Source: Pseudooceanicola nanhaiensis (GTDB lineage Bacteria > Pseudomonadota > Alphaproteobacteria > Rhodobacterales > Rhodobacteraceae). From it: a stretch of 64,000 bases of DNA. The notes under the pieces were generated by a model. That model had not been told where the DNA came from, made no database searches, and worked only from the letters and a program-made list of their open reading frames with translations. Below, piece after piece: positions 1 through 64,000 of the stretch. Positions within the stretch are counted from its first letter, which is position 1; each line of letters opens with the position of its first letter. The stretch spans positions 1 to 64,000 of the forward strand of contig NZ_JAIUZP010000009.1 of the NCBI RefSeq assembly GCF_020171315.1, written 5' to 3'. The position numbers and the translations under genes were made by a program.

Positions 1-62
1 GCGCTGTCGCGTCAATGGTACTGCGTCTCAAGACGTGGGAGAGTAGATCGCCGCCAGACCTA
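1..62 (+). rRNA. rrf: 5S ribosomal RNA, 3' part
   Basis: The first ~62 bases match the conserved 3' half of alphaproteobacterial 5S rRNA: a stretch like TGGTACTGCGTCTCAAGAC, then GGGAGAGTAG and the closing CGCCGCCAGACC. The 5' half lies outside the window, so this is the distal end of an rRNA operon transcribed on the plus strand. The exact 3' end is uncertain by a few bases. Many Rhodobacterales operons carry a tRNA-fMet gene after 5S; none is visible here before the terminator. Confidence 0.85.
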
Positions 63-104
63 GTAAAGAGCCAGATATCTCTCAATACGACATCAAAAAT
101 ACAC

Positions 105-138
105 AAAACGCCCGACGCACACACGCGTCGGGCGTTTT
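105..138 (+). terminator. rRNA operon terminator
   Basis: A perfect 14-bp inverted repeat (AAAACGCCCGACGC at 105-118, complement at 125-138) with an ACACAC loop ends in TTTT. It lies about 40 bases after the 5S end, as expected for a Rho-independent terminator of an rRNA operon. Confidence 0.9.
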
Positions 139-270
139 GCGTTGCGAATAGCTCTGATGAGATCGCAGCACGCCTCTTGACCCGACACGTCGCGAAGCCA
201 TCCTTGCGGAAAGGACTGATGACAATCCCGCTCCGGCGCGATACCTCAGTTGCAAGCGACGGAGGTTCGG

Positions 271-786
271 ATGGACGGCACACTGGCAGTACTCTTTCTC
301 GTGGCGGGGCTCACCGACATGGGCTTCAACCATTGCGGTGACGCGGGCTGTTTCGCCCGCAGCGACGAGCAGGCCCGGCTCGGCCTGTCCTTCGGGGACG
401 TGCAATACCAGGAGAACTCGATCGATAACGAGTTCTACGTGAAATACGATTTCCCCATTGCTTATGGCCCGTTCCAGCCCATCGTCGGCGCGTCGGTGAC
501 TATGGATGGCGATGCATGGGTCGGGTTCGGCGCCGCCTGGACCAAGAATTTCTTCAACGATCGCGCTTACCTGCGGCTTTCTCTGATGCCCGGCCTCTAC
601 GCGCAGGGCGACGGCCCCGACCTCGGTCATGCGATCGAGTTCCGCTCCGGTGTCGAGGTGGGCTACGAGGCCCGGAACGGCGTGCGTTACGGCATCTCCT
701 ACGACCACCGCTCCAACGCCGATATCGAGGAGTGGAACCCCGGCATGGAGACGATCCAGGTCGGCGTCTCCTTCCCGCTCAACTAA
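271..786 (+). CDS. PagL-like lipid A 3-O-deacylase (acyloxyacyl hydrolase family)
   Basis: This 171-residue protein resembles outer-membrane PagL enzymes, small beta-barrels that remove the 3-O-linked acyl chain of lipid A. The C-terminal strand region has the family signature: His146-x-Ser148, then Asn-Ala, Asn-Pro-Gly and Glu160. The His/Ser/Glu spacing (0, +2, +14) equals that of the Pseudomonas catalytic triad H126/S128/E140. The sequence ends in an aromatic-rich strand finishing SFPLN, typical of outer-membrane barrels. The ATG at 271 is chosen because GGAGG sits at 261-265; an in-frame TTG at 250 has no such site. The N-terminus is hydrophobic but has few positive charges, so the signal peptide is weak. 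It converges with the TetR gene, 3 bases away. Confidence 0.75.
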   Translation: MDGTLAVLFLVAGLTDMGFNHCGDAGCFARSDEQARLGLSFGDVQYQENSIDNEFYVKYDFPIAYGPFQPIVGASVTMDGDAWVGFGAAWTKNFFNDRAYLRLSLMPGLYAQGDGPDLGHAIEFRSGVEVGYEARNGVRYGISYDHRSNADIEEWNPGMETIQVGVSFPLN

Positions 787-789
787 GGC

Positions 790-1401
790 TCAGGCGCCGT
801 AGCGCGCCATGAAGGTCTCTACCGCCTCCCGCGCCGTGCGGGCGGCGAGCTCTGGCGTGACCGTCTCGTCGATCCCGAACAGGCGGCGCATGAAGATGCC
901 GGTCTTGCAAAGCTGGGCGAACTGCTCCGCGGCCAGGTCACAATCCTCGATCACGAGGTCGCCGCGCGCAGCGGCCCGCTGCAGGAAGGCCCCCAGCCGC
1001 GCGCGGGCGGTCATCGGACCGGATTCGTAGAACTCCCGGGCCAGGTCCGGAAACCGCTCCGCCTCGCTGACGCAGACCCGGAAGACCGCCACGGAGAGAT
1101 CCGAGGTGAAGAAGGCCACCATGCGCTGCGCCGCGAATTCCAGTACCTCGCGCACGGGCATGTCTTCGTGGACCAGCCCCTCGGCGTCCTCGGCCATGCG
1201 CAGGCATTCCGCCTTGGCGACCTGCAGGAAGAGCAGCCGCTTGTCCGGGAAATAGCTGTAGAGCGTGGCCTTGCTGACCCCGGCCTCGCGCGCGATATCG
1301 TCGACGCTGGCCCGGTCGAATCCGTCCGCCATGAAGATCTGTCGGGCGCCCTCGATCACCTGATCGTACTTGCGCCCTTTCCGCACAGCGGCTTCGCTCA
1401 T
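790..1401 (-). CDS. TetR/AcrR family transcriptional regulator
   Basis: A 203-residue TetR-type repressor. The N-terminal helix-turn-helix is clear at residues 32-52 (SVDDIAREAGVSKATLYSYF), followed by the usual DKRLLF helix and an all-helical ligand-binding domain of about 150 residues. The frame is open upstream, but MSEAAVRKGRK is the normal family start and is preceded by AAGGG. It is divergent from the membrane ferritin gene mbfA, with about 130 bases between the starts, so it may control that gene and itself. The ligand cannot be read from the sequence. Confidence 0.88.
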   Translation of the reverse strand: MSEAAVRKGRKYDQVIEGARQIFMADGFDRASVDDIAREAGVSKATLYSYFPDKRLLFLQVAKAECLRMAEDAEGLVHEDMPVREVLEFAAQRMVAFFTSDLSVAVFRVCVSEAERFPDLAREFYESGPMTARARLGAFLQRAAARGDLVIEDCDLAAEQFAQLCKTGIFMRRLFGIDETVTPELAARTAREAVETFMARYGA

Positions 1402-1437
1402 GCCCGTCTCACCCTTATATTCCCCGAGCCGACTATA

Positions 1438-1458
1438 AACTGCCCCGTTCAGTTCGGG
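1438..1458. promoter_or_regulatory. Possible TetR operator
   Basis: Nested inverted repeats lie between the divergent tetR and mbfA genes: AACTG (1438-1442) with CAGTT (1450-1454), and CCCG (1444-1447) with CGGG (1455-1458). TetR-family regulators usually bind such dyads in their own divergent promoters. The arms are short, so chance is possible. Confidence 0.3.
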
Positions 1459-1531
1459 CAAGCGACCGGATGTCCTCTTGCGGGTGCCGGTCAGGGGCGT
1501 AGGGTCCGCGCAGACGTGCAAGGAGACAGCC

Positions 1532-2506
1532 ATGGCCCTCTTCCGCCCCAGACGGCATTTCAACGATCTGACTGAACAGGAAGTCCTCGCCCTCGCCATC
1601 TCTTCGGAAGAGGACGATGGCCGCATCTACCGGACCTACGCCGAACGGCTGAGGCAGGATTATCCCGACACCGCGGCCGTCTTCGATGGTATGGCGGAGG
1701 AGGAAGACCTGCATCGCCGGCGCCTGATCGCCCGCCACGAGGAGCGGTTCGGCAAGGTCATCCCCCTGATCCGGCGCGAACATGTGGCGGGCTACTACGC
1801 CCGTCGGCCGATCTGGCTGGTGGAGAACCTTGGCATCGACCGCATCCGCGCCGAGGCTGAGGCGATGGAGCAGGACGCCGAACGTTTCTACCACGCCGCC
1901 GCCAAGCGCAGCACCGACACGGAAACCCGCAAGCTTCTGGGCGATCTCGCCGCTGCAGAGGCTGGTCACCGCCAGACGGCACATCACCTCGAAGCCGAGA
2001 ACCTCGACGAGGACAGCCTCGAGGCAGAGAAGGCGACGGCCCACCGGCAGTTCGTCCTCACCTGGGTCCAGCCCGGCCTTGCCGGTCTGATGGATGGCTC
2101 CGTCTCCACGCTGGCGCCGATCTTTGCGGCTGCCTTCGCGACGCAGAACACATGGGAAACCTTCCTCGTGGGTCTCGCGGCCTCGATCGGGGCGGGCATC
2201 TCCATGGGCTTCACCGAGGCCGCCTCGGACGATGGCCAGCTCTCGGGCCGCGGCTCGCCCTTCAAGCGCGGGATCGCGTCGGGCGTGATGACGGCCCTCG
2301 GCGGGCTTGGCCATGCGCTGCCCTACCTGATCCCGGATTTCTGGACCGCGACGATCACCGCCTTCGTCGTCGTCTTCTTCGAGCTTTGGGCGATCGCCTG
2401 GATCCAGAACCGCTACATGGACACGCCCTTCTTCCGCGCCGCCTTTCAGGTCGTCCTCGGCGGGGCGCTCGTCTTCGCGGCTGGGGTCCTCATCGGCTCC
2501 GGCTGA
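1532..2506 (+). CDS. mbfA: Membrane-bound ferritin MbfA (ferritin-like domain fused to VIT1-type iron transporter)
   Basis: This 324-residue protein has two parts. An N-terminal ferritin-like four-helix domain (about residues 1-160) carries ExxH iron-binding motifs, for example E-D-L-H and E-A-G-H, with many other Glu residues. A C-terminal VIT1/CCC1-like membrane domain begins near QFVLTWVQPGLAGLMDGSVSTLAP. MbfA proteins in rhizobia export iron from the cytoplasm and protect against iron and peroxide stress. The start at 1532 follows AAGGAGA at 1520-1526. No Irr-type iron-control box is obvious upstream, and the divergent TetR gene suggests a different control. The function is inferred from domain architecture. 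Confidence 0.85.
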   Translation: MALFRPRRHFNDLTEQEVLALAISSEEDDGRIYRTYAERLRQDYPDTAAVFDGMAEEEDLHRRRLIARHEERFGKVIPLIRREHVAGYYARRPIWLVENLGIDRIRAEAEAMEQDAERFYHAAAKRSTDTETRKLLGDLAAAEAGHRQTAHHLEAENLDEDSLEAEKATAHRQFVLTWVQPGLAGLMDGSVSTLAPIFAAAFATQNTWETFLVGLAASIGAGISMGFTEAASDDGQLSGRGSPFKRGIASGVMTALGGLGHALPYLIPDFWTATITAFVVVFFELWAIAWIQNRYMDTPFFRAAFQVVLGGALVFAAGVLIGSG

Positions 2507-2507
2507 T

Positions 2508-2572
2508 CATCCACTGTTCCCAAATATCCTCGGGGGGCGGGGCCGCAGGCCCCGGGGGGCAGACAGCCCCCC
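2508..2572. repeat. GC-rich hairpin repeat, copy A (minus orientation)
   Basis: This element lies between mbfA and the S-formylglutathione hydrolase gene. It has a tail ATCCACTGTTCCCAAATATC, a stem GGGGCC/GGCCCC, and a stem GGGGGGC-AGACA-GCCCCCC (2554-2572). The tail is shared exactly with copy B near 24.07 kb, and the stems are shared with copies near 33.94, 56.19 and 63.59 kb. It may act as a terminator, processing site or protein-binding site. Confidence 0.75.
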
Positions 2573-2663
2573 AACACCACCCCGGGCGACACGACCCGCT
2601 TGACCCGGCCACCCGCGCCGGGTCATGGCTTGCCCAACTCAGCCCCCGCGAAAGGACCTGCCC

Positions 2664-3494
2664 ATGGAAACCCTCTCCGAGAACCGCTGCTTCGGTGGCC
2701 TTCAGGGCGTCTATCGCCATGCCTCCTCCTCCTGCGCCTGTGACATGACCTTCGGGCTCTTCCTGCCGGAAGAAGCCGCCGACGGCCCCGTGCCGCTGCT
2801 CTGGTTCCTCTCGGGGCTGACCTGCACCCACGAGAACGCCATGGTGAAGGCCGGTGCTCAGGCCTGGGCCGCACAGCAGGGCATCGCACTGGTCTTCCCC
2901 GACACCTCGCCCCGCGGCGAGGGCGTGGCCGATGACGAGGCCTATGACCTCGGCAAAGGCGCGGGTTTCTACGTGAACGCCACCGAGGAGCCCTGGGCAC
3001 CGCATTACCGGATGTGGGACTACGTGGCCGACGAACTGCCCGAGCTTCTGTTCGAAACCTTTGCGCTTGATCCCGAGCGCCAGTCGATCAGCGGCCATTC
3101 CATGGGCGGGCATGGCGCGCTGACGCTGGCCATGTCCCTGCCGGGCCGCTTCCGCTCTGTCTCGGCCTTCGCGCCGATCTGCAACCCGGTGAAATCCGAC
3201 TGGGGCAAGAAACAGCTGACGGCCTACCTCGGCGAAGACCGCGCCGCGTGGGAGCCCCATGACGCCTCGCTGCTGATGGCCGAGACCGGCTTCGACGGGC
3301 CGATGCTGGTGGATACCGGCACCTCGGACCAGTTCATCGACCTGCTGCGCCCGGAAACCCTGATGCAGGCCGCCGCCGCGCGTCGCCAGCAGGGTGAATT
3401 CCGGCTCCAGAAGGGCTACGACCACTCGTATTTCTTCATCTCGACCTTCATGGACTCCCACGTGGACTTCCACGCCGAAGCGCTCTGGTCCTGA
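2664..3494 (+). CDS. fghA: S-formylglutathione hydrolase
   Basis: A 276-residue esterase of the alpha/beta-hydrolase fold that hydrolyses S-formylglutathione to formate and glutathione, the second step of glutathione-dependent formaldehyde oxidation. The nucleophile elbow GHSMGG lies at residues 144-149 (Ser146). Asp222 (TSDQF) and His254 (GYDHS) complete the triad, close to E. coli FrmB in spacing. The motifs [10 protein letters not shown] and DTSPRGEGV are diagnostic for the family. The start follows AAAGGA at 2651-2656. The partner dehydrogenase (adhC/frmA) is not in view. A DUF188 gene follows 16 bases later and may be cotranscribed. Confidence 0.95.
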
Positions 3495-3510
3495 GGCGAG
3501 GCGCGGAACG

Positions 3511-3963
3511 GTGACCAAACTCTACATCGACGCCGATGCCTGCCCGGTGAAGGCCGAGGCAGAGCGCGTGGCCACGCGCCACAAGGTGCCCATGCTGGTG
3601 GTCTCGAACGGCGGGCTGCGCCCGTCGCCGAACCCGCTGGTCGAGACGGTCATCGTTGCCGCAGGCCCCGATGAGGCCGATAAGTGGATCGCGGAACGCG
3701 CCGGTCCCGGCGATGTCGTCGTCACCGGCGACATCCCTCTGGCCTCGCGCTGCATCGAGGGCGGCGCCCGCGTCCTGCGCCACAACGGCGAGGCCTTCAC
3801 GCCAGCCAACATCGGCCAGCAACTTGCCATGCGCGACCTGATGGCCGACCTGCGCGCCGCCGACCCGTTCCGGCAGGGCGGGGGCAAGGGCTTTACAAAG
3901 GCCGACCGCTCCCGTTTTCTGGACGCGCTGGAGCGCGAGTTGCGCGCCGCGCTGAAATCCTGA
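3511..3963 (+). CDS. YaiI/YqxD family protein (DUF188)
   Basis: A 150-residue protein with the DUF188 pattern: N-terminal [10 protein letters not shown], then VSNG, ADKWI and VVTGDIPLA, a PIN-like fold with conserved acidic residues. The biochemical function is unknown in the family; a nuclease role has been suggested only from fold. The GTG at 3511 is the first codon of the conserved part ([11 protein letters not shown]), so it is taken as the start although the Shine-Dalgarno is weak (GAGGCG upstream). It probably shares a transcript with fghA. Confidence 0.88.
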
Positions 3964-4107
3964 GGCGGCCCCGCCGCCCGATCCCTCCCAAGCCGGAAAC
4001 GAGGCCTGCATGCGTGTCGTTGTCCCCTGCGATCTCGGGACCGTCCCGAACCGATGCTCTGCCGCCTGCGGGCTGTCCCCCTGCCGCGCCCCTATGAGAG
4101 AGACGCC

Positions 4108-5055
4108 ATGACGCTGGCCCTGATCCTCCTTGCGGTGCTGGTCTTGGCACTGCTGCTGTATCTTCCCATCATGCTGGACCGGCGTCGCAGGCCGATGGAC
4201 GCCACCGCGCGGCGGGATGCGCCGGGGGATTTCGTCAGGCTCTCGCAGGGGGTGACCCACTTCCACTGGGTGATGCCGGACAAGAACGTCGCCCATGCCC
4301 CGGTCGTTGTTCTGGTGCACGGCTTTTCGACCCCGCTCAGCACATGGGATCACCTTGCGCCGGAACTGGCGCGGATGGGCTACCGGGTGCTGATGTACGA
4401 TCTCTACGGGCGGGGCTATTCCGACCGGGTCGACGGCGTGCAGGGGCGCGATTTCTTCCTGACCCAGCTCAACGACCTTCTGAATGATCAGGGCATCAAC
4501 CGCCCCTTCACGCTGGTCGGCTACTCCATGGGCGGGGCCATCGCCTCGGCCTTCGCGGCCCGCTGGCCGGACCGGCTGGAACAACTGGTGTTGCTGGCCC
4601 CGGCGGGGATGGGGGCCTTTCCGCAGGGGGTGCTGAAACGCTCCCGGGACAGCCACCTGCCCGGTGAATGGCTGATGCTGACGCTCTATCCCGGGGTTCA
4701 CAAGGGCGCCGCCAAGGCGCTGAAGCTGATGGACAAGGGCTGCGCCCATGCCGCGCAGGACCATCGCGATCAGCTGTCCTTTGCTGGCTACATGCAGGCC
4801 CTGCTGGCCAGCCTGCGCGGAATCCTGCGGGACGAGATGCGCCCGGAACACAGCCAGATCCAGCGCAGCAGCCTGCCGGTCCTCGCCGTCTGGGGCGGCT
4901 CCGACATCGTCATCCCGGTGGAATGCATGGGCACGCTCGCCCACTGGAACCGCTCTGTCGTGCATGTGGAGGTGCCCGGGGCGAGCCATTGGCTGCCCCT
5001 GACCCACGCCAGCGATGTGGCGCAGGCCATCCGGGACTTCGACGAGGCGCTCTGA
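4108..5055 (+). CDS. Membrane-anchored alpha/beta hydrolase
   Basis: A 315-residue alpha/beta hydrolase with one N-terminal membrane helix (about residues 2-22, LALILLAVLVLALLLYLPIM) followed by RRRR, giving an anchored enzyme. The core has the oxyanion motif HGFS at 71-74, the nucleophile elbow GYSMGG at 138-143 (Ser140), Asp266 (GGSD) and His294 (GASHW). The substrate is unknown; esterase or lipase-like activity is likely. Gap of about 145 bases to the upstream gene; it ends 11 bases from the convergent MFS gene. Confidence 0.85.
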   Translation: MTLALILLAVLVLALLLYLPIMLDRRRRPMDATARRDAPGDFVRLSQGVTHFHWVMPDKNVAHAPVVVLVHGFSTPLSTWDHLAPELARMGYRVLMYDLYGRGYSDRVDGVQGRDFFLTQLNDLLNDQGINRPFTLVGYSMGGAIASAFAARWPDRLEQLVLLAPAGMGAFPQGVLKRSRDSHLPGEWLMLTLYPGVHKGAAKALKLMDKGCAHAAQDHRDQLSFAGYMQALLASLRGILRDEMRPEHSQIQRSSLPVLAVWGGSDIVIPVECMGTLAHWNRSVVHVEVPGASHWLPLTHASDVAQAIRDFDEAL

Positions 5056-5066
5056 CCGCGCGGGCG

Positions 5067-6302
5067 TCAGGCCGCGACGGGCACCCGGTTTTCCTTCACC
5101 GGCAGGTGGACGACCGCCGACAGCGCCCCGACCGCAACGCCGATCCACCAGACCAGCGTGTAGTCGCCGTAGACGTCATACATCTTGCCGCCCAGCCAGA
5201 CGCCCATGAAGCCGCCCAGCTGGTGGCTGAAGAAGACGATGCCATAGAGCGTGCCCATGTAGCGCAGCCCGTAGATATGCGCGATCAGCCCAGAGGTCAG
5301 CGGCACGGTCGCCAGCCAGAGCGCCCCCATGAGCGCCGAGAAGACCAGCACCGAGGTGGGCGTGATCGGCATCAGGATGAAGGCCGCCGCCACGATGGTG
5401 CGCAGGGTATAGATCCCCGCCAGCAGGTACTTCTTGGGCAGCGTCTTGCCGAGGTATCCCGCCAGCAGCGTGCCCATGATGTTGAACAGCCCGATGAAGG
5501 AGATCGCGATTGCGCCGAGCGCCGAGGTCGAGGTGATCCCGATGGCCGCCAGCAGGCTGCCGTCGAGGATCGGGCCGCACATCTCGGTCACCAGCGCGGG
5601 GAAGTGGGCGGTGATGAAGGCCAGCTGATAACCGCAGGAGAAGAAGCCGATGAAGATCAGCGAGAAGGAGGGATCGCGGAAGGCGCGGCGCAGAATCTGC
5701 CCCATGCTTTCCTCCAGCGCCCCCTTCGACACCGGCTTGGGGCTGCGCATCATCGGCAGAACCGCGAGCGAGCAGAGGATCACGGCGGCGAAGACGAGGA
5801 AGACCTGCTGCCACGGCATCATCCCGAGGAGCCATTCCGCCGTCGGCGCGCCAAAGACCTGACCGGCGCTGCCCGCCGCCGTCGCGATGGCCAGCGACAT
5901 GGAGCGATTCTCATCCGAGGCGGCGCGGCCCACCACGGCGAGGATCACGCCGAAGCCCGTGCCCGCGATGCCGAAGCCCACAAGGATTTCCAGCATCTGG
6001 TGCGCCTCGGGCGTCACCGCCATGGAGGAGAGCACGAGGCCCGCCGCATAGAGGAGGGCACCGCCGATGATCGCGGCGCGGTCGCCCAGTTTCTCTGCGA
6101 AGGCACCGAAGAGCGGCTGCCCGATGCCCCAGGCGAGGTTCTGGATCGCGATGGCGAGCGAGAATTCAGACCTGAGCCAGCCGAATTCCTCGGCAATCGG
6201 GATCTGGAACACGCCGAAGGAGGCGCGGACCGCGAAGCTGAGGACGATGATGACGCAGCCGGCGATGAGCACCGGCGTGAAAAGGGGGGCCTTGCTGTCC
6301 AT
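5067..6302 (-). CDS. MFS transporter (monocarboxylate/oxalate-formate antiporter-like)
   Basis: A 411-residue membrane protein with about 12 hydrophobic segments in two halves and the MFS loop-2/3 pattern (GQPLFGAFAEKLGDR). The N-terminus (FGVFQIPIAEEFGW) and overall layout resemble the OFA/monocarboxylate porter group, which exchanges small organic acids. The ATG at 6302 is placed 5 bases after GGAGGAGAAT, a strong site; an upstream in-frame start lacks one. No catabolic gene beside it points to a substrate. It is divergent from zapE. Confidence 0.85.
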   Translation of the reverse strand: MDSKAPLFTPVLIAGCVIIVLSFAVRASFGVFQIPIAEEFGWLRSEFSLAIAIQNLAWGIGQPLFGAFAEKLGDRAAIIGGALLYAAGLVLSSMAVTPEAHQMLEILVGFGIAGTGFGVILAVVGRAASDENRSMSLAIATAAGSAGQVFGAPTAEWLLGMMPWQQVFLVFAAVILCSLAVLPMMRSPKPVSKGALEESMGQILRRAFRDPSFSLIFIGFFSCGYQLAFITAHFPALVTEMCGPILDGSLLAAIGITSTSALGAIAISFIGLFNIMGTLLAGYLGKTLPKKYLLAGIYTLRTIVAAAFILMPITPTSVLVFSALMGALWLATVPLTSGLIAHIYGLRYMGTLYGIVFFSHQLGGFMGVWLGGKMYDVYGDYTLVWWIGVAVGALSAVVHLPVKENRVPVAA

Positions 6303-6447
6303 ATTCTCCTCCGTTCCCGATACCACATGTTGCTGAAAGCGCAGGGCGGGTCAATTCAGCCTTTGGAATGGTCAGGATCACGGACGTTTCTGTCCGGCCG
6401 GCGCGGGGTCTCTTTCCATGCCCCAAGGGCCGCGCTATGTCGGGCGC

Positions 6448-7518
6448 ATGAGCAACGTGTCTGACCTCTATCGTGCCCGCGTCGCGCGGGGCGAGATCAA
6501 GCCCGACCCCGCGCAGGAAGCTGTCCTGCCGGAGTTCGACCGCATCGACAACGCCCTGAACCAGCCGGTGAAACGCGGCTTCTTCGGGCGCAAGAAGGCC
6601 CCCGACGCGCCCAAGGGGCTCTACCTCTGGGGCGGGGTCGGTCGCGGCAAGTCGATGCTGATGGACCTCTTCGTGGAAAGCCTTTCGGTGCCGGTGCGCC
6701 GGGTTCACTTCCACGCCTTCATGCAGGAGATCCACGCCGGCATGACCGCCGCGCGCGCCGCCAAGGTCGAGGACGCGCTGGCCCCCGTGGCCGAGAAGGT
6801 CGCCTCCGACCTGCGGGTGCTGGCCTTCGACGAGATGCAGATCACCGACATCACCGATGCGATGATCGTGGGCCGTCTCTTCGAGATGCTCTTCGAGCGC
6901 GGCATCGTCGTGGTGACCACCTCGAACCGCGTGCCCGACGATCTCTACAAGGACGGGCTGAACCGCCAGCTGTTCTTGCCCTTCATCGAAGAGATCAAGG
7001 CGCGCATGGTCGTGCATGAGCTGGTCAGCCCGCGCGACTACCGCCAGCACCGGCTGGCGGGCGGACAGGTCTACTTTGCCCCTGCCAATGCTGAGGCACG
7101 CGGGCAGGTGAACGCGATCTGGAACGATCTGACCGGTGGCGTCGCGGGCGAGCCCCTCGTGCTGACGGTGCAGAAGCGCCCGGTGGAGATCCCGCACTTC
7201 GCGAATGGCGTGGGCCGGGCCCGGTTCTACGATTTCTGCGGCAAGATGCTGGGCGCGGCGGATTACCTCGCCATTGCCGAGACCTGCAAGGTGCTGATCC
7301 TCGAAGACATTCCGCGCCTCGGCCGGTCGAACTTCAACGAGGCCAAGCGCTTCGTCACGCTGATCGACGCGCTCTACGAGGCCAAGGTGCGCTTCATCTG
7401 CTCCGCCGCGGACGAACCGGAATCGCTCTATATCGAGGGCGAGGGCGTCTTCGAGTTCGAGCGGACCGCCAGCCGCCTGCGGGAGATGCAGGACAAGGAC
7501 TGGGGCGCGGAAGAGTGA
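6448..7518 (+). CDS. zapE: Cell division protein ZapE (AFG1-like ATPase)
   Basis: A 356-residue AFG1/ZapE P-loop ATPase. The Walker A motif GGVGRGKS is at residues 62-69 and Walker B LAFDEM near 126-130; ITDITDAMIVGRLFE and TTSNRVPDDLYKDGLNR are typical family stretches. ZapE interacts with FtsZ and affects Z-ring stability in E. coli; mitochondrial homologues assist proteostasis. The start MSNVSDLYRARV fits homologues better than the ATG 30 bases upstream. A strong terminator-like hairpin follows. Its neighbour across the gap is folC on the other strand. Confidence 0.9.
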   Translation: MSNVSDLYRARVARGEIKPDPAQEAVLPEFDRIDNALNQPVKRGFFGRKKAPDAPKGLYLWGGVGRGKSMLMDLFVESLSVPVRRVHFHAFMQEIHAGMTAARAAKVEDALAPVAEKVASDLRVLAFDEMQITDITDAMIVGRLFEMLFERGIVVVTTSNRVPDDLYKDGLNRQLFLPFIEEIKARMVVHELVSPRDYRQHRLAGGQVYFAPANAEARGQVNAIWNDLTGGVAGEPLVLTVQKRPVEIPHFANGVGRARFYDFCGKMLGAADYLAIAETCKVLILEDIPRLGRSNFNEAKRFVTLIDALYEAKVRFICSAADEPESLYIEGEGVFEFERTASRLREMQDKDWGAEE

Positions 7519-7558
7519 CCTTGAGGGCCCCGGCGGGGCCGGACGCAGGACCTGGAAA

Positions 7559-7595
7559 CAAAATCGGGGACCGTTGACCGGTCCCCTTTATTTTG
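7559..7595. terminator. Bidirectional terminator after zapE and of the candidate small RNA
   Basis: A perfect 8-bp stem GGGGACCG (7566-7573)/CGGTCCCC (7579-7586) is flanked by CAAAAT on the left and ATTTTG on the right, so the stem is followed by a U-rich run on either strand. On the plus strand it ends zapE. On the minus strand it ends a transcript coming from about 7686. Confidence 0.8.
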
Positions 7596-7686
7596 TGCCC
7601 GTTCCGTACTTGCCCGCAACGTCTTCTCCAGTCTCCTGCCGGGCGCTGCCGTGCCGGGCGGGAGTTGCAGAAAAGACGAGATGCCT
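7560..7686 (-). ncRNA. Candidate small RNA, about 127 nt
   Basis: Read on the minus strand, an extended -10 (TGCTCTAAT, 7700-7692) would start a transcript near 7686. It would form one long imperfect hairpin: CGTCTT (near 7678) with AAGACG (near 7621), and CTCCCGCCCGGC with GCCCGGCAGGAG. It would end at the terminator at 7559-7595. No convincing reading frame with a Shine-Dalgarno is present. The gap lies between two convergent genes, so a promoter here must serve something other than zapE or folC. I do not recognise an Rfam-type family; 6S and SRP RNA signatures were looked for and not found. Confidence 0.42.
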
Positions 7687-7691
7687 GAGGT

Positions 7692-7745
7692 ATTAGAGCA
7701 ACATTAGGCGAATCACCGCGAATCGGTCAAGGCAGCGTGATTCGC
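7692..7745 (-). promoter_or_regulatory. Putative promoter with a 9-bp dyad
   Basis: A perfect inverted repeat GCGAATCAC (7708-7716)/GTGATTCGC (7737-7745) with a 20-base spacer brackets TTGACC (minus strand, 7730-7725) and lies just upstream of the extended -10 TGCTCTAAT (7700-7692). The dyad would cover about -22 to -59 of the candidate RNA, a normal place for a regulator. Both arms contain GANTC, so CcrM methylation could matter. Confidence 0.4.
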
Positions 7746-7832
7746 TTTCTGGGCATTTGCTCCGAATCGGACAAAGTTTTCACTTTGTGCGCGCAGAAGC
7801 GTGACCTCACGGGCACGGTTTCCTGAGGTGGT

Positions 7833-7847
7833 TTAAACCGGCTTTAA
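7833..7847. promoter_or_regulatory. CtrA-type site TTAA-N7-TTAA
   Basis: TTAA (7833-7836), seven bases, TTAA (7844-7847) is an exact full CtrA consensus. It overlaps the folC stop codon on the minus strand. Four GANTC sites lie at 7710, 7720, 7739 and 7764, and a hairpin ACAAAG-TTTTCA-CTTTGT at 7771-7788. CtrA binding is inferred only from the motif. Confidence 0.4.
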
Positions 7848-9130
7848 CCGTTCTCTCTCAGGATACGACCCGCGAGGTAGAGAGAGCCGCAAATCAGCAC
7901 CCGGGCGTCGGGGGTTTCGGCAGCGATCCGGGCAAGGGCCCCTGCCACGTCCACATCCGCGTGGGCGGTCATACCTACACTCCGGGCCACCTCGGCCGTG
8001 GTCTCGGCGGGCAGGGTCGCGGCCTCGCCGGGGATCGACACCGCGTCGAGAGAGACGGCATGGGGCGCAAGGGGGCGCAGGAAGCCTGCGATGTCCTTGG
8101 TGTTGAGCATCCCGCAGATCAGGTAGGTCGGTCGCGCGGGCAGGCTGGCCAGATGGGTGGCAAGCGCCTCGCCGGCGGCCGGGTTGTGCCCGCCGTCAAG
8201 CCAGAGCTCGATCCCCGGGGCGCTCTCCACCAGCGGGCCGCTGCGCAGGCGCTGCATCCGTGCGGGCCAGTAGGCCGTGGTCACCGCCGCCTCGCAGGCC
8301 GCCTCGTCGAAGCCGAGGTGGCGCAGGCCCGCAATGGCCATGCCCGCGTTGCCGATCTGGTGCGCGCCGGGCAGGTTCGGCAGCGGCAGGTCCAGCAGGC
8401 CGTTCTCGTCCTGATAGATCAGCCGTCCGCGTTCTTCCCAGGCCGTCCAGTGTTGGCCGTGCACGAGCAGCGGCGCGCCAAGACGCGCGGCGCGGGCCTC
8501 GATCACCTCCAGCACCTCGTCGGGCTGGGGGCCAACCACGCAGGGCACGCCCCGCTTGAGGATACCGGCCTTCTCGCCGCCGATCTCGGCCAGGGTCTCG
8601 CCGAGGAACTGCTGATGGTCGAGGGAGATCGGCGTGATCACCGTCAGGGCAGGGGCCTCGATCACGTTGGTGGCGTCGAGCCGCCCGCCAAGACCCACTT
8701 CCAGCAGGGTGTACTCCGCGGGCGTGCGGGCGAAGGCCAGCAGCGCGGCGCAGGTCGTGATCTCGAAATAGGTGATCGTTTCGCCGTCATTGGCGCGGTA
8801 GCACTCGTCCAGCAGCGCCGCCAGGGCCTCTTCGGTGATCAGCTCACCGGCCAGCCGGATACGCTCGTGGAACCGTGCGAGGTGCGGCGAGGTATAGGCG
8901 TGGACGCGCTTGCCCGCGCCCTCCAGCCCGGCGCGGAACATCGCCTGGGTCGAGCCCTTGCCGTTGGTCCCAGCAAGGTGGATCACCGGCGGCAGCTTGT
9001 CCTGCGGATCGTCGAGGGCATGCAGCAGACGCCAGACCCGGTCCAGCGTCAGGTCGATGATCTTGGGGTGCAGGGCCATCATCCGCTCGAGGATGACGTC
9101 CGACCCCTGCACAGACCCGGCGGATGTCAC
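7844..9130 (-). CDS. folC: Bifunctional folylpolyglutamate synthase/dihydrofolate synthase
   Basis: A 428-residue Mur-ligase-family enzyme that adds glutamate to dihydropteroate and to folates. The P-loop GTNGKGS is at residues 54-60; [28 protein letters not shown] and [14 protein letters not shown] are folate-ligase signatures; the C-terminal domain has [13 protein letters not shown]. The GTG start overlaps the accD stop by four bases (GTGA), so translation is probably coupled to accD. This accD-folC order is widespread in bacteria. Confidence 0.95.
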
Positions 9131-10167
9131 TTGGACTTGCCCTTGGCCGGTTTCTCGGCCGCCTTGGCGTCCTTCTCCGCTGCGGGCTTCTCGACCTTGG
9201 CGGTTTTCGGCACGACGGGCGCCGCATCGGGCGTGTCGCCTTCCGGCGCCTTGGCCGCAGGCGGCGGCGCGATCATCTCACTCTCGTCCGGCGCGGGGAG
9301 GTCGCCTTTCACCGCCGGCGGCTCTTTCAGCAGCATCCGGATGATGGTGATCAGCTCGTCGCGCATGTCGAGGCGGCTGGTCACGCGGTCCAGCATCCCG
9401 TGATCGAGCAGGTACTCCGACCGCTGGAAGCCTTCGGGCAGTTTCTCGCGGATGGTCTGCTCGATGACGCGGGGGCCGGCGAAGCAGATCAGGGCGTTCG
9501 GCTCGGCGATGTGCACGTCGCCCAGCATGGCGTAGCTGGCCGTGACGCCGCCCGTGGTCGGGTCGGTCAGCACGACGATATAGGGCAGGTCGGCCTCTTT
9601 CAGCATCTGGATCGCGACCGTGGTGCGCGGCATCTGCATGAGCGAGAGGATGCCTTCCTGCATCCGCGCGCCACCGGCGGCGGAGAAGAGGACGAAGGGC
9701 CGCTTCAACTTCACCGCGCGTTCGACACCTGCGATGATCGCGTTGCCGACATACATGCCCATGGAGCCGCCCATGAAGCTGAAGTCCTGCGCGGCGGCAA
9801 CGATGGGCGTGCGCCCGATCTCGCCTTCCGCCACCAGCATGGCCTCATGCTCGCCGGTTTTCTTCTGCGCGGCCTTCATGCGGTCGGGGTAGCGCTTCTG
9901 GTCGCGGAACTGCAGCGGGTCCGCGATGGGATCGGGGACCTTCACCTCGGAGAAGATGCCGCCGTCAAAGAGCGCCTTGAAGCGTTCGCGCGGGCTGATC
10001 GGCATGTGATGGCCGCAGGAGCTGCAGACGTTCAGGTTGTCCGACAGTTCGCGGTGGAACAGCATGGTGCCGCAGCTGTCGCACTTGGACCACAGGTTCT
10101 CGGGAACCTCGCGCCGGGAAAAGATCGAGTTGATCCGCGGCCGCACGTAGTTGGTGATCCAGTTCAT
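9127..10167 (-). CDS. accD: Acetyl-CoA carboxylase carboxyltransferase subunit beta
   Basis: A 346-residue beta subunit of the carboxyltransferase that, with AccA, makes malonyl-CoA for fatty acid synthesis. The N-terminal four-Cys zinc ribbon is intact (Cys29, 32, 48 and 51), followed by the crotonase-like core ([35 protein letters not shown]). The last ~55 residues are a low-complexity tail rich in Ala, Lys, Pro and Glu, longer than in E. coli AccD (about 304 residues). The start [10 protein letters not shown] is the conserved one. It overlaps folC by four bases. Confidence 0.96.
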
Positions 10168-10227
10168 GCTTCTGGCCCTCTGCTGTTCGCTCTGCCCCCA
10201 GATAAGCGGCGGCACGGGGAATTGCAA

Positions 10228-11121
10228 TCAACGCCTCAGGGCAAGCCGTGCTGCAAGCCAGCACAGGCCGACGATGGCCAGTTCGATCAGGAGAGTGATC
10301 GAGAAAACCGGCCCCACCAGCCCGTCCTCGGGCACCCATGCGGGCAGCAGCACATAGGCGAGGCCGGAATCGGGCGCGCCCTGTTCGCCGAAGAAGAGGA
10401 AGGAATAGGCGTTGTTGGCGAGGTGGAAGCCGATTGCCGCCCCCAGCGAGCCGGTCCGCGCCGTCAGGTCCGAGGCCGCGACGCCGAAGGCGAAGGCCCA
10501 GATCACGTATTGCGCGGCATCCGTCGGGTCGATGCCGTTCTCGTAATGCGCGAGGGCAAAGATCGCGTTGGGCAGGATCAGCCAGGCGATGGGATGGGAG
10601 AAGCGCGCCGCCACCTGTTGTTGCAGCAGGCCGCGGTAGAAGACCTCCTCCGAGCCCGTCTGCACCAGCAGCGCCGCCATCCCCAGCGGCAGGGCGGCGA
10701 TCCAGCCGAGAAGCGGGCGGAACTCGGTCGAGGGTTCGAAGCCGTACCACGGCGGCAGAAGCTCCACGGCGAGGAAGACGAGGCCCGCGGCCACGAAGAC
10801 CCGCAGCAGGTCCCGCGCGGCGATGCGGACCGGGCCAAAGAGACTGGCCGCGCCGCGCTGGTAGAAGGCGCGCGCCACGAGGATCACCGCCCCGGCCATG
10901 ATGCCGAAGCTCAGCAGCTGCAGGCTGAGGGCGACCGGCGTGCTGCCGTCCCACATGGCAAGCGCGGCCCCGGGGGCCACCTGCATCAACAGGTAGTCGA
11001 GCGCCGTAATCCCGAGGGTGAAAAGGAACTCTACCGCGAAGAAGGCGATGACGATCTTGAACAGCGCCGGGTCCCGGCGGGCGGGCGCGATATATCCGTC
11101 GTGGGGGGCGTAGCCGCGCAT
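10228..11121 (-). CDS. CPBP family intramembrane metalloprotease (first of two)
   Basis: A 297-residue multi-pass protein of the CPBP (Abi/CAAX protease, Rce1-like) family. All three motifs are intact: EExxxR (Glu158, Glu159, Arg163), FALAH (His192) and HLANN (His233, Asn237). These residues form the glutamate/histidine site of this protease superfamily. The ATG at 11121 lies 4 bases after the stop of the upstream paralogue, so the two are probably cotranscribed. About 60 bases separate it from accD. Substrates of such proteins in proteobacteria are mostly unknown. Confidence 0.85.
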   Translation of the reverse strand: MRGYAPHDGYIAPARRDPALFKIVIAFFAVEFLFTLGITALDYLLMQVAPGAALAMWDGSTPVALSLQLLSFGIMAGAVILVARAFYQRGAASLFGPVRIAARDLLRVFVAAGLVFLAVELLPPWYGFEPSTEFRPLLGWIAALPLGMAALLVQTGSEEVFYRGLLQQQVAARFSHPIAWLILPNAIFALAHYENGIDPTDAAQYVIWAFAFGVAASDLTARTGSLGAAIGFHLANNAYSFLFFGEQGAPDSGLAYVLLPAWVPEDGLVGPVFSITLLIELAIVGLCWLAARLALRR

Positions 11122-11125
11122 CCGT

Positions 11126-11995
11126 TCAGCGCCGCCGGATCGCAAGGCGCGCCACGCCCCAGAGCAGGACGAGAGAGGCCAGCTCGATGGGGATCTGCAG
11201 GCGCAGCGCGGGGTCCCCGGCCGTGATCGGCAAGGTGTAGAGAGAGAGCCCGGACATCGGCCCCTCCAGCGACAGGATCGTCAGCGCCGAGACGTTGTTC
11301 AGGAAGTGCAGCGCCACCGCCGGCCCGAGGGAGCCATCGCGCGCCGTGAGGTCGGCCGCGATCAGCCCGAAGAGCGTGGGCGAGGCGATCAGCAGCAGCA
11401 TCGTCCCGGCGTCCTCTGTCGGGTTCAGGTGCAGCAGGCCGAAGATCACCGCGGGCAGCACCATCCAAATCAGCGGCGAGCGGAAGCGCGCGGCCAGTTG
11501 GCTCTGCAGGTAGCCGCGGAACATCACCTCCTCGGCGAGGATCTGGATGAAGATGCCGGTCAGGGCCAGCGGCATCAGGCGCAGCCAGCGGTCGAGCGGC
11601 ACGTTCGGTTCCGGCGTCAGCCCGCCGGGCATCGGCAGCAGGGCCAGCGGGATGCCTACGATCAGCGCGGCGACGAAGGTGCGCAGGAAGCCGCGCAGGA
11701 ACCGGTCGCGCGGGCCCAGAAGGCTCCACGGGCTGCGGCGGTGCAGCAGCGGCACGACGATGGCGATCGCCACGAGAAGGCATAGGAAGGACCACAGCAG
11801 CAGGGTCAGGCCGGTGGCCGTGCGCCCTTCGCTGTCGAATTTCATCGGCAGGCCCCATTGGGTCTGCGCAAAGAACCACCCCGCCATCAGCCCCATGTAG
11901 AGACCGGCCACCAGCAGTGCGCCCAGCACCAGCCGCCAGAGAGCCGGGCGGCGGTGTGCAGGTTCCGAAAACTGGGCTTGGGCGGCGTAAGACAT
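11126..11995 (-). CDS. CPBP family intramembrane metalloprotease (second of two)
   Basis: A 289-residue paralogue of the next gene, with the same layout: EEVMFR (Glu155, Glu156, Arg160), FGLLH (His189) and HFLNN (His230, Asn234). About eight hydrophobic segments are visible. It is the first gene of a minus-strand run CPBP-CPBP-accD-folC. The two proteases look diverged except around the motifs, so the duplication is old. The start MSYAAQAQF is preferred over in-frame codons further upstream, which add an arginine-rich stretch with no hydrophobic or family character. Confidence 0.85.
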   Translation of the reverse strand: MSYAAQAQFSEPAHRRPALWRLVLGALLVAGLYMGLMAGWFFAQTQWGLPMKFDSEGRTATGLTLLLWSFLCLLVAIAIVVPLLHRRSPWSLLGPRDRFLRGFLRTFVAALIVGIPLALLPMPGGLTPEPNVPLDRWLRLMPLALTGIFIQILAEEVMFRGYLQSQLAARFRSPLIWMVLPAVIFGLLHLNPTEDAGTMLLLIASPTLFGLIAADLTARDGSLGPAVALHFLNNVSALTILSLEGPMSGLSLYTLPITAGDPALRLQIPIELASLVLLWGVARLAIRRR

Positions 11996-12308
11996 GGCGG
12001 GCACCCTAGACCTGCCCCCGGTGACCCGCAATCGGACTTGTGCCATGCGGGGGGCTCCTCTATCCCCGTCGCATGGTTCCCGCAGGCTCTGTCGCCTCCG
12101 GTCATGATGGGCCGCCGGACCGGCGGCGCCGGTACCGGAACAGGCGCCACAGAACGGGGCGGCCCCGCCGGTCCAGCCGGCGCGCTGGCCCCGCGAAACG
12201 AGCCGATGGAAACCAAGCGCATACCAAATGCGTTCATTATTCAGGTTTCACGGGCCCGCGTGGTCCGGTTTCCGGTGACGAGTGTTTCGAAACGCAAGGC
12301 AGCGCATC
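11996..12308. other. Intergenic region between divergent genes
   Basis: 313 bases between the CPBP protease (minus) and the lipoprotein gene (plus). It must hold both promoters. A relatively AT-rich part at about 12220-12245, with CATTAT as a possible -10, precedes the lipoprotein gene. No clear repeat, RNA or small gene was found. Confidence 0.4.
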
Positions 12309-13163
12309 ATGGCTGACATCCTCAGACCCCTGGTTGACCTGACCGCGAAACTGCGGGCCCCGGCCCTGCTTGTGACCGCCGCCATGGCGCTGACGGGCTG
12401 CCTGACCCTGCCCGAGGACACGGACGGTGCGCCCCAGGTGGGCTTCCTCTCCTCGTCGGAAACGCGCCCGCGCGCCCTGATGCAGGAGGCCGGGATGGCC
12501 AGCGGCGTGGTCAAGGTGAAGCCGCCGGTCGGCTATTGCATCGACGAGAAGAGCTTCCGCGCCAGCCGCAACGGGGGCTTCGCGCTCGTCGCTTCCTGCC
12601 GGGTGCTCAGTGCCGGGACGCAGGGCACCTCGGTCGCGCCCGTGGTGATGACCGTCACGGCCCTGCCCAAGGCCGCGAATGTCCCGATGCCCACGACCGA
12701 GGACCTCGCCGCCAGCTTCGCCCCCGCCAAGGCACTCTGGAGCGGAGAGACCACGGGCCTGCATATCGTCCAGCTGGCCGCGGGTGGCGATCAGGCCGTG
12801 CCCGGCGCAGATCCGCGCCATTGGCGCGCGATGATGCTGATGAACAACTACCTCATTGGCCTTGCGCTCTATGGTCCGCAGGACAGTGACGTGGTCATCT
12901 CGGGCGGGCGCGACCTGTTGACGGCGCTGGCGGCAGGCATCCGCAACGCGAGCCCCACGCCCGAGGCGCTGGCGGAACGGACCGGCGCCCCGGCCGCCTC
13001 CCCCGCTGAGGCAGAAGAGACCGCAGAGAAACGCGCCGCGGTGTCCGAGGCTTTGCCCGATCCCGTGGCCGCCGCAACCGCCAAGGGGGCGTCGGCCTCC
13101 TTCGCCGGGACAGGGGCCTCGCAGCGGCGCGGACGGCGGCAGATCCTTGATTTGTCCCGCTGA
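12309..13163 (+). CDS. Predicted lipoprotein of unknown function
   Basis: A 284-residue protein with a lipoprotein signal: basic N-terminus, hydrophobic stretch PALLVTAAMA, and lipobox LTGC with the modified cysteine at residue 31. The mature part has a globular domain (about 40-220) with VGYCIDEKSF and a second Cys in FALVASC, perhaps a disulfide. An Ala/Glu-rich C-terminal tail ends in QRRGRRQILDLSR. I do not recognise a named family. A gap of about 310 bases upstream separates it from the divergent protease gene. The DUF6478 gene follows after 113 bases. Confidence 0.7.
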   Translation: MADILRPLVDLTAKLRAPALLVTAAMALTGCLTLPEDTDGAPQVGFLSSSETRPRALMQEAGMASGVVKVKPPVGYCIDEKSFRASRNGGFALVASCRVLSAGTQGTSVAPVVMTVTALPKAANVPMPTTEDLAASFAPAKALWSGETTGLHIVQLAAGGDQAVPGADPRHWRAMMLMNNYLIGLALYGPQDSDVVISGGRDLLTALAAGIRNASPTPEALAERTGAPAASPAEAEETAEKRAAVSEALPDPVAAATAKGASASFAGTGASQRRGRRQILDLSR

Positions 13164-13276
13164 CGGATTTCGGGTTATGCTGCGGCAGGTCCTTGCGGGG
13201 ACGGGCCCGCAGACGGCCCGCCCGGGGCCGCGGTGAGGCAGCCGGTTAGGCAAGGCGCAGGAACACTCGGGATACG

Positions 13277-14047
13277 ATGGGCAAACAGGGCAGTCTGATC
13301 AGAAACATGCTTGCCGGTCGGGAACTGGCTTGGTGGCGGTCCCGTGCGGATCAGGCGGCGCGCCTGTCGCTGAACGATCTGCGCAGCGGACGGTCCAAGG
13401 CCCGCGCCCTGCGGGGCGAGCTGGAGCGGTTCCTGCGGATCGCCGAAGACCGCCTTGCCCTGCCGCGTATCGGCTCTTCCGCGATCATGCTGCCGTATAA
13501 CACCGACTGGTCGTGGCGGCCCGCGCTTTGGCGCACGCCCCTGCCGGTGCCGGGCCAGTCCTCCGCCCAGACCAAGACAATGCTGGGCGACGAGGTCACC
13601 CTGTTCCACGATTGCCGCCATTCCGAGCTGACGCTGCGCCAGCTGCGCAACCAGCGCGAGGCTGATCTGGCGCCCTATGGCCTGCGGATGGATGTCTTTG
13701 GATTCGATGGCTCGTTCCTGTCGATCGTGCTCGACCTGCCGCCCGAGGCGGCGCAGGGCCTGCTGCGCCGTCATCTGGTGCGGCTCGACAGCATCATCGA
13801 GGTCGAGGCCCCGCTGGAGATCTTCGCCCGGCTCAACGTGCGCCACGGCCCCAACACGGAACAATTCGTGCGGGAAATCTCGCTGGAGCAGGCCGCCGCC
13901 GTGGTCGAATTCGATCTGGCCTATTCGAACATCAACGAGAAGCGGGTCGAGAAGGTCTGGCTCGACCTGATCTTCGAGAACCCGCAGATGAACCAGGTCG
14001 TGATCCGCGACCTGACCTTCAGCCGCCGCCCGCGCGCGGAAATCTAA
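13277..14047 (+). CDS. DUF6478 family protein
   Basis: A 256-residue soluble protein with no signal peptide. The pattern LFHDCRHSELTLRQLRNQREADLAPYGLR, then FDGSFLSIVLDLP, RHGPNTEQFVREI, and VEFDLAYSNINEKRVEKVWLDLIFENP matches a protein conserved in Rhodobacterales that I recall as DUF6478. The C-terminal half looks beta-rich (lectin/jelly-roll-like), but that is an impression. The function is unknown. The next gene starts 10 bases after its stop, with AAGGA at the end of this gene, so the pair is likely translated from one transcript. Confidence 0.75.
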   Translation: MGKQGSLIRNMLAGRELAWWRSRADQAARLSLNDLRSGRSKARALRGELERFLRIAEDRLALPRIGSSAIMLPYNTDWSWRPALWRTPLPVPGQSSAQTKTMLGDEVTLFHDCRHSELTLRQLRNQREADLAPYGLRMDVFGFDGSFLSIVLDLPPEAAQGLLRRHLVRLDSIIEVEAPLEIFARLNVRHGPNTEQFVREISLEQAAAVVEFDLAYSNINEKRVEKVWLDLIFENPQMNQVVIRDLTFSRRPRAEI

Positions 14048-14057
14048 GGACCATGTG

Positions 14058-14432
14058 ATGAGCAGCGAGCTGACCCTGACAAAGACCCGTCTGGCCGAGG
14101 GCGTCTGGCAAGGCGTGCTGATCGCCCCGGGCGGCACCGTGCCGAGGATCGAGGCCCAGCACGCCGGTCGTCTGGTCGAGGGGGTGTCCGTCACCGCCGG
14201 CGAGGCAGCGGGCGAGTGGACGGTGCGCGTGCCCGTCCCGATCGAGGCGATCGGGGACGGGGTGCACACGGTGACGATCTCCGAGGCGGAGGGCGGTGCG
14301 AGCCTTGGGGATTTCTCGATCCTCTCGGGCGAGGCGCTGGCCGACACGCTGCAGGCAGAGGTGGCCCTGCTGCGCGAGGAACTGGACATGCTGAAGCGGG
14401 CGTTCCGGCGTCACTGCAAGGACACCGCCTGA
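14058..14432 (+). CDS. Conserved small protein coupled to DUF6478
   Basis: A 124-residue protein of unknown function. The body (residues 1-95) is predicted as beta-rich, with repeated short Val/Thr strands (GEWTVRVPVPIEAIGDGVHTVTI). The last ~30 residues form an amphipathic helix (ADTLQAEVALLREELDMLKR) likely to be a coiled coil, then a basic end. AAGGA at 14046-14050 gives a 7-base spacing to the ATG. Its position directly after DUF6478 suggests that the two proteins work together. Confidence 0.7.
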   Translation: MSSELTLTKTRLAEGVWQGVLIAPGGTVPRIEAQHAGRLVEGVSVTAGEAAGEWTVRVPVPIEAIGDGVHTVTISEAEGGASLGDFSILSGEALADTLQAEVALLREELDMLKRAFRRHCKDTA

Positions 14433-14460
14433 TCCGTCTTGAGGGGCGACGCCCCGCCTG

Positions 14461-15288
14461 TCATGCGCGGGCGGACATCACCACCGCGGGCAGCGGTACG
14501 ATCCAGCGGCCCTCTGCATCCCGCCCGCATTTCGCGCGGACTTCATCGGCCATGTAGCTGCGGATCGCCTCTGCCCTGTCGCGCGGCTGGCGCTGCATCA
14601 GAACACCCATCCGCACCGTCCCGTTGTGGAAGAGAGAGTAGAAGTCCTCCGGCTCGTCCAGCCGCCAGTGGCTGTCGACGGGCTCGGCCTGCGGATCGAC
14701 GAAACCGGCGGCTTCCAGCGCGGGAAAGGCGACCTCCGGGTCGGCGAGGGCATTCGCGTCGGGCGCGGGGGGCAGCGTGATCTCGGGCGCGCCGAGGGTG
14801 CGCAGCGCCTCGGTCACCGTGCGAAACCCGAAGGAGCGGGCGGGCGGCTCCCAGATGGAGAAGGCGATGCGGCCCCCGCGCCGCAGGACGCGGTGCGCTT
14901 CGGCAAGGACGGCCTGCGGATCGGGCACATGGGGCAGGCCGAAGCCGATGGTGACGGCGTCGAACGTGTCCGGTTCGAACGGCAGGTCGGCGGCATCGCC
15001 CTGCAGCACGGCGGCATCGGGCACCCGGGTGCGCGCCAGTTCGACCATTGCGTGCGAGAAATCCAGCGCCGTGACCTCGGCGCCGGTCGCCACCAGCCCC
15101 GCGGTGACGATGCCGGGGCCGCAGCACAGGTCCAGCGCCTCCTGTCCCGGTTCGAGGCCGAGGCCCCCCACGATCGCGGGAACGCACATCATGGAGGCCG
15201 GGGCAAAGCTGTCCGCGTAGCTCTGCGCGATGTCGGCGTCCGACCATCCCGCCTGTTCGAAGTCTGCAAAGGCGTCGTACTGGCTCAT
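14461..15288 (-). CDS. Class I SAM-dependent methyltransferase (UbiE/type 11-like)
   Basis: A 275-residue methyltransferase. Motif I is LDLCCGPGIVT (near residues 52-62), with an acidic residue at the end of strand 2 (ALDFSHAMV), then GDAADLPFEPDTFDAVTIGFGLPHVPD and RVLRRGGRIAFSIWEP, the layout of Methyltransf_11 enzymes such as UbiE. The substrate is not deducible. It is convergent with the DUF6478 pair and divergent from the LysR gene. Confidence 0.82.
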   Translation of the reverse strand: MSQYDAFADFEQAGWSDADIAQSYADSFAPASMMCVPAIVGGLGLEPGQEALDLCCGPGIVTAGLVATGAEVTALDFSHAMVELARTRVPDAAVLQGDAADLPFEPDTFDAVTIGFGLPHVPDPQAVLAEAHRVLRRGGRIAFSIWEPPARSFGFRTVTEALRTLGAPEITLPPAPDANALADPEVAFPALEAAGFVDPQAEPVDSHWRLDEPEDFYSLFHNGTVRMGVLMQRQPRDRAEAIRSYMADEVRAKCGRDAEGRWIVPLPAVVMSARA

Positions 15289-15416
15289 GCGTGATTCCGT
15301 CCGTGCCCGGGGGGTTAAGGTTAACCATAGGTCACCCCGGCCTCTGCGCCAAACCCGGCGGGCGGGTTAAAGCATGGAAACGTGTTGTTTTCCTGTTGCC
15401 GTGCCTTCAACGATCC

Positions 15417-15440
15417 CAGACAAAACCCCGATATTGTCTG
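15417..15440. promoter_or_regulatory. Dyad upstream of lysR, probable autoregulatory site
   Basis: CAGACAA (15417-15423) and TTGTCTG (15434-15440) form a perfect 7-bp inverted repeat with a 10-base spacer. It lies 70 bases before the LysR-type gene. LysR regulators normally bind an AT-rich dyad in this position. Confidence 0.5.
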
Positions 15441-15510
15441 TCCGGTGCCCCGTTCCTGCCTGAATTGAGCTCGATAACCAGAGCCCAGAAGAAACGAGGT
15501 TAGGTGACAC

Positions 15511-16416
15511 ATGGACCGTCTTACAGAGATGGAAGCATTCGCCACCGTGGTGGACCAAGGTGGTTTCACGGATGCGGCCAAGAAAATGGGTATCTCGAAA
15601 TCCGCCGTGTCCAAACACGTCTCCTCGCTGGAGGCGCGTCTGGGCGCCCGACTGCTCAACCGGACCACGCGCCGCGTGTCTCCGACGGAGATCGGACTGG
15701 CCTACTACGACCGCGCCCGCCGGGTGCTGAACGATGCCGGAGAGGCCGACGCGCTGGTGACCTCGATGCAGAGCGACCCGTCGGGCCTGCTGCGCATCTC
15801 GGTGGCCACCGACTTCGGCGTCAATCATCTGAGCCCGGTGCTGGGAGAGTTCCTCGCCGAGTTCCCGGACATCACCGTCAACATGGTGCTGAACAACCGC
15901 TACGTAGAGCTGATCTCGGAAGGGTTCGACATGGCGATCCGCATCGGGGAGCTGGAAGACAGCACCCTGCGGGCGCGCAAGCTGACCGAGACCGCCAAGC
16001 GGATGATCGCCGCGCCGTCCTACTTCGAGAAGTATGGCCGACCTGCGCGGATCGACGATCTGAACGAACACAAGCTGCTGCATTACTCCAGCCAGTCCTC
16101 CGGCAACGTCTGGAAGCTGACCGCCCCCTCGGGCGAGAAGCGACAGGTGCGCACCGCCGGGTGGCTGTCGGTGAACGATGGCCAGTCGCTGCTGAACGCC
16201 GCGATCTCGGGCCTCGGCATCGCCTACCTGCCCAGTTTCCTCTACGCCGATGCGATGCGGCAGGGGCTGGTGGAGGATGCGATCCCCGATCTGCCGCTGG
16301 AACTGCAGGGCATCTACGCGGTCTATCCGCCGGGCCGGTTCACCCAGCCCAAGGTCCGCGCCTTCATTGATTTCCTTGTCCGCTCCTTCGCTGAGAAGGG
16401 CCCGGTCAACTGGTAA
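15511..16416 (+). CDS. LysR family transcriptional regulator (CrgA-like group)
   Basis: A 301-residue LysR regulator. The N-terminal winged HTH reads MEAFATVVDQGGFTDAAKK, then KSAVSKHVSSLEARLG and LLNRTTRRVSPTEIG (residues 1-60). The effector domain starts near 90 (LLRISVATDFGVNHLSPVLGEFL) and has the usual two-lobe pattern. This subgroup (DsdC/CrgA-like) often controls oxidoreductases or efflux, but no obvious target lies beside it. It ends at a strong terminator. The dyad at 15417-15440 suggests autoregulation. Confidence 0.9.
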   Translation: MDRLTEMEAFATVVDQGGFTDAAKKMGISKSAVSKHVSSLEARLGARLLNRTTRRVSPTEIGLAYYDRARRVLNDAGEADALVTSMQSDPSGLLRISVATDFGVNHLSPVLGEFLAEFPDITVNMVLNNRYVELISEGFDMAIRIGELEDSTLRARKLTETAKRMIAAPSYFEKYGRPARIDDLNEHKLLHYSSQSSGNVWKLTAPSGEKRQVRTAGWLSVNDGQSLLNAAISGLGIAYLPSFLYADAMRQGLVEDAIPDLPLELQGIYAVYPPGRFTQPKVRAFIDFLVRSFAEKGPVNW

Positions 16417-16480
16417 CCCAATCGATGCCGCCCGCGTGGCGGTGCCCCCGACCTTCCCCGTGCCTGTGAAGGCTACTGCC

Positions 16481-16513
16481 CCCCGGGTCCCTCGTGGTCC
16501 CGGGGATTTTTTT
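16481..16513 (+). terminator. Terminator after lysR
   Basis: CCCCGGG (16481-16487) pairs with CCCGGGG (16499-16505), extended inward by CC/GG beyond a T-T mismatch, and is followed by seven T residues. It is a clear Rho-independent terminator for the LysR gene. Confidence 0.85.
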
Positions 16514-16580
16514 GTGCGTCGCCCCTCCTACGCTGCAGATCGCCCGTTTTCGGGCCGTCGGGTGGGCGGTCTCTGAGCGC

Positions 16581-17561
16581 CTATTGCGCCGGCGCGCCGG
16601 AGGAAAGCAGCACCGCCTCGACCCGGCGGTTGCTCTCGCGGCCCGCCTGCGTCGTGTTCGGGGCCAGCGGCGCGAGGAAGCCCACGCCCTCGGCGCTGAC
16701 CTGCCCGGCCTCCGTGCCGTGGGTGCCCAGCAGACGCTCCCGGACCGAGGCCGCGCGGCGCTGCGACAGGGCGATGTTGTTTTCCAGCGAACCCTCGCTG
16801 TCGGTGTGGCCGACGAGGGCCACCCGCCGCGCAGGATCGGCGGCGAGATAGGCCGCAAGCGTGTCGAGCGAGGCATAGGCGCCCTCGCTCAGGTCCGAGG
16901 CGCCAGTGGCGAAGTTCAGATCCGCCAGCACCACATGCCCCGTCTCTTCCAGCCGGACGATCAGCGCGTCGCCGGTCCCGCGTGCCGTGGCGGGCACATC
17001 GGGCGGCGGCAGCGTGGCGCCCGCCGGCGTGATCCGGTCAATCTGGACGTAGCCCGTCAGGCCGGAGCGGGAGGCGATGACCTGCACATGCTCTGGCCCC
17101 TCGGGCCCCTCGCGCTGGGCGGTCAGGACGTGGAAATCGAAGAGGTCGATATACATGTCTGGCGCGGGCGCGACCTCCAGCGCAAAGCGGAAGTCAAAGC
17201 CGCCGCACTGCCGATCCGCGCAGTCGAGCAGCATCTCGTAGCCCGCCGCCTTCATCTGTTCGCGCAGCGGCGCGATCAGCTGGACCACCGTTTCGCCCCG
17301 TGCCTCGACGCGCCAGGCCTCGCGGGTGACGTCGCCTTCCAGCGGCAGCATCGGAACGGCGTGGTCGGCCCAGGGGCCGGTGGGCAGGGCATAGGAGCGA
17401 TCACGCTCCTGCCCGCCCGCGATCATGCGGGCGTTGGTCGGCAGGCTGAAGGCCTGCGCCGCGGCCGCGACAGGGGCCCCGGCCAGCGCCGAGGCAAGCA
17501 GCAGCGCCAGCTGCCGCTTAGCGGGCCAGTGATCAGCGGGCCTGCGAATGATACGCGGCAT
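16581..17561 (-). CDS. OmpA family protein
   Basis: A 326-residue exported protein with a signal peptide (about residues 15-37, LALLLASALAGAPVAAAAQA). Residues ~40-195 have no family I recognise. The C-terminal ~115 residues form an OmpA-like peptidoglycan-binding domain: ADLNFATGASDLSEGAYASL, GHTDSEGSLENNIALSQRRA and a closing ESNRRVE. It would be periplasmic or outer-membrane-associated, holding on to the cell wall. The start overlaps the end of the AhpD-like gene by 29 bases, so it probably ends the transcript from cinA. Confidence 0.85.
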   Translation of the reverse strand: MPRIIRRPADHWPAKRQLALLLASALAGAPVAAAAQAFSLPTNARMIAGGQERDRSYALPTGPWADHAVPMLPLEGDVTREAWRVEARGETVVQLIAPLREQMKAAGYEMLLDCADRQCGGFDFRFALEVAPAPDMYIDLFDFHVLTAQREGPEGPEHVQVIASRSGLTGYVQIDRITPAGATLPPPDVPATARGTGDALIVRLEETGHVVLADLNFATGASDLSEGAYASLDTLAAYLAADPARRVALVGHTDSEGSLENNIALSQRRAASVRERLLGTHGTEAGQVSAEGVGFLAPLAPNTTQAGRESNRRVEAVLLSSGAPAQ

Positions 17562-18099
17562 TCGGCGCCATCTCGGCCGCGGCGGCGACCCGGTTCGTCA
17601 TGTTGAAGAAGCCCGCCACGTTGGCGATGTCCCAGATGTCGCGGTCTTCGAAGCCCGCATTGCGCAGCGCCTGACGGTCGGCCTCCTCGATCCGGTCGGG
17701 CGTCTCGGTCAGCTTGGCCGCGAAGGTGAGCATGGCCTTCTGCGGCGCGGACACCTCGGCGGTGCGCCAGTTCATCACCAGTTGCTCCCCCAGCACGGGA
17801 TTGCCCGACAGGTCGCGCACGGCAGCGCCGTGGGCCGTCAGGCAGTAGAAGCAGCGGTTGATCGAGGAGACGGTGACCGCGATCATCTCGCGTTCCAGCT
17901 TGGTCAGGCGGCTCTCGCCGAGCATCAGCGTGTTGTACATCGCCGCGAAGGCGTCGAACTGCGCGATGTCGACCGTGTGCACCTGCAGGACATTGGGCAC
18001 GAGGCCCAGTTTCTCCTCGCAGATGGCCAGATACTTCGCCGTCCGTTCCGGCAGTGGATCGACCGGTGCAAGGTCAAGCGCGGTCAGTCTCTCGGTCAT
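17533..18099 (-). CDS. AhpD-like peroxidase-related protein
   Basis: A 188-residue carboxymuconolactone decarboxylase/AhpD-fold protein of the peroxidase-related group. The redox motif is NRCFYCLTAH: Cys83, Cys86, His90. LTKLEREMIAVTVSS precedes it and DIANVAGFFNMTNRVA follows, both usual. Such proteins are thought to reduce peroxides via the CxxC pair. The ATG at 18099 is one base after the stop of the GNAT gene, with GGGAGGG inside the end of that gene serving as ribosome site. Confidence 0.85.
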   Translation of the reverse strand: MTERLTALDLAPVDPLPERTAKYLAICEEKLGLVPNVLQVHTVDIAQFDAFAAMYNTLMLGESRLTKLEREMIAVTVSSINRCFYCLTAHGAAVRDLSGNPVLGEQLVMNWRTAEVSAPQKAMLTFAAKLTETPDRIEEADRQALRNAGFEDRDIWDIANVAGFFNMTNRVAAAAEMAPNAAYHSQAR

Positions 18100-18100
18100 C

Positions 18101-18877
18101 TCAGCCCTCCCCGGCAGGTGCCTGACGGTAGTGGTACTGGCCCACCACGTCCATGCCGAGCCGGGTATAGAGCGCATTGGCCGGCGCGTTCCCGCGCGTA
18201 CACAGCAGGGCAAAGGCGGTTGCGCCCTGTTTCGCCGCCCAAGCCGCGCCGTCGATGGTGGCCGCCCGGCCCATGCCGCCCCGGCGGCGGGTCGGCAGCA
18301 CCTCCAGCGCGTGCAGCATGGCGATGCCGTCGTGGATGCCGACGAACCCCACCGCGCCCGGGTCATTGCCCAGACGGCCCAGAAGGCCGGTCTTGGTCCC
18401 CTCCACACGGTGCATCACCGCCAGCCGGTCCGGGCCGATCCCGCCCTCGGCCCAGATCTCCTCCATCAGGGCTAGAGGCTCCCAGATGGTGATGGTGCGG
18501 GCGTCGGTGTCGGGGCGCGGGGCAGAGGCCACGCGGCCGATCGGGGCGCTGTAGATATAGGTCGGATCGACGATGCCGTAGCCGCGCGCCTCCAGCGCCG
18601 CGTCGAGCGCGGCATCGCCCTTGCGGATCATGAAAAGCGGACGCTGACCTGCGGCCGTCATTTCGGCCTCGGCGGCGGCGATGCCCTCGGGGGTGGCCTC
18701 CGGCCCGGCGGTGGCGGCCGAGACGCGCTTGCCGCCGCCCGCCCCGTCGCGCAGCCTATAGCCCGCGCAGGACCAGAGCCGGGCCGCGGGCCAGGTGGCG
18801 TTGAGGGCCGCCAGCAGGGCGGCCTCTTCCGCGTCGGGCGCCGTGGTGCCCGGCCAGTTGTCGAGCAGGGCGCTCAT
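18101..18877 (-). CDS. GNAT family N-acetyltransferase
   Basis: A 258-residue acetyltransferase. The C-terminal third has the GNAT acetyl-CoA loop: LHALEVLPTRRRGGMGRAAT (R/Q-x-x-G-x-G/A), then a helix and LYTRLGMDVVGQYHYR at the end. The N-terminal ~120 residues look like a second, degenerate GNAT half (WPAARLWSCAGYRLRDG). The substrate is unknown. The ATG overlaps the stop of the cinA-like gene by four bases (ATGA), and its stop is one base before the AhpD-like start. Confidence 0.82.
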   Translation of the reverse strand: MSALLDNWPGTTAPDAEEAALLAALNATWPAARLWSCAGYRLRDGAGGGKRVSAATAGPEATPEGIAAAEAEMTAAGQRPLFMIRKGDAALDAALEARGYGIVDPTYIYSAPIGRVASAPRPDTDARTITIWEPLALMEEIWAEGGIGPDRLAVMHRVEGTKTGLLGRLGNDPGAVGFVGIHDGIAMLHALEVLPTRRRGGMGRAATIDGAAWAAKQGATAFALLCTRGNAPANALYTRLGMDVVGQYHYRQAPAGEG

Positions 18878-19599
18878 TCCGGGAACATGTCCGACAGTTT
18901 CGCCATCGCCGCACCAACCAGCGCACCGTCCTGCCCGCGGATCACGATATTCGCGCCATAGGCCCCGTTCTGCTGGAACGGGTAAGAGCCGATGGAGAGA
19001 TCGGGATATTCCTCCGCCAGTTTGCGCAGCGGGCCCGCGATCTCGCCCTCGCCGCGCTGGATGCGCAGGCTTTGGGACAGGAGCGGCTGGCCGCCGGTGA
19101 GCGTCGGCAGGACCGAGGCGACCATCGCCTCGAAGACCGAGGGCACGCCGGCCATGACATGCACGTTCTCGACCGTGAAACCGGGCGCGACGGAGACCGG
19201 GTTCTCGATCAGGCGCGCGCCGTCGGGGATGCGGGCCATGCGCAGCCGGGCCTCGGTCACCTCGGCGCCGGAGCGGGCGTAGTGCGCCTCCAGCAGCTCT
19301 CGGGCGTCGTCGCGCACGTCGATGTGGCGGCGAAAGGCGCGGGCGATGCAATCGGCGGTGATGTCGTCATGGGTCGGGCCGATGCCGCCCGAGGTGAAGA
19401 CATGATCATAGGCATCCGACAGCGCCATGACGTTGCCGATGATGTCCTCCGCCTCGTCCCGGACGAACCGGGCCTCACAGAAGTCGATGCCCATCTTGGT
19501 GAGCTCCTGCGCGAGGTGATGCATGTTGCTGTCGCGGGTGCGGCCCGAGAGGATCTCGTCTCCGATGACCAGCATGGCGGCGGTGGGGTTCTTGGACAT
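18874..19599 (-). CDS. Competence/damage-inducible protein A-like (MoCF-biosynthesis domain)
   Basis: A 241-residue protein of the CinA N-terminal/molybdopterin-binding family. Signatures are MLVIGDEILSGRTRDSN near the start and FTSGGIGPTHDDIT (residues ~65-80). It has only the MoaB/MogA-like domain; the C-terminal nicotinamide-nucleotide amidase domain of full CinA is absent, as is common in this order. The role is probably in nucleotide or pterin-derived metabolite repair. The start follows AAGGAGACGGAA. It is divergent from sfsA, 45 bases away, and leads the tight run cinA-GNAT-ahpD-ompA. Confidence 0.85.
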   Translation of the reverse strand: MSKNPTAAMLVIGDEILSGRTRDSNMHHLAQELTKMGIDFCEARFVRDEAEDIIGNVMALSDAYDHVFTSGGIGPTHDDITADCIARAFRRHIDVRDDARELLEAHYARSGAEVTEARLRMARIPDGARLIENPVSVAPGFTVENVHVMAGVPSVFEAMVASVLPTLTGGQPLLSQSLRIQRGEGEIAGPLRKLAEEYPDLSIGSYPFQQNGAYGANIVIRGQDGALVGAAMAKLSDMFPE

Positions 19600-19644
19600 T
19601 TCCGTCTCCTTGAGTGGGACTTAAGAAGGGTATAGGCCCGGCTC

Positions 19645-20352
19645 ATGCGCTTTCAAACCCCCCTCGTTCCTGCCACCCTGATCCGCCGCTACAAGCGGTT
19701 CCTGGCCGACATCCGCCTTGATGACGGGCGCGAGGTGACGGCCCATTGCGCCAATCCCGGCTCGATGCTGGGGCTGGCCGGGGAGGGCCTGCGCATCTGG
19801 GTGGAGCCGAACGACGACCCCAAGCGCAAGCTGAAATGGGCGTGGAAACTGGTGGATCACGGGGGCGGTCATTTCACGGGCGTGGATACGGCCCTGCCGA
19901 ACCGCGCCCTGAAGCTGGCGCTGACCGCGGGCGAGGTGCCGGGGCTGACGGGCTATGACACCGTGCGGCCCGAACAGCAGTACGGTCAGAACAGCCGCAT
20001 CGACTTCCTGCTTCAAGGCGCGGACCGGCCCGATGCCTATGTCGAGGTGAAATCCGTGACGCTGAGCCGCCAGCCCGGTCTGGCGGAGTTTCCGGACAGC
20101 GTCACCGCGCGGGGCCGCAAGCACCTCGAGGAACTGTCGCTGGTGGCGCAGGGCGGGCAGCGGGCGGTGATGCTTTACCTCGTGCAACGGACGGATGCCA
20201 CGCGCGTCACCCTTGCCGCCGACATCGACCCGGCCTATGCCGCTGCCGCACGGCAGGCCGCAGCGGCCGGCGTGGAGTTCATGGCCCTCGATTGCGCGAT
20301 CACGCCCGAGGAGGTGCGGCTGAACGCGCCGCTGCCCTTCGCGCAGACATGA
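19645..20352 (+). CDS. sfsA: Sugar fermentation stimulation protein SfsA
   Basis: A 235-residue SfsA homologue. Conserved blocks are ANPGSMLGL, NSRIDFLL, YVEVKSVTL and FPDSVTARGRKHLEEL; the E-V-K motif is shared with PD-(D/E)xK nuclease folds. SfsA was first linked to maltose metabolism and binds DNA non-specifically in E. coli; its real role is uncertain. The length is normal. It is followed by map on the same strand after about 100 bases containing a possible promoter. Confidence 0.92.
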   Translation: MRFQTPLVPATLIRRYKRFLADIRLDDGREVTAHCANPGSMLGLAGEGLRIWVEPNDDPKRKLKWAWKLVDHGGGHFTGVDTALPNRALKLALTAGEVPGLTGYDTVRPEQQYGQNSRIDFLLQGADRPDAYVEVKSVTLSRQPGLAEFPDSVTARGRKHLEELSLVAQGGQRAVMLYLVQRTDATRVTLAADIDPAYAAAARQAAAAGVEFMALDCAITPEEVRLNAPLPFAQT

Positions 20353-20395
20353 AACCCCCGCGATGCTGCTCTGCAGCGAAGCCATGCCGGAGCCC

Positions 20396-20423
20396 TTTAA
20401 CATGGGCCTTGGCTGGTTTATAT
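20396..20423 (+). promoter_or_regulatory. Possible sigma-70 promoter of map
   Basis: TTTAAC (20396-20401) and TTATAT (20418-20423) with a 16-base spacer form the only AT-rich promoter-like block between sfsA and map. Confidence 0.35.
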
Positions 20424-20449
20424 ATAAGGGAATTGAACGGAGTACGACG

Positions 20450-21271
20450 TTGGAAACCAAGCATTCAGGACGCATGACCCGGGACGGCATCCGCATCCAC
20501 GAAGAGGCGGATTTCGCTGGCATGCACAAAGCGGGCCGGGTCGCGGCCGAGATCCTCGATGCGCTGCCCGAATTCGTCTTCCCCGGCCAGACGACCGGCG
20601 AGATCGACCGCAAGATCACCGAGATGATCGACGCGCGTCCCGGCGTGGTCTCGGCCACGATCGGCTACAAGGGCTATCAGCACGCCTCCTGCATCTCGGT
20701 GAACCACGTCGTTTGCCACGGTATTCCCGGCGACAAGAAGCTGAAGGACGGCGACATCCTGAACGTCGACGTCACGGTGATCGTGGACGGCTGGTATGGT
20801 GACACCAGCCGCATGTACGTGGCCGGCAAGCTCTCGCGGAAGTCCGAGCGCCTGCTGCAGGTGACCCATGACGCGCTGATGATCGGGCTCGAGACGGTGA
20901 AGCCGGGCAAGACCTTCGGCGACATCGGCCATGCCATCCAGACCTACGTCGAGGCGCAGCGCATGTCCGTGGTGCGCGACTTCTGCGGTCACGGGCTGGG
21001 TCAGGTGTTCCATGCGCCGCCGAACGTGCTGCACTACGGCCGCCCGGGCACCGGTGCCGTGCTGGAGGAAGGCATGTTCTTCACGATCGAGCCGATGGTG
21101 AACCTCGGCCGTCCCGACACCAAGGTGCTTGCCGACGACTGGACGGCCGTGACCCGCGACAAGTCGCTCTCGGCCCAGTACGAACATTCGCTCGGCGTCA
21201 CCGCGGATGGCTGTGACATCTTCACGCTTTCGCCCGCAGGGCTGTTCCACCCGACCTACACGCCGGAGTGA
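20450..21271 (+). CDS. map: Type I methionyl aminopeptidase
   Basis: A 273-residue metallo-aminopeptidase that removes the initiator Met from nascent proteins. The five metal ligands are all present: Asp107, Asp118, His181 (CGHGLG), Glu214 (FTIEPM) and Glu245 (QYEHS), plus the substrate-contact His90 (VVCHG). The TTG at 20450 is chosen because CGGAG lies 7 bases upstream and it gives the short leader before TRDGIRIHE seen in relatives; an ATG at 20474 is the alternative. A strong terminator follows. Confidence 0.95.
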   Translation: METKHSGRMTRDGIRIHEEADFAGMHKAGRVAAEILDALPEFVFPGQTTGEIDRKITEMIDARPGVVSATIGYKGYQHASCISVNHVVCHGIPGDKKLKDGDILNVDVTVIVDGWYGDTSRMYVAGKLSRKSERLLQVTHDALMIGLETVKPGKTFGDIGHAIQTYVEAQRMSVVRDFCGHGLGQVFHAPPNVLHYGRPGTGAVLEEGMFFTIEPMVNLGRPDTKVLADDWTAVTRDKSLSAQYEHSLGVTADGCDIFTLSPAGLFHPTYTPE

Positions 21272-21314
21272 CCGCCTCGCGGCTGCGCCGCCCATGACGG
21301 AAGACCCATGAACA

Positions 21315-21343
21315 GGGCCCGCGCGCATCGCGCGGGCCTTTTT
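21315..21343 (+). terminator. Terminator after map
   Basis: A perfect 10-bp stem GGCCCGCGCG (21316-21325)/CGCGCGGGCC (21329-21338) with loop CAT is followed by TTTTT. Confidence 0.88.
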
Positions 21344-21481
21344 CGTGACCTCCCCGTTTCGGCGGATGTTGTCGCGAAGACTCAGCTTTCGGAATTCGGG
21401 CCGCGCCCGGCCTCGAAAGGGCTGCGCGAGGCGGCCCGCTGGGGCATCCTGTCTGCACGCATTTCTTAACCAGTCTGACCC

Positions 21482-22282
21482 ATGCAGATCGTTTACCTTG
21501 TCCGCTATTCCTTCTTCGGCTCCTCCGGCTGGCGCTCGCCCGCCAGCAAGGACCCCGGGCTGCTGTTCGAGCCGTCCCGGCTGGAAAAGCGGGCGCGGTT
21601 CTTCGAGCAGATCACGCTGGCCAGCCTGCGGGCCCAGACGGATACGGATTTCCACGTCATCGTGCTCTCCTCCGAAGGGATGCCGCGGCGCTTCAAGACG
21701 CAGCTGCGCGAGGCGACGCAGGATGCCCTCGGCCCGCGCGGTCACGTGCTCTTCAACAAGCCCGCGCGCGCCGGCTCGCGGTTCCGGCAGTACCTCCTGC
21801 GCAACCTCGCCGACGCCCCCTTCACCGCGCAGGTCGTGCTGGACGATGACGACGCCGTCGCCACCGATTTCACCGCGACCCTGCGCGCCGAGGCAGACCT
21901 CGCCAGCCGCCAGCTGCTCGGACCGCGGGACTATTGCTTCCTCTCCTTTGCGCGCGGGGTCTCCGGCATCTTCTCGCCGGAGCTGACGGGCCTGCATCAC
22001 CGGGTGAGCCCCTTCACCAACCTCGGACTGACCCTCGTCGCCCCCACGCAGACGGCCCGCAGCCCCTTCTTCGTGGCCCACAAGCGGCTTGCCCCGCGCC
22101 ATCCCGCGCGGCTGATCTACAACCGCAGGCCGCTCTACCTGCGCGCCGTCCATGACACCAACGACAGCCGCGCGCAGGTCGCCGACGATCCGGTCACCGA
22201 GGCGCAGCGTGCGATGGTGCTTGAACGCTTCCCCTTTCTGGCAGAGCTTGAGGCCCAGCCACTCACCGTGGCGGCAGAATAG
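21482..22282 (+). CDS. Putative rhamnosyl transferase (glycosyltransferase)
   Basis: A 266-residue glycosyltransferase. The N-terminus (VYLVRYSFFG) and the stretch LASLRAQTDTDFHVIVLSSE are typical of the putative rhamnosyl transferase family. DDDD at residues 121-124 supplies the metal/sugar-nucleotide (DxD-like) site. It has no membrane segment, so it is cytoplasmic and probably acts on a nucleotide-sugar donor. The acceptor is unknown and no polysaccharide cluster surrounds it. Confidence 0.78.
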   Translation: MQIVYLVRYSFFGSSGWRSPASKDPGLLFEPSRLEKRARFFEQITLASLRAQTDTDFHVIVLSSEGMPRRFKTQLREATQDALGPRGHVLFNKPARAGSRFRQYLLRNLADAPFTAQVVLDDDDAVATDFTATLRAEADLASRQLLGPRDYCFLSFARGVSGIFSPELTGLHHRVSPFTNLGLTLVAPTQTARSPFFVAHKRLAPRHPARLIYNRRPLYLRAVHDTNDSRAQVADDPVTEAQRAMVLERFPFLAELEAQPLTVAAE

Positions 22283-22368
22283 GCAACACGCGTGCCCGCA
22301 GGGCAGGGGGGATGGCAAATCCGCCCCCCGCCTTGCCCGTGCGCTCCCGACAGGGCATAGAACCCCCG

Positions 22369-23016
22369 ATGGCCAAGCAACTCCCCTATCCGGTGATCCG
22401 CGAGATCTTCACCCGCTTTCAGGCGGCGGAGCCCGAACCGAAGGGAGAGCTGGATCATACCAACGCCTATACCCTCGTGGTCGCGGTCGCCCTTTCGGCG
22501 CAGGCCACCGATGCGGGGGTGAACAAGGCCACCCGGGCGCTGTTTCCGATCGCGGACACGCCCGAGAAGATGCTGGCGCTTGGCGAAGAGGGCCTGATCG
22601 AGCACATCAAGACCATCGGGCTCTTCCGCCAGAAGGCGAAGAACGTGATCAAGATGAGCCGTATCCTCGTGGAGGAGTACGGCGGCGAGGTCCCCAATTC
22701 CCGCGCGGCGCTCGAATCCCTGCCGGGCGTGGGCCGCAAGACGGCCAACGTGGTGCTGAACATGTGGTGGCATTACCCGGCGCAGGCGGTGGACACCCAT
22801 ATCTTCCGCCTCGGCAACCGCTCCGGCATCGCGCCGGGCAAGGATGTCGTCGCCGTGGAACGGGCGATCGAGGACAATATCCCCGCCGATTTCCAGCTCC
22901 ATGCGCACCACTGGATGATCCTGCACGGCCGCTACGTCTGCAAGGCGCGCAAGCCGCTCTGCAGCACCTGTCTGATCCGCGATCTCTGTGACTACGAGGA
23001 TAAGAACCTGACATGA
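22369..23016 (+). CDS. nth: Endonuclease III
   Basis: A 215-residue bifunctional DNA glycosylase/AP lyase for oxidised pyrimidines. The helix-hairpin-helix LPGVGRKTA is at residues 118-126 with catalytic Lys124, and Asp142 lies in VDTHIFR. The [4Fe-4S] cluster motif is complete: Cys191, 198, 201 and 207 (C-x6-C-x2-C-x5-C). The start MAKQLPYPVI fits homologues. The stop overlaps the next gene by four bases (ATGA), so the adenosine-kinase-like gene is translationally coupled. Confidence 0.96.
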   Translation: MAKQLPYPVIREIFTRFQAAEPEPKGELDHTNAYTLVVAVALSAQATDAGVNKATRALFPIADTPEKMLALGEEGLIEHIKTIGLFRQKAKNVIKMSRILVEEYGGEVPNSRAALESLPGVGRKTANVVLNMWWHYPAQAVDTHIFRLGNRSGIAPGKDVVAVERAIEDNIPADFQLHAHHWMILHGRYVCKARKPLCSTCLIRDLCDYEDKNLT

Positions 23017-23999
23017 CGACTTACGACCTGGTCGGCATCGGCAACGCCGTCGTCGACGTGATCAGCCAGAGCGACGATGCCTTCCTCGACCGGATGGGCA
23101 TCCAGAAGGGCATCATGCAGCTGGTCGAACAGGACCGCGGCGAAGAGCTCTACGCCGCCATGGAAAACCGCTGGCAGGCGCCGGGCGGCTCTGTCGCCAA
23201 CACGGTGGCCGGTGCGGGCGCGCTCGGTCTCAAGACCGGCTTCATCGGCCGCGTGCGCGATGATGAGCTGGGTGCCTTCTACGCCGAGGGCATGGCCAAG
23301 GACGGCACCGCCTTCGTGAACGCCCCGGTGACGGGCGGCGCGCTGCCCACCTCGCGCTCGATGATCTTCGTCAGCCCCGACGGCGAGCGCTCGATGAACA
23401 CCTACCTCGGCATCTCCTCCGAGGTCGGCCCGGACGACGTGGACGAGGCCGTGGCAGGCGGGGCCAAGCTGCTCTTCCTCGAGGGCTATCTCTACGACAA
23501 GGACAAGGGCAAGGAGGCCTTCACCAAGGCCGCCCGGGCCTGCCGCGACGCGGGCGGCATGGCGGGCATCTCGCTCTCCGATCCCTTCTGCGTCGACCGG
23601 CATCGCGCCGATTTCCGCAAGCTGGTGCAGGAGCTCGACTTCGTCATCGGCAACGAGGAGGAATGGCTCTCGCTCTACGAAAGCGACGACCTCGGCACCG
23701 TGGTGGAAAAGGCCGTCTCCGAGGTGGGCCTGATGGTCTGCACCCGCTCCGGCCACGATGTGCTGCTGGCCCGCGGCGACGAGGAGGTCGTCGTGCCCGT
23801 GACGCCGATCACCCCCGTGGACACCACCGGCGCGGGCGACCAGTTCGCCGCCGGCTTCCTCTACGGTCTCGCCACCGGCGCCTCGCTGGAAACCGCCGGC
23901 AAGATGGGCTGCATCGCCGCCGCCGAGGTGATCTCGCACTACGGCGCGCGCCCCGAGGCCGATGTCATGGCACTCTTCAAGGAGGCCGGCCTCGTCTGA
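23013..23999 (+). CDS. Adenosine kinase-like PfkB family sugar kinase
   Basis: A 328-residue ribokinase-fold enzyme. PfkB signatures are GGSVANTVAGAGALG (first motif) and TPVDTTGAGDQFAAGFLYG (second motif, with the catalytic Asp and anion hole). Relatives are annotated as adenosine kinase and phosphorylate a nucleoside or sugar with ATP. The exact substrate cannot be settled by sequence; ribokinase-like sugars are the alternative. It overlaps nth by four bases and ends at a GC-rich hairpin. Confidence 0.85.
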   Translation: MTTYDLVGIGNAVVDVISQSDDAFLDRMGIQKGIMQLVEQDRGEELYAAMENRWQAPGGSVANTVAGAGALGLKTGFIGRVRDDELGAFYAEGMAKDGTAFVNAPVTGGALPTSRSMIFVSPDGERSMNTYLGISSEVGPDDVDEAVAGGAKLLFLEGYLYDKDKGKEAFTKAARACRDAGGMAGISLSDPFCVDRHRADFRKLVQELDFVIGNEEEWLSLYESDDLGTVVEKAVSEVGLMVCTRSGHDVLLARGDEEVVVPVTPITPVDTTGAGDQFAAGFLYGLATGASLETAGKMGCIAAAEVISHYGARPEADVMALFKEAGLV

Positions 24000-24022
24000 G
24001 CCGCCGGCCCCCTGACACACCA

Positions 24023-24053
24023 AAGGCCGCGCCCCGGGCGCGGCCTTCCTGTT
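24023..24053 (+). terminator. Terminator-like hairpin after the PfkB kinase gene
   Basis: AAGGCCGCGCCC (24023-24034) pairs with GGGCGCGGCCTT (24036-24047) with an almost closed loop. The following run (CCTGTTT) is only weakly U-rich, so termination may be partial. Confidence 0.6.
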
Positions 24054-24067
24054 TCGCGGTCCCCCGC

Positions 24068-24100
24068 ATCCACTGTTCCCAAATATCCCCGCCGGAGGCT
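24068..24100. repeat. GC-rich hairpin repeat, copy B (partial, minus orientation)
   Basis: The 20-base tail ATCCACTGTTCCCAAATATC is identical to that of copy A at 2508. It is followed by CCCGCCGGAGG, but the large G/C stems of the full element are missing or degraded. It sits between the convergent kinase and L,D-transpeptidase genes. Confidence 0.65.
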
Positions 24101-24123
24101 CCCGCCCTCCCGGCGCTGCGCCG

Positions 24124-24609
24124 TCAACCGACTCGGATCACCGTCCCCGGCCGCGCCCGTTCCGCCAGCCACCGCGCGCGGTCCCGCCGGAAGGCGAGGC
24201 AGCCCGCGGTCGGGTAACCCGGTCTGCGCCACTGGTGCAGGAAGATCGCCGAGCCCTTGCCCGGCACGGCGTCCGCGTTCCAGTCCGTGATCATCACGAG
24301 GTCATAGAGCGGGTCCGCCCGGCGCAGTTCCTCGTGCGATCCCGTATAGGGCGCGCGCACCGGCCGGTTGTACTCTGCCCGCGCGGGATCGTCGGACCAG
24401 AGGTCGCCCGGCAGGATCGGCTCGGCCCAGGGGGCGGGACGCGCCATCCGGTCCGGCCGGTACAGCAGCCCCGTCACCGTCCAGAGCCCGCGCGGGCTGG
24501 CCATGTCGCCCTCGCGCTTGTCCGAGGTCTTTCCGCCCCGCCCGATCGTGCAGGGCAGCCAGCGCCCCTCTACCAGAAGGCCGCGATGGCCGAGGATCCA
24601 TGTCGTCAC
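24124..24609 (-). CDS. L,D-transpeptidase family protein (YkuD-like)
   Basis: A 161-residue protein resembling YkuD-type L,D-transpeptidases, which cross-link peptidoglycan or attach proteins to it. The catalytic block is FLHQW (His125) and then PTAGCLAF (Cys137). The usual Ser-His-Gly-Cys is changed here: Thr-Ala-Gly-Cys, so the His just before Gly-Cys is absent. This variant is seen in a small-protein branch of the family. No signal peptide is evident. The GTG start overlaps the ribA stop by four bases (GTGA), an unusual pairing of cell-wall and riboflavin genes. Confidence 0.75.
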   Translation of the reverse strand: MTTWILGHRGLLVEGRWLPCTIGRGGKTSDKREGDMASPRGLWTVTGLLYRPDRMARPAPWAEPILPGDLWSDDPARAEYNRPVRAPYTGSHEELRRADPLYDLVMITDWNADAVPGKGSAIFLHQWRRPGYPTAGCLAFRRDRARWLAERARPGTVIRVG

Positions 24610-25697
24610 AGCAGATGTCCCGATTTGCGGGCCTTGGTCGCGAGATAGGCCGCGTTGTGGCGGTTGCGCCCGACCTGCAGGGGCACGCGTTCGGTCACGG
24701 CGATGCCGTTCTTCTCCAGCATGGCGATCTTGGCCGGGTTGTTGGTCAGCAGGCGCGCCGCACGGAACCCCATCTGCGCCAGCAGCGCCGCGCCGAGGCG
24801 GAAGTCCCGCTCGTCGTCCTCGAAGCCGAGGCGATGGTTCGCCTCCACCGTATCAAACCCCTGATCCTGCAGAGAATAGGCGCGCATCTTGTTCGCCAGC
24901 CCGATCCCGCGGCCCTCCTGGTTGAGGTAAAGCAGCACGCCCGCGCCCGCCTCGCCCATCTGCTCCAGCGCGCCATGCAGCTGCGGACCGCAGTCGCATT
25001 TCAGCGACCCCAGCACGTCGCCAGTGAAACAGGCCGAATGCAGCCGCGCCAGCACCGGTTCGTCCCGGGGCGGGCGGCCGATCTCGACGGCGTAATGCTC
25101 CGGCCCGCCGTCCTCGGGACGGAAGACATGCAGCCGCCCGGCCTCGGCGGCCTCCATGGGCACGCGGGCATTGACCACCGGGTGCAGCGGCGAGGAGCGC
25201 GTCAGGATCTCCGCCGCGCGGGGCGCGTCGATCAGGGTCAGGCCGGTCTCGGCGGCGAAGCGGTGGCCCTCTGGGATCTCCAGCAGCAGGGCCGCCGGCA
25301 GCAGCCGGGCGGTCTTGGCCAGCTTCAGCGCCAGCCGGGCGGGCTCCGCATCGCCGTCGCGCAGGGCGCGCAGAGGGCCCTTCATCGGGCGCATTAGGTC
25401 GTCTGCCGGGTCGGCCAGGCCCACCAGCCAGGAGAGGTCCGCCTCGTCCGGCAGGGGCAGGCGGGCGACGTCGCCGTCGTAGACACGCGCCTTCAGCGTC
25501 TCGGCCCGCCGCGCGGTCAGCGCGATCTCGGGCTGGCCGCCGAGGGCGCGGAGCGCCGCCAGCCGATCCGGGCCCAGGGTTTCGATCGCCAGCATCAGGT
25601 GGCAGGTCCGGGGGCCTGCAAGCACGACGCCGAGGCCAAGCCGCAGGTCTCCCCGGGCGCGGGACAGCAGGTCGATGAGATCGGGCCGGAATGACAT
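24606..25697 (-). CDS. ribA: GTP cyclohydrolase II
   Basis: A 363-residue enzyme that converts GTP to the pyrimidine precursor of riboflavin. The C-terminal half has the zinc site C-x10-C-x-C (ACFTGDVLGSLKCDCG), then YLNQEGRGIGLANKMRAY and LLTNNPAKIAMLE. The N-terminal ~160 residues are diverged and lack the DHBP synthase (RibB) acidic motifs, so only the cyclohydrolase is expected to be active. The ATG at 25697 has AGAGGAC upstream; an in-frame ATG at 25724 has no site. It is divergent from cenR. Confidence 0.9.
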   Translation of the reverse strand: MSFRPDLIDLLSRARGDLRLGLGVVLAGPRTCHLMLAIETLGPDRLAALRALGGQPEIALTARRAETLKARVYDGDVARLPLPDEADLSWLVGLADPADDLMRPMKGPLRALRDGDAEPARLALKLAKTARLLPAALLLEIPEGHRFAAETGLTLIDAPRAAEILTRSSPLHPVVNARVPMEAAEAGRLHVFRPEDGGPEHYAVEIGRPPRDEPVLARLHSACFTGDVLGSLKCDCGPQLHGALEQMGEAGAGVLLYLNQEGRGIGLANKMRAYSLQDQGFDTVEANHRLGFEDDERDFRLGAALLAQMGFRAARLLTNNPAKIAMLEKNGIAVTERVPLQVGRNRHNAAYLATKARKSGHLL

Positions 25698-25856
25698 GAG
25701 CGGGGTCCTCTGCTTCGCCTCCATGTAGCGACTTGCGCGAGAATTTGAAACATTCAGCGGCGCAGGGACACGTCCGCGTGAGAGCACTATCACAATTCTT
25801 GTCCTCGGGGTGGGAGGCAAACATCTGTCGCTCAAGACGAAAAAAGGATGAGCCCG

Positions 25857-26543
25857 ATGCCCCAACTGAAGAAAATCCTGCTGGTGGATGACGACGACGA
25901 CCTGCGCGAGGCGCTGTCAGAGCAGCTCGTGATGACCGAGGATTTCGATGTCTTCGAGGCCGGTTCGGGCAGCGAGGCGATGCAGAAGGTCCGCGAGGGT
26001 CTCTTCGATCTCGTGATCCTCGACGTGGGCCTGCCGGACACCGACGGGCGTGAACTCTGCCGCCTGATGCGCAAACAGGGCGTCAAATCGCCGATCCTGA
26101 TGCTGACGGGCCACGACAGCGACGCCGATACGATCCTCGGACTCGACTCGGGCGCGAACGACTACATCACCAAGCCGTTCAAGTTCCCCGTGCTGCTGGC
26201 CCGCATCCGCGCGCAGCTGCGCCAGCACGAGCAGAGCGAGGATGCTGTCTTCCAGCTCGGGCCGTATACGTTCAAGCCCGCCATGAAGCTGCTGGTGACC
26301 GAGGATGACCGCAAGATCCGGTTGACCGAGAAGGAAACCAACATCCTCAAGTTCCTTTACCGCGCGACCGAGGGCGTCGTCGCCCGCGACGTCCTGCTGC
26401 ACGAGGTCTGGGGCTATAATGCCGGGGTGACGACCCACACGCTGGAGACCCACATCTACCGCCTGCGTCAGAAGATCGAACCCGATCCCTCCAACGCGCG
26501 GCTGCTGGTGACGGAAAGCGGCGGCTATCGGCTGGTGGCGTGA
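25857..26543 (+). CDS. cenR: OmpR-family response regulator, CenR-like
   Basis: A 228-residue two-component regulator. The receiver domain has Asp10-13 region acidic residues, phospho-acceptor Asp56 (VILDVGLP), Thr84 and Lys106 (ITKPF). The C-terminal winged helix has LTEKETNILKFLYRA and HTLETHIYRLRQKIE. Sequence style matches the regulator named CenR in Rhodobacter, an essential envelope-homeostasis regulator with kinase CenK; the name is from memory of that protein, so treat the symbol as likely, not certain. No kinase gene is adjacent. ATG 25857 is preferred: AAGGA lies 9 bases upstream, whereas the ATG at 25848 touches it. Confidence 0.82.
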   Translation: MPQLKKILLVDDDDDLREALSEQLVMTEDFDVFEAGSGSEAMQKVREGLFDLVILDVGLPDTDGRELCRLMRKQGVKSPILMLTGHDSDADTILGLDSGANDYITKPFKFPVLLARIRAQLRQHEQSEDAVFQLGPYTFKPAMKLLVTEDDRKIRLTEKETNILKFLYRATEGVVARDVLLHEVWGYNAGVTTHTLETHIYRLRQKIEPDPSNARLLVTESGGYRLVA

Positions 26544-26603
26544 CATTTTTACCAGCAGGTCAGGAAATCCAGACCTGACAGGTTGAACGTGAATATGCTA
26601 GTT

Positions 26604-26707
26604 ATATGTCAACGTCACGTATTTGAGTTCCCGCGCATGTCCGGGTCATGACATGCAACCTCCCTGTTGGACTGAGCCCGGGCCCCTGTGCCCGGGTCTT
26701 TTTTTAT
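26604..26707 (+). ncRNA. Candidate small RNA or 3'-UTR RNA downstream of cenR
   Basis: A compact two-hairpin structure lies after cenR: stem GCATGTC (26635-26641)/GACATGC (26650-26656) with an 8-base loop, a single-stranded link AACCTCCCTGTTGG, then a strong terminator with a long T run. The CCTCCC in the link could pair with ribosome binding sites, as in anti-SD small RNAs of alphaproteobacteria. Possible promoter pieces (CTGACA 26575-26580, TTGAAC 26583-26588, TTATAT 26602-26607) are imperfect. It could instead be released from the cenR mRNA. Confidence 0.35.
26675..26707 (+). terminator. Strong terminator after cenR/candidate RNA
   Basis: The core stem CCCGGGC/GCCCGGG with loop CCCTGT-like sequence is followed by a run of T residues (TCTTTTTTTATT). 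Confidence 0.88.
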
Positions 26708-27047
26708 TGGGGATTGGGCGCGGTCACGCAGTGATCGGCGTATGCGATAAACCCTCATAGGTTGATCTATCGGGTCACGAATCGCCTCGTTTCCTCTGGG
26801 CGTCTCGATTGTTGTGCAGGCCTCTCCGCATCGGGCGGTGCGCGACCGGTGCTGCCACATATCCTCCGGAAGGTCGCACTGTAGGGCTCGTTGCCAAGCA
26901 TCTCCGCCTCGCGGCAGTCTGCGACAGGCCGTGATGCAGGCCAAGGCGTAGGCTATGCCTTGCTCCATGACCTGGGCCATGACGCGGGCGGAGAAAGGTG
27001 AAAGCCGTTAGGCGCGGGATCGGGTCGGGGCCCGTCACTCTGCCGGA

Positions 27048-28667
27048 TCAGAACTCGCTCCAGCTGTCGTCGGCAGGCTGGCTTGGGGCGTTGACGGTCT
27101 TCCGCGCGGCCTGCAGCGGAACGACCTGGGTCGCCTGTCTGTGCTGCGGCGGGGACTCGCCGGTTTCGAACCGTTGCATCAGGTGGGACAATTGTTCGGC
27201 CTCGCGGCTGAGCGCGGTGGAGGCTGCGTTGGTCTCTTCGAACATGGCGGCGTTTTGCTGCGTGACCTGGTCCAGTTCCTTCATCGTCTCGTCGATCAGC
27301 GCGATCGAGCCGGATTGCTCATTCGCGCTCTCCGCGATCTGAGAGACGAGGGCGGCGACGTTGGAGACGGACTCGGCGATCCGTTTCAGGGCGGCGCCCA
27401 TTTCGTTCACCAGCGTCACCCCGCTTTTCACGTGATCCGAGGAGGTGGAGATCAATTCCCCGATCTCGCGGGCAGAGGTTGAGGAGCGGGCGGCAAGCGC
27501 ACGGACTTCCGTCGCCACGACGGAGAACCCGCGCCCGGCCTCGCCTGCGCGGGCGGCCTCCACGCCCGCGTTAAGGGCGAGGAGATTGGTCTGGAAGGCG
27601 ATGTCCTCGATCACCTGGATGATGTTCGTGATCTCGGAGGAGGAGGATTTGATCGCGGCCATCGCGGCAACCGTCCGCTGCACCACTTCGTCCGAGGCGG
27701 CGGAGCGCGCCTGCGCCTCGCCGGCGGCCTCGGCCGCGCTGCGGGCGGCAGAGGCGGTGTTGCGCACATTCTCGGAGATTTCCTTGATCGCCGTGGCCGT
27801 CTCCTGCAGCGAGGCGGCCTGACGCTCGGTCCTCTGGGCGAGGTTGTTGGAGGCATTGGCGATCGAGTCGGTATCGTCCGAGACCGCCGCCGCGTTGCGG
27901 ATCACCTGCAGCACGGTTTGGCGCAGTTCCTCCGTCGCGTGGTTGAAATCCTTGCGCAGGCTCTCATGCGCGGCATCGAAAGGCTGGTCGATGGCGACCG
28001 AGAGGTCCCGCTGGGCCAGCTTGCGCAGCGCCCGGCCCAGCCCGTCCACCACCATCTGCTGGCGCTCGGCCTCCGCCGCGGCCTGCGCGGCTTCGCGGGC
28101 GCCGGCGGCGCGGGATGCGGCATCAGCCTCTGCCGCGCGGGCGTCGAGGGCATAGCGCTGCTGGATCGCAAGGTAGAGCACTGCAGCCTCCATCACGACG
28201 ATGGTCCCGTGCAGCGCGACCCGCTCGAGGTTGGCCCAGAGTCCGGCATCCGCGGGGTAGACCAGCGCCGGCAGTACCAGCACGAGGGCAAGGTGATGCA
28301 CGGCGATGACGCCGGCGGCGACGATGATGACCGAGGCATCGGCCATGGCCATGGTGATCGCGAGCAGGGCGAAGAAGAGCATATGGCTGTCGAGCTGCCA
28401 GAGATGACCGGCGAGCGCGGCGGTAAAGGCCATGGCCTGCGCCACGAGGCCGAGGGCGACCAGCTGTCGCCCCGTTGCCCCGCCGGCCTTGGCGCCGTAA
28501 AGCGCCAGCCCGGCCGCGAGGGCGGCGAAGAGCAGGATCGGCACGGGCGCATTGCCCGCCAGAAGGGCGGCCACCGGACCGACGGGGGCAAGCGCCGCGG
28601 CGGCCCAGGCGACGCGCTGGGTCGCGAGGGCCTGCGCTGCGAGGAAATCCGAACTTGTCGTGGTCAT
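27048..28667 (-). CDS. Methyl-accepting chemotaxis protein
   Basis: A 539-residue chemoreceptor. The N-terminal ~200 residues hold about six hydrophobic helices with short loops and no periplasmic sensor domain, so it probably senses from within the membrane. A HAMP-like/coiled region follows ([20 protein letters not shown]), then the signalling domain with the hairpin tip [32 protein letters not shown]. The C-terminus is DSWSEF, an xWxxF tether of the type that docks CheR/CheB. ATG at 28667 overlaps the preceding 99-residue gene by four bases (ATGA). No other che gene is in view. Confidence 0.93.
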
Positions 28668-28963
28668 GCGCCACCTCCGCAAAGGGCGGCAACGGCGCGT
28701 CCGTCCACCACCAGGTATCCGCCGGCGCGCCTCAGCCGGTCGGCAAAGCCGGGATCGTCGCCTTGCGCCAGTGTCGCCATGGCGGCCTGCAGCGGTCCGA
28801 CCTCGTGCCCGCCCGCGCGCAGGATCGCCGCGCCCCGGTCCAGCCACGGCAGGCCGATCACCAGCAGCAGCCCGTCGCGCGCCGGGGGCAACGAGACAAG
28901 CGCCAGTCCGGGACCGGCGAGGCAGAGGGTGAGGGCGGCAAGTATCACGCGAAGATCGGGCAC
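28664..28963 (-). CDS. Small exported or membrane protein coupled to the chemoreceptor
   Basis: A 99-residue protein of unknown family. The N-terminus ([22 protein letters not shown]) looks like a signal peptide or single membrane helix. The rest is small and Ala/Gly-rich, ending [14 protein letters not shown] with a near-terminal Cys. The GTG start has a strong AAGGAG 7 bases upstream. The 4-base overlap with the chemoreceptor start argues that it is a real gene whose product may act with that receptor, for example as a periplasmic or membrane partner. Confidence 0.65.
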
Positions 28964-29091
28964 GGGCGTCTCCTTCAGGCCCCGGATACCGCCAATCTCC
29001 TACCGGGCGGTTAAGCGCCGCGCGGCTTTCCTTCCGGTCATGCGGATGCTACCCCGGACCGCGACCCCGCAGACAGCTGAGCAGGCCCGCC

Positions 29092-29880
29092 ATGTCCTTC
29101 ACCCTCGCCACCTGGAATATCAACTCGGTCCGCCTGCGCGAACCGCTGGTGCTGCAGTTCCTTGCCCATTCCGGGCCTGACGTGCTCTGCCTGCAGGAGT
29201 GCAAATCGCCGGTGGACAAGATCCCCGTCGAGGCCTTCCGTGCGGCGGGCTACGGGCACATGATCGCCCGCGGTCAGAAGGGCTATAACGGCGTGGCGAT
29301 CCTGTCGAAGCTGCCGATCGAGGACAGGGGCGACATGGATTTCGCCGACCTCGGCCATGCCCGTCACGTCGCCGGGCGGCTGGAGAACGGCGTGACGATC
29401 CACAACTTCTACGTCCCCGCGGGCGGCGATCAGCCTGATCGCACGATCAACGAGAAGTTCGGCCAGAAGCTCGACTACCTCACCGGAATGCGCGACTGGT
29501 TCCGCGAGAGTGCGCCGGAGAAGGCGATCCTCGTGGGCGATCTGAACATTGCCCCGCGCGAGGATGACGTCTGGGACCACAAGAAGCTGCTGAAGGTGGT
29601 GAGCCATACGCCGGTCGAGGTCGAGGCCCTGGCCGAGACGCAGGAGGCGGGCAAGTGGGTGGACATCACCCGGCAGGACATCCCGCAGGGCAATCTCTAC
29701 TCGTGGTGGTCCTACCGCAGCCCGGACTGGGCCGCCGCCGACAAGGGCCGCCGGCTGGATCACGTCTGGGCCACGCCCGACATCTCGAATGCGGCGCATT
29801 CCAGCGCGATCCTGCGCGAGGCGCGCGGCTGGGAGAAGCCCTCCGACCACTGCCCGGTGCTGGCGACCTTCGACCTCTGA
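29092..29880 (+). CDS. xthA: Exodeoxyribonuclease III
   Basis: A 262-residue AP endonuclease/3'-exonuclease of the EEP family. Motifs in order: ATWNINSVR, LCLQECK (metal-binding Glu), NFYVPAGG, VGDLNIAP (Asp/Asn), LYSWWSYR, RRLDHVWAT and the C-terminal SDHCPVLA with the catalytic Asp-His. The length matches the family. It repairs abasic sites in base-excision repair, as does nth at 22.4 kb. The leader holds no clear regulatory site. Confidence 0.96.
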   Translation: MSFTLATWNINSVRLREPLVLQFLAHSGPDVLCLQECKSPVDKIPVEAFRAAGYGHMIARGQKGYNGVAILSKLPIEDRGDMDFADLGHARHVAGRLENGVTIHNFYVPAGGDQPDRTINEKFGQKLDYLTGMRDWFRESAPEKAILVGDLNIAPREDDVWDHKKLLKVVSHTPVEVEALAETQEAGKWVDITRQDIPQGNLYSWWSYRSPDWAAADKGRRLDHVWATPDISNAAHSSAILREARGWEKPSDHCPVLATFDL

Positions 29881-29939
29881 GCAGGTGCCCCTTATCCGGC
29901 AGCCCTGATCCGGCATCGGTGCAAATTGACGATCCCCCT

Positions 29940-29968
29940 TTGATTTCCCGCCCGACGGGACGCATATA
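29940..29968 (+). promoter_or_regulatory. Possible promoter of the Trx-TPR gene
   Basis: TTGATT (29940-29945), a 17-base spacer and CATATA (29963-29968) lie about 30 bases before the start codon. The spacer contains CCCG-N5-CGGG. Confidence 0.35.
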
Positions 29969-29995
29969 GGGGCCAACAGATATGAGGAGCGGACG

Positions 29996-30907
<912 letters not shown>

Positions 30908-30934
30908 CGCGGGGATCGGCCTAGCTCCCTTCAC

Positions 30935-31579
30935 ATGATGCGATATGCCGATCTTCCCGACGTGGTTCCGATCTTCCCGCTGACCGGGGCGCTGCTGCTG
31001 CCCCGGTCGCGGTTGCCGCTGCACCTGTTCGAGCCGCGCTACCTGCAGATGTTCGAGGACGTCCTGAAAACCCCGCAGCGGCTGATCGCGATGATCCAGC
31101 CCAACGAGGTGCCCGGGCGCGAGGACGACGGGCTGCACCAGATCGGCTGTGCCGGACGGGTGACCCAGTTCTCCGAGACCGAGGACGGGCGCTACATGAT
31201 CACCCTGACCGGCATGTCCCGCTTCCGCATCCGGCGCGAGATCGACGGCTTCACGCCCTATCGTCGCGCCGAGGTGGACTGGACCGGCTTCGAGCGGGAC
31301 CTCGGCGCGGTGGATCGCGATCCGGGCTTTGACCGCAAGACCTTCTTCAACAAGCTTTCGCGCTACTTCGAGGCGCGCAACCTCGACACCGACTGGGATA
31401 CGCTGAAGGAGGCGGAGGACGAGCTGCTGATCAACTCGCTCTCGATGCTGCTGACCTTCGCCCCGGAAGACAAGCAGGCGCTTCTGGAAGCGCCCTCGCT
31501 CTCCACCCGGCGCGAGACGCTGGTGACCCTTATCGAATACGCGCTCCGCGGGGGCGACGACACGGAGATCATGCAATAA
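30935..31579 (+). CDS. LON peptidase substrate-binding-domain protein
   Basis: A 214-residue protein consisting only of a Lon N-terminal (LAN) domain: [34 protein letters not shown] at the start and the [23 protein letters not shown] strand region. No ATPase or protease part is present. Such proteins are common in proteobacteria and their role is not established. It begins 27 bases after the Trx-TPR gene and shares one base (TAATG) with the Trm112 gene, so it is in an operon. Confidence 0.9.
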
Positions 31580-31800
31580 TGACCACGACTGCAGCTGATA
31601 CGGCCGCCGACAAGGCGCCCGCCGCACCGCTCTTCGACCGCCGGATGCTGGAGGCCCTCGTCTGCCCCGAGAGCCACACCACGCTGGAGTATGATGCCGC
31701 AGCACAGGAACTGATCAGCCGCAAGGCGGGTCTCGCCTTCCCGATCCGCAACGGCATCCCGGTGATGCTGGTGGAAGAGGCCCGCGTCCTCGACGCCTGA
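31579..31800 (+). CDS. Trm112 family protein
   Basis: A 73-residue Trm112/YcaR-like protein: [36 protein letters not shown] and a final E-E-A. Only one Cys of the usual zinc-ribbon set is present (Cys29). Relatives in eukaryotes activate methyltransferases; bacterial versions are less known. The start codon overlaps the stop of the preceding gene (TAATG). It ends the plus-strand run and is convergent with aroQ. Confidence 0.88.
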
Positions 31801-31861
31801 GGCGGCGCCTGACTTGAGGCCCGACACTGGGCCCGTAAACCAATCCGCCCCGGCAGTCCGG

Positions 31862-31930
31862 CTTTCATCTTTCCCCAAACACTCCGGGGGACTTGCGCGG
31901 CGCAGTCGCGCAAGGGGGGCGGAGCCCCCC
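31862..31930. repeat. GC-rich hairpin repeat, copy C (minus orientation)
   Basis: The tail TCATCTTTCCCCAAACACTC is the exact complement of the tail of copy F at 63.6 kb. It is followed by CGGGGG, a stem TTGCGCG/CGCGCAA, and a stem GGGGGGC-GGA-GCCCCCC, the same order of modules as in the other copies. Confidence 0.75.
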
Positions 31931-31932
31931 AC

Positions 31933-31975
31933 GGAATTTTCCAAAATTCCGGTCCGGAAAATTCGGATTTTCCGG
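31933..31975. repeat. Pair of AT-rich hairpins
   Basis: GGAATTTT (31933-31940)/AAAATTCC (31943-31950) is followed at once by CCGGAAAA (31954-31961)/TTTTCCGG (31968-31975) with loop TTCGGA. The pairing of two AAAATT-containing stems resembles the element at 32043-32091. Confidence 0.7.
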
Positions 31976-32042
31976 GGAGTTCCGCAGCCATGGCCTGTCT
32001 CAGCGGCCTGACCGCGGAGCCCCACCCGCGCGGCACCGGGCG

Positions 32043-32091
32043 AAAATTCTTCAGAAAGAATTTTCCCAAGAATTTTTCTTAAAATTCTTGG
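32043..32091. repeat. AT-rich tandem-hairpin element, copy 1
   Basis: Two stems in tandem: AAAATTCTT (32043-32051)/AAGAATTTT (32056-32064), and CCAAGAATTTT (32066-32076)/AAAATTCTTGG (32081-32091). An almost identical pair is at 60941-60985. This copy lies between convergent genes, just after aroQ, and differs strongly in base composition from its surroundings. Confidence 0.85.
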
Positions 32092-32100
32092 GTGCTTGGC

Positions 32101-32538
32101 TCAGGCGGTGACGATCTGGCAGATGCGGCGCACGGCGGCGGCGTAGCCTTCGACGCCGAGGCCCGCGATCACGCCCTCCGCGCGCAGCGAGACATAGGAA
32201 TGGTGCCGGAAGCTCTCGCGCTTGTGGACGTTGGAGATATGCACCTCCATCACCGGCCCCTCGAAGGCGTTCAGCGCGTCGAGGATCGCAACCGAGGTGT
32301 GGGTGAAGGCGCCGGGGTTCATGACGATGCCGCAGGCGCTGTGCCGGGCTTCGTGGATCCAGTCGATCAGCTGGCCTTCGTGGTTGGACTGCTCGGCGCG
32401 CAGGTCAAAGCCGGGCGCCATGGCGTCATGGGCGATCCGGGCCACGTCCTCGAGGGTTTCATAGCCGTAGATCTCGGGCTGGCGCTGGCCCAGCAGGTTC
32501 AGGTTGGGGCCATTCAGCAGCAGGATCGTCTGGGTCAT
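32101..32538 (-). CDS. aroQ: Type II 3-dehydroquinate dehydratase
   Basis: A 145-residue shikimate-pathway enzyme that dehydrates 3-dehydroquinate. Signatures are [20 protein letters not shown] at the start (residues ~6-25), catalytic Tyr24 in [30 protein letters not shown] and [17 protein letters not shown], which contains the catalytic His. The ATG at 32538 follows AAGGAA; longer in-frame starts are unlikely. The AT-rich tandem hairpin directly after the stop is probably its terminator. Confidence 0.96.
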
Positions 32539-32695
32539 CGTGGGGTTCCTTCTTGCGTTGCCCCTCGATAGCCGATCCCGGCGCGCCGGGCGAGACCCGA
32601 TGGCGCGCGCCACGGACCTCGTCCGGCCGCCCCAAACGGGGACGGGCCGGGGTCAGGGTGTGGCCGCACCGAAACTGGCCGGTCCGCTCGCCGGA

Positions 32696-33751
32696 TCAGC
32701 GCCCGGCGGCCAGCACGCTCAGCATCTCGAAGAGCATCTGCGCCCCCGCCTGGGCGGTGACGTTGGTGGGATCATAGGAGGGCGCCACTTCGACCACGTC
32801 GCCGCCCTTCATGTTAATCCCCTTCAGCCCGCGGATCAGCGCCTGCACCTCGCGCGGGGCCAGCCCGCCGATCTCGGGCGTGCCGGTGCCCGGGGCGAAG
32901 GCGGGGTCGAGGCTGTCCACATCGAAACTGACGTAAGTGGGCCCGTCGCCCACGACCTCCAGCGCCTTCGCCAGAACCGCGGGAATGCCCATCTCCATCA
33001 CTTCCTCGGCGTAGAGCACGGTCATGCCCGAGGCATGCGAGAACTCCCACAGGAAGTCCGAACCGCCGCGCACCCCGATCTGGATCGTGCGCGCGGGATC
33101 GAGGCTGCCCTCCAGCACCGCCTGCCGGAACGGGCCGCCATGGTGGAACTTCGCCCCCTCGTAGACCCCGGAGGTGTCGGCATGGGCGTCGATATGCACC
33201 ATGCCGAGCGGCCCGTGTTCCTTGGCGAGCGCGGCCAGGATCGGGCGCGAGATCGAATGGTCCCCGCCCACGGTGAGCGGCGTGATGCCGGCGGCGGAGA
33301 GCCTGGTGAAGAAATCCTCGATATCCGCGTGGCACTGGTCGAGGGAGTAGCGGCTCTGCATCGGCACATCGCCGATGTCGGCCACCTTCAGCACCTGCCC
33401 CGGCACCACGTCGAGCACCCGGTTCCACGGGCCCACCCGTTCGATGTCGCGCACCGCCTTGGGTCCGCGCCGCGCGCCTGCGCGGTTGGTCACGCCGAGG
33501 TCCATCGGCACGCCCACCAGCGCCACGTCGAGGTCGTCCACCGGGGTGCCGGCCAGCAGGGCCTCGGTCACCTCGGGGCGGTAGGGTGCGTCGAGCAGGG
33601 TCGAGATGTCGGCGAAGGGCCATTTGCGCCGCCCGCCGGCCTGGAACACGCCATCGGCGGCGGCCTTCAGCCGCGGGTCGTGAAACACGCCGGTCTCCTC
33701 GTTGGAATAGAGGCGGCGCAGGGTCTCGAGATCGGGGGTCTTGGGCGACAT
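32696..33751 (-). CDS. speB: Agmatinase-family ureohydrolase
   Basis: A 351-residue ureohydrolase with all binuclear manganese ligands: His165 (GGDHS), Asp188/His190/Asp192 (IDAHADT), Asp277/Asp279 (FDVDSLDP). Agmatinases split agmatine to putrescine and urea. The protein has about 40 more N-terminal residues than E. coli SpeB (306), a feature of a Rhodobacterales group. A guanidino-acid hydrolase activity, such as on guanidinobutyrate, is possible. GGAGGA lies just before the ATG. It is on its own transcript: a terminator and repeat D separate it from the aminotransferase. Confidence 0.85.
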   Translation of the reverse strand: MSPKTPDLETLRRLYSNEETGVFHDPRLKAAADGVFQAGGRRKWPFADISTLLDAPYRPEVTEALLAGTPVDDLDVALVGVPMDLGVTNRAGARRGPKAVRDIERVGPWNRVLDVVPGQVLKVADIGDVPMQSRYSLDQCHADIEDFFTRLSAAGITPLTVGGDHSISRPILAALAKEHGPLGMVHIDAHADTSGVYEGAKFHHGGPFRQAVLEGSLDPARTIQIGVRGGSDFLWEFSHASGMTVLYAEEVMEMGIPAVLAKALEVVGDGPTYVSFDVDSLDPAFAPGTGTPEIGGLAPREVQALIRGLKGINMKGGDVVEVAPSYDPTNVTAQAGAQMLFEMLSVLAAGR

Positions 33752-33939
33752 GGGTCCTCCGGCGTCTGATGTCGGGGACAGGAAAGGCACAATGGGGCGG
33801 CGTGGCAAGAGGGGCGCAGGGGAAGGGAGGGAGACGGCGCCGGGATGCCGGTTTCGGAGGCGGGCGGGGTTGACCGGGGGATACCCCGCGGAACGTCCCT
33901 GCGGGCCGTCCGGCGGGGGCGCCTGCGGCGGGCGGGGTT

Positions 33940-34012
33940 GGGGGCTGTCTGCCCCCCTTGGCCCTGCGGGCCAATTCCCCCCGAGGATATTTGCGCAAGA
34001 AAATTGGAAAGG
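33940..34012. repeat. GC-rich hairpin repeat, copy D (plus orientation)
   Basis: Modules in order: GGGGGC-TGTCT-GCCCCC, TTGGCCC-TGC-GGGCCAA, TTCCCCCCGAGGATATTTG and an A-rich tail ending AAAGG. It is a complete copy of the family. Confidence 0.8.
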
Positions 34013-34020
34013 CGACATGG

Positions 34021-34050
34021 AAAAGGCCGGGGGTGTGCCCCGGCCTTTTT
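34021..34050. terminator. Bidirectional terminator after the aminotransferase
   Basis: A perfect 12-bp stem AAAAGGCCGGGG (34021-34032)/CCCCGGCCTTTT (34038-34049) with loop GTGTG. It has U-rich sequence on either strand and lies 20 bases from the aminotransferase stop. Confidence 0.9.
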
Positions 34051-34069
34051 GTGTCGATGATGGGCTGGG

Positions 34070-35452
34070 TCAGCCGAAGGTTTTCGTCAGCGCCACGTCG
34101 ATGGCATCGGTGATGCGGTCGATGTCGGCCTCGGTTGCGATCAGCGCGGGGCTGAGGCAGAGCGTGTTGTTGAGGCCCGGCAGCGAGCGGTTGGTGACGC
34201 CGATGATCACGCCTTGGGCGCCGCATTCCGCGACCACCTGCTGGGCGAGTTTCTCGGGCACCGGCTCCTTGGTGGCGCGATCGGTGACGAGTTCCGCGCC
34301 CTGGAACAGGCCGAGGCCGCGGACCTCGCCGATCACCGCGTGTTTCTCCTGCAGGGCGAGGAGGTTGGCGGTGAGGCGGTCGCCCATCTTCTGGGTGTTG
34401 CCGAGCAGGTCTTCGTTTTCGATGATGCGCATGTTCTCGAGCGCAGCCGCGGGGCCGGCGGTGCAGCCGCCGAAGGTCGAGATGTCGCGGAAGTAGTTCA
34501 GCGGATCGGCCGCGTCATCCTTGAAGAGGTCGAAGACCTTCTCGGTCGTGACGCAGCAGGCGATGGCGGCATAGCCGGAGGCCACGCCCTTGGCCATGGT
34601 CACGAAGTCGGGCTCGATGCCGAACTGCTGGTAACCGAACCAGGTGCCGGTGCGGCCCACGCCGCAGACCACCTCGTCGATGTGCAGGAGCACGTCGTAC
34701 TTGCGGCAGATCTCCTGCACGCGCTCCCAGTAGCCCTTCGGCGGCACGATGACGCCGCCGCCGGCGGTCACCGGCTCGAGGCAGATCGCGCCCACGGTGT
34801 CGGGACCCTCGCGCAGGATGACCTCCTCGATGGCATCGGCGGCGCGCTGGCCGTAGGCCTCGCCGGAGAGGTCCCCCCAGCCCTGGTCATGTTTGCGGTA
34901 TTCGAGGCAGTGCGGTACCTCGATGAAGCCCGGCGCGAAGGGGCCGTATTGCGCGTTGCGCTCGGGCTGGCCGCCAGCGGAGAGGGCACCGATGGTGGTG
35001 CCGTGGTAATCCCGCTCGCGGAAGAGGATCTTGTGCTTCTTGCCGCCATAGCGCTTGTGGGCGATCTGGCGGACCATCTTGAAGGCCTTCTCGTTGGCCT
35101 CCGAGCCCGAGTTGCAATAGTAGACGCGGCTCATGCCGGGCATCTTGGAGATCAGCTTCTCGGAGAAGAGCGCGGCCGGGATCGAGCCCGCGGAGCCGGC
35201 GAAGTAGTTCAGCTTCACCAGCTGGTCGCGGACCGCATCGGCGATGCTTTCGCGGCCGTAGCCGACGTTGACCGTCCAGACGCCGCCGGAGACCGCGTCG
35301 AGGAATTCGCGGCCCGCCTGGTCCCAGACGCGCATCCCCTTGCCCTCGACGATGACCCGCGGCTCGCCGGTCTCGAAGGGCTTGTGCTGGGTCAGGTGGT
35401 GCCAGACATGGGCGCGGTCCGCCGCAACCACGCGGGAAATGTCGTTGTCCAA
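34070..35452 (-). CDS. tpa: Taurine--pyruvate aminotransferase-like class III aminotransferase
   Basis: A 460-residue class III PLP aminotransferase. Cofactor Lys289 lies in DFVTMAKGVASGYA; the PLP Asp is in LLHIDEVVCGVGRTGTWFG; NSGSEANEKAFKMVRQ binds phosphate. N-terminal VVAADRAHVWHHLTQHKPFE and the C-terminal GVIIGVTNRSLPGLNNTLC strongly recall Tpa, which makes sulfoacetaldehyde from taurine. The divergent MocR gene resembles TauR. The sulfoacetaldehyde acetyltransferase gene xsc is not in the window, so a related omega-amino substrate remains possible. Confidence 0.8.
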   Translation of the reverse strand: MDNDISRVVAADRAHVWHHLTQHKPFETGEPRVIVEGKGMRVWDQAGREFLDAVSGGVWTVNVGYGRESIADAVRDQLVKLNYFAGSAGSIPAALFSEKLISKMPGMSRVYYCNSGSEANEKAFKMVRQIAHKRYGGKKHKILFRERDYHGTTIGALSAGGQPERNAQYGPFAPGFIEVPHCLEYRKHDQGWGDLSGEAYGQRAADAIEEVILREGPDTVGAICLEPVTAGGGVIVPPKGYWERVQEICRKYDVLLHIDEVVCGVGRTGTWFGYQQFGIEPDFVTMAKGVASGYAAIACCVTTEKVFDLFKDDAADPLNYFRDISTFGGCTAGPAAALENMRIIENEDLLGNTQKMGDRLTANLLALQEKHAVIGEVRGLGLFQGAELVTDRATKEPVPEKLAQQVVAECGAQGVIIGVTNRSLPGLNNTLCLSPALIATEADIDRITDAIDVALTKTFG

Positions 35453-35696
35453 CATATGCGAATCTCCGGTTGGAATGGGTCTCTCTGGCCCCAGAGAACG
35501 CGCGCGAGGGGCGCCGAACCAGTGCCAGACAGGCGGAAGCCATTGGGCCACGGCCGTACAAAACCCGCGTAAAACATGGGCAGATTGCCGCGTGACGCAG
35601 AGGTGCCCGAGATAGCGGCTTGCCAAGAGGGCGCTTTGTGAGGATCAGGAGCAGACGCCGGAGCCCTCTCAGACCCCCCTCGGACCCCAAGGAAAC

Positions 35697-37136
35697 ATGT
35701 CCCTTCTGACTGCTATCACCCGCGAAAGCGACGAGCCGATCCAGGCGCAGCTGCGCCGGTCGATCGTGGAGGCGATCCATGGCGGCGAGATGACGCCGGG
35801 CCAGAAAATGCCGCCCTCGCGGCAACTGGCGGGGCGCCTGGGGATCGCGCGCAACACGGTGACGGCGGTCTACGAGGAACTGGTGGCGCGCGGCTACCTC
35901 GAAAGCGTGCCACGGCAGGGCTACTTCGTGGCGGAGCGCGACCTGCGCGAGGCGGCGGAGCCGAGCCGGGCGGAGGCGGGCATCGACTGGTCGGCGCGGC
36001 TGCGGCTCAGGCCCTCGATGATGCGCCATTTCCAGAAGCCCGCGAACTGGCAGGACTATGCCTATCCCTTCGTCTACGGGCAGGTGGACCCGCGGCTCTT
36101 CCCGATCAACACCTGGCGCGCCTGTTCGCGCGATGCCCTCGGCCGGGCGGCGATCGACTGGTGGACGGCGGACCGCGCGGTGGAGGACGATCCGCTGCTG
36201 GTGGAGCAGATCCGCAGCCAGATCCTGCCGCAGCGGGGCATCTTTGCCCGCTCCGAGGAGATCTTGATCACGCTGGGCGCGCAGGAGGGGCTCTACCTGC
36301 TGGCGCGCCTGCTGGCCCGGCCCGGCACGCGGGTGGGCTGCGAGAACCCCGGCTATCCGGATTCGCGGTTCATCTTCGGCTCGGAGGGCTGCGAGATGGT
36401 GGACCTGCCGGTGGACGACGAGGGCGCGCGGCTGGACCAGGCGGGCAAGCTCGACCTTGCGGTGCTGACGCCCGCGCATCACTGCCCCTCGATGGTGACC
36501 ATGTCGCCGGCGCGGCGGGTCGATATCCTCGACCAGGCGCGGCGCGACGGCACGATCATCGTGGAGGATGACTACGAGGGCGAGACGGCCTTTGCCGACG
36601 ATGGGCTGACGCTGAAATCGCAGGACCGCGAGGGCCGGGTGGCTTACCTCGGGACCATGTCCAAGGTGCTGGCCCCCGGGGTCCGGCTGGGGTTCATGGT
36701 GGCCGATGCGGCGCTGGTGCAGGAGGCGCGCTGGCTACGCCGTATGATCCACCGCTCGGCCCCGCTGAACAACCAGCGGACGGCGGGGATCTTCCTTGCG
36801 GAGGGGCATTACCTGACCCTGATCCGCAACCTGCGCAGCGCGCTGCAGCAGCGGTTCGACATCGTGACCGAGGGCTGCGCGCGGCATCTGCCGGAGTTCC
36901 GGCGCGCGCCCTCCACCGGGGGCTCCTCGGTCTGGCTGGAACTGCCCGAGGGGCTGGAGGCGGGCGAATTGGTGCGCCGCGCCATGGAGAAGGGCGTGCT
37001 GGCCGAGCCGGGCGACAGCTTCACCGACGCGGAAGGGCAGGGGCGCTTCCTGCGGCTGGGGATTTCCTACATCGAGGCGGATCGCATCGACGCGGGGCTG
37101 GCGCTGCTGGGACAGGCGGCGCAGGAGCTGGGCTGA
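35697..37136 (+). CDS. tauR: MocR/TauR-type PLP-dependent transcriptional activator
   Basis: A 479-residue GntR-MocR regulator: N-terminal winged HTH (residues ~12-80, RQLAGRLGIARNTVTAVYEELVARGYL) joined to a class I aminotransferase-like domain with PLP Lys323 (GTMSKVLAPGVRLGF), Asp in IIVEDDYEGE and the ENPGYPD block. TauR in Rhodobacter activates tpa in response to taurine. Its position back to back with the tpa-like gene (244-base gap) supports that role. I did not find the reported TauR direct-repeat consensus in the gap, so the binding site is unassigned. Confidence 0.82.
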   Translation: MSLLTAITRESDEPIQAQLRRSIVEAIHGGEMTPGQKMPPSRQLAGRLGIARNTVTAVYEELVARGYLESVPRQGYFVAERDLREAAEPSRAEAGIDWSARLRLRPSMMRHFQKPANWQDYAYPFVYGQVDPRLFPINTWRACSRDALGRAAIDWWTADRAVEDDPLLVEQIRSQILPQRGIFARSEEILITLGAQEGLYLLARLLARPGTRVGCENPGYPDSRFIFGSEGCEMVDLPVDDEGARLDQAGKLDLAVLTPAHHCPSMVTMSPARRVDILDQARRDGTIIVEDDYEGETAFADDGLTLKSQDREGRVAYLGTMSKVLAPGVRLGFMVADAALVQEARWLRRMIHRSAPLNNQRTAGIFLAEGHYLTLIRNLRSALQQRFDIVTEGCARHLPEFRRAPSTGGSSVWLELPEGLEAGELVRRAMEKGVLAEPGDSFTDAEGQGRFLRLGISYIEADRIDAGLALLGQAAQELG

Positions 37137-37192
37137 GGCTCAGGCGGCATCCCGGCGCGGCGGACCGCGCCGGATGCCATGTTTTCACAAGA

Positions 37193-37765
37193 TCAACGCA
37201 GACCCTGCCGGGCGATTTGCGCGGTCAGGTCGCGCACGGCGGCGCCGCGGGCTGCGGCCACGGCGGCGGCGCCCCCTGCGGGATCGAAGCTTTGGGTAAG
37301 GTCGAAGGTGCCGGACCGGTCGCGGTTTCCGCTGTCGGAGGCCACGAAATACTGGCCCGACAGGCGGAAGCTGCCGTCGGTCCCGGCCAGCATCTCCTCG
37401 ACGCGCACCTCGACGATGGCATCTGCCCGGTCGCGGAACGGCCACGGCTCGGGCGCCACGCGGGCGCCGGTCGCCTGCCCCATCAGCCGGGCCATTTCCA
37501 GTGTCATGGCGCGGGCCGGGTCATCGGCCCACAGCAGCGAGGGCGAGGAGGTCAGCGCGCCAGAGGCGTCGCGCATGTAGATCTCCTCGGAGGCGGCATA
37601 GGTCGGCAGAGAGATCTCGCGCAGCTCGACCGCGTGGTAGGCGATGGACTGGCGGTCCATCGGTACGGCGGGCGCGGGCACGGCGAAACGTTCCGCGGTG
37701 GAGGTGCAGCCGGCCAGCAGGGCGGCGCCGAGAAGGGGGGCAAGGAGGGGGGCGAGAATACGCAT
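37193..37765 (-). CDS. pqiC: PqiC-type lipoprotein of a Pqi transport system
   Basis: A 190-residue lipoprotein: signal MRILAPLLAPLLGAALLAGC with lipobox LAGC. The mature domain has YHAVELREISLPTYAASEEIYMRD, fitting the ABC-type transport auxiliary lipoprotein family (PqiC/YmbA). PqiC forms an outer-membrane-anchored ring that docks the PqiB tunnel. The ATG is 4 bases after the pqiB stop, so it closes the operon pqiA1-pqiA2-pqiB-pqiC. It is convergent with tauR. Confidence 0.87.
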   Translation of the reverse strand: MRILAPLLAPLLGAALLAGCTSTAERFAVPAPAVPMDRQSIAYHAVELREISLPTYAASEEIYMRDASGALTSSPSLLWADDPARAMTLEMARLMGQATGARVAPEPWPFRDRADAIVEVRVEEMLAGTDGSFRLSGQYFVASDSGNRDRSGTFDLTQSFDPAGGAAAVAAARGAAVRDLTAQIARQGLR

Positions 37766-37769
37766 CAGG

Positions 37770-39863
37770 TCATCTCCCGAAGAGCAGCGAATTGGGATTG
37801 CGTTCGATGGCACGGGACAGCGAGTCCACGGCAGCGGCGGCGCGTTCGACCTCGCGCAGGGCGCGGCTCACGTCGCGGCCCACGCCGTCGCGCCCGTCAT
37901 AGGTGCGCAGCGTGCTGCCGGCCTGCGTCAGCAGGGCCTGCGTGCGGTCCAGCAGCGCGGGCAGGTCCTCGGCGGCGGTGGCGATGTTGTCGGCGGCCTG
38001 ACGGGCCGAAGCCAGCGTCTGGTTCGCGTTCTCGATCAGCCCGCCTTCGCGCATCTCGTTGACCAGCTGGCGCAACTCGTCCAGCGCGGCGGAGAGATCG
38101 GCCGGCAGGGCGCGGGCGGCATCGGTGTCGATCAGGGCATCGGCGCTTTGCAGCAGCGCGTCCAGATCGGTGGCGAGCTGATCCAGCGGCACCTGTTCGG
38201 CCTTGGCGGCGATGGCGTTCAGGCGATCCATCAGCGGTTGCACGCCCTCGGCGGCGGCGCCGAAGCTGCCGACCGTGGTATTGATCGTATCCACCGCGGC
38301 CACCAGCCGGCCCACCACGTCCTGCTCGTTGAGCTGTGCCGTCAGCTGGCGCAGCTGCGCGACGGTCTGCGACAGTTCCCCCGGCAAGGCCTGCAGGTCC
38401 TCATTGCCGACAAAGCCGCGAGCCTCGCCCAGCAGGCCGCGGACCTCGCCGGGCACCGCGCGGATGTCCTCGCTGCCCACCAGACGGCTGACGTTGTCCA
38501 TGACGCTGATCGCGCTTTGCATCAGCTCCTCGACGGGCAGGGCGTTGATCCGCTCGAAGACGCCCTCGGCGGTGGCCGAGACATCGGCGATCTCGCTCGC
38601 GGTGGTGGGGATCACCGGGTTCGCGCCCTCCACGACGCGGATCTCGGCGGGGGCTGCATTCTCGACGGTCAGCAGTTCGACCTTGAGGCCGCCGGTGAAG
38701 ATCGAGGCCGTCACCAGCCGGGCGCGCATCCCCTGCGCCACCTGTTCGCGCAGGAAGTCGAGCGCCTCTTCCGGCGAGGCCCCCCGTTCGAGGCCCAGCT
38801 TGGACGGTCGGATGCTGAGTTCGGCCGCCAGACGCACGCGGTTGTCGCCAAAGCGGTCGCGGTCCACGATGCCGTTCAGCGCGGTGACGCGCCCGACGCG
38901 CACCCCGCCCAGATCGACGGGCGCGTCGACCGAGAGGCCGGCCACGTTCTCGTCGAAGATCGCGGTGACGTTGAGCGCCCGGCCCGAGCCGTCGTTGTCC
39001 CCGAAGAGCGAGGACCGCGCCGCATCCTCGTCCGGGTAGACGGTGAAGATGTCGTCGGCCTGCGTCGGCTCCCCGCCGGATACGACGGTCTGGAAGGTCA
39101 CCCCGCCCCGGATCAGCGAGGAGACGGAGGAGAAGTCGATCTCGGCCCCGCCCGGCCCGAGCGAGAAGCTGAAGCCGGAGGTGTCCCAGAACCGCGTGGA
39201 GGAGGAGATCAGCCGGTCATGGGGCGCGTAGATGATCGCCTCGGCCTCGACCGTGGCCCCATCGGCAGAGACGACGGCGCGGCCGACCTGACCCACCTCG
39301 ATGCCGCGGTAGACGATCGGCACCTGTTCCGAGAGCCCGGCATCGTTCGCCGCGCGCAGGCGAATGCGCAGCCCCTCGCGGCCGTCGCGGTTCAGCGGTG
39401 CCTCGGCGCGGCCTTCGAACTCGGGCTTCAGCCCCTCGGCGCTGCTGTCCCAGATGCCCTGAATGAAGACGCCGGAGAGGACGGTGTCGAGCCCGGTGAC
39501 GCCCTGCGTGTTTACCTCGGGACGGACCACCCAGAACGCGGCGCTGTCATCCACGTAGTCGGCGATGTCCTTGTCGAGCCGGACGCTCACCACGACATGT
39601 TCGAGCGCGTCGGAGAAGGAGACCTTCTCGACCAGCCCCACCGGCACGTCGCGGTAACGCAACTCGGTCTCGTTCGCCTTCACGCCCGCGGCGCTGTCGA
39701 AGGTGATCTCGATCAGCGGGCCCTGATCGGCATAGCTGTGCCAGGCCACCGCGAGTGCGATCACGAGGGCTGTCAGGGGCACGACCCAGACGATGGAAAT
39801 GCGTTCGATCAGGCTGCGACGGGCGGGCTGCACCGGCACGTCGGGCGGGGTCGTCTCGGTCAA
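37770..39863 (-). CDS. pqiB: PqiB, MCE-domain lipid transport tunnel protein
   Basis: A 697-residue inner-membrane-anchored MCE protein. One transmembrane helix (residues ~21-43) is followed by three MCE domains beginning near LIEITFDSAAGVKANETELRYRDV, LRIRLRAANDAGLSEQVPIVYRG and LNVTAIFDENVAGLSVDAPVDLGG. A long helical region then has repeated Leu/Ala heptads (the needle of PqiB). It is predicted to form a hexameric channel across the periplasm for lipid movement. The TTG start overlaps the pqiA2 stop by four bases (TTGA); no ATG is near the conserved start. E. coli PqiB is shorter (about 546). Confidence 0.9.
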   Translation of the reverse strand: MTETTPPDVPVQPARRSLIERISIVWVVPLTALVIALAVAWHSYADQGPLIEITFDSAAGVKANETELRYRDVPVGLVEKVSFSDALEHVVVSVRLDKDIADYVDDSAAFWVVRPEVNTQGVTGLDTVLSGVFIQGIWDSSAEGLKPEFEGRAEAPLNRDGREGLRIRLRAANDAGLSEQVPIVYRGIEVGQVGRAVVSADGATVEAEAIIYAPHDRLISSSTRFWDTSGFSFSLGPGGAEIDFSSVSSLIRGGVTFQTVVSGGEPTQADDIFTVYPDEDAARSSLFGDNDGSGRALNVTAIFDENVAGLSVDAPVDLGGVRVGRVTALNGIVDRDRFGDNRVRLAAELSIRPSKLGLERGASPEEALDFLREQVAQGMRARLVTASIFTGGLKVELLTVENAAPAEIRVVEGANPVIPTTASEIADVSATAEGVFERINALPVEELMQSAISVMDNVSRLVGSEDIRAVPGEVRGLLGEARGFVGNEDLQALPGELSQTVAQLRQLTAQLNEQDVVGRLVAAVDTINTTVGSFGAAAEGVQPLMDRLNAIAAKAEQVPLDQLATDLDALLQSADALIDTDAARALPADLSAALDELRQLVNEMREGGLIENANQTLASARQAADNIATAAEDLPALLDRTQALLTQAGSTLRTYDGRDGVGRDVSRALREVERAAAAVDSLSRAIERNPNSLLFGR

Positions 39864-40576
39864 GGCGTGGGTCTTTCTGTGAGGTCTCGCGGCCGGCGGG
39901 GGCCGGGCGACTCGGGGGATGTGTCGGCCTCGTGCGCCACGGGAGGCAGCGCGGAGAGGCCGGGCAGCGGGGGCTCCACCGGCGGATCGGCGTCGAAGAT
40001 CAGGCGGCTGTCGAAGCTTTGCGCCGACAGCATGGTGAAGATCACCGAGAGCGCGAAGAACAGGCTGGCGATGCCGGGCTGGATCGCGGCCAGCGTTCCC
40101 AGCTGCACCAGCGACGACAGGATCGCCACGACGAAGACGTCGATCATGGACCAGCGGCCGATGTATTCCACCAGTTCGTAAAGCTGGTGCCGGCGTTCGG
40201 GCGAGAGGGCGGAGCCATGGCGCACGGAGAAGGCCAGCCCCGCGATGATCAGGAACTTGCCCACCGGGATCAGGACCGAGGCCACGAGGATCACCAGCGC
40301 GATGCCATAGCTGCCGTGGTGGGCCAGTTCGACCGCACCCGCGATGATCGTGTCCTCGGAGGTGGTGGCCAGCATCCTTGTGCGCAGCATCGGGTACATG
40401 TTGGCGGGGATGTAGCACATCAGGCCCACGACCCACCACGCCCAGACCTTCTGCAGGGCCAGCCGGTCGCGGGACTGCAGCTTGTGCCCGCAGCGGGTAC
40501 AGCGGGCCGTGCCGCGCGGCCACACACGGGTGCAGCGCGCGCAGGCGACAAGGCCCATCTCGCGGGCGGTCCTCAC
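39860..40576 (-). CDS. pqiA2: PqiA-like membrane protein, second half
   Basis: A 238-residue protein equal to one half of E. coli PqiA. A four-Cys zinc-ribbon-like motif is at the N-terminus (Cys12, 15, 26, 29: ACARC, RCTRCG), followed by four hydrophobic segments with MCYIPANMYPML and GRWSMIDVFVVAIL. A Pro/Glu-rich cytoplasmic tail ends it. The GTG at 40576 makes a GTGA overlap with pqiA1; an ATG at 40594 (overlap 22 bases) is the alternative. It probably pairs with pqiA1. Confidence 0.82.
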   Translation of the reverse strand: MRTAREMGLVACARCTRVWPRGTARCTRCGHKLQSRDRLALQKVWAWWVVGLMCYIPANMYPMLRTRMLATTSEDTIIAGAVELAHHGSYGIALVILVASVLIPVGKFLIIAGLAFSVRHGSALSPERRHQLYELVEYIGRWSMIDVFVVAILSSLVQLGTLAAIQPGIASLFFALSVIFTMLSAQSFDSRLIFDADPPVEPPLPGLSALPPVAHEADTSPESPGPRRPRDLTERPTP

Positions 40577-41205
40577 TTTTCCAGCGATTTCCATACCGTG
40601 TACCTGCACATGAAGCTGTCCTGCAGCACCACCAGCACCATCAGGGCGCTGAACATCCAGAAGGCGGGGCCAAGGTGGACCTGCGCCAGATCGGCGATCT
40701 TGACCAGTGCCACGGCACAGCCGATCGCGAAAATTTCCGCCATGGACCATGGGCGCAACGCTTCCGACAGGCGGAAGGCGCGGATCGCGTGGTCTGCGGG
40801 CGGGCGGTCGCGGACGATGGGCGTCAGCACGTAGATCAGCAGCAGCGCCCGCAGCACGGGCACGAAGATGATCACCGCCGTCACCGCCAGCGACAGCACC
40901 ACCAGCAGCGGCGAGGAGGAGAAGGCCAGCGCCGCATCCAGCACCGAGGCGGCATGTCCCAGCCCGCCCACGTTGATCGAGAGGAAGGGGAACAGCGTCG
41001 CCGCCACCACGAGGATCACGATGGAGAGCGCGATGGCGATCAACTGCTCGCCCGCCCGCTTGCGCGGCGCGATCAGCACCGTGTGGCAGCGGGCGCAGAC
41101 CGCGCGCTGCCCCTTCTCGGGGGGCACGATGTGATAGACCGCGTCGCAGGTCGGACAGGCGATCAGGTCTTGCAGGTCCTGCTCTGTCAGGTCGGACGGG
41201 GCCAT
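40573..41205 (-). CDS. pqiA1: PqiA-like membrane protein, first half
   Basis: A 210-residue protein with an N-terminal four-Cys motif (Cys17, 20, 37, 40: CPTCDAVY, CARCHTVL) and about four membrane helices (LIAIALSIVILVVAATLFPFL and so on), ending LQDSFMCRYTVWKSLEK. E. coli PqiA has two such units in one ~417-residue chain; here they are separate genes. Together with PqiB and PqiC this makes a complete system for lipid or surfactant-stress handling. It is the first gene, after a good -35/-10. Confidence 0.87.
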   Translation of the reverse strand: MAPSDLTEQDLQDLIACPTCDAVYHIVPPEKGQRAVCARCHTVLIAPRKRAGEQLIAIALSIVILVVAATLFPFLSINVGGLGHAASVLDAALAFSSSPLLVVLSLAVTAVIIFVPVLRALLLIYVLTPIVRDRPPADHAIRAFRLSEALRPWSMAEIFAIGCAVALVKIADLAQVHLGPAFWMFSALMVLVVLQDSFMCRYTVWKSLEK

Positions 41206-41242
41206 CTGGGGCAGAACTCCTTACCCTCGGATTGATCCGTGC

Positions 41243-41270
41243 ATGGTAAGGCGGGGGGCGGCAGGGTCAA
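41243..41270 (-). promoter_or_regulatory. Promoter of the pqi operon
   Basis: On the minus strand TTGACC (41270-41265), a 16-base spacer and TACCAT (41248-41243) form a good sigma-70 promoter. It would start a leader of about 30 bases with AAGGAG before pqiA1. Confidence 0.55.
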
Positions 41271-41438
41271 CTCTGCCGCCACGCGATTGGCGCAAGGCCG
41301 ATGTAGCGCGGAAACACTTGGGCTCCGCGCCGGGTCTTCAGAGGTGGGGCCGCCGGGCCATTGGCTCCGGCGCGTGACCTCGCCAACGGAGAGGTCCCCC
41401 GGACGTCAGGGTGGCCCAACTGGCGGCGCGGTCCTCTC

Positions 41439-42887
41439 TCAGATCGGGTAGTGCGGCGCGCCCTCGGTCACGGTGATCCAGCGCAGCTCGGTGAATTCCG
41501 CCACGCCCCAGAGCCCGCCGAACCGGCCATAGCCCGAGGCTTTCACGCCGCCGAAGGGCATCTGCGCCTCGTCATGTACCGTCGGGCCGTTGACGTGGCA
41601 GATGCCGCTCTCGATGCGCCGGGCCACGCCCATGGCGGCCATCACGTCGCGCCCGAAGACCGCCGCCGAGAGGCCGAACTCGCTCTCGTTCGCGATCCGC
41701 ACCGCCTCGTCCACCGAACCGGCGCGGATGATTGCCGCCACGGGGCCGAAGCTCTCCTCGGAGTAGAGCCGCATTTCAGGCGTCACGTGATCCACGGCGG
41801 CCGCGTTCAGGATCGTGCCGCTGCCGCCGCCCGCGATCAGGGTCGCGCCCTTGTCGGTGGCATCCGCGATCAGGTCGCCGATCCGGTCTGCCGCTGCCTG
41901 CGTTACCAGCGAACCGAGCGGCGCGGCGCCCTCGTTCGGGTCGCCTGCAGTCAGGCTTGCGACCTTCTTGGCAAAGGCCTCGGCAAAGGCATCGCCCGCC
42001 GCGCCCACGGTGATGATCCGCTCGGTCGACATGCAGATCTGGCCTTGGTTCATGTAGGCGCCGAACCCCGCCGCCGCGACGGCCTTGTCGATGTCGGCGT
42101 CCTCCAGCACGATCATCGGGGCCTTGCCGCCCAGTTCCAGCAGCGCCGGTTTCAGGTAGCGGCCAGCCAGTTCGCCGATCACCTTGCCGACCCGGGTCGA
42201 GCCGGTGAAATTCACCCGGCGCACCGCCGGGTTGGCCACCAGTGCCTCGACCAGCTTGGGCGCATCCTCGGGCGCGTTGGAGATCGCGTTGACCACGCCG
42301 GCGGGCAGGCCCGCCTCGGCCACGGCCTCGATGATCAGCGCATGGGTGCGCGGGCAGAGTTCGGAGGTCTTCATGACCACGGTGTTGCCGCAGGCCAGCG
42401 GCGTCGCGATGGAGCGCACGCCAAGGATCACCGGCGCGTTCCACGGCGCCATGGCCAGCACCACGCCCGCCGCCTGCCGGATGGCATAGGCGGTGGTGCC
42501 GGGCCGGTTCGAGGGGATGATCTCGCCCTTGATCTGGGTGGTCAGGGCGGCGGCCTCCACCAGCATGTCGGCGGCCAGCATGACGTTGAACCGGGCCCAG
42601 CCCTCGGTCGCGCCGATCTCGTCCTTCATCGCCTGCACGATGTCGTCCCCGCGCGCCTGAAGCGATTGGCTGGCCGCCATCAGCAGCTTGCGCCGGGCGC
42701 CGGGCGTGGTGGCCGACCACTCGGGGAAGGCACGGGCGGCAGCATCCACGGCGGCGGCGGCATCGTCGAGAGAGGCGGCAGCGGCAGTGGTCACCACCGC
42801 GCCGCTGACGGGGTTGGCGCGGGTGAAGCTGCGCCCGTCGCTGGCGGGACGGTGGCGGCCGTCGATGTAGAGGTTCAGGCTGTCCAT
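41439..42887 (-). CDS. Aldehyde dehydrogenase (aromatic aldehyde dehydrogenase-like)
   Basis: A 482-residue NAD(P)-dependent aldehyde dehydrogenase. Catalytic residues are Asn150 (MAPWNAP), Glu251 (LELGGKAP) and Cys285 (NQGQICMSTER). It resembles the vanillin/salicylaldehyde/benzaldehyde branch (HVNGPTVHDEAQMPFGGVKASGYGRFGG). It follows livF by about 100 bases on the same strand and is the last gene of the livJHMGF run, so the imported compound is probably converted to an aldehyde and then oxidised. The enzyme that makes the aldehyde is not here. Confidence 0.88.
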   Translation of the reverse strand: MDSLNLYIDGRHRPASDGRSFTRANPVSGAVVTTAAAASLDDAAAAVDAAARAFPEWSATTPGARRKLLMAASQSLQARGDDIVQAMKDEIGATEGWARFNVMLAADMLVEAAALTTQIKGEIIPSNRPGTTAYAIRQAAGVVLAMAPWNAPVILGVRSIATPLACGNTVVMKTSELCPRTHALIIEAVAEAGLPAGVVNAISNAPEDAPKLVEALVANPAVRRVNFTGSTRVGKVIGELAGRYLKPALLELGGKAPMIVLEDADIDKAVAAAGFGAYMNQGQICMSTERIITVGAAGDAFAEAFAKKVASLTAGDPNEGAAPLGSLVTQAAADRIGDLIADATDKGATLIAGGGSGTILNAAAVDHVTPEMRLYSEESFGPVAAIIRAGSVDEAVRIANESEFGLSAAVFGRDVMAAMGVARRIESGICHVNGPTVHDEAQMPFGGVKASGYGRFGGLWGVAEFTELRWITVTEGAPHYPI

Positions 42888-42989
42888 TGCGGGTCCTTTC
42901 GGGTCGTTCGTCGTGTCAGGTCTGGTGTTCGTGTCTGGGGCGGGCGGGCCTGGTGCGGGTCGGGCCCGCCTGCGATCCCCCTCGGTCTG

Positions 42990-43721
42990 TCATGCCTGCG
43001 CCGGGGCATTGCCGGAGAGGCCGCCGAGGAAGGCGCGCACCACGGCCGGGTCATTGCGCAGGGCGTCGGCCCGGCCGGTACCGATGATCCGCCCGGCCTC
43101 CAGCAGGTAGGCCCGGTCGGCAAGCGCCAGCGTGGCGCGGGCGTTCTGTTCCACGATCATGATCGTCAGGCCGGTGTCACGGATGCGGACGAGGGCGGCA
43201 AAGACCTCCTGCACCACGATCGGGGCCAGCCCGAGGCTCGGCTCGTCCAGCAGCAGGAGGTCGGGTTTCGACATCAGGGCCCGCCCGATGGCGACCATCT
43301 GCTGTTCGCCGCCCGACATGGTGCCGGCGATCTGGCGGCGGCGTTCGGCAAGGCGGGGAAAGAGCGTCAGGACCTCCTCCCGCGTGGCGGCGGCCCCGGC
43401 GCGGGCCCGCATCGGGTTGGCCCCAAGGGCAAGGTTCTCGGCCACGGTGAGGCCGGGGAAGATGCCACGCCCCTCCGGCACCAGCGCGATCCCCCGGTCC
43501 ACCAGCCCATGCTGCGGCAGCCCGAGAAGCGATTGGCCGTCATAGCCGATCGCGCCGGTGCGCGGCGCGACGCGGCCCGCGATGGCCGAGAGGAGCGAGG
43601 ATTTGCCCGCCCCGTTGGCCCCGAGGATCGCCACCATCTCGCCGCGCGCAACGCTGAGCGAGACACCTTCCAGCGCCACGTGACGCCCGTAGGCGATGGT
43701 CAGGTCACGGACCTCAAGCAT
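42990..43721 (-). CDS. livF: ABC transporter ATP-binding protein LivF
   Basis: A 243-residue ATPase of a branched-chain-amino-acid-type importer. Walker A GANGAGKS is at residues 34-41, signature MSGGEQQM near 137, Walker B LLLLDEPSLGL, then IMIVEQNA with the H-loop position Gln/Asn typical of LivF. The start overlaps the livG stop by 8 bases. It works with LivG as the ATPase pair. Confidence 0.94.
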   Translation of the reverse strand: MLEVRDLTIAYGRHVALEGVSLSVARGEMVAILGANGAGKSSLLSAIAGRVAPRTGAIGYDGQSLLGLPQHGLVDRGIALVPEGRGIFPGLTVAENLALGANPMRARAGAAATREEVLTLFPRLAERRRQIAGTMSGGEQQMVAIGRALMSKPDLLLLDEPSLGLAPIVVQEVFAALVRIRDTGLTIMIVEQNARATLALADRAYLLEAGRIIGTGRADALRNDPAVVRAFLGGLSGNAPAQA

Positions 43722-44442
43722 CTTCCACCTCCCCGAGGTAGGCCGCGATCACCGCCGGGTCCGAGAGCACGTCGCCCGTCGGCCCGTCGGCGATCAGCCG
43801 GCCCGAGTTCATGACTGCGGAGCGCGGGCAGAGCGCCCGGACCGCCTCCATGATGTGTTCCACCATGATGATGCCCAGACCGCGCCCGGCAAGGGAGCGG
43901 ATCAGCTCGATGCCCTCCTGCAACTCGGTCGGGTTCAACCCGGCCAGCCATTCGTCGAGCAGCAGCAGCTCCGGCTCTGCCGCGAGGGCGCGGGCCAGTT
44001 CCAGCCGCTTCTGGTCGAGGTAGAGCAGGTCGCCCGCGATGCCCTGCGCCCGCGCGCCGAGGCCAACCGCCTCCAGCGCGTCGCGGGCCACCGTCTCGGC
44101 GGCGGCCCCCCAGTGGGCGCGATGGCCGAAGACCGCGGGGATCATCACGTTCTCCATCAGCGTCAGCGAGGGCAGGATGCGCACCAGCTGGAAGGTCCGC
44201 GCCACACCGGCGCGTGCGATCTGGTCGGGGCGGCGCCCGGTCAGCACCGTGCCGTTCAGCGCGATCCGCCCCGAGGTCGCGGGCAGGGCGCCCGAGATCA
44301 GGTTCAGCAGCGTCGTCTTGCCCGATCCGTTGGGGCCCAGCAGACCCAGCACCTCGCCGGCCTCAAGCGAGAGGCTGACGCCGTCCACGGCCCGCAGCCC
44401 GCCGAACTGCTTCACCGCTTTGTCGATGGTCAGGAAGGTCAT
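43714..44442 (-). CDS. livG: ABC transporter ATP-binding protein LivG
   Basis: A 242-residue ATPase with Walker A GPNGSGKT (residues 36-43), Walker B LLLLDEWLAGL and H-loop IMVEHIMEAV. The signature loop is the LivG variant LYLDQKRLELARAL in place of LSGGQ. It overlaps livM by four bases (ATGA) and livF by eight, so stoichiometric expression is likely. Confidence 0.93.
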   Translation of the reverse strand: MTFLTIDKAVKQFGGLRAVDGVSLSLEAGEVLGLLGPNGSGKTTLLNLISGALPATSGRIALNGTVLTGRRPDQIARAGVARTFQLVRILPSLTLMENVMIPAVFGHRAHWGAAAETVARDALEAVGLGARAQGIAGDLLYLDQKRLELARALAAEPELLLLDEWLAGLNPTELQEGIELIRSLAGRGLGIIMVEHIMEAVRALCPRSAVMNSGRLIADGPTGDVLSDPAVIAAYLGEVEDA

Positions 44443-45365
44443 GCCTTGGCCTCCCGCGTGGTGGGCCTGCGGCGCAGGCGCAGCTTCTCCAGCCCCGCCA
44501 GAACGCCCTCCGGCAGGACGAAGACCACCGCGATGAAGAGCGCGCCGAGGAAGATCGGATAGGTGTCGGGGAAGTGGACCGAGAGATACTCGAAGAGCAG
44601 GAACAGCGGCACCGCACCGAGGAGCGGGCCCCAGAGCCGGTTGGCCCCGCCGAGCAGCGCCATGATCACCGTCAGGAAGCTGACCGTCGGGTTGAAGACG
44701 ATGGCGGGCTCCACATAGACCCAGCGGGGCGAGGCGATCGCGCCCGCGAGGGTGATGATCGTCGCCGAGAGGGTGAAGGCCACCAGCTTGACCCGGGCGA
44801 GGTTGATGCCCGCATGGGCGGCCACCACCTCGTCGTCGCCGATCACCCGCAGCGCGAGTCCCAGCGGACGGCGGTGCATCCATGCGGTCAGCGCCAGCGT
44901 CAGCGCGGCCAGGGCCAGCAGCTGCCAGTAGATCTGCGCGGGCGTGATATCGAGGAAGATGTAGCGCCCCAGCGTGCCGGTGATCGTGACCTCGTACCAG
45001 GTGATCAGCTGCCGGACGAGTTCGGCCAGCCCGAAGGTGAAGATCACGAAGTAGACGCCCGCCAGCCGCAGGGTCGACAGCCCCACCAGCAGGGCGAGGG
45101 CGGCGCCGATCCCGCCTGCCGCCAGCAGGACCAGCGGATAGGGCAGGGCCTCGTTCAGGACGGCGACGGTGTAGGCGCCGGTGCCGTAGAAGGCGACCGT
45201 GGCCAGCGAGATATAGCGGGTGTGCCCGGAGAAGAGCGCCCAGCTGGAGGCCAGCGTGACGTAGCCCGCCATGCCGATCAGCAGGCCAAGCCCGTAGTCG
45301 GACAGGGCGAGGGGCGCGAGGGCCAGCAGGACAAGCCCCGCAAGGGGAAGTGCGATGCGGATCAT
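44439..45365 (-). CDS. livM: Branched-chain-type ABC transporter permease LivM
   Basis: A 308-residue permease with about eight to ten membrane segments. Typical LivM blocks are GYVTLASSWALFSGHTRYISLATVAFYGTGAYT and ALRVIGDDEVVAAHAGINLARVKLVAFTLSA, the cytoplasmic coupling region. It starts one base after the livH stop and overlaps livG. The final residues (RLRRRPTTREAKA) are cytoplasmic. Confidence 0.92.
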   Translation of the reverse strand: MIRIALPLAGLVLLALAPLALSDYGLGLLIGMAGYVTLASSWALFSGHTRYISLATVAFYGTGAYTVAVLNEALPYPLVLLAAGGIGAALALLVGLSTLRLAGVYFVIFTFGLAELVRQLITWYEVTITGTLGRYIFLDITPAQIYWQLLALAALTLALTAWMHRRPLGLALRVIGDDEVVAAHAGINLARVKLVAFTLSATIITLAGAIASPRWVYVEPAIVFNPTVSFLTVIMALLGGANRLWGPLLGAVPLFLLFEYLSVHFPDTYPIFLGALFIAVVFVLPEGVLAGLEKLRLRRRPTTREAKA

Positions 45366-45366
45366 C

Positions 45367-46233
45367 TCAGCCCCTCCCGAACAGGCCCTGCGGCCGCCAC
45401 AGCAGGACGCAGAGGAAGATGGCGAAGGTGGCGGCCAGTGTCAGGCCCGGGTCGATGGTGGTGACCACGAAGGTCTCGACCAGCCCGAGGGCAAAGCCCG
45501 CGATCAGCGCGCCGGGCACGTTGCCGACACCGCCCATGATCACGATGATCAGCGCCTTCATGGTATAGACCACCCCGTCCGTGGCCGAGAAGGTCTGCAC
45601 CATGGCGATGGAGGCCCCGGCGCAGGCGGCCAGAGCGGTGCCAAGCGCAAAGCCCTGCCGCGCCACGCGCATCACGTCGATCCCCACCAGCGGGGCCGAC
45701 CCGGGCGAGAGCGCCACCGCGCGCATCACCATGCCCCAGCGGGTCCGGGCAAGGGCCAGCGTCAGCGCCCCGCCTGCCACGACGCAGACGCCGAAGGCGA
45801 TCAGCCGGTTCAGCGCCACCGAAACGCCGAGGATGTTCACCCCTCGGTCGAGGTAGGAGATCGAGGTGAAATTCGCGCCGAAGGCCACCAGCAGCAGGCC
45901 CTGGATCAGGAAGAGCAGCCCGAAGGTGGCGAGGATCGAGTCGACCTCCAGCCGCCCCGAGGCGCCCGAGCGCGCCACCAGCGGGCGCATCATCACGGTA
46001 TAGAGCAGCCAGCCCGCGCCATAGCCCGCGGGCACGATCAGCAGCGTGCCCAGCAGGGGCGGCAGGCCGATGGCCTTGAAGAGCGCCACCAGCACGAAGG
46101 CGGCGGCCAGGGTCACCTCGCCATAGGCAAGGTTCATGATCCGGGCGATGCCGTATTGCAGGGTCAGCCCCAGCGCCAGCAGCGCATAGGTGCCACCCAG
46201 CACCAGCCCGAGAATGAGGATCGTCAGGAACAT
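45367..46233 (-). CDS. livH: Branched-chain-type ABC transporter permease LivH
   Basis: A 288-residue permease: GGTYALLALGLTLQYGIARIMNLAYGEV at the start and MRAVALSPGSAPLVGIDVMRVARQGFALGTALAACAG in the coupling loop. The ATG at 46233 is chosen because AAGGA lies 7 bases before it; the GTG at 46239 would be only 2 bases from the same site. The gap to livJ holds a small stem-loop. Confidence 0.92.
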   Translation of the reverse strand: MFLTILILGLVLGGTYALLALGLTLQYGIARIMNLAYGEVTLAAAFVLVALFKAIGLPPLLGTLLIVPAGYGAGWLLYTVMMRPLVARSGASGRLEVDSILATFGLLFLIQGLLLVAFGANFTSISYLDRGVNILGVSVALNRLIAFGVCVVAGGALTLALARTRWGMVMRAVALSPGSAPLVGIDVMRVARQGFALGTALAACAGASIAMVQTFSATDGVVYTMKALIIVIMGGVGNVPGALIAGFALGLVETFVVTTIDPGLTLAATFAIFLCVLLWRPQGLFGRG

Positions 46234-46248
46234 CGTCACATCCTTGCA

Positions 46249-46267
46249 CCGGCCAGCAGCAGGCCGG
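46249..46267 (-). promoter_or_regulatory. Stem-loop between livJ and livH
   Basis: CCGGCC (46249-46254)/GGCCGG (46262-46267) with a 7-base loop lies in the 82-base gap after the binding-protein gene. Such loops often protect the upstream mRNA and lower expression of permease genes. No U run follows. Confidence 0.35.
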
Positions 46268-46315
46268 GGGAGGGGAGGCCAGCGGGCGAGGGGCGATGCC
46301 CCCGCCCGCGCGCAC

Positions 46316-47545
46316 TCACCACTCGGGTTTCGGGATCACGGGGGCGGTGGCGCCCGCACGGTCGGCGGGGTTCACGGCGGTGAAGTGATCGCCCTGCCAC
46401 TGGCCGACCCACCAGAGGTCGCGCAGCTGGTTGTCCTCCAGCTTCGTCGTGCCCAGCACCGTCTCGAAGGTCCCGGTCGAGAATTCCTCGGCCAGCGCCG
46501 CATGGTCGAGGCCGACCCGCTCGATCGCCTGCTGCAGCATCTCCAGCGAGGCATAGGTGATCGAGGAGGCCCAGCTGTCCGGCGGGGTGCCGATCTCGGC
46601 CGTGTGTTTCTCGAAGTAGGCCTGGATCGCGGGGCTGTTGCCGTCCACGCCGCCGATGGACATCACGCCCTCGGCCTTGCCATCGGCGATGCCGGGATAG
46701 ATCGGGAAGGCCCCGCCGACGCCGATGTAGAAGACCTCGGGGTTGTAGCCCATGGACTGCGCCGTCTTGGTCACCCCGAAGGAACCCGGCGGATAGGCGA
46801 AGGCCACGAAGGCGCCTGCGCCGCTGGCCTTGGCCTCGCTCATCAGCGCGGCGAAGTCGGAGGTGCCCAGCGGATAGGTCTCGTCCATCACCAGCTCCAG
46901 CCCGGCCTCGGCAAAGGCGGGCCGCGCCCCCTTCACGAGGTCGATGCCGAAGCCGTCCGCGACCGAGATCATCGCGACCTTGCCGTTGAACGTGCCCGCC
47001 GCCTTGGCCGCGGCCAGCACCTCGGCCAGGCCCTTGGCATAGTCATGGCCGCCGCCCAGCATCCAGAAGCTGCGCTTCCAGCGTTTCACGAAATCGGGCG
47101 CCATGTCGGTGACGGAGGTCACGGCCAGCTGCGGATAGCCGAAGCGATCCATCAGCGGCGCGATGGCAAGGTTGGCCCCGGTGCCCCAGGGCGGCAGGAT
47201 GAAATCGACCTTGTCCTGCGTCGCCAGCCGTTCGATCGCGCGCACGAGGTCCTGGTTCGAGGACCGGTCGTCATACTCGATCACCTCGATCATGCGCTGG
47301 CTGCCGTCGGGCATCTTCAGGCCGCCCGCCGCGTTCACCTCCTTCACCCAGAGCTCGTAGTTCGGGATCGTGGTGATCCCCGCGCCGGTCGCGCTGGGCC
47401 CGGATTTCGAGACGGCGTAACCGATGGTCACCGTGTCTGCGGCATGGGCCGGGCCGGTCAGCGCCGTCGTCATCCCGAGGCCGAGCCCGACCGACAGGGC
47501 AGCCGTCATGGCGCACAGCGAAGCGCGCCGCGTGAAATATGTCAT
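46316..47545 (-). CDS. livJ: ABC transporter substrate-binding protein (LivJ-like)
   Basis: A 409-residue periplasmic binding protein of the leucine-binding (type 1) fold. The signal peptide ends in TGPAHA-ADT (about residue 36). Blocks VTIGYAVSKSGPSATGAG, DDRSSNQDLVRAIERLATQDKVDFILPPWGTGANLAIAPLMDRF and KVAMISVADGFGIDLVKGA are typical. The aromatic/HAAT-type relatives bind substrates other than amino acids, and the aldehyde dehydrogenase in the operon suggests an aromatic or amine precursor; the ligand is unproven. GGGAGGACAAC precedes the ATG. Leader of the operon, divergent from the araC gene. Confidence 0.9.
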   Translation of the reverse strand: MTYFTRRASLCAMTAALSVGLGLGMTTALTGPAHAADTVTIGYAVSKSGPSATGAGITTIPNYELWVKEVNAAGGLKMPDGSQRMIEVIEYDDRSSNQDLVRAIERLATQDKVDFILPPWGTGANLAIAPLMDRFGYPQLAVTSVTDMAPDFVKRWKRSFWMLGGGHDYAKGLAEVLAAAKAAGTFNGKVAMISVADGFGIDLVKGARPAFAEAGLELVMDETYPLGTSDFAALMSEAKASGAGAFVAFAYPPGSFGVTKTAQSMGYNPEVFYIGVGGAFPIYPGIADGKAEGVMSIGGVDGNSPAIQAYFEKHTAEIGTPPDSWASSITYASLEMLQQAIERVGLDHAALAEEFSTGTFETVLGTTKLEDNQLRDLWWVGQWQGDHFTAVNPADRAGATAPVIPKPEW

Positions 47546-47714
47546 GTTGTCCTCCCATCGCGTCCCTCCCGGACGCACGTCTCGCCCACCGCACTCCCCG
47601 GCGGACGATAGGCACAGGCTACGGCGGGGCAGGGCGGTTAAAAATGCACTCCTGTGGCCCATTCTTGTACTTCTGATTGATTTTGCCCGGCGGGATCGGG
47701 CATTCCCTTGGGGT

Positions 47715-48587
47715 ATGGAGGAGAGGATTTTCAGGCCCAGCCGACGCCGCGCCGCGGCAATGGTTCAGCGGATTCGCAGTCCGCTGGGGCAGGCGGGCTA
47801 TGGCCTGTCGCAGGGCGCGGCGCATCTGCTGCTGCTCGATGCGGGCGAGGCGCGCCTGTCGGCAGGGGAGGGCGGCGCGGAGGGCACGACCGCGCCCCGG
47901 CTGCTCTGGCTGCCGGCCGGGCTGCGGCGCGAACTGCTGATCGGGGCGGGCAGCCGGGGCACGCTGTTGACCCTGCCGCAGGCGGCCCTGACCGGGGCCC
48001 TGCCCGCGACACCGCTGGGGGACCAGATGCGCCGGACGCTGGGCCAGCCGATGTCGCTGGCGGGAGAGGCCGGTCGCGTACTGCTGCCGCTGATCGACGG
48101 GCTGGAAGAGGAACGACGCACGGCGGGCCCGGGCGCCGATCTGGCAGAGGTGCAGTATGTCGGGCTGATCCTATTGCACCTGTGGCGCGGCGCACGCGCC
48201 GATCTGGTGGCCCACGGCCGTGCACCGCAGGGGTTGGCGGAACGCTTCGTCATCCTTGCCGGGCAACACCTGCGCGAACACTGGAAGATCGGGGATTACG
48301 CCGCGGCCCTTGGCGTGACGCGGGACCGGCTCGGCTCTGCCGTCCGGCGGGCGACGGAACTCTCGCCCCAAGGCTACCTGCACCGGGCCCTTACGCGCGA
48401 GGCCTGCGCCCTGCTGGCCGATACCGGCATGCCGGTGGCGCAGGTCGCCTTCCGGCTGGGCTATGGCGATCCGGGGTATTTCAACCGCTTCTTCACCCGG
48501 CAGGTGGGGCAGAGCCCTGCACGCTTCCGCAAACTGGCCAAGGCGCGGCGGGCGCGGGGCGACGAAAGCTATGCCGCATGGCCCTGA
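47715..48587 (+). CDS. AraC family transcriptional regulator
   Basis: A 290-residue AraC-type regulator. The C-terminal ~100 residues contain the two HTH units: KIGDYAAALGVTRDRLGSAVRRATELSPQGYLHRAL and GMPVAQVAFRLGYGDPGYFNRFFTRQVGQSPARFRK. The N-terminal cupin-like domain binds the effector. The ATG at 47715 is the first plausible one, though the ribosome site is poor; MVQRIRSP at 47760 is the alternative. It is divergent from livJ (169-base gap), so it probably controls the importer/dehydrogenase operon in response to the substrate. Confidence 0.87.
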   Translation: MEERIFRPSRRRAAAMVQRIRSPLGQAGYGLSQGAAHLLLLDAGEARLSAGEGGAEGTTAPRLLWLPAGLRRELLIGAGSRGTLLTLPQAALTGALPATPLGDQMRRTLGQPMSLAGEAGRVLLPLIDGLEEERRTAGPGADLAEVQYVGLILLHLWRGARADLVAHGRAPQGLAERFVILAGQHLREHWKIGDYAAALGVTRDRLGSAVRRATELSPQGYLHRALTREACALLADTGMPVAQVAFRLGYGDPGYFNRFFTRQVGQSPARFRKLAKARRARGDESYAAWP

Positions 48588-48679
48588 CGCCCTGACCCGG
48601 GCGCGGCGGTGCCCCCCGGAGCGGGGCAGGGGGGCCGTCGAGGGCAGGGGAGGGGGCCGCGCAAGGGGCGGCCCGGGCC

Positions 48680-49894
48680 TCAGCGCATCAGCGCGGGCAA
48701 CTCGCCGGTCAGACCCGCGGCCTCGCGGATGAAGCTCCGGCGCAGGGGCGGCAGGGCGTTGATCGCCCCCATGCCGACGTCGCGCGCCAGCCGCAGCAGC
48801 GGGTTGTCGTTCGAGAAGAGCCGGTTCGACAGGTCGGTCGCCATGGCCAGCGTCGCCGTGTCGAAGCGCCGCCATTCCTGATACCGCATCAGCACCGTCT
48901 CGGCGCCGATGTCCTCGCCGCGCTGCTGGGCCTCCTCCAGCACCTGCGCCAGCGCGCCGATGTCACGCAGGCCCGCGTTGAGCCCCTGACCCGCGATCGG
49001 GTGCATCCCGTGGGCCGCATCGCCGATCAGCGCCACGCGGGGCGCGATGAAGCTCTGCGCCAGCGAGAGGCCGAGCGGATAGGAGAAGCGTTTGCCCGCA
49101 AGGCTGATCTGGCCGAGGAAATCGCCGAACCGGGGCCTCAGCACGGCGAGGTAGTCCTCGTCCGTCAGCGCGTTGATCGCCTTGGCCGCGCCGTGCCGCT
49201 CGCTCCAGACGATGGAAGAGCGGTTGCCGGGCAGGGGCAGGATCGCCAGCGGGCCGGGGGGCATGAAGAACTGGTGCGCCACGCCCTCGTGGGGCAGCTC
49301 ATGGGCGATGGCACAGACAAGCGCCGTCTGGCCGTAGTCCCAGCCGGTGCGCTTGATGCCCGCCCGCGCGGCGGTGCCGCTGGCCCGCCCGTCGCAGCCC
49401 ACCAGCAGCTTGGCCGAGAGGCTCTGCCCCGAGGCCAGCGTGACGGTGACGCCATCGACGCCCGGCTCCTGCGCGATCACTGTCTCGCCATGCAGGACGG
49501 TCAGGCCGGGGGCGGCCTCCATCGCCTCGGCGAAGGCACGGCGCAGGTAGCGGTCCTCGAGCATCTGGCCCATCGGGCCTTCCTCGATCTCGCGGTGGTC
49601 GAAATGCATCCAGAAGGGCGCGGGCCCTTCGCCGGCGCGGCCGTCGGTGACCTTGATGTCCAGCATCGGCTGGGCCTTGTCGCCGACCCGGTCCCAGACC
49701 CCGATCGCCGTCAGCAACCGGACCGAGGCAAGGGCGAGCGCATAGGAGCGCCCGTCGAAGTCATCGGCCCCCTGCGCCTGCGCGGGCAGCGCATCCACCA
49801 GCGTGACACGGAAGCCGGCCCGCACGAGGGCCAGAGCGAGCGCGGGGCCGTTCAGCCCGCCCCCGGTGATCAGGATATCGGCATCATGTTCCAT
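48680..49894 (-). CDS. UbiH/UbiF/Coq6-type FAD-dependent monooxygenase
   Basis: A 404-residue flavoprotein hydroxylase of ubiquinone biosynthesis. The FAD Rossmann motif is ITGGGLNGPALALAL near residue 10, the DG motif VGCDGRASGTA is in the middle, and GDAAHGMHPIAGQGLNAGLRD near 290-310 is the ribityl-binding motif. It hydroxylates the quinone ring; which position (C5, C6 or UbiL-like C1) cannot be told by sequence alone. MEHDADILITGGG is the natural start. It is divergent from the amidase gene. Confidence 0.9.
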   Translation of the reverse strand: MEHDADILITGGGLNGPALALALVRAGFRVTLVDALPAQAQGADDFDGRSYALALASVRLLTAIGVWDRVGDKAQPMLDIKVTDGRAGEGPAPFWMHFDHREIEEGPMGQMLEDRYLRRAFAEAMEAAPGLTVLHGETVIAQEPGVDGVTVTLASGQSLSAKLLVGCDGRASGTAARAGIKRTGWDYGQTALVCAIAHELPHEGVAHQFFMPPGPLAILPLPGNRSSIVWSERHGAAKAINALTDEDYLAVLRPRFGDFLGQISLAGKRFSYPLGLSLAQSFIAPRVALIGDAAHGMHPIAGQGLNAGLRDIGALAQVLEEAQQRGEDIGAETVLMRYQEWRRFDTATLAMATDLSNRLFSNDNPLLRLARDVGMGAINALPPLRRSFIREAAGLTGELPALMR

Positions 49895-49975
49895 GCGGCG
49901 CAATATGCGCCCCCGGGCGGGATTGTCCATGCGTCCCGCTGGCGCTACCGTCCCGGCGACGCAAGGAGTACCCAC

Positions 49976-51304
49976 ATGCAGGACTGGCTATGGATGACTG
50001 CCGCCGATCTCGGCCGCGGCATCGGCAGCGGCGCCATCGACCCGGTGGCGCTGACCAAGACCTATCTGGACGCCATCGACGCCCACCCCGACCGCGACCG
50101 GATCTACACGGTCGTCACCCATGACCGCGCCCTGGCCGAAGCCGGCGCCGCGGCGGAACGTGCCCGCGCGGGCCTGCGCCTCTCGCCGCTGGACGGGGTG
50201 CCGATCAGCTGGAAGGACCTGTTCGATTCGGCGGGCGTGGCGACCGAGGCCGGTTCGCGCCTGCTGAAGGGCCGGGTGCCCGATGCGGATGCGCCGGTGC
50301 TTGCCAATGCCACGGCGCAGGGCCTCGTCTGCCTCGGCAAGACGCATATGTCGGAACTGGCCTTCTCGGGGCTGGGGCTGAACCCGATGACCGCGACCTC
50401 GCCCAACGTGAACGATCCCAAGGCGGTGCCGGGCGGTTCCTCCTCGGGCGCGGGGGCCTCGGTCGCCTTCGGCCTTGCGGCGGCGGGCATCGGCTCGGAC
50501 ACCGGCGGCTCGGTCCGCATCCCCTCGGCATGGCAGGACCTCGTGGGGCTCAAGACCACCGCCGTGCGGATCACCCTGAAGGGGGTCGTGCCGCTCTGCC
50601 TGAAGTTCGACACCATCGGGCCGCTCTGCCGCTCGGTCGAGGACGCGGGGCTGCTGCTGGCGGCCATCGAGGGCGGCAAGCCCGCCGACCTCGCCGGGGC
50701 CACGCTGAAGGGCGTGCGCATGGCGGTGCTGACCACCTGCGTTCTCGACGACCTGCGCCCCGAACCGAAGGCCGCCTTTGAGGCCGCGCTGGAGAAGCTG
50801 CGCGCCGCGGGCGCCGAGCTGGTCGAGGTGGCCGCCCCCGAGGTGGACCGCGCCATGGCGCTCTCCGGGCTGCTCTTCACCGCCGAGGCCTATGGCCTGT
50901 GGCGCGAGGTGATCGAGGCCAACCCCGAGGTCATGTATGACCGCATCCTCGAACGCTTCCGCGCCGGGGCCACGGCCCTTGCCGCCGACTACGTGGCGGC
51001 CTGGCAGGCGCTGGAGCAGGCCCGCGCAGAGTGGGCCGCGCGCATGGCGGGCTTCGATGCCGTGCTGGCGCCGACCTCTCCGATCCTGCCGCCCGACGCG
51101 CTGCGGCTGGTGGAGGACGAGACCTATTACGTGACCGAGAACCTGCTGGCGCTGCGCAATACCCGCGTCGGCAACATGATGGGGCTTTCGGCGCTGACGC
51201 TGCCCACCGGCACGCCGTCCTGCGGGCTGATGCTGATGGGCCGCCCCATGGGCGAGGAGGCCCTGCTGCGGATTGGCGCAGTCGCCGAGAAGGTCCTGAC
51301 CTAA
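49976..51304 (+). CDS. Amidase-signature enzyme (GatA-like)
   Basis: A 442-residue amidase-signature hydrolase. The Ser-cisSer-Lys triad is present: Lys80 (ISWKD), the cis-serine in GGSSSG (153-158) and nucleophile Ser179 in SDTGGSVRIPS. The protein is shorter than most GatA subunits (about 480-500) and gatB/gatC are not adjacent, so it is probably a free amidase for small amides. AAGGAG at 49963-49968 sets the start. A perfect 24-base palindrome follows the stop. Confidence 0.86.
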   Translation: MQDWLWMTAADLGRGIGSGAIDPVALTKTYLDAIDAHPDRDRIYTVVTHDRALAEAGAAAERARAGLRLSPLDGVPISWKDLFDSAGVATEAGSRLLKGRVPDADAPVLANATAQGLVCLGKTHMSELAFSGLGLNPMTATSPNVNDPKAVPGGSSSGAGASVAFGLAAAGIGSDTGGSVRIPSAWQDLVGLKTTAVRITLKGVVPLCLKFDTIGPLCRSVEDAGLLLAAIEGGKPADLAGATLKGVRMAVLTTCVLDDLRPEPKAAFEAALEKLRAAGAELVEVAAPEVDRAMALSGLLFTAEAYGLWREVIEANPEVMYDRILERFRAGATALAADYVAAWQALEQARAEWAARMAGFDAVLAPTSPILPPDALRLVEDETYYVTENLLALRNTRVGNMMGLSALTLPTGTPSCGLMLMGRPMGEEALLRIGAVAEKVLT

Positions 51305-51316
51305 ATGCCACAAATC

Positions 51317-51340
51317 AGCGCCGCCCGCGCGGGCGGCGCT
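51317..51340. terminator. Perfect palindrome after the amidase gene
   Basis: AGCGCCGCCCGC/GCGGGCGGCGCT is a 24-base perfect palindrome without loop bases or a T run, 13 bases after the stop. It may be a Rho-assisted terminator or an mRNA 3' end stabiliser. Confidence 0.5.
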
Positions 51341-51414
51341 GGACGAATGCCCCCGGCATGCGTTACCTTCGCAGCCAACGGGGCGAAAATGATCCCGAAT
51401 TCGAGGCAGTATAG

Positions 51415-52593
51415 ATGTTTCCTGAGCGGTTTTCGAACCTTCCGGAGTATGCGTTTCCGCGTCTGCGGACGTTGCTTGATTCCCGTCCCGCGGGCGGCAA
51501 CGTCGTGCATATGACCATTGGCGAGCCCAAGCACGCCTTCCCGGCTTTCGTGCCGGAGGTCATCGCGGAGAATATGGCAGGCTTCGGCTCCTATCCTCCC
51601 AACGACGGCTCGCCGCAGCTTCAGCAGGCGATCGGCGACTGGGTGACCCGTCGCTATGGCGTGACGCTGGATGCCACCAAGCAGGTGATGCCGCTCAACG
51701 GCACCCGCGAGGGGCTCTACAACATCGCCATGGCGGTCTGCCCCGAAGAGAAGAACGGCCAGAAACCGGCGATCCTGCTGCCGAACCCGTTCTATCAGGT
51801 CTACATGATCGCGGCGATTTCGGTGGGCTCGCAGCCCGTCTTCGTGCCCGCGACGCGGCAGAACAACTATCTGCCCGATTACGGTGCGCTGCCCGAGGAG
51901 GTGCTGAACCGCACCACCGCAGCCTATGTCTGTTCGCCCTCGAACCCGCAGGGCGCGGTGGCCGACAAGGGCTACTGGCGCGACCTGCTGGCCCTGGCCG
52001 AGAAGTACGATTTCCAGATTTTCGCCGACGAATGCTATTCCGAGCTTTACCGCGACACGCCGCCCCCGGGCGCGCTGGAAGTCGCGGCCGAGATCGGGGC
52101 CGACCCGGAGCGGGTGGTGATCTTCCAGTCGCTCTCGAAACGCTCGAACCTGCCGGGCCTGCGCTCGGGCTTCGTGGCGGGCGGGGTCGAGACGATGAAA
52201 CGGGTGCGCCAGCTGCGCGCCTATTCCGGCGCCCCCCTGCCGCTGCCGCTGCAGCGCGTGGCCGAGCGGGTCTGGTCCGACGAGACGCACGTGGAAGAGA
52301 ACCGCGCGCTCTATCAGGCCAAATACGACGCGGCGGACGCGGTCTTTGACGGCGTGCCGGGATACAAGGGCCCTGACGCGGGCTTCTTCCTGTGGCTTCC
52401 GGTGGAGGACGGCGAACAGGCCGCCGTCAAACTCTGGACCGAGACCGGCGTGCGGGTTCTGCCCGGCGCCTACCTCAGCCGCGACGTGGAGGGGGACAAC
52501 CCCGGGCAGGGATACATCCGGGTCGCCATGGTGGCCCCAATAGACGAGATGACGCCGGCGCTGATCACGCTGCGCGATTGTCTTTACATGTGA
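51415..52593 (+). CDS. dapC: Class I aminotransferase, DapC-like
   Basis: A 392-residue fold-type I aminotransferase. PLP Lys242 lies in QSLSKRSNLPGLRSGFVAGG; NGTREGLYNIA and SPSNPQGAV bind cofactor and substrate; DECYSELY carries the PLP Asp. Close relatives are annotated N-succinyldiaminopimelate aminotransferase, the step before DapE in lysine/cell-wall synthesis, which fits the dapE fragment at the window end. General aspartate aminotransferase activity is the alternative. ftsK begins 12 bases after its stop, so the two are probably cotranscribed. Confidence 0.82.
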   Translation: MFPERFSNLPEYAFPRLRTLLDSRPAGGNVVHMTIGEPKHAFPAFVPEVIAENMAGFGSYPPNDGSPQLQQAIGDWVTRRYGVTLDATKQVMPLNGTREGLYNIAMAVCPEEKNGQKPAILLPNPFYQVYMIAAISVGSQPVFVPATRQNNYLPDYGALPEEVLNRTTAAYVCSPSNPQGAVADKGYWRDLLALAEKYDFQIFADECYSELYRDTPPPGALEVAAEIGADPERVVIFQSLSKRSNLPGLRSGFVAGGVETMKRVRQLRAYSGAPLPLPLQRVAERVWSDETHVEENRALYQAKYDAADAVFDGVPGYKGPDAGFFLWLPVEDGEQAAVKLWTETGVRVLPGAYLSRDVEGDNPGQGYIRVAMVAPIDEMTPALITLRDCLYM

Positions 52594-52605
52594 GGAACGA
52601 GGAAC

Positions 52606-55600
52606 ATGGCCTTCCAGACCAGAGGACGCGATCCGCTTTTCGACAGCACCATGCAGGCCGCCATAGAGCGGCGCGGCAAGGAGCTGGGCGGGCTGGCATT
52701 GATTGCCCTCGGTCTGATGACGGCCATGATGATCGCCTCCTACACGCCCGAGGATCCCTCGTGGATGTCGGCCACCGATGCGCCGGTGCAGAACTGGATG
52801 GGGCAGGTGGGCGCCTCGATCGCGGCCCCTGTCTTCATGATCGTCGGCTGGGGCAGCTGGGGCATCTCGGCGCTGCTGCTTGGCTGGGGCCTGCGCCTTG
52901 CGCTGCACCGCGGTGAAGAGCGCGCGATCTCGCGGCTGATCTTCTCGCCGATCTGGGTGGCGCTGCTGGCGGTCTATGCCGCCTCGCTGGTGCCGGGGCC
53001 GGGCTGGACCCACAACTTCGGCATGGGCGGTCTATTCGGGGACACGGTGCTGGCCACGGTTCTGGGGGTGGCGCCGGTCGCGGCGTCGCTGGGGCTCAAG
53101 CTGCTGTCGCTGATCCTTGGCGCGGGCATGGTGGCGCTTGGCATCTTCGTGCTGGGCTTCACCGGCGAGGAACTGCGCCGCATCGGGCGGTTCCTGCTGG
53201 TGGGCGTCATCCTGCTCTATGCCAACCTGCTGAAACTGCTGGGCCATGGCGCCGTGGGCGCGGTGAAATCCGCCCAGACCCTGCAACAGAAGGGGGTCGA
53301 GCGTCGCGCCCGTCGTGCCGCCGCCGCCGAGGAACGCCGCCTCTGGGCCGAACAGGCCGCCGAGGAAGAGGAATACGCGGTCTACGAGGACTACGAGGAG
53401 CCGGTCGCGGCCCCCGTTGCGCCCCCTGTGGCCGCCCCTGCGCCGCGCCGCTCTGCGCCCGTCGTGCGCCGGGCCACGCCGGTTCCGAGTGAGGAGCCGG
53501 TCTATCATCCGCAGCCCGCTGCCTATGAACCCTATGCCGAGCCGGAGGAATACGTCCTCGACGCGGCGCCCGAACAGGAGGAGGCCCCGCGCGGGGGCTT
53601 CCTCAGCCGCCTGCCGCTGCCGGGGCTGAAACGGCGCAGCATCGAAGACGAAATGCCCGAGCCGGAGTGGGTCGATCCCGCCTATGCCGGGGCTGCCGAG
53701 GGCGAGATGAGAGACGACATGACCGGAGACGACCGGATCAAAGCCAAGATCGCGGACATCGTCCGCAGCCGCGCACGCCGCGTTGCAGGTCACACCGCGC
53801 CTGCGAACATGCCCCTGACCAAGGGCCGTGCACGCCGTCCCGGGCCGCTGATCGTCAGCGAACGGACGCAGCCCGCACGGGTCGAGCCGCCGCTGACCGC
53901 CGCCCCTGTCGCGCTGCCGCCCGAACCGCCGCTCACCGCCTCGCGCACGGCCCCGCCGGTGTCCGCCGCCCCGGTCGAAACGCCGACCCTGCGCGCAGAG
54001 CCCCGCATGGCCGCGCCGCAACCGGCGCCGGCTGCAGAGCGTCCCGTGACCGCCGCCCCCGTTGCGGCCCCGCGCGTCGCCGCGCCGCAACCCCGCCAGC
54101 CCGAAGCGCCCGCCTACCACGCGGACGAGGCACCGATGGCCTATGCCGAGGTCGAACAGGGCTATGAGGCGGGCTATGACGAGGCCGCCATCGGCACCGA
54201 GTGGGACGACTACGACGAGACGGTCGAGGCCTTCTGGGACGGTGTCCCGCACGAGATGCCCGAACCCGCGCCGCGCCGTGCCGAGCCCTCGATGGCCCGC
54301 GTGAGCGCACGCGCCGACGCGCCGCAGGCCACGACCTATGACGCCGCCACCTATGATGCCCCGGCCTATGATGCCCCGGCCTATGACGATCCGGATCATG
54401 GCGAGACCTACGAGAGCGCGGGCGCAATCGTGACCCCGCGCGCCGATGCGCCGCGTCCCGTCGTGCCCTCGGCCGAGCCCGCCCGTCGCGTCGTGCATTC
54501 CGCCACCATGAAGGCGCCGAAGCCCTCGGCCCGCGCTGAGGCGGAGGCCAACCCCAAGCTGCAGTTCGAGGAACCGGCGATCGAGTACGAGCTGCCGCCG
54601 CTCAACCTGCTGGCCAACCCCGCGAACATCCAGCGGCACGTCCTCTCGGACGAGGCGCTGGAAGAGAACGCGCGGATGCTGGAAAACGTGCTCGACGACT
54701 ACGGCGTGAAGGGCGAGATCGTCTCGGTTCGTCCCGGCCCCGTGGTCACCATGTACGAGCTGGAACCGGCGCCGGGCCTCAAGGCGAGCCGCGTGATCGG
54801 TCTGGCCGATGACATCGCGCGCTCCATGTCGGCGCTTTCTGCGCGGGTCTCCACCGTGCCGGGCCGGTCTGTCATCGGGATCGAACTGCCGAACGAGAAC
54901 CGCGAGAAGGTCGTCCTGCGTGAGATTCTCGCGAGCCGTGACTTCGACGACAAGAACATGAAGCTGCCGCTTGCGCTCGGTAAGGACATCGGCGGCGGGG
55001 CCATCGTTGCGAACCTCGCCAAGATGCCCCACCTGCTGATCGCGGGGACCACGGGGTCCGGTAAGTCGGTGGCGATCAACACGATGATCCTGTCGCTGCT
55101 CTACCGGCTGACCCCGGACGAGTGCCGCCTGATCATGATCGACCCGAAGATGCTGGAACTCTCCGTCTATGACGGCATCCCGCACCTGCTCTCGCCCGTC
55201 GTCACCGACCCCAAGAAGGCCGTCGTGGCGCTGAAGTGGGTCGTGGGCGAGATGGAAGAGCGCTATCGCAAGATGTCCAAGATGGGCGTGCGCAACATCG
55301 ACGGCTACAACGGTCGGGTGCAGGACGCGCTCAACAAGGGCGAGATGTTCTCGCGCACGGTGCAGACCGGCTTCGACGACGAGACCGGCGAACCGGTGTT
55401 CGAGACCGAGGAAATCCAGCCCGAGAAAATGCCCTACATCGTCGTCATCGTCGACGAGATGGCCGACCTGATGATGGTCGCGGGCAAGGAGATCGAAGCC
55501 TGCATCCAGCGTCTGGCGCAGATGGCGCGGGCCTCCGGCATCCACCTGATCATGGCGACGCAGCGTCCCTCGGTCGACGTCATCACCGGCACGATCAAGG

Positions 55601-56097
55601 CGAACTTCCCGACCCGGATTTCCTTCCAGGTGACCTCGAAGATCGACAGCCGCACGATCCTTGGCGAGATGGGGGCGGAACAGCTGCTCGGGATGGGCGA
55701 CATGCTCTACATGGCGGGTGGCGCGCGGATCACCCGCTGCCACGGGCCCTTCGTCTCGGATGAAGAGGTCGAGGAGATCGTGAACCACCTCAAGGCCTAT
55801 GGCCCGCCGTCCTACATCGGGGGCGTGGTCGAGGGCCCGGATGAGGAGAAGGCCGACGACATCGACGCGGTTCTGGGCCTCTCCACCGGCGGCAACACCG
55901 ACGGCGAGGATGCGCTCTACGACCAGGCTGTGGCCGTGGTGATCAAGGACCGCAAGTGCTCCACCTCCTACATCCAGCGCAAGCTGGCCATCGGCTACAA
56001 CAAGGCGGCGCGCCTCGTGGAGCAGATGGAGGAAGAGGGGCTGGTGAGCCCGGCGAACCATGTCGGCAAGCGCGAGATCCTCGTACCGGAGCAGTGA
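52606..56097 (+). CDS. ftsK: DNA translocase FtsK
   Basis: A 1163-residue septum DNA pump that segregates the terminus and activates XerCD. Four to five membrane helices fill residues ~25-215. A long low-complexity linker (~220-670) is rich in Ala, Pro, Glu and Arg and contains YDAPA-type tandem repeats. The motor has Walker A GTTGSGKS near residue 810, [10 protein letters not shown], then [13 protein letters not shown] (Walker B) and [16 protein letters not shown]. The C-terminal gamma winged helix ([28 protein letters not shown]) reads the KOPS-type guide sequence. The linker is longer than in many alphaproteobacteria. A clear terminator follows. Confidence 0.97.
54331..54395 (+). repeat. 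Short tandem repeat inside ftsK linker
   Basis: Units of 15 bases encode [20 protein letters not shown]. They lie in the disordered linker, where length changes are tolerated. The near-identical copies (TATGATGCCCCGGCC twice) suggest recent slippage. Confidence 0.8.
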
Positions 56098-56126
56098 TGA
56101 TCCGGGCCATGGTCTGACCTGACGGA

Positions 56127-56150
56127 GGGGCGCCCAAGGGCGCCCCGTTC
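56127..56150 (+). terminator. Terminator after ftsK
   Basis: Stem GGGGCGCCC (56127-56135)/GGGCGCCCC (56138-56146) with loop AA is followed by GTTCCTTTTC. Confidence 0.8.
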
Positions 56151-56194
56151 CTTTTCATCAAGGGGGATCGGACCGCTGGCGCGGCCCGATCCGC

Positions 56195-56264
56195 GGGGGG
56201 CGCTGCCCCCCTTGGCCCGTGCCGGGCCAAGTCCCCCCGGAGGATTTATCGGAAAGAGGAAAGG
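56195..56264. repeat. GC-rich hairpin repeat, copy E (plus orientation)
   Basis: GGGGGGC-GCT-GCCCCCC, then TTGGCCCG-TG-CCGGGCCAA, then TCCCCCCGGAGGATTTATC and a purine-rich tail (GGAAAGAGGAAAGG). It is a complete copy with a variant tail, between ftsK and lolA. Confidence 0.78.
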
Positions 56265-56365
56265 GGAAGGGCGGACGTACGGGTGGCGGCCGCGTGGGGG
56301 AACCCTACGCAGATGTGTGCGTTGCTCCTCTGGTTCGTGAACGAAGGCGGGAGTAGATTGACCCC

Positions 56366-56977
56366 ATGAAACGCAGAGAACTCATCGCCGGTGCGCTGGC
56401 CACACCCTTCGTCCTGAGTGCAGGGCGGCTGATGGCCGCGCCGGTGCCCCTGGGCGAGATTTCCACCTATCTGAACGGCATCAAGACCGCGCAGGCCCCC
56501 TTTACCCAGATCAACGACGACGGCTCGATCTCGACCGGCAAGCTCTACATCAAGCGGCCGGGGCGGGTGCGGTTCGAGTACGATCCGCCCAACGAGGCGC
56601 TGGTGATCGCGGGCGCGGGTGCCGTGAGCGTCTTTGATGGCCGGGGCGGGCAGGGCGAGACCTATCCGCTGTCGCGCACGCCGCTGTCGATCATCCTCGA
56701 TGAGAAGGTGGACCTTGGCCGGGCGCGGATGGTGACCAACCACGAGAGCGACGGCACCTCCACCACGGTGACGGCGCAGGACCCGGACCATCCGGAATAC
56801 GGCGATATCCGCCTCGTCTTCACCGGGGCGCCGGTGGAGCTGCGCCAGTGGGTGATCCGCAACGATGCGGGCGAGACCACCACCGTGGTCCTGGGCGGGC
56901 TTCAGACCGGCGTGCGGCTCTCCGACCAGATGTTCCTGGCAGACATGGTGCGGCCGCAGGGCGACCGGAACCGCTGA
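56366..56977 (+). CDS. lolA: Outer-membrane lipoprotein carrier protein LolA
   Basis: A 203-residue periplasmic chaperone that ferries lipoproteins from LolCDE to the outer membrane. The signal MKRRELIAGALATPFVLSAGRLMA has a twin-arginine pair, and may use Tat. The mature part has the LolA pattern: ISTYLNGIKTAQAPFTQINDDGSISTGKLYIKRPGRVRFEYDPP and the Arg in the hydrophobic cavity region. Alphaproteobacteria usually lack LolB, so LolA alone finishes delivery. It has its own terminator. Many predicted lipoproteins in this window (for example PqiC) would depend on it. Confidence 0.92.
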   Translation: MKRRELIAGALATPFVLSAGRLMAAPVPLGEISTYLNGIKTAQAPFTQINDDGSISTGKLYIKRPGRVRFEYDPPNEALVIAGAGAVSVFDGRGGQGETYPLSRTPLSIILDEKVDLGRARMVTNHESDGTSTTVTAQDPDHPEYGDIRLVFTGAPVELRQWVIRNDAGETTTVVLGGLQTGVRLSDQMFLADMVRPQGDRNR

Positions 56978-56999
56978 GGAGACAGGCCTCAGGATGTGC

Positions 57000-57025
57000 A
57001 AAGGGCCCCGCAGGGGCCCTTTTTC
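57000..57025 (+). terminator. Terminator after lolA
   Basis: Perfect 10-bp stem AAAGGGCCCC (57000-57009)/GGGGCCCTTT (57013-57022), loop GCA, then TTT. Confidence 0.88.
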
Positions 57026-57050
57026 ATGTCAGGGTGTCATCTTGGCCCGC

Positions 57051-57641
57051 TCAGCGGTAGCGCCAGCCGCAGTTGTTGAGCTGCGCCTCGTACTTGCGCG
57101 AGCGCTCCTGCACGTTGTTGGCGATCGCGATCAGCCAGGGCTTGGAGTTGTGGTTGCCCCGCGTATAGCCCGCGCGGCCCTCGTGATAGGCGAGGTACTG
57201 GTTGCGCGCGTCCCAGATCGGCACGCCCACCTTCTTGGTGGTCTCGTTCATGTACCAGCCCATGAAATCGGTCGCGTCGCGGATATCGTCACGCTTGGCC
57301 CGGCGGTTGCCGGAGGCGCGCTTGTAGTCATCCCACGTCCCGTCGAGCGCCTGGCTGTAGCCGTAGGCCGAGCTCTGCCGCCCCATGGGAATGATCCCGA
57401 GGGCGTATTTGTGCGGCGTACGCGCGTTGCCGATGAATTTGCTCTCCTGGTGCATGATGGCCATCTGCACGGAGACGGGAACGCCATAGCGGCGTTCGGC
57501 ACCCTTGAAGGCGCGGAAATACTTGGGGCGCTCCTGCACGATGCTGCAGGCGTCATCGAGATTGTTGGGCGCCGAATACCGACCGCCACCGCAGGATGCC
57601 ACCAGCATCACGATGAAAAGCGCGCGAAGAGTTCTGCTCAT
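57051..57641 (-). CDS. Lytic transglycosylase SLT-domain lipoprotein
   Basis: A 196-residue lipoprotein: signal with lipobox VASC, Cys17. The SLT domain has the catalytic Glu66 in MAIMHQESKF, then SSAYGYSQALDGTWDDYK and NQYLAYHEGRAGY, the pattern of EmtA/MltC-like transglycosylases that cut glycan strands to 1,6-anhydro ends. It is anchored to a membrane and acts on peptidoglycan. Convergent with lolA. Confidence 0.87.
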   Translation of the reverse strand: MSRTLRALFIVMLVASCGGGRYSAPNNLDDACSIVQERPKYFRAFKGAERRYGVPVSVQMAIMHQESKFIGNARTPHKYALGIIPMGRQSSAYGYSQALDGTWDDYKRASGNRRAKRDDIRDATDFMGWYMNETTKKVGVPIWDARNQYLAYHEGRAGYTRGNHNSKPWLIAIANNVQERSRKYEAQLNNCGWRYR

Positions 57642-57857
57642 CTGCCTCTCGCTATGTCTTGTTTTGTTTTGATGGGATTTTAGCGGAAAGGCCCCACCGG
57701 GGAAATCACATTTCCGCAGGGTCGCAAGGGGCGTCCGAAGGCGTGGCAGCTTTGCACGCCTCCGGCCTGTATGAATGGCCCATATGAATGGTCTGTATCA
57801 ATGGCCCGTGTCGGTGGCCCAGTCACGGGGGCGGATGCCGGACCGGGGGCGGCAGGG

Positions 57858-58739
57858 TCAGATCACGGCGGCAAGGATCAGCGGCAGGGCGATCACGGAC
57901 AGCAGGGTCGAGGCGACCACCAGCGCCGCGACGCTTTCGGAATCCGCGCCGTATTTCTCGGCCAGCATGTAGGAGGTCACGGCAACGGGCATGGCCGCCT
58001 GCAGAACGAGGCAGGCAAAGGCGACGTCGTTCAGGCCGAAGGCCCGCCCGGTCACCCAGGCCACGGCAAAGCAGAGGATGTACTTGGCAATCGCCATCAC
58101 CACCGCGCGGGTCATCCCCTTGGTGGTGAGCCGCGCAAGCGCCACGCCCAGCGTGATCAGCATCAGCGGGATCGCCATCTGGCCGGTCAGCCGCAGGGTG
58201 TTGGTCATGAACTCGGGCAGGGTCCAGCCTTGCCACAGGAAGATGCCGCCCAGAACCGTGCCCCAGAGCAGCGGCTCCTTGGCCGCATGCCACGGCTTGC
58301 CGCCGCCGGAGACGACCCAGATGCCGAAGGTGAAGGACCAGATCGCCATGACGGCAAAGACCACGACCGCATAGCCGAGCCCGGCCTGCCCGAAGGCAAA
58401 GAGCGCGATCGGCAGGCCCACGTTGCCGGTGTTGGAGAAAACTAGCGGCGCAAGCCACGTCCGCTGCGGCAGCTTCAGCACGTAGACCGCACCTGCGGCG
58501 GCCAGCGTGAGCACCGCGTAAAGCACGACGGAGGCGAGGGAGAGCGCGGTCAGGGCCGCGGGGTCGATCTCTGTCTCCATCAGCGCCACGAAGATCAGGC
58601 AGGGCACCGAAACGGTCATCGTCAGCTTGGTGACGAAGTTGATTCGATACTCGTGACCGGATTTGACCCAGACGTATCCGAAGGCTGCGAGCAGGAAGAC
58701 GGGAGCGACGGTCTGGAGGACTGTCAGAACAAGGTTCAC
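57858..58739 (-). CDS. AEC (auxin efflux carrier) family transporter
   Basis: A 293-residue membrane protein with ten hydrophobic segments in two halves, and the AEC motif FSNTGNVGLPIALFAFG. Bacterial AEC carriers move malonate, malate or similar anions. The GTG at 58739 (VNLVLTVLQTVAPVF) is favoured since family members begin at helix 1; a GTG at 58781 would add 14 polar residues. The substrate is unknown. Divergent from hspQ with an 84-base gap. Confidence 0.82.
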   Translation of the reverse strand: MNLVLTVLQTVAPVFLLAAFGYVWVKSGHEYRINFVTKLTMTVSVPCLIFVALMETEIDPAALTALSLASVVLYAVLTLAAAGAVYVLKLPQRTWLAPLVFSNTGNVGLPIALFAFGQAGLGYAVVVFAVMAIWSFTFGIWVVSGGGKPWHAAKEPLLWGTVLGGIFLWQGWTLPEFMTNTLRLTGQMAIPLMLITLGVALARLTTKGMTRAVVMAIAKYILCFAVAWVTGRAFGLNDVAFACLVLQAAMPVAVTSYMLAEKYGADSESVAALVVASTLLSVIALPLILAAVI

Positions 58740-58823
58740 AAACTGTTTCTTTCGGTTTTTTGATGGCAGTTGGACAACCACCCGCCGTTCACGGTAGTAA
58801 TGGGGTTAATGGGCTGCAAGATC

Positions 58824-59150
58824 ATGATGACAACACGTGCGAAATATTCCCTGGGACAGGTGGTGCGCCATCGGAAACACCCGTTTCGCGGTGTGATTTT
58901 CGACGTCGACCCCCAGTTCAACAACACGGACGAATGGTATGCCGCCATTCCCGAGGAGAGTCGCCCGTCGAAGGAGCAGCCCTTCTACCACCTGCTGGCC
59001 GAGAACGAGCAGAGCTACTACGTGGCCTATGTCTCGGAGCAGAACCTCGTCGCGGATTACTCGGGCGAGCCGGTGGACCACCCCGATATTCCCGATCTCT
59101 TCGGTCCGTTCGAGGATGGCGCCTATCCGCTGCACTTCCAGCTGAACTGA
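58824..59150 (+). CDS. hspQ: Heat shock protein HspQ
   Basis: A 108-residue HspQ. RAKYSLGQVVRHRKHPFRGVIFDVDP, EWYAAIP, KEQPFYHLLAENEQSYYVAYVSEQNLV and the ending YPLHFQLN are family signatures. HspQ is a Lon specificity-enhancing factor and binds hemimethylated DNA in some enterics. The start MMTTRAKY matches relatives, though the ribosome site is weak. Alphaproteobacterial heat-shock promoter elements were not obvious in the 84-base gap. A strong terminator follows. Confidence 0.93.
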   Translation: MMTTRAKYSLGQVVRHRKHPFRGVIFDVDPQFNNTDEWYAAIPEESRPSKEQPFYHLLAENEQSYYVAYVSEQNLVADYSGEPVDHPDIPDLFGPFEDGAYPLHFQLN

Positions 59151-59171
59151 GCCTGCGACAGTCCGACGATG

Positions 59172-59206
59172 CGAAAAGCCGCCCCTTGGGGCGGCTTTCG
59201 TCTTTT
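59172..59206 (+). terminator. Terminator after hspQ
   Basis: Stem AAAGCCGCCCC (59175-59185)/GGGGCGGCTTT (59188-59198) with a TT loop, then CGTCTTTTT. It may also stop the convergent transglycosylase transcript. Confidence 0.85.
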
Positions 59207-59222
59207 TCGGACCCGGGCGCGG

Positions 59223-60767
59223 TCAGCGCCGCAGCCGTTCCAGCAGCGCCAGCGAGGCATAGCCGTCCGGCACGAGGCCGACGCTGGTCTGGAAGGACCG
59301 GATCGCGGCCTGCGTGTTCGGCCCGATGATGCCGTCGGGCGTACCGGCGCCATGTCCCTTGCGGCCCAGCAGGGCCTGCAGTTCCTTGCGCTCGTCCCGC
59401 TTGAGCCCGCGTTCGTCCTGGGGCCAGGACGCTACGAAGGGCCCCGCGCCGCCGATCCTGTCGCCCAGGTGCCCGACGCCGAGCGCATAGGCATCCGAGG
59501 GGTTGTAGCGGCGGATCACGTCGAAGTTCTTGAACACGAGGAAGGCCACGCCCTTGGCCCCCGCAGGCAGCAGGAGCCGGGCCGAGCCGAAGTCCGGCAC
59601 GGGCTCTCCGGCCACATTGCGCACGCCGAGCGCGGCCCATTCCGAGGGCATCTTCTTGCGGCCATCGGCCTGTGCATAGTCGAAGCTGGCAGGCAGCCGC
59701 ACCTCGACGCCCCAGGGCTGCCCCGCGATCCAGCCGAACCTGGCGAGGTAGTTGGCGGTGGAGGCTAGCGCATCGCTGGGGTTGTCATCCCAGATGTCGC
59801 GACGGCCGTCGCCGGTGAAGTCCACGGCATATTCGAGGTAGGAGGAGGGCATGAACTGCGTGTGGCCCATGGCCCCGGCCCAGCTGCCCTTCATCCGTTC
59901 CGGCGTGGTGTCGCCCGCGTCGAGGATCTTCAGCGCGTCGACCAGTTGCGCCTCGAAGAAGCTGGCGCGGCGGCCTTCGAAGGCCAGCGTGGCGAGCGAG
60001 GAGACCACGCCATTGCCGCCCCTGTAGGAGCCGAAGTTCGTCTCCATCCCCCAGACGGCGGCCACGATGTCACGGTCGACGCCATACTGGGCCTCGATCC
60101 GGGTCAGGGCGTCCTTGTGCTGTGCCACCGCCGCACGGCCATTGCTGACGCGGGTGTCCGAGACGGCGGTCGAGAGATAATCACCGATGGTCTTGGTGAA
60201 TTCCGACTGGCTGCGGTCGAGCTCGATCACCTTGGGCAGGAATTCGGCCCGGGCAAAGGCGCGGTCGAAGGTGGCGGCGGAAATGCCCTGCGACAGCGCG
60301 CGGGGGCGGAAGCCCTGCACCCAGCGGTCGAAGCCCGCGGGGTTCGACACCGGCTGGGGCGCGGCCTCCTCCGGGACGCGGGTCGCGGGTGTCGCAAGGC
60401 TGAGCGTGGCGGGCCGGATGCGGGGGCGCAGGCTGCGCGCAGGGCTGCCGCTGTCGGCGCCGATCTCGGCCACAGCCGGTTGCGGGATGGCCGCGGGCGG
60501 GGTGGCGACGGGCGCAGGGGAGGTGCTGCGCGGGGCGCTTTCGATATCGGCAAGCGCAGCGGTGACCTGTGCCACGGTGGCGGCCACGAGGTCCACCTCG
60601 ACACCCGCGGGCGGGGCGATCACATCCGGGCGCGCCATCGGGCGCAGGGACCGGTCGACCGATCCCGTGGTGGTCATGGTCTCGACCGATCCGGTCGCGC
60701 TCGTCGCTGCCACGGGCAGCGAGACCATGGGCAAAGAAATCAGTACGGCCGGGAAAATGCGTTTCAT
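59223..60767 (-). CDS. Lytic murein transglycosylase (MltB-like) with peptidoglycan-binding domain
   Basis: A 514-residue exported enzyme. Signal peptide at residues 1-22; a Pro/Ala-rich linker (~25-140); the MltB/SltB catalytic domain starts near FDRWVQGFRPRAL and carries Glu242 in VAAVWGMETNFGSY, with GAMGHTQFMPSSYLEYAVDFTGDGRRDIWD. The last ~60 residues form a PG_binding_1 domain (LQALLGRKGHGAGTPDGIIGPNTQAAIRSFQ). It cleaves glycan strands during wall turnover. ATG at 60767 is preferred over 60788. The second AT-rich tandem hairpin lies just upstream. Confidence 0.92.
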   Translation of the reverse strand: MKRIFPAVLISLPMVSLPVAATSATGSVETMTTTGSVDRSLRPMARPDVIAPPAGVEVDLVAATVAQVTAALADIESAPRSTSPAPVATPPAAIPQPAVAEIGADSGSPARSLRPRIRPATLSLATPATRVPEEAAPQPVSNPAGFDRWVQGFRPRALSQGISAATFDRAFARAEFLPKVIELDRSQSEFTKTIGDYLSTAVSDTRVSNGRAAVAQHKDALTRIEAQYGVDRDIVAAVWGMETNFGSYRGGNGVVSSLATLAFEGRRASFFEAQLVDALKILDAGDTTPERMKGSWAGAMGHTQFMPSSYLEYAVDFTGDGRRDIWDDNPSDALASTANYLARFGWIAGQPWGVEVRLPASFDYAQADGRKKMPSEWAALGVRNVAGEPVPDFGSARLLLPAGAKGVAFLVFKNFDVIRRYNPSDAYALGVGHLGDRIGGAGPFVASWPQDERGLKRDERKELQALLGRKGHGAGTPDGIIGPNTQAAIRSFQTSVGLVPDGYASLALLERLRR

Positions 60768-60940
60768 CGGGTGCCTGCTCGCCTTCATGACGTTTTCCGT
60801 ATCCTAGCCGGAAACAGTGTGAATCGGAAGGATTGCGGCGCGACGCGGCGGGGAGACGCGGAAAACCGCCCCGGAGCGCCGCGCAAGAGGCAGGGCCACC
60901 CCCGGCGGCGGGCCTGCCGGGTCCTCTCGACCGGGCGCGG

Positions 60941-60985
60941 AAAATTCTTCGAAGAATTTTCCCAAGAATTTTCGAAAATTCTTGG
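60941..60985. repeat. AT-rich tandem-hairpin element, copy 2
   Basis: AAAATTCTTC/GAAGAATTTT (60941-60960) and CCAAGAATTTT (60962-60972)/AAAATTCTTGG (60975-60985). Order, spacing and stems equal copy 1 at 32043-32091; only loop bases differ. It lies 70 bases after the rnr stop (minus strand), as copy 1 lies after aroQ. Confidence 0.85.
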
Positions 60986-61054
60986 TGCACGCCGGGGAGG
61001 GCGTGCGGGAGGTCGGCGGGGCGGCCCCTGCGAGGGGACCGCCGCCGTCCGGGA

Positions 61055-63361
61055 TCAGCTCCGCCGGGTACGGGTGACCTTGCGCTTGGTCTTGGCGGTC
61101 TTCTTCTTCGCCTTGGCCAGCTTGCGCCGGGGCGAGGTGCCGGGGCGCTTGCGACCGGGCTTGAAGCCGCCCTTGCGGCCCTGCGATCCGCCGCCGCCGG
61201 GCATCTCCTTGTCCTCGAGCGTGATCAGCTCCAGCTCCAGCCCGCCGGTGACGGGGGCGGCCTGCACCAGCTTGACCATGACCCGTTGGCCGGGCGTGAT
61301 CACCACGCCGCTGTCGGCGCCCATGAGGGTCATCTCCTCGCGGTCGTGGTGGAAGTATTCGCGCCCAAGCGAACGGATCGGGATCAGACCGTCGGCGCCG
61401 GTCTCGTCCAGCCGGACGAAGGCGCCGAAGCGCGCCACGCCCGAGATCCGGCCCGGGAACTCGCTGCCCACCCGTTCCGAGAGATAGGCGGCGAGGTAGC
61501 GGTCGGTCGTGTCCCGCTCGGCCATCATCGAGCGGCGCTCGGTCTCGGAGATATGGGCGGCGGTGTCTTCCAGCCGCTCCACGTCCTCTTCCTTCAGCCC
61601 GTCATCGCCCCACTTGTGCGAGGAGATCAGCGCCCGGTGCACGATCAGGTCGGAATAACGCCGGATCGGCGAGGTGAAATGCGCGTAATTCGCCAGCGCC
61701 AGCCCGAAGTGGCCGAAGTTCACCGGCGAGTAATAGGCCTGCGTCATCGACCGCAGGGTCGACATGTTGATCAGCTCTGCCTGTTCGGTGCCGGCGGCGG
61801 CGTTCAGCAGGTCGTTCAGGTGCCGGGTGCGGAGCACCTGCCCCTTGGCGAGGGTGAAGCCCGCCGCCTGCGCGGTCTCGCGCAGGGCTTCCAGCTTCTC
61901 GGCCGGCGGCTCCTCGTGGACGCGGAACAGCAGGGGCGACTTCTTGGCGATCAGCGTCTCGGCGGCAGCGACGTTGGCGAGGATCATGAACTCCTCGATC
62001 AGCCGGTGCGCGTCGAGCCGGTCGCGGAAGTTGACCGAGGTGACCTCGCCCTCCTCGCTCAGCACGATGCGCCGTTCCGGCAGGTCGAGGTCGAGCGGCT
62101 GGCGCTCTTGCCGGGCGCTGCGCAGGGCGGCATAGGCGCCGTAGAGCGGCTTGATCACATCCTCGAGCAGCGGGCCGGTGCGGTCGTTGGTCTGGCCGTC
62201 CATGGCGGCCTGCACCTCGGCGTAATGCAGCGAGGCGACCGAGCGGATCAGCACCCGGTGGAAATCATGGCCGATCTTGTGGCCCTGCGCGGTGATCCGC
62301 ATCCGCACGGCGATGGAGGCGCGTGGCACGCCCTCGTGGAGCGAGCAGAGATCGCCCGACAGCCGGTCGGGCAGCATCGGCACGACGCGGTCGGGGAAAT
62401 AGGTGGAATTGCCGCGCTTTCGCGCCTCGCGGTCGAGGGCGGAGCCAGTCTGCACGTAATGCGCCACATCGGCGATGGCGACCCAGATCACCCAGCCGTC
62501 GCGGTTGTCCTCGGCACTGTCGGCCTCGACATAGCAGGCGTCGTCATGGTCGCGCGCATCGGAGGGGTCGATGGTGACGAAGGGCATCTCGCGCAGGTCC
62601 TCGCGGCCCGAGAGGCCCGCGGGTTTCATGCCATCGGCCTCTTCCACGACGCGGTCGGGGAAGGCATCGGGGATGCCGTGCTGGTGGATCGCGATGAGCG
62701 AGACGGCGCGCGGCGCCGTGGGATCGCCGAGACGCGCCACGACGCGGGCGCGCGGCAGCCCCATGCGGGAGCGCGGCCCGGCCTGTTCGGCCTCGATCAG
62801 CTCTCCGTCCTTCGCGCCGTGGATGGCGCCCGGCGGCACCAGCCATTCGAGGTCCGCGCCCTTGTCGATGGGCACGATGCGCCCGCCCTCGGCGGTCTTG
62901 CGGAAGATGCCGAGGATGCGGCGCGGGTTGGTGCCGATCTTGCGGATCAGGCGCGCGTCATACTGGTGATCGCCGACGCGCTCGTCCTCCTCCAGCAGGG
63001 TGAGGCGGGCGAGGATGCGGTCGCCGGGCCCGAGTGCCGGATCGGAATTGCGCAGGAGCACGTGGATCTCGGGCTCCGGCCCTTCGCCTTCCCACTCCAG
63101 CGGGCGGGCGGTGAGGTCGCCGTCATCGGTCGTCTCGCCCACGAGGAGGACGGAGACCGGCGGCAGCCGGTCGGGATCGCGGTAGGTCTTCTTGCGCTTC
63201 TCCAGCAGGCCTTCGTCCTCCAGCTCCTTCAGCAGGCGCTTGAGGTCGATCCGGGCGGCGCCCTTGATGCCGAAGGCCTTGGCGATGTCGCGCTTGGCCG
63301 TCTGGGTCGGGTTGTCCGAGATGAACTTGAGGATCTCGGCCTTGCTGGGGATATCTGTCAT
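61055..63361 (-). CDS. rnr: Ribonuclease R
   Basis: A 768-residue 3'-5' exoribonuclease that degrades structured RNA. An N-terminal winged-helix (residues 1-65, SKAEILKFISDNPTQTAKRDIAKAFGI) and cold-shock-like domains precede the RNB catalytic core with IDPSDARDHDDACYVE (metal-binding Asp residues) and HFTSPIRRYSDLIVHR. An S1 domain (RISGVARFGAFVRLDETGADGLI) comes next, and a Lys/Arg-rich tail ends it. The start at 63361 is the conserved MTDIPSKAE. In this window full of stable hairpins, RNase R would be the natural enzyme for their turnover. Confidence 0.96.
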   Translation of the reverse strand: MTDIPSKAEILKFISDNPTQTAKRDIAKAFGIKGAARIDLKRLLKELEDEGLLEKRKKTYRDPDRLPPVSVLLVGETTDDGDLTARPLEWEGEGPEPEIHVLLRNSDPALGPGDRILARLTLLEEDERVGDHQYDARLIRKIGTNPRRILGIFRKTAEGGRIVPIDKGADLEWLVPPGAIHGAKDGELIEAEQAGPRSRMGLPRARVVARLGDPTAPRAVSLIAIHQHGIPDAFPDRVVEEADGMKPAGLSGREDLREMPFVTIDPSDARDHDDACYVEADSAEDNRDGWVIWVAIADVAHYVQTGSALDREARKRGNSTYFPDRVVPMLPDRLSGDLCSLHEGVPRASIAVRMRITAQGHKIGHDFHRVLIRSVASLHYAEVQAAMDGQTNDRTGPLLEDVIKPLYGAYAALRSARQERQPLDLDLPERRIVLSEEGEVTSVNFRDRLDAHRLIEEFMILANVAAAETLIAKKSPLLFRVHEEPPAEKLEALRETAQAAGFTLAKGQVLRTRHLNDLLNAAAGTEQAELINMSTLRSMTQAYYSPVNFGHFGLALANYAHFTSPIRRYSDLIVHRALISSHKWGDDGLKEEDVERLEDTAAHISETERRSMMAERDTTDRYLAAYLSERVGSEFPGRISGVARFGAFVRLDETGADGLIPIRSLGREYFHHDREEMTLMGADSGVVITPGQRVMVKLVQAAPVTGGLELELITLEDKEMPGGGGSQGRKGGFKPGRKRPGTSPRRKLAKAKKKTAKTKRKVTRTRRS

Positions 63362-63699
63362 GCGCCAGCGGTAGCACGGGGCGGGGAGGCGCGGAAGAGG
63401 GCGCGCGCGGGCGCGGTCGAGGCGGGGCTGACAGGGGTGGGCGCTGGGGGGCTCCGGGGAGAGCCGCGTGGCCTTGGGCGCGCGTGACCGGATGGCCGCC
63501 TGCGGCGACACGATGCCCGGCCGCGCGGGACGCGCGCGGCCCGACAGTCACGCCCGTGCCGGGCGTGGGCCCCGCCCGTGCCGGGCAGGGCCGGGGGGCT
63601 GTCTGCCCCCCTTGGCCCGCGGAGCGGGCCAATCCCCCCGAGAGTGTTTGGGGAAAGATGAAGAGGGGCGGCCGGGATCAGGCGGCCCACCCCTTCGGG
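63362..63699. other. Intergenic region with GC-rich hairpins
   Basis: 338 bases between rnr and dapE (both minus). It contains repeat F and further palindromic G/C runs near 63520-63590 (CCCGTGCCGGGC-type units). The rnr promoter must lie in the left part, where no clear signal stands out. Open frames here are low-complexity. Confidence 0.5.
63593..63665. repeat. GC-rich hairpin repeat, copy F (plus orientation)
   Basis: GGGGGGC-TGTCT-GCCCCCC, TTGGCCCGC-GGA-GCGGGCCAA, TCCCCCCGAGAGTGTTTGG and GGAAAGATGAAGAGG. It is the most regular copy. Its last 20 bases are complementary to the tail of copy C. Confidence 0.8.
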
Positions 63700-64000
63700 T
63701 CAGGCGAAGTAGTCAGCGAGGATGCGGCTGTAGATCCGCTTGAGCTGGGTGATCTGCTCGGTCTCGATCCGCTCGTCGACCTGGTGCATCGTCTTGCCGA
63801 CGAGGCCGAATTCCACCACCGGGCAATGGTGCTGGACGAAGCGCGCGTCCGAGGTGCCGCCGGAGGTGGAAAGCTCGGGGGTGACGCCGGTCTCGGCGGT
63901 GACGGATTTCGCGATCAGCTCCGACAGCGGGCCCGGCGGGGTCAGGAAGGCCTCGCCGGAGATCTTGACCTCCATCTCGACCTTCACGCCGAAGGCGGTG
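63700..64000 (-). CDS. dapE: Succinyl-diaminopimelate desuccinylase, C-terminal part
   Basis: The last ~100 residues of an M20-family desuccinylase, running off the window (the 5' part is beyond 64000). [27 protein letters not shown] and the final [10 protein letters not shown] are DapE signatures, including the metal-binding His in the MHQVDE motif. DapE makes LL-diaminopimelate for lysine and peptidoglycan. The DapC-like gene at 51.4 kb would supply its substrate. Confidence 0.9.

Follow-up and report, generated by a model that had tools for sequence, protein, structure and literature searches.

Results

A predicted transcription unit between zapE and folC

In the window, by which we mean the whole 64,000-nt stretch of Pseudooceanicola nanhaiensis DNA that was analysed, zapE (6418-7518, plus strand; matching NCBIfam ZapE and Pfam AFG1_ATPase) and folC (7844-9130, minus strand; named so in an earlier note on this DNA, a name that its Pfam Mur ligase domains fit) converge on a gap of 325 nt, and the domain matches and coordinates bear out the convergent layout described in that note. 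The minus strand of the gap carries a candidate promoter, with a -35 element TTGACC (7725-7730) and a -10 element TAATGT (7701-7706) separated by 18 nt, followed by a predicted small RNA of about 136 nt (7559-7694) whose limits come from the conserved promoter and an intrinsic terminator. Two YGATTCG sites, 10 bp apart, lie between the -35 and -10 elements (7725-7719 and 7715-7709, minus strand), a third just 5' of the -35 element (7738-7744), and a fourth at 7763-7769. A perfect inverted repeat with 7-bp arms (7771-7788; ACAAAGT, 4 nt, ACTTTGT) lies between this array and folC.

Plain DNA similarity gave matches in 4 of 100 genomes and reached only one near relative (G005) at full length besides the window's own genome, so conservation was sought by synteny. 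We used 80 zapE loci from named genomes, these being the most similar to the window ZapE among the matches listed, together with 22 genomes of the genus, 21 of which have zapE; zapE-folC gaps were taken from 79 loci. Counts for the genus refer to 19 gaps, or to 20 with locus L011. Since the 10 RNAs from outside the genus were selected by eye for YGATTCG sites, only the genus counts are used as statistics.

The pattern TTGAC, 18 or 19 nt, TANNNT (17 or 18 nt between the hexamers) is present in 18 of the 19 genus gaps, compared with a mean of 0.03 and at most 1 in 100 rounds of shuffling; in the single exception the -10 element reads CATTGT. The -35 region reads TTGACYGATTCG in 17/20 genus promoters. 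A sigma70 scan of positions 6500-9000 found no site, because TAATGT is a weak -10 element, and the candidate promoter therefore rests on conservation rather than on score. The earlier note had instead placed an extended -10 element, TGCTCTAAT, at 7700-7692. That string is indeed there, but it falls on the start site and recurs in only 1 of the 19 genus gaps, against 18 for the conserved promoter, and we rejected it as a promoter element. With the conserved -35 and -10 elements in its place, the predicted start moves from 7686 to about 7694 and the length from about 127 to about 136 nt. Conservation of the two hexamers at fixed spacing points to a promoter that belongs to the small RNA itself.

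Conserved ends and a variable middle

For the stretch 7686-7559 the predicted folding energy is -57.3 kcal/mol (z -4.42), and none of 200 shuffles was as low. The roughly 60-base imperfect hairpin reported earlier was recovered by folding as a 59-nt structure on the minus strand (7678-7620), its sequence being lineage-specific, and the perfect terminator as a stem-loop at 7586-7566 (minus strand) with an 8-bp perfect stem, seven pairs of which are GC. The unit thus has a terminator of its own. T-rich tails flank this stem on both strands, the one on the RNA's strand (minus) being imperfect in the window species, and the terminator could therefore also end zapE transcription.

Two short minus-strand motifs frame the hairpin: CAGGCA near the 5' end (7682-7687) and CGGGCA before the terminator (7596-7601). 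In an alignment of 21 genus RNAs (A2), the middle drifts fast while both motifs and the terminator stay constant; in the 5' motif AG is invariant and most other letters nearly so, and in the 3' motif the C and then GGCA are invariant. GGCA occurs 61 times in these 21 RNA bodies, whose sequences are related, whereas 200 mononucleotide shuffles gave a mean of 11.8 and never more than 23. Folding does not predict the motifs to be unpaired more often (0.51 and 0.42) than the rest of the RNA (0.47).

All eight terminator pairs are kept in 21/21 sequences, two of them with compensatory changes, and the covariation score exceeds that of all 500 shuffles; neither the number of compensated pairs (reached in 285/500 shuffles) nor that of further pair types (474/500) clearly beats the shuffles. 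For the hairpin, the covariation test covered one species group, using 7 of its 10 sequences (alignment A1; L091, L097 and L098 were excluded as too divergent). These seven other genus sequences share a hairpin in the corresponding position, and five of its pairs show compensatory changes. Its covariation score was reached by 0/500 shuffles; the number of compensated pairs (reached by 15/500) and that of further pair types (122/500) do not clearly beat the shuffles. The conservation of stem pairs on which the earlier note had staked its reading stood in part: in the near relative G005 the window hairpin is kept except for one mismatch and an additional G-U pair (sequences read by eye), but other species groups have different hairpins at this position.

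The window RNA contains no ORF of at least 10 aa. ORFs of up to 39 codons are found in the RNAs of relatives, where they do not recur across species groups, and there is no conserved reading frame.

A covariance-model search in relatives, as the earlier note had proposed, was run with a model (R1) built from 21 sequences, the window RNA included. It matches the window at 7558-7694 (90.9 bits) and gives a full-length best match in 21/22 genus genomes, 20 of which had supplied model sequences; the remaining one, G004, had supplied none and scores 78 bits at full length. The sole genus genome lacking a full-length match is 66% complete. R1 also matches the opposite strand of the window at the palindromic terminator (20.4 bits).

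Rfam, run on the whole window at gathering thresholds, found only SorX, which lies elsewhere. Three matches in the gap at a relaxed threshold were far below gathering and none was accepted, and 20 related loci gave no match, so that the gap shows membership in no Rfam family (6S, SorX or others). The earlier note had not recognised the family, in agreement with this result. Among the papers listed, titles and the opening parts of abstracts contained no report of a zapE-folC small RNA, and term look-ups in the main texts of PMC4809877 and PMC5107571 gave neither folC nor zapE. As a separate observation, the SorX small RNA (RF02784) is at 26628-26703 on the plus strand of the window, scoring 70.2 bits where the gathering score is 46.6.

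A phased array of GcrA/CcrM-type sites

YGAKTCG occurs 12 times in the 64-kb window, and four of these occurrences are crowded into 61 bp (7709-7769) inside the zapE-folC gap. This four-site cluster had been overlooked in the earlier note. Genus gaps contain 4.6 such sites on average, compared with 0.27 in shuffles. Two GANTC sites lie between the -35 and -10 elements in 18/20 genus promoters, 10 bp apart in 16/20, and a GANTC is found no more than 30 nt upstream of the -35 element in 20/20.

Passages in PMC7987155 propose YGAKTCG as an extended form of the CcrM site (GANTC) at promoters activated by GcrA together with sigma70 in Caulobacter, and report the extended motif without preference in Brevundimonas subvibrioides. 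GcrA is described as boosting open-complex formation at methylated promoters (in parts of PMC7403470), and GcrA orthologs of other alphaproteobacteria as binding in a methylation-dependent manner (in parts of PMC3667746). The zapE-folC promoter appears to be of this type, with YGAKTCG inside a putative sigma70-type promoter. The GcrA family was found in 15/15 genus genomes searched and in 21/25 overall. The window's own genome encodes GcrA (PF07750, E 5.3e-47) and a 366-aa methylase with a RAMA domain, CcrM-like by that domain and by eye.

Not every member of the family shows the array. G004 (locus L257; G004:C44, 561-707, minus strand) retains the RNA, but the 99 nt that separate it from the contig end upstream contain no YGAKTCG and, by eye, no TTGAC at the expected spacing; this speaks against the array being strictly required. 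In the two Puniceibacterium promoters, GANTC is missing between the -35 and -10 elements.

The pattern TTGACYGATTCGN{2,12}TANNNT has a single match in the window's own genome (4.8 Mb) and 0 in the control, and its N{2,14} form occurs in 16/22 genus genomes (control, 0/22). A looser pattern gave one other, weak match in the same genome, compared with 3 control matches. With no second clear promoter there, no regulon of this promoter form backs the GcrA/CcrM reading.

Distribution outside the genus

Among the 80 named loci, which are the best among the matches listed, only 14 have the promoter and the sites within 600 nt of zapE: four in Pseudooceanicola and ten in Shimia, Pseudopelagicola, Cognatishimia, Thalassovita litoralis, Puniceibacterium and one uncultured organism. 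Four Marivita loci have, by eye, a diverged version. The remaining named loci, including those of Ruegeria, Leisingera, Phaeobacter and Sulfitobacter, did not show promoter and sites together near zapE; at one Sulfitobacter locus there is a promoter-like match that lacks the sites. R1 reaches Thalassovita litoralis (L009, 2.5e-6), matches L120/L215 beside folC (3.9e-7) and gives a weak match in G111 (1.1e-3), where the unit, with its promoter, faces zapE and folC is on another contig. At E 0.1, R1 has matches in 31/98 non-genus genomes, many of them at the terminator end of the model only. A match at G024:C1:517035 (8.6e-5) was judged to be chance, with no YGAKTCG upstream, as were those in G109 and G053, which lack such a promoter.

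A rhodanese-like gene at the same promoter site

A search of 292 genomes with the promoter pattern gave matches in 36 (reversed control, 12). Thirty loci were retrieved; 24 have folC, and outside the genus 9/15 do. From the 146 genomes with a folC match we examined 100 regions downstream of folC, those with the best folC scores, the window's own genome apart; one region was only 126 nt long. A loose form of the promoter pattern is present in 23 of the 100, a count made with no chance control, so that some may be chance. Other genera have a similar promoter beside folC that is followed by a protein gene at the distance expected for a messenger, which argues that the promoter works. The next gene is rhodanese-like in several of these regions: L200 and L157 match PF00581, and L141, L150, L159, L177 and L193 are rhodanese-like by eye. 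By their N-termini, these proteins are probably secreted. Leaders of the rhodanese-like messengers contain CUGCC in 10/14 cases, nine of them about 24-33 nt in (positions partly by eye). It should be added that at L200, L141, L112, L146, L177, L216, L274, L276 and others a rhodanese-like gene beside or near folC has a GATTCG-type promoter, often with CUGCC in the leader.

A 163-aa piece of the rhodanese-like protein had no match in the window's own genome at E 0.001, and matches with 40-44% identity were found in only 2/22 genus genomes. L274, L216 and L151/L110 seem, by eye, to have an RNA-like unit and, after it, a rhodanese gene under a promoter of its own, so that both can be present at one locus. 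Predicted pairing between the RNA and the rhodanese leader, in the three genomes with both, was matched by 25-60% of shuffles; for the gcrA leader, 5% or fewer of the shuffled leaders were as low in only 2 of 13 genomes. Neither leader thus paired consistently better than its shuffled versions.

Discussion

The gap between zapE and folC very probably contains a real small RNA gene, to judge by its conservation. Its own promoter and terminator, the lack of an ORF and the matches in 21/22 genus genomes support the earlier note's reading of an independent non-coding gene. As read from sequence, it is an undescribed small RNA family of a known kind, whose unusual features would be the phased methylation-site array and an apparent change of product between genera.

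The motif, the architecture of the promoter and the gene content together make a good case that GcrA and CcrM control this promoter, and we regard such control as likely. We can outline how the unit might work. A sigma70-type promoter (TTGACC, 18 nt, TAATGT) with the phased YGATTCG array would start a non-coding RNA of about 136 nt, which would end at its own terminator. CcrM would methylate the GATTC cores, and GcrA on sigma70 polymerase would read the methylated sites. Because GcrA would be reading CcrM-methylated sites, RNA output is proposed to track the methylation state of the locus and, through it, replication and the cell cycle. Once made, the RNA would act in trans, probably using its repeated GGCA motifs (5' CAGGCA and 3' CGGGCA) for base pairing. 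That it is a base-pairing regulator seems to us about an even chance, and pairing through GGCA is a guess. Taken as a whole, the reading of a methylation-gated, cell-cycle-timed regulatory RNA is one that we favour with some reserve.

The best conserved part of the locus is the site cluster, whereas the RNA bodies differ greatly between species groups, and this could mean that the selected element is DNA. The cluster would then be a site that senses a protein or methylation, the hairpin a terminator shared by zapE and folC, as its T-rich tails on both strands would allow, and the transcript a by-product; at some other loci, moreover, the cluster precedes a protein gene. We consider this unlikely, because the -35/-10 spacing is kept in 18/19 genus gaps, the motifs at both ends recur, as do full-length matches to R1, also in G004 with no cluster seen, and hairpin pairs are compensated in one species group. 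The rhodanese-like genes raise another explanation, in which the promoter once drove such a gene, since lost, and now leaves a short transcript as an orphan. The like promoters ahead of rhodanese-like genes beside folC in other genera fit such a relic, as do the few matches of the 163-aa piece in the genus and the lack of one at E 0.001 in the window's own genome. Nevertheless, full-length matches in 21/22 genus genomes and compensated pairs point to selection, and at L274, L216 and L151/L110 an RNA-like unit seems, by eye, to lie upstream of the rhodanese gene's own promoter; a relic is therefore rather improbable. Still less probable is an origin from the folC messenger, as a 3' untranslated region set free from it: the RNA does lie downstream of folC on the same strand, but a full promoter is conserved, it is about 0.7 kb (G027) and 1.5 kb (G190) from folC in two genomes, and in G111 the unit faces zapE with folC on another contig. 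A short protein-coding gene, which the ORFs of up to 39 codons in some relatives might suggest, was rejected and has next to no likelihood, given the lack of an ORF in the window RNA and of any that recurs across species groups.

Returning to the regulatory RNA, its closest parallels are GcrA/CcrM-dependent promoters of Caulobacter such as ctrA P1, described in parts of PMC8959179, with which it shares sigma70-type -35/-10 elements with YGAKTCG (GANTC) sites and a genome that encodes GcrA and a CcrM-like methylase. It differs from them in having a small RNA as product and a phased site array, and methylation and GcrA binding are predicted here. Like CcnA of Caulobacter, it would be a non-coding RNA of an alphaproteobacterium with a link to the cell-cycle circuit. 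CcnA is located at the replication origin, with CtrA as its proposed driver (in parts of PMC8959179); the zapE-folC RNA has GcrA/CcrM-type sites and lies between folC and zapE. EcpR1 of Sinorhizobium meliloti is described as a small RNA that acts in trans and takes part in regulating the cell cycle (in parts of PMC4414408); the likeness is one of description, the sequence comparison being that no Rfam family matches here. SorX, a small RNA in the same window, has no match to the gap.

If the promoter works as read, the GcrA/CcrM methylation switch would govern a small RNA in marine Rhodobacteraceae, a combination that none of the studies listed for this family describes. Since the array is compact and, by the two patterns tested, the only clear one of its form in its genome, it is a candidate reporter for methylation-timed transcription, and the RNA, if the reading is true, would offer a way to probe a post-transcriptional arm of the GcrA/CcrM circuit.

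A broader and more speculative scheme, which we think unlikely, would join these loci. Beside folC, a GcrA/CcrM-type array promoter would drive a rhodanese-like protein in some Rhodobacteraceae, the small RNA in others, and in a few the two together; GGCA would recognise CUGCC in the leader of that messenger, or other messengers where the protein is gone, and passage of the replication fork would give a timed pulse of RNA. Finally, small LysM-like genes (by eye) are found near folC or zapE at L043, L256 and L232, and at L043 and L256 the sequence following that gene closes with GGCA and a terminator, in a manner similar to the 3' end of the RNAs.
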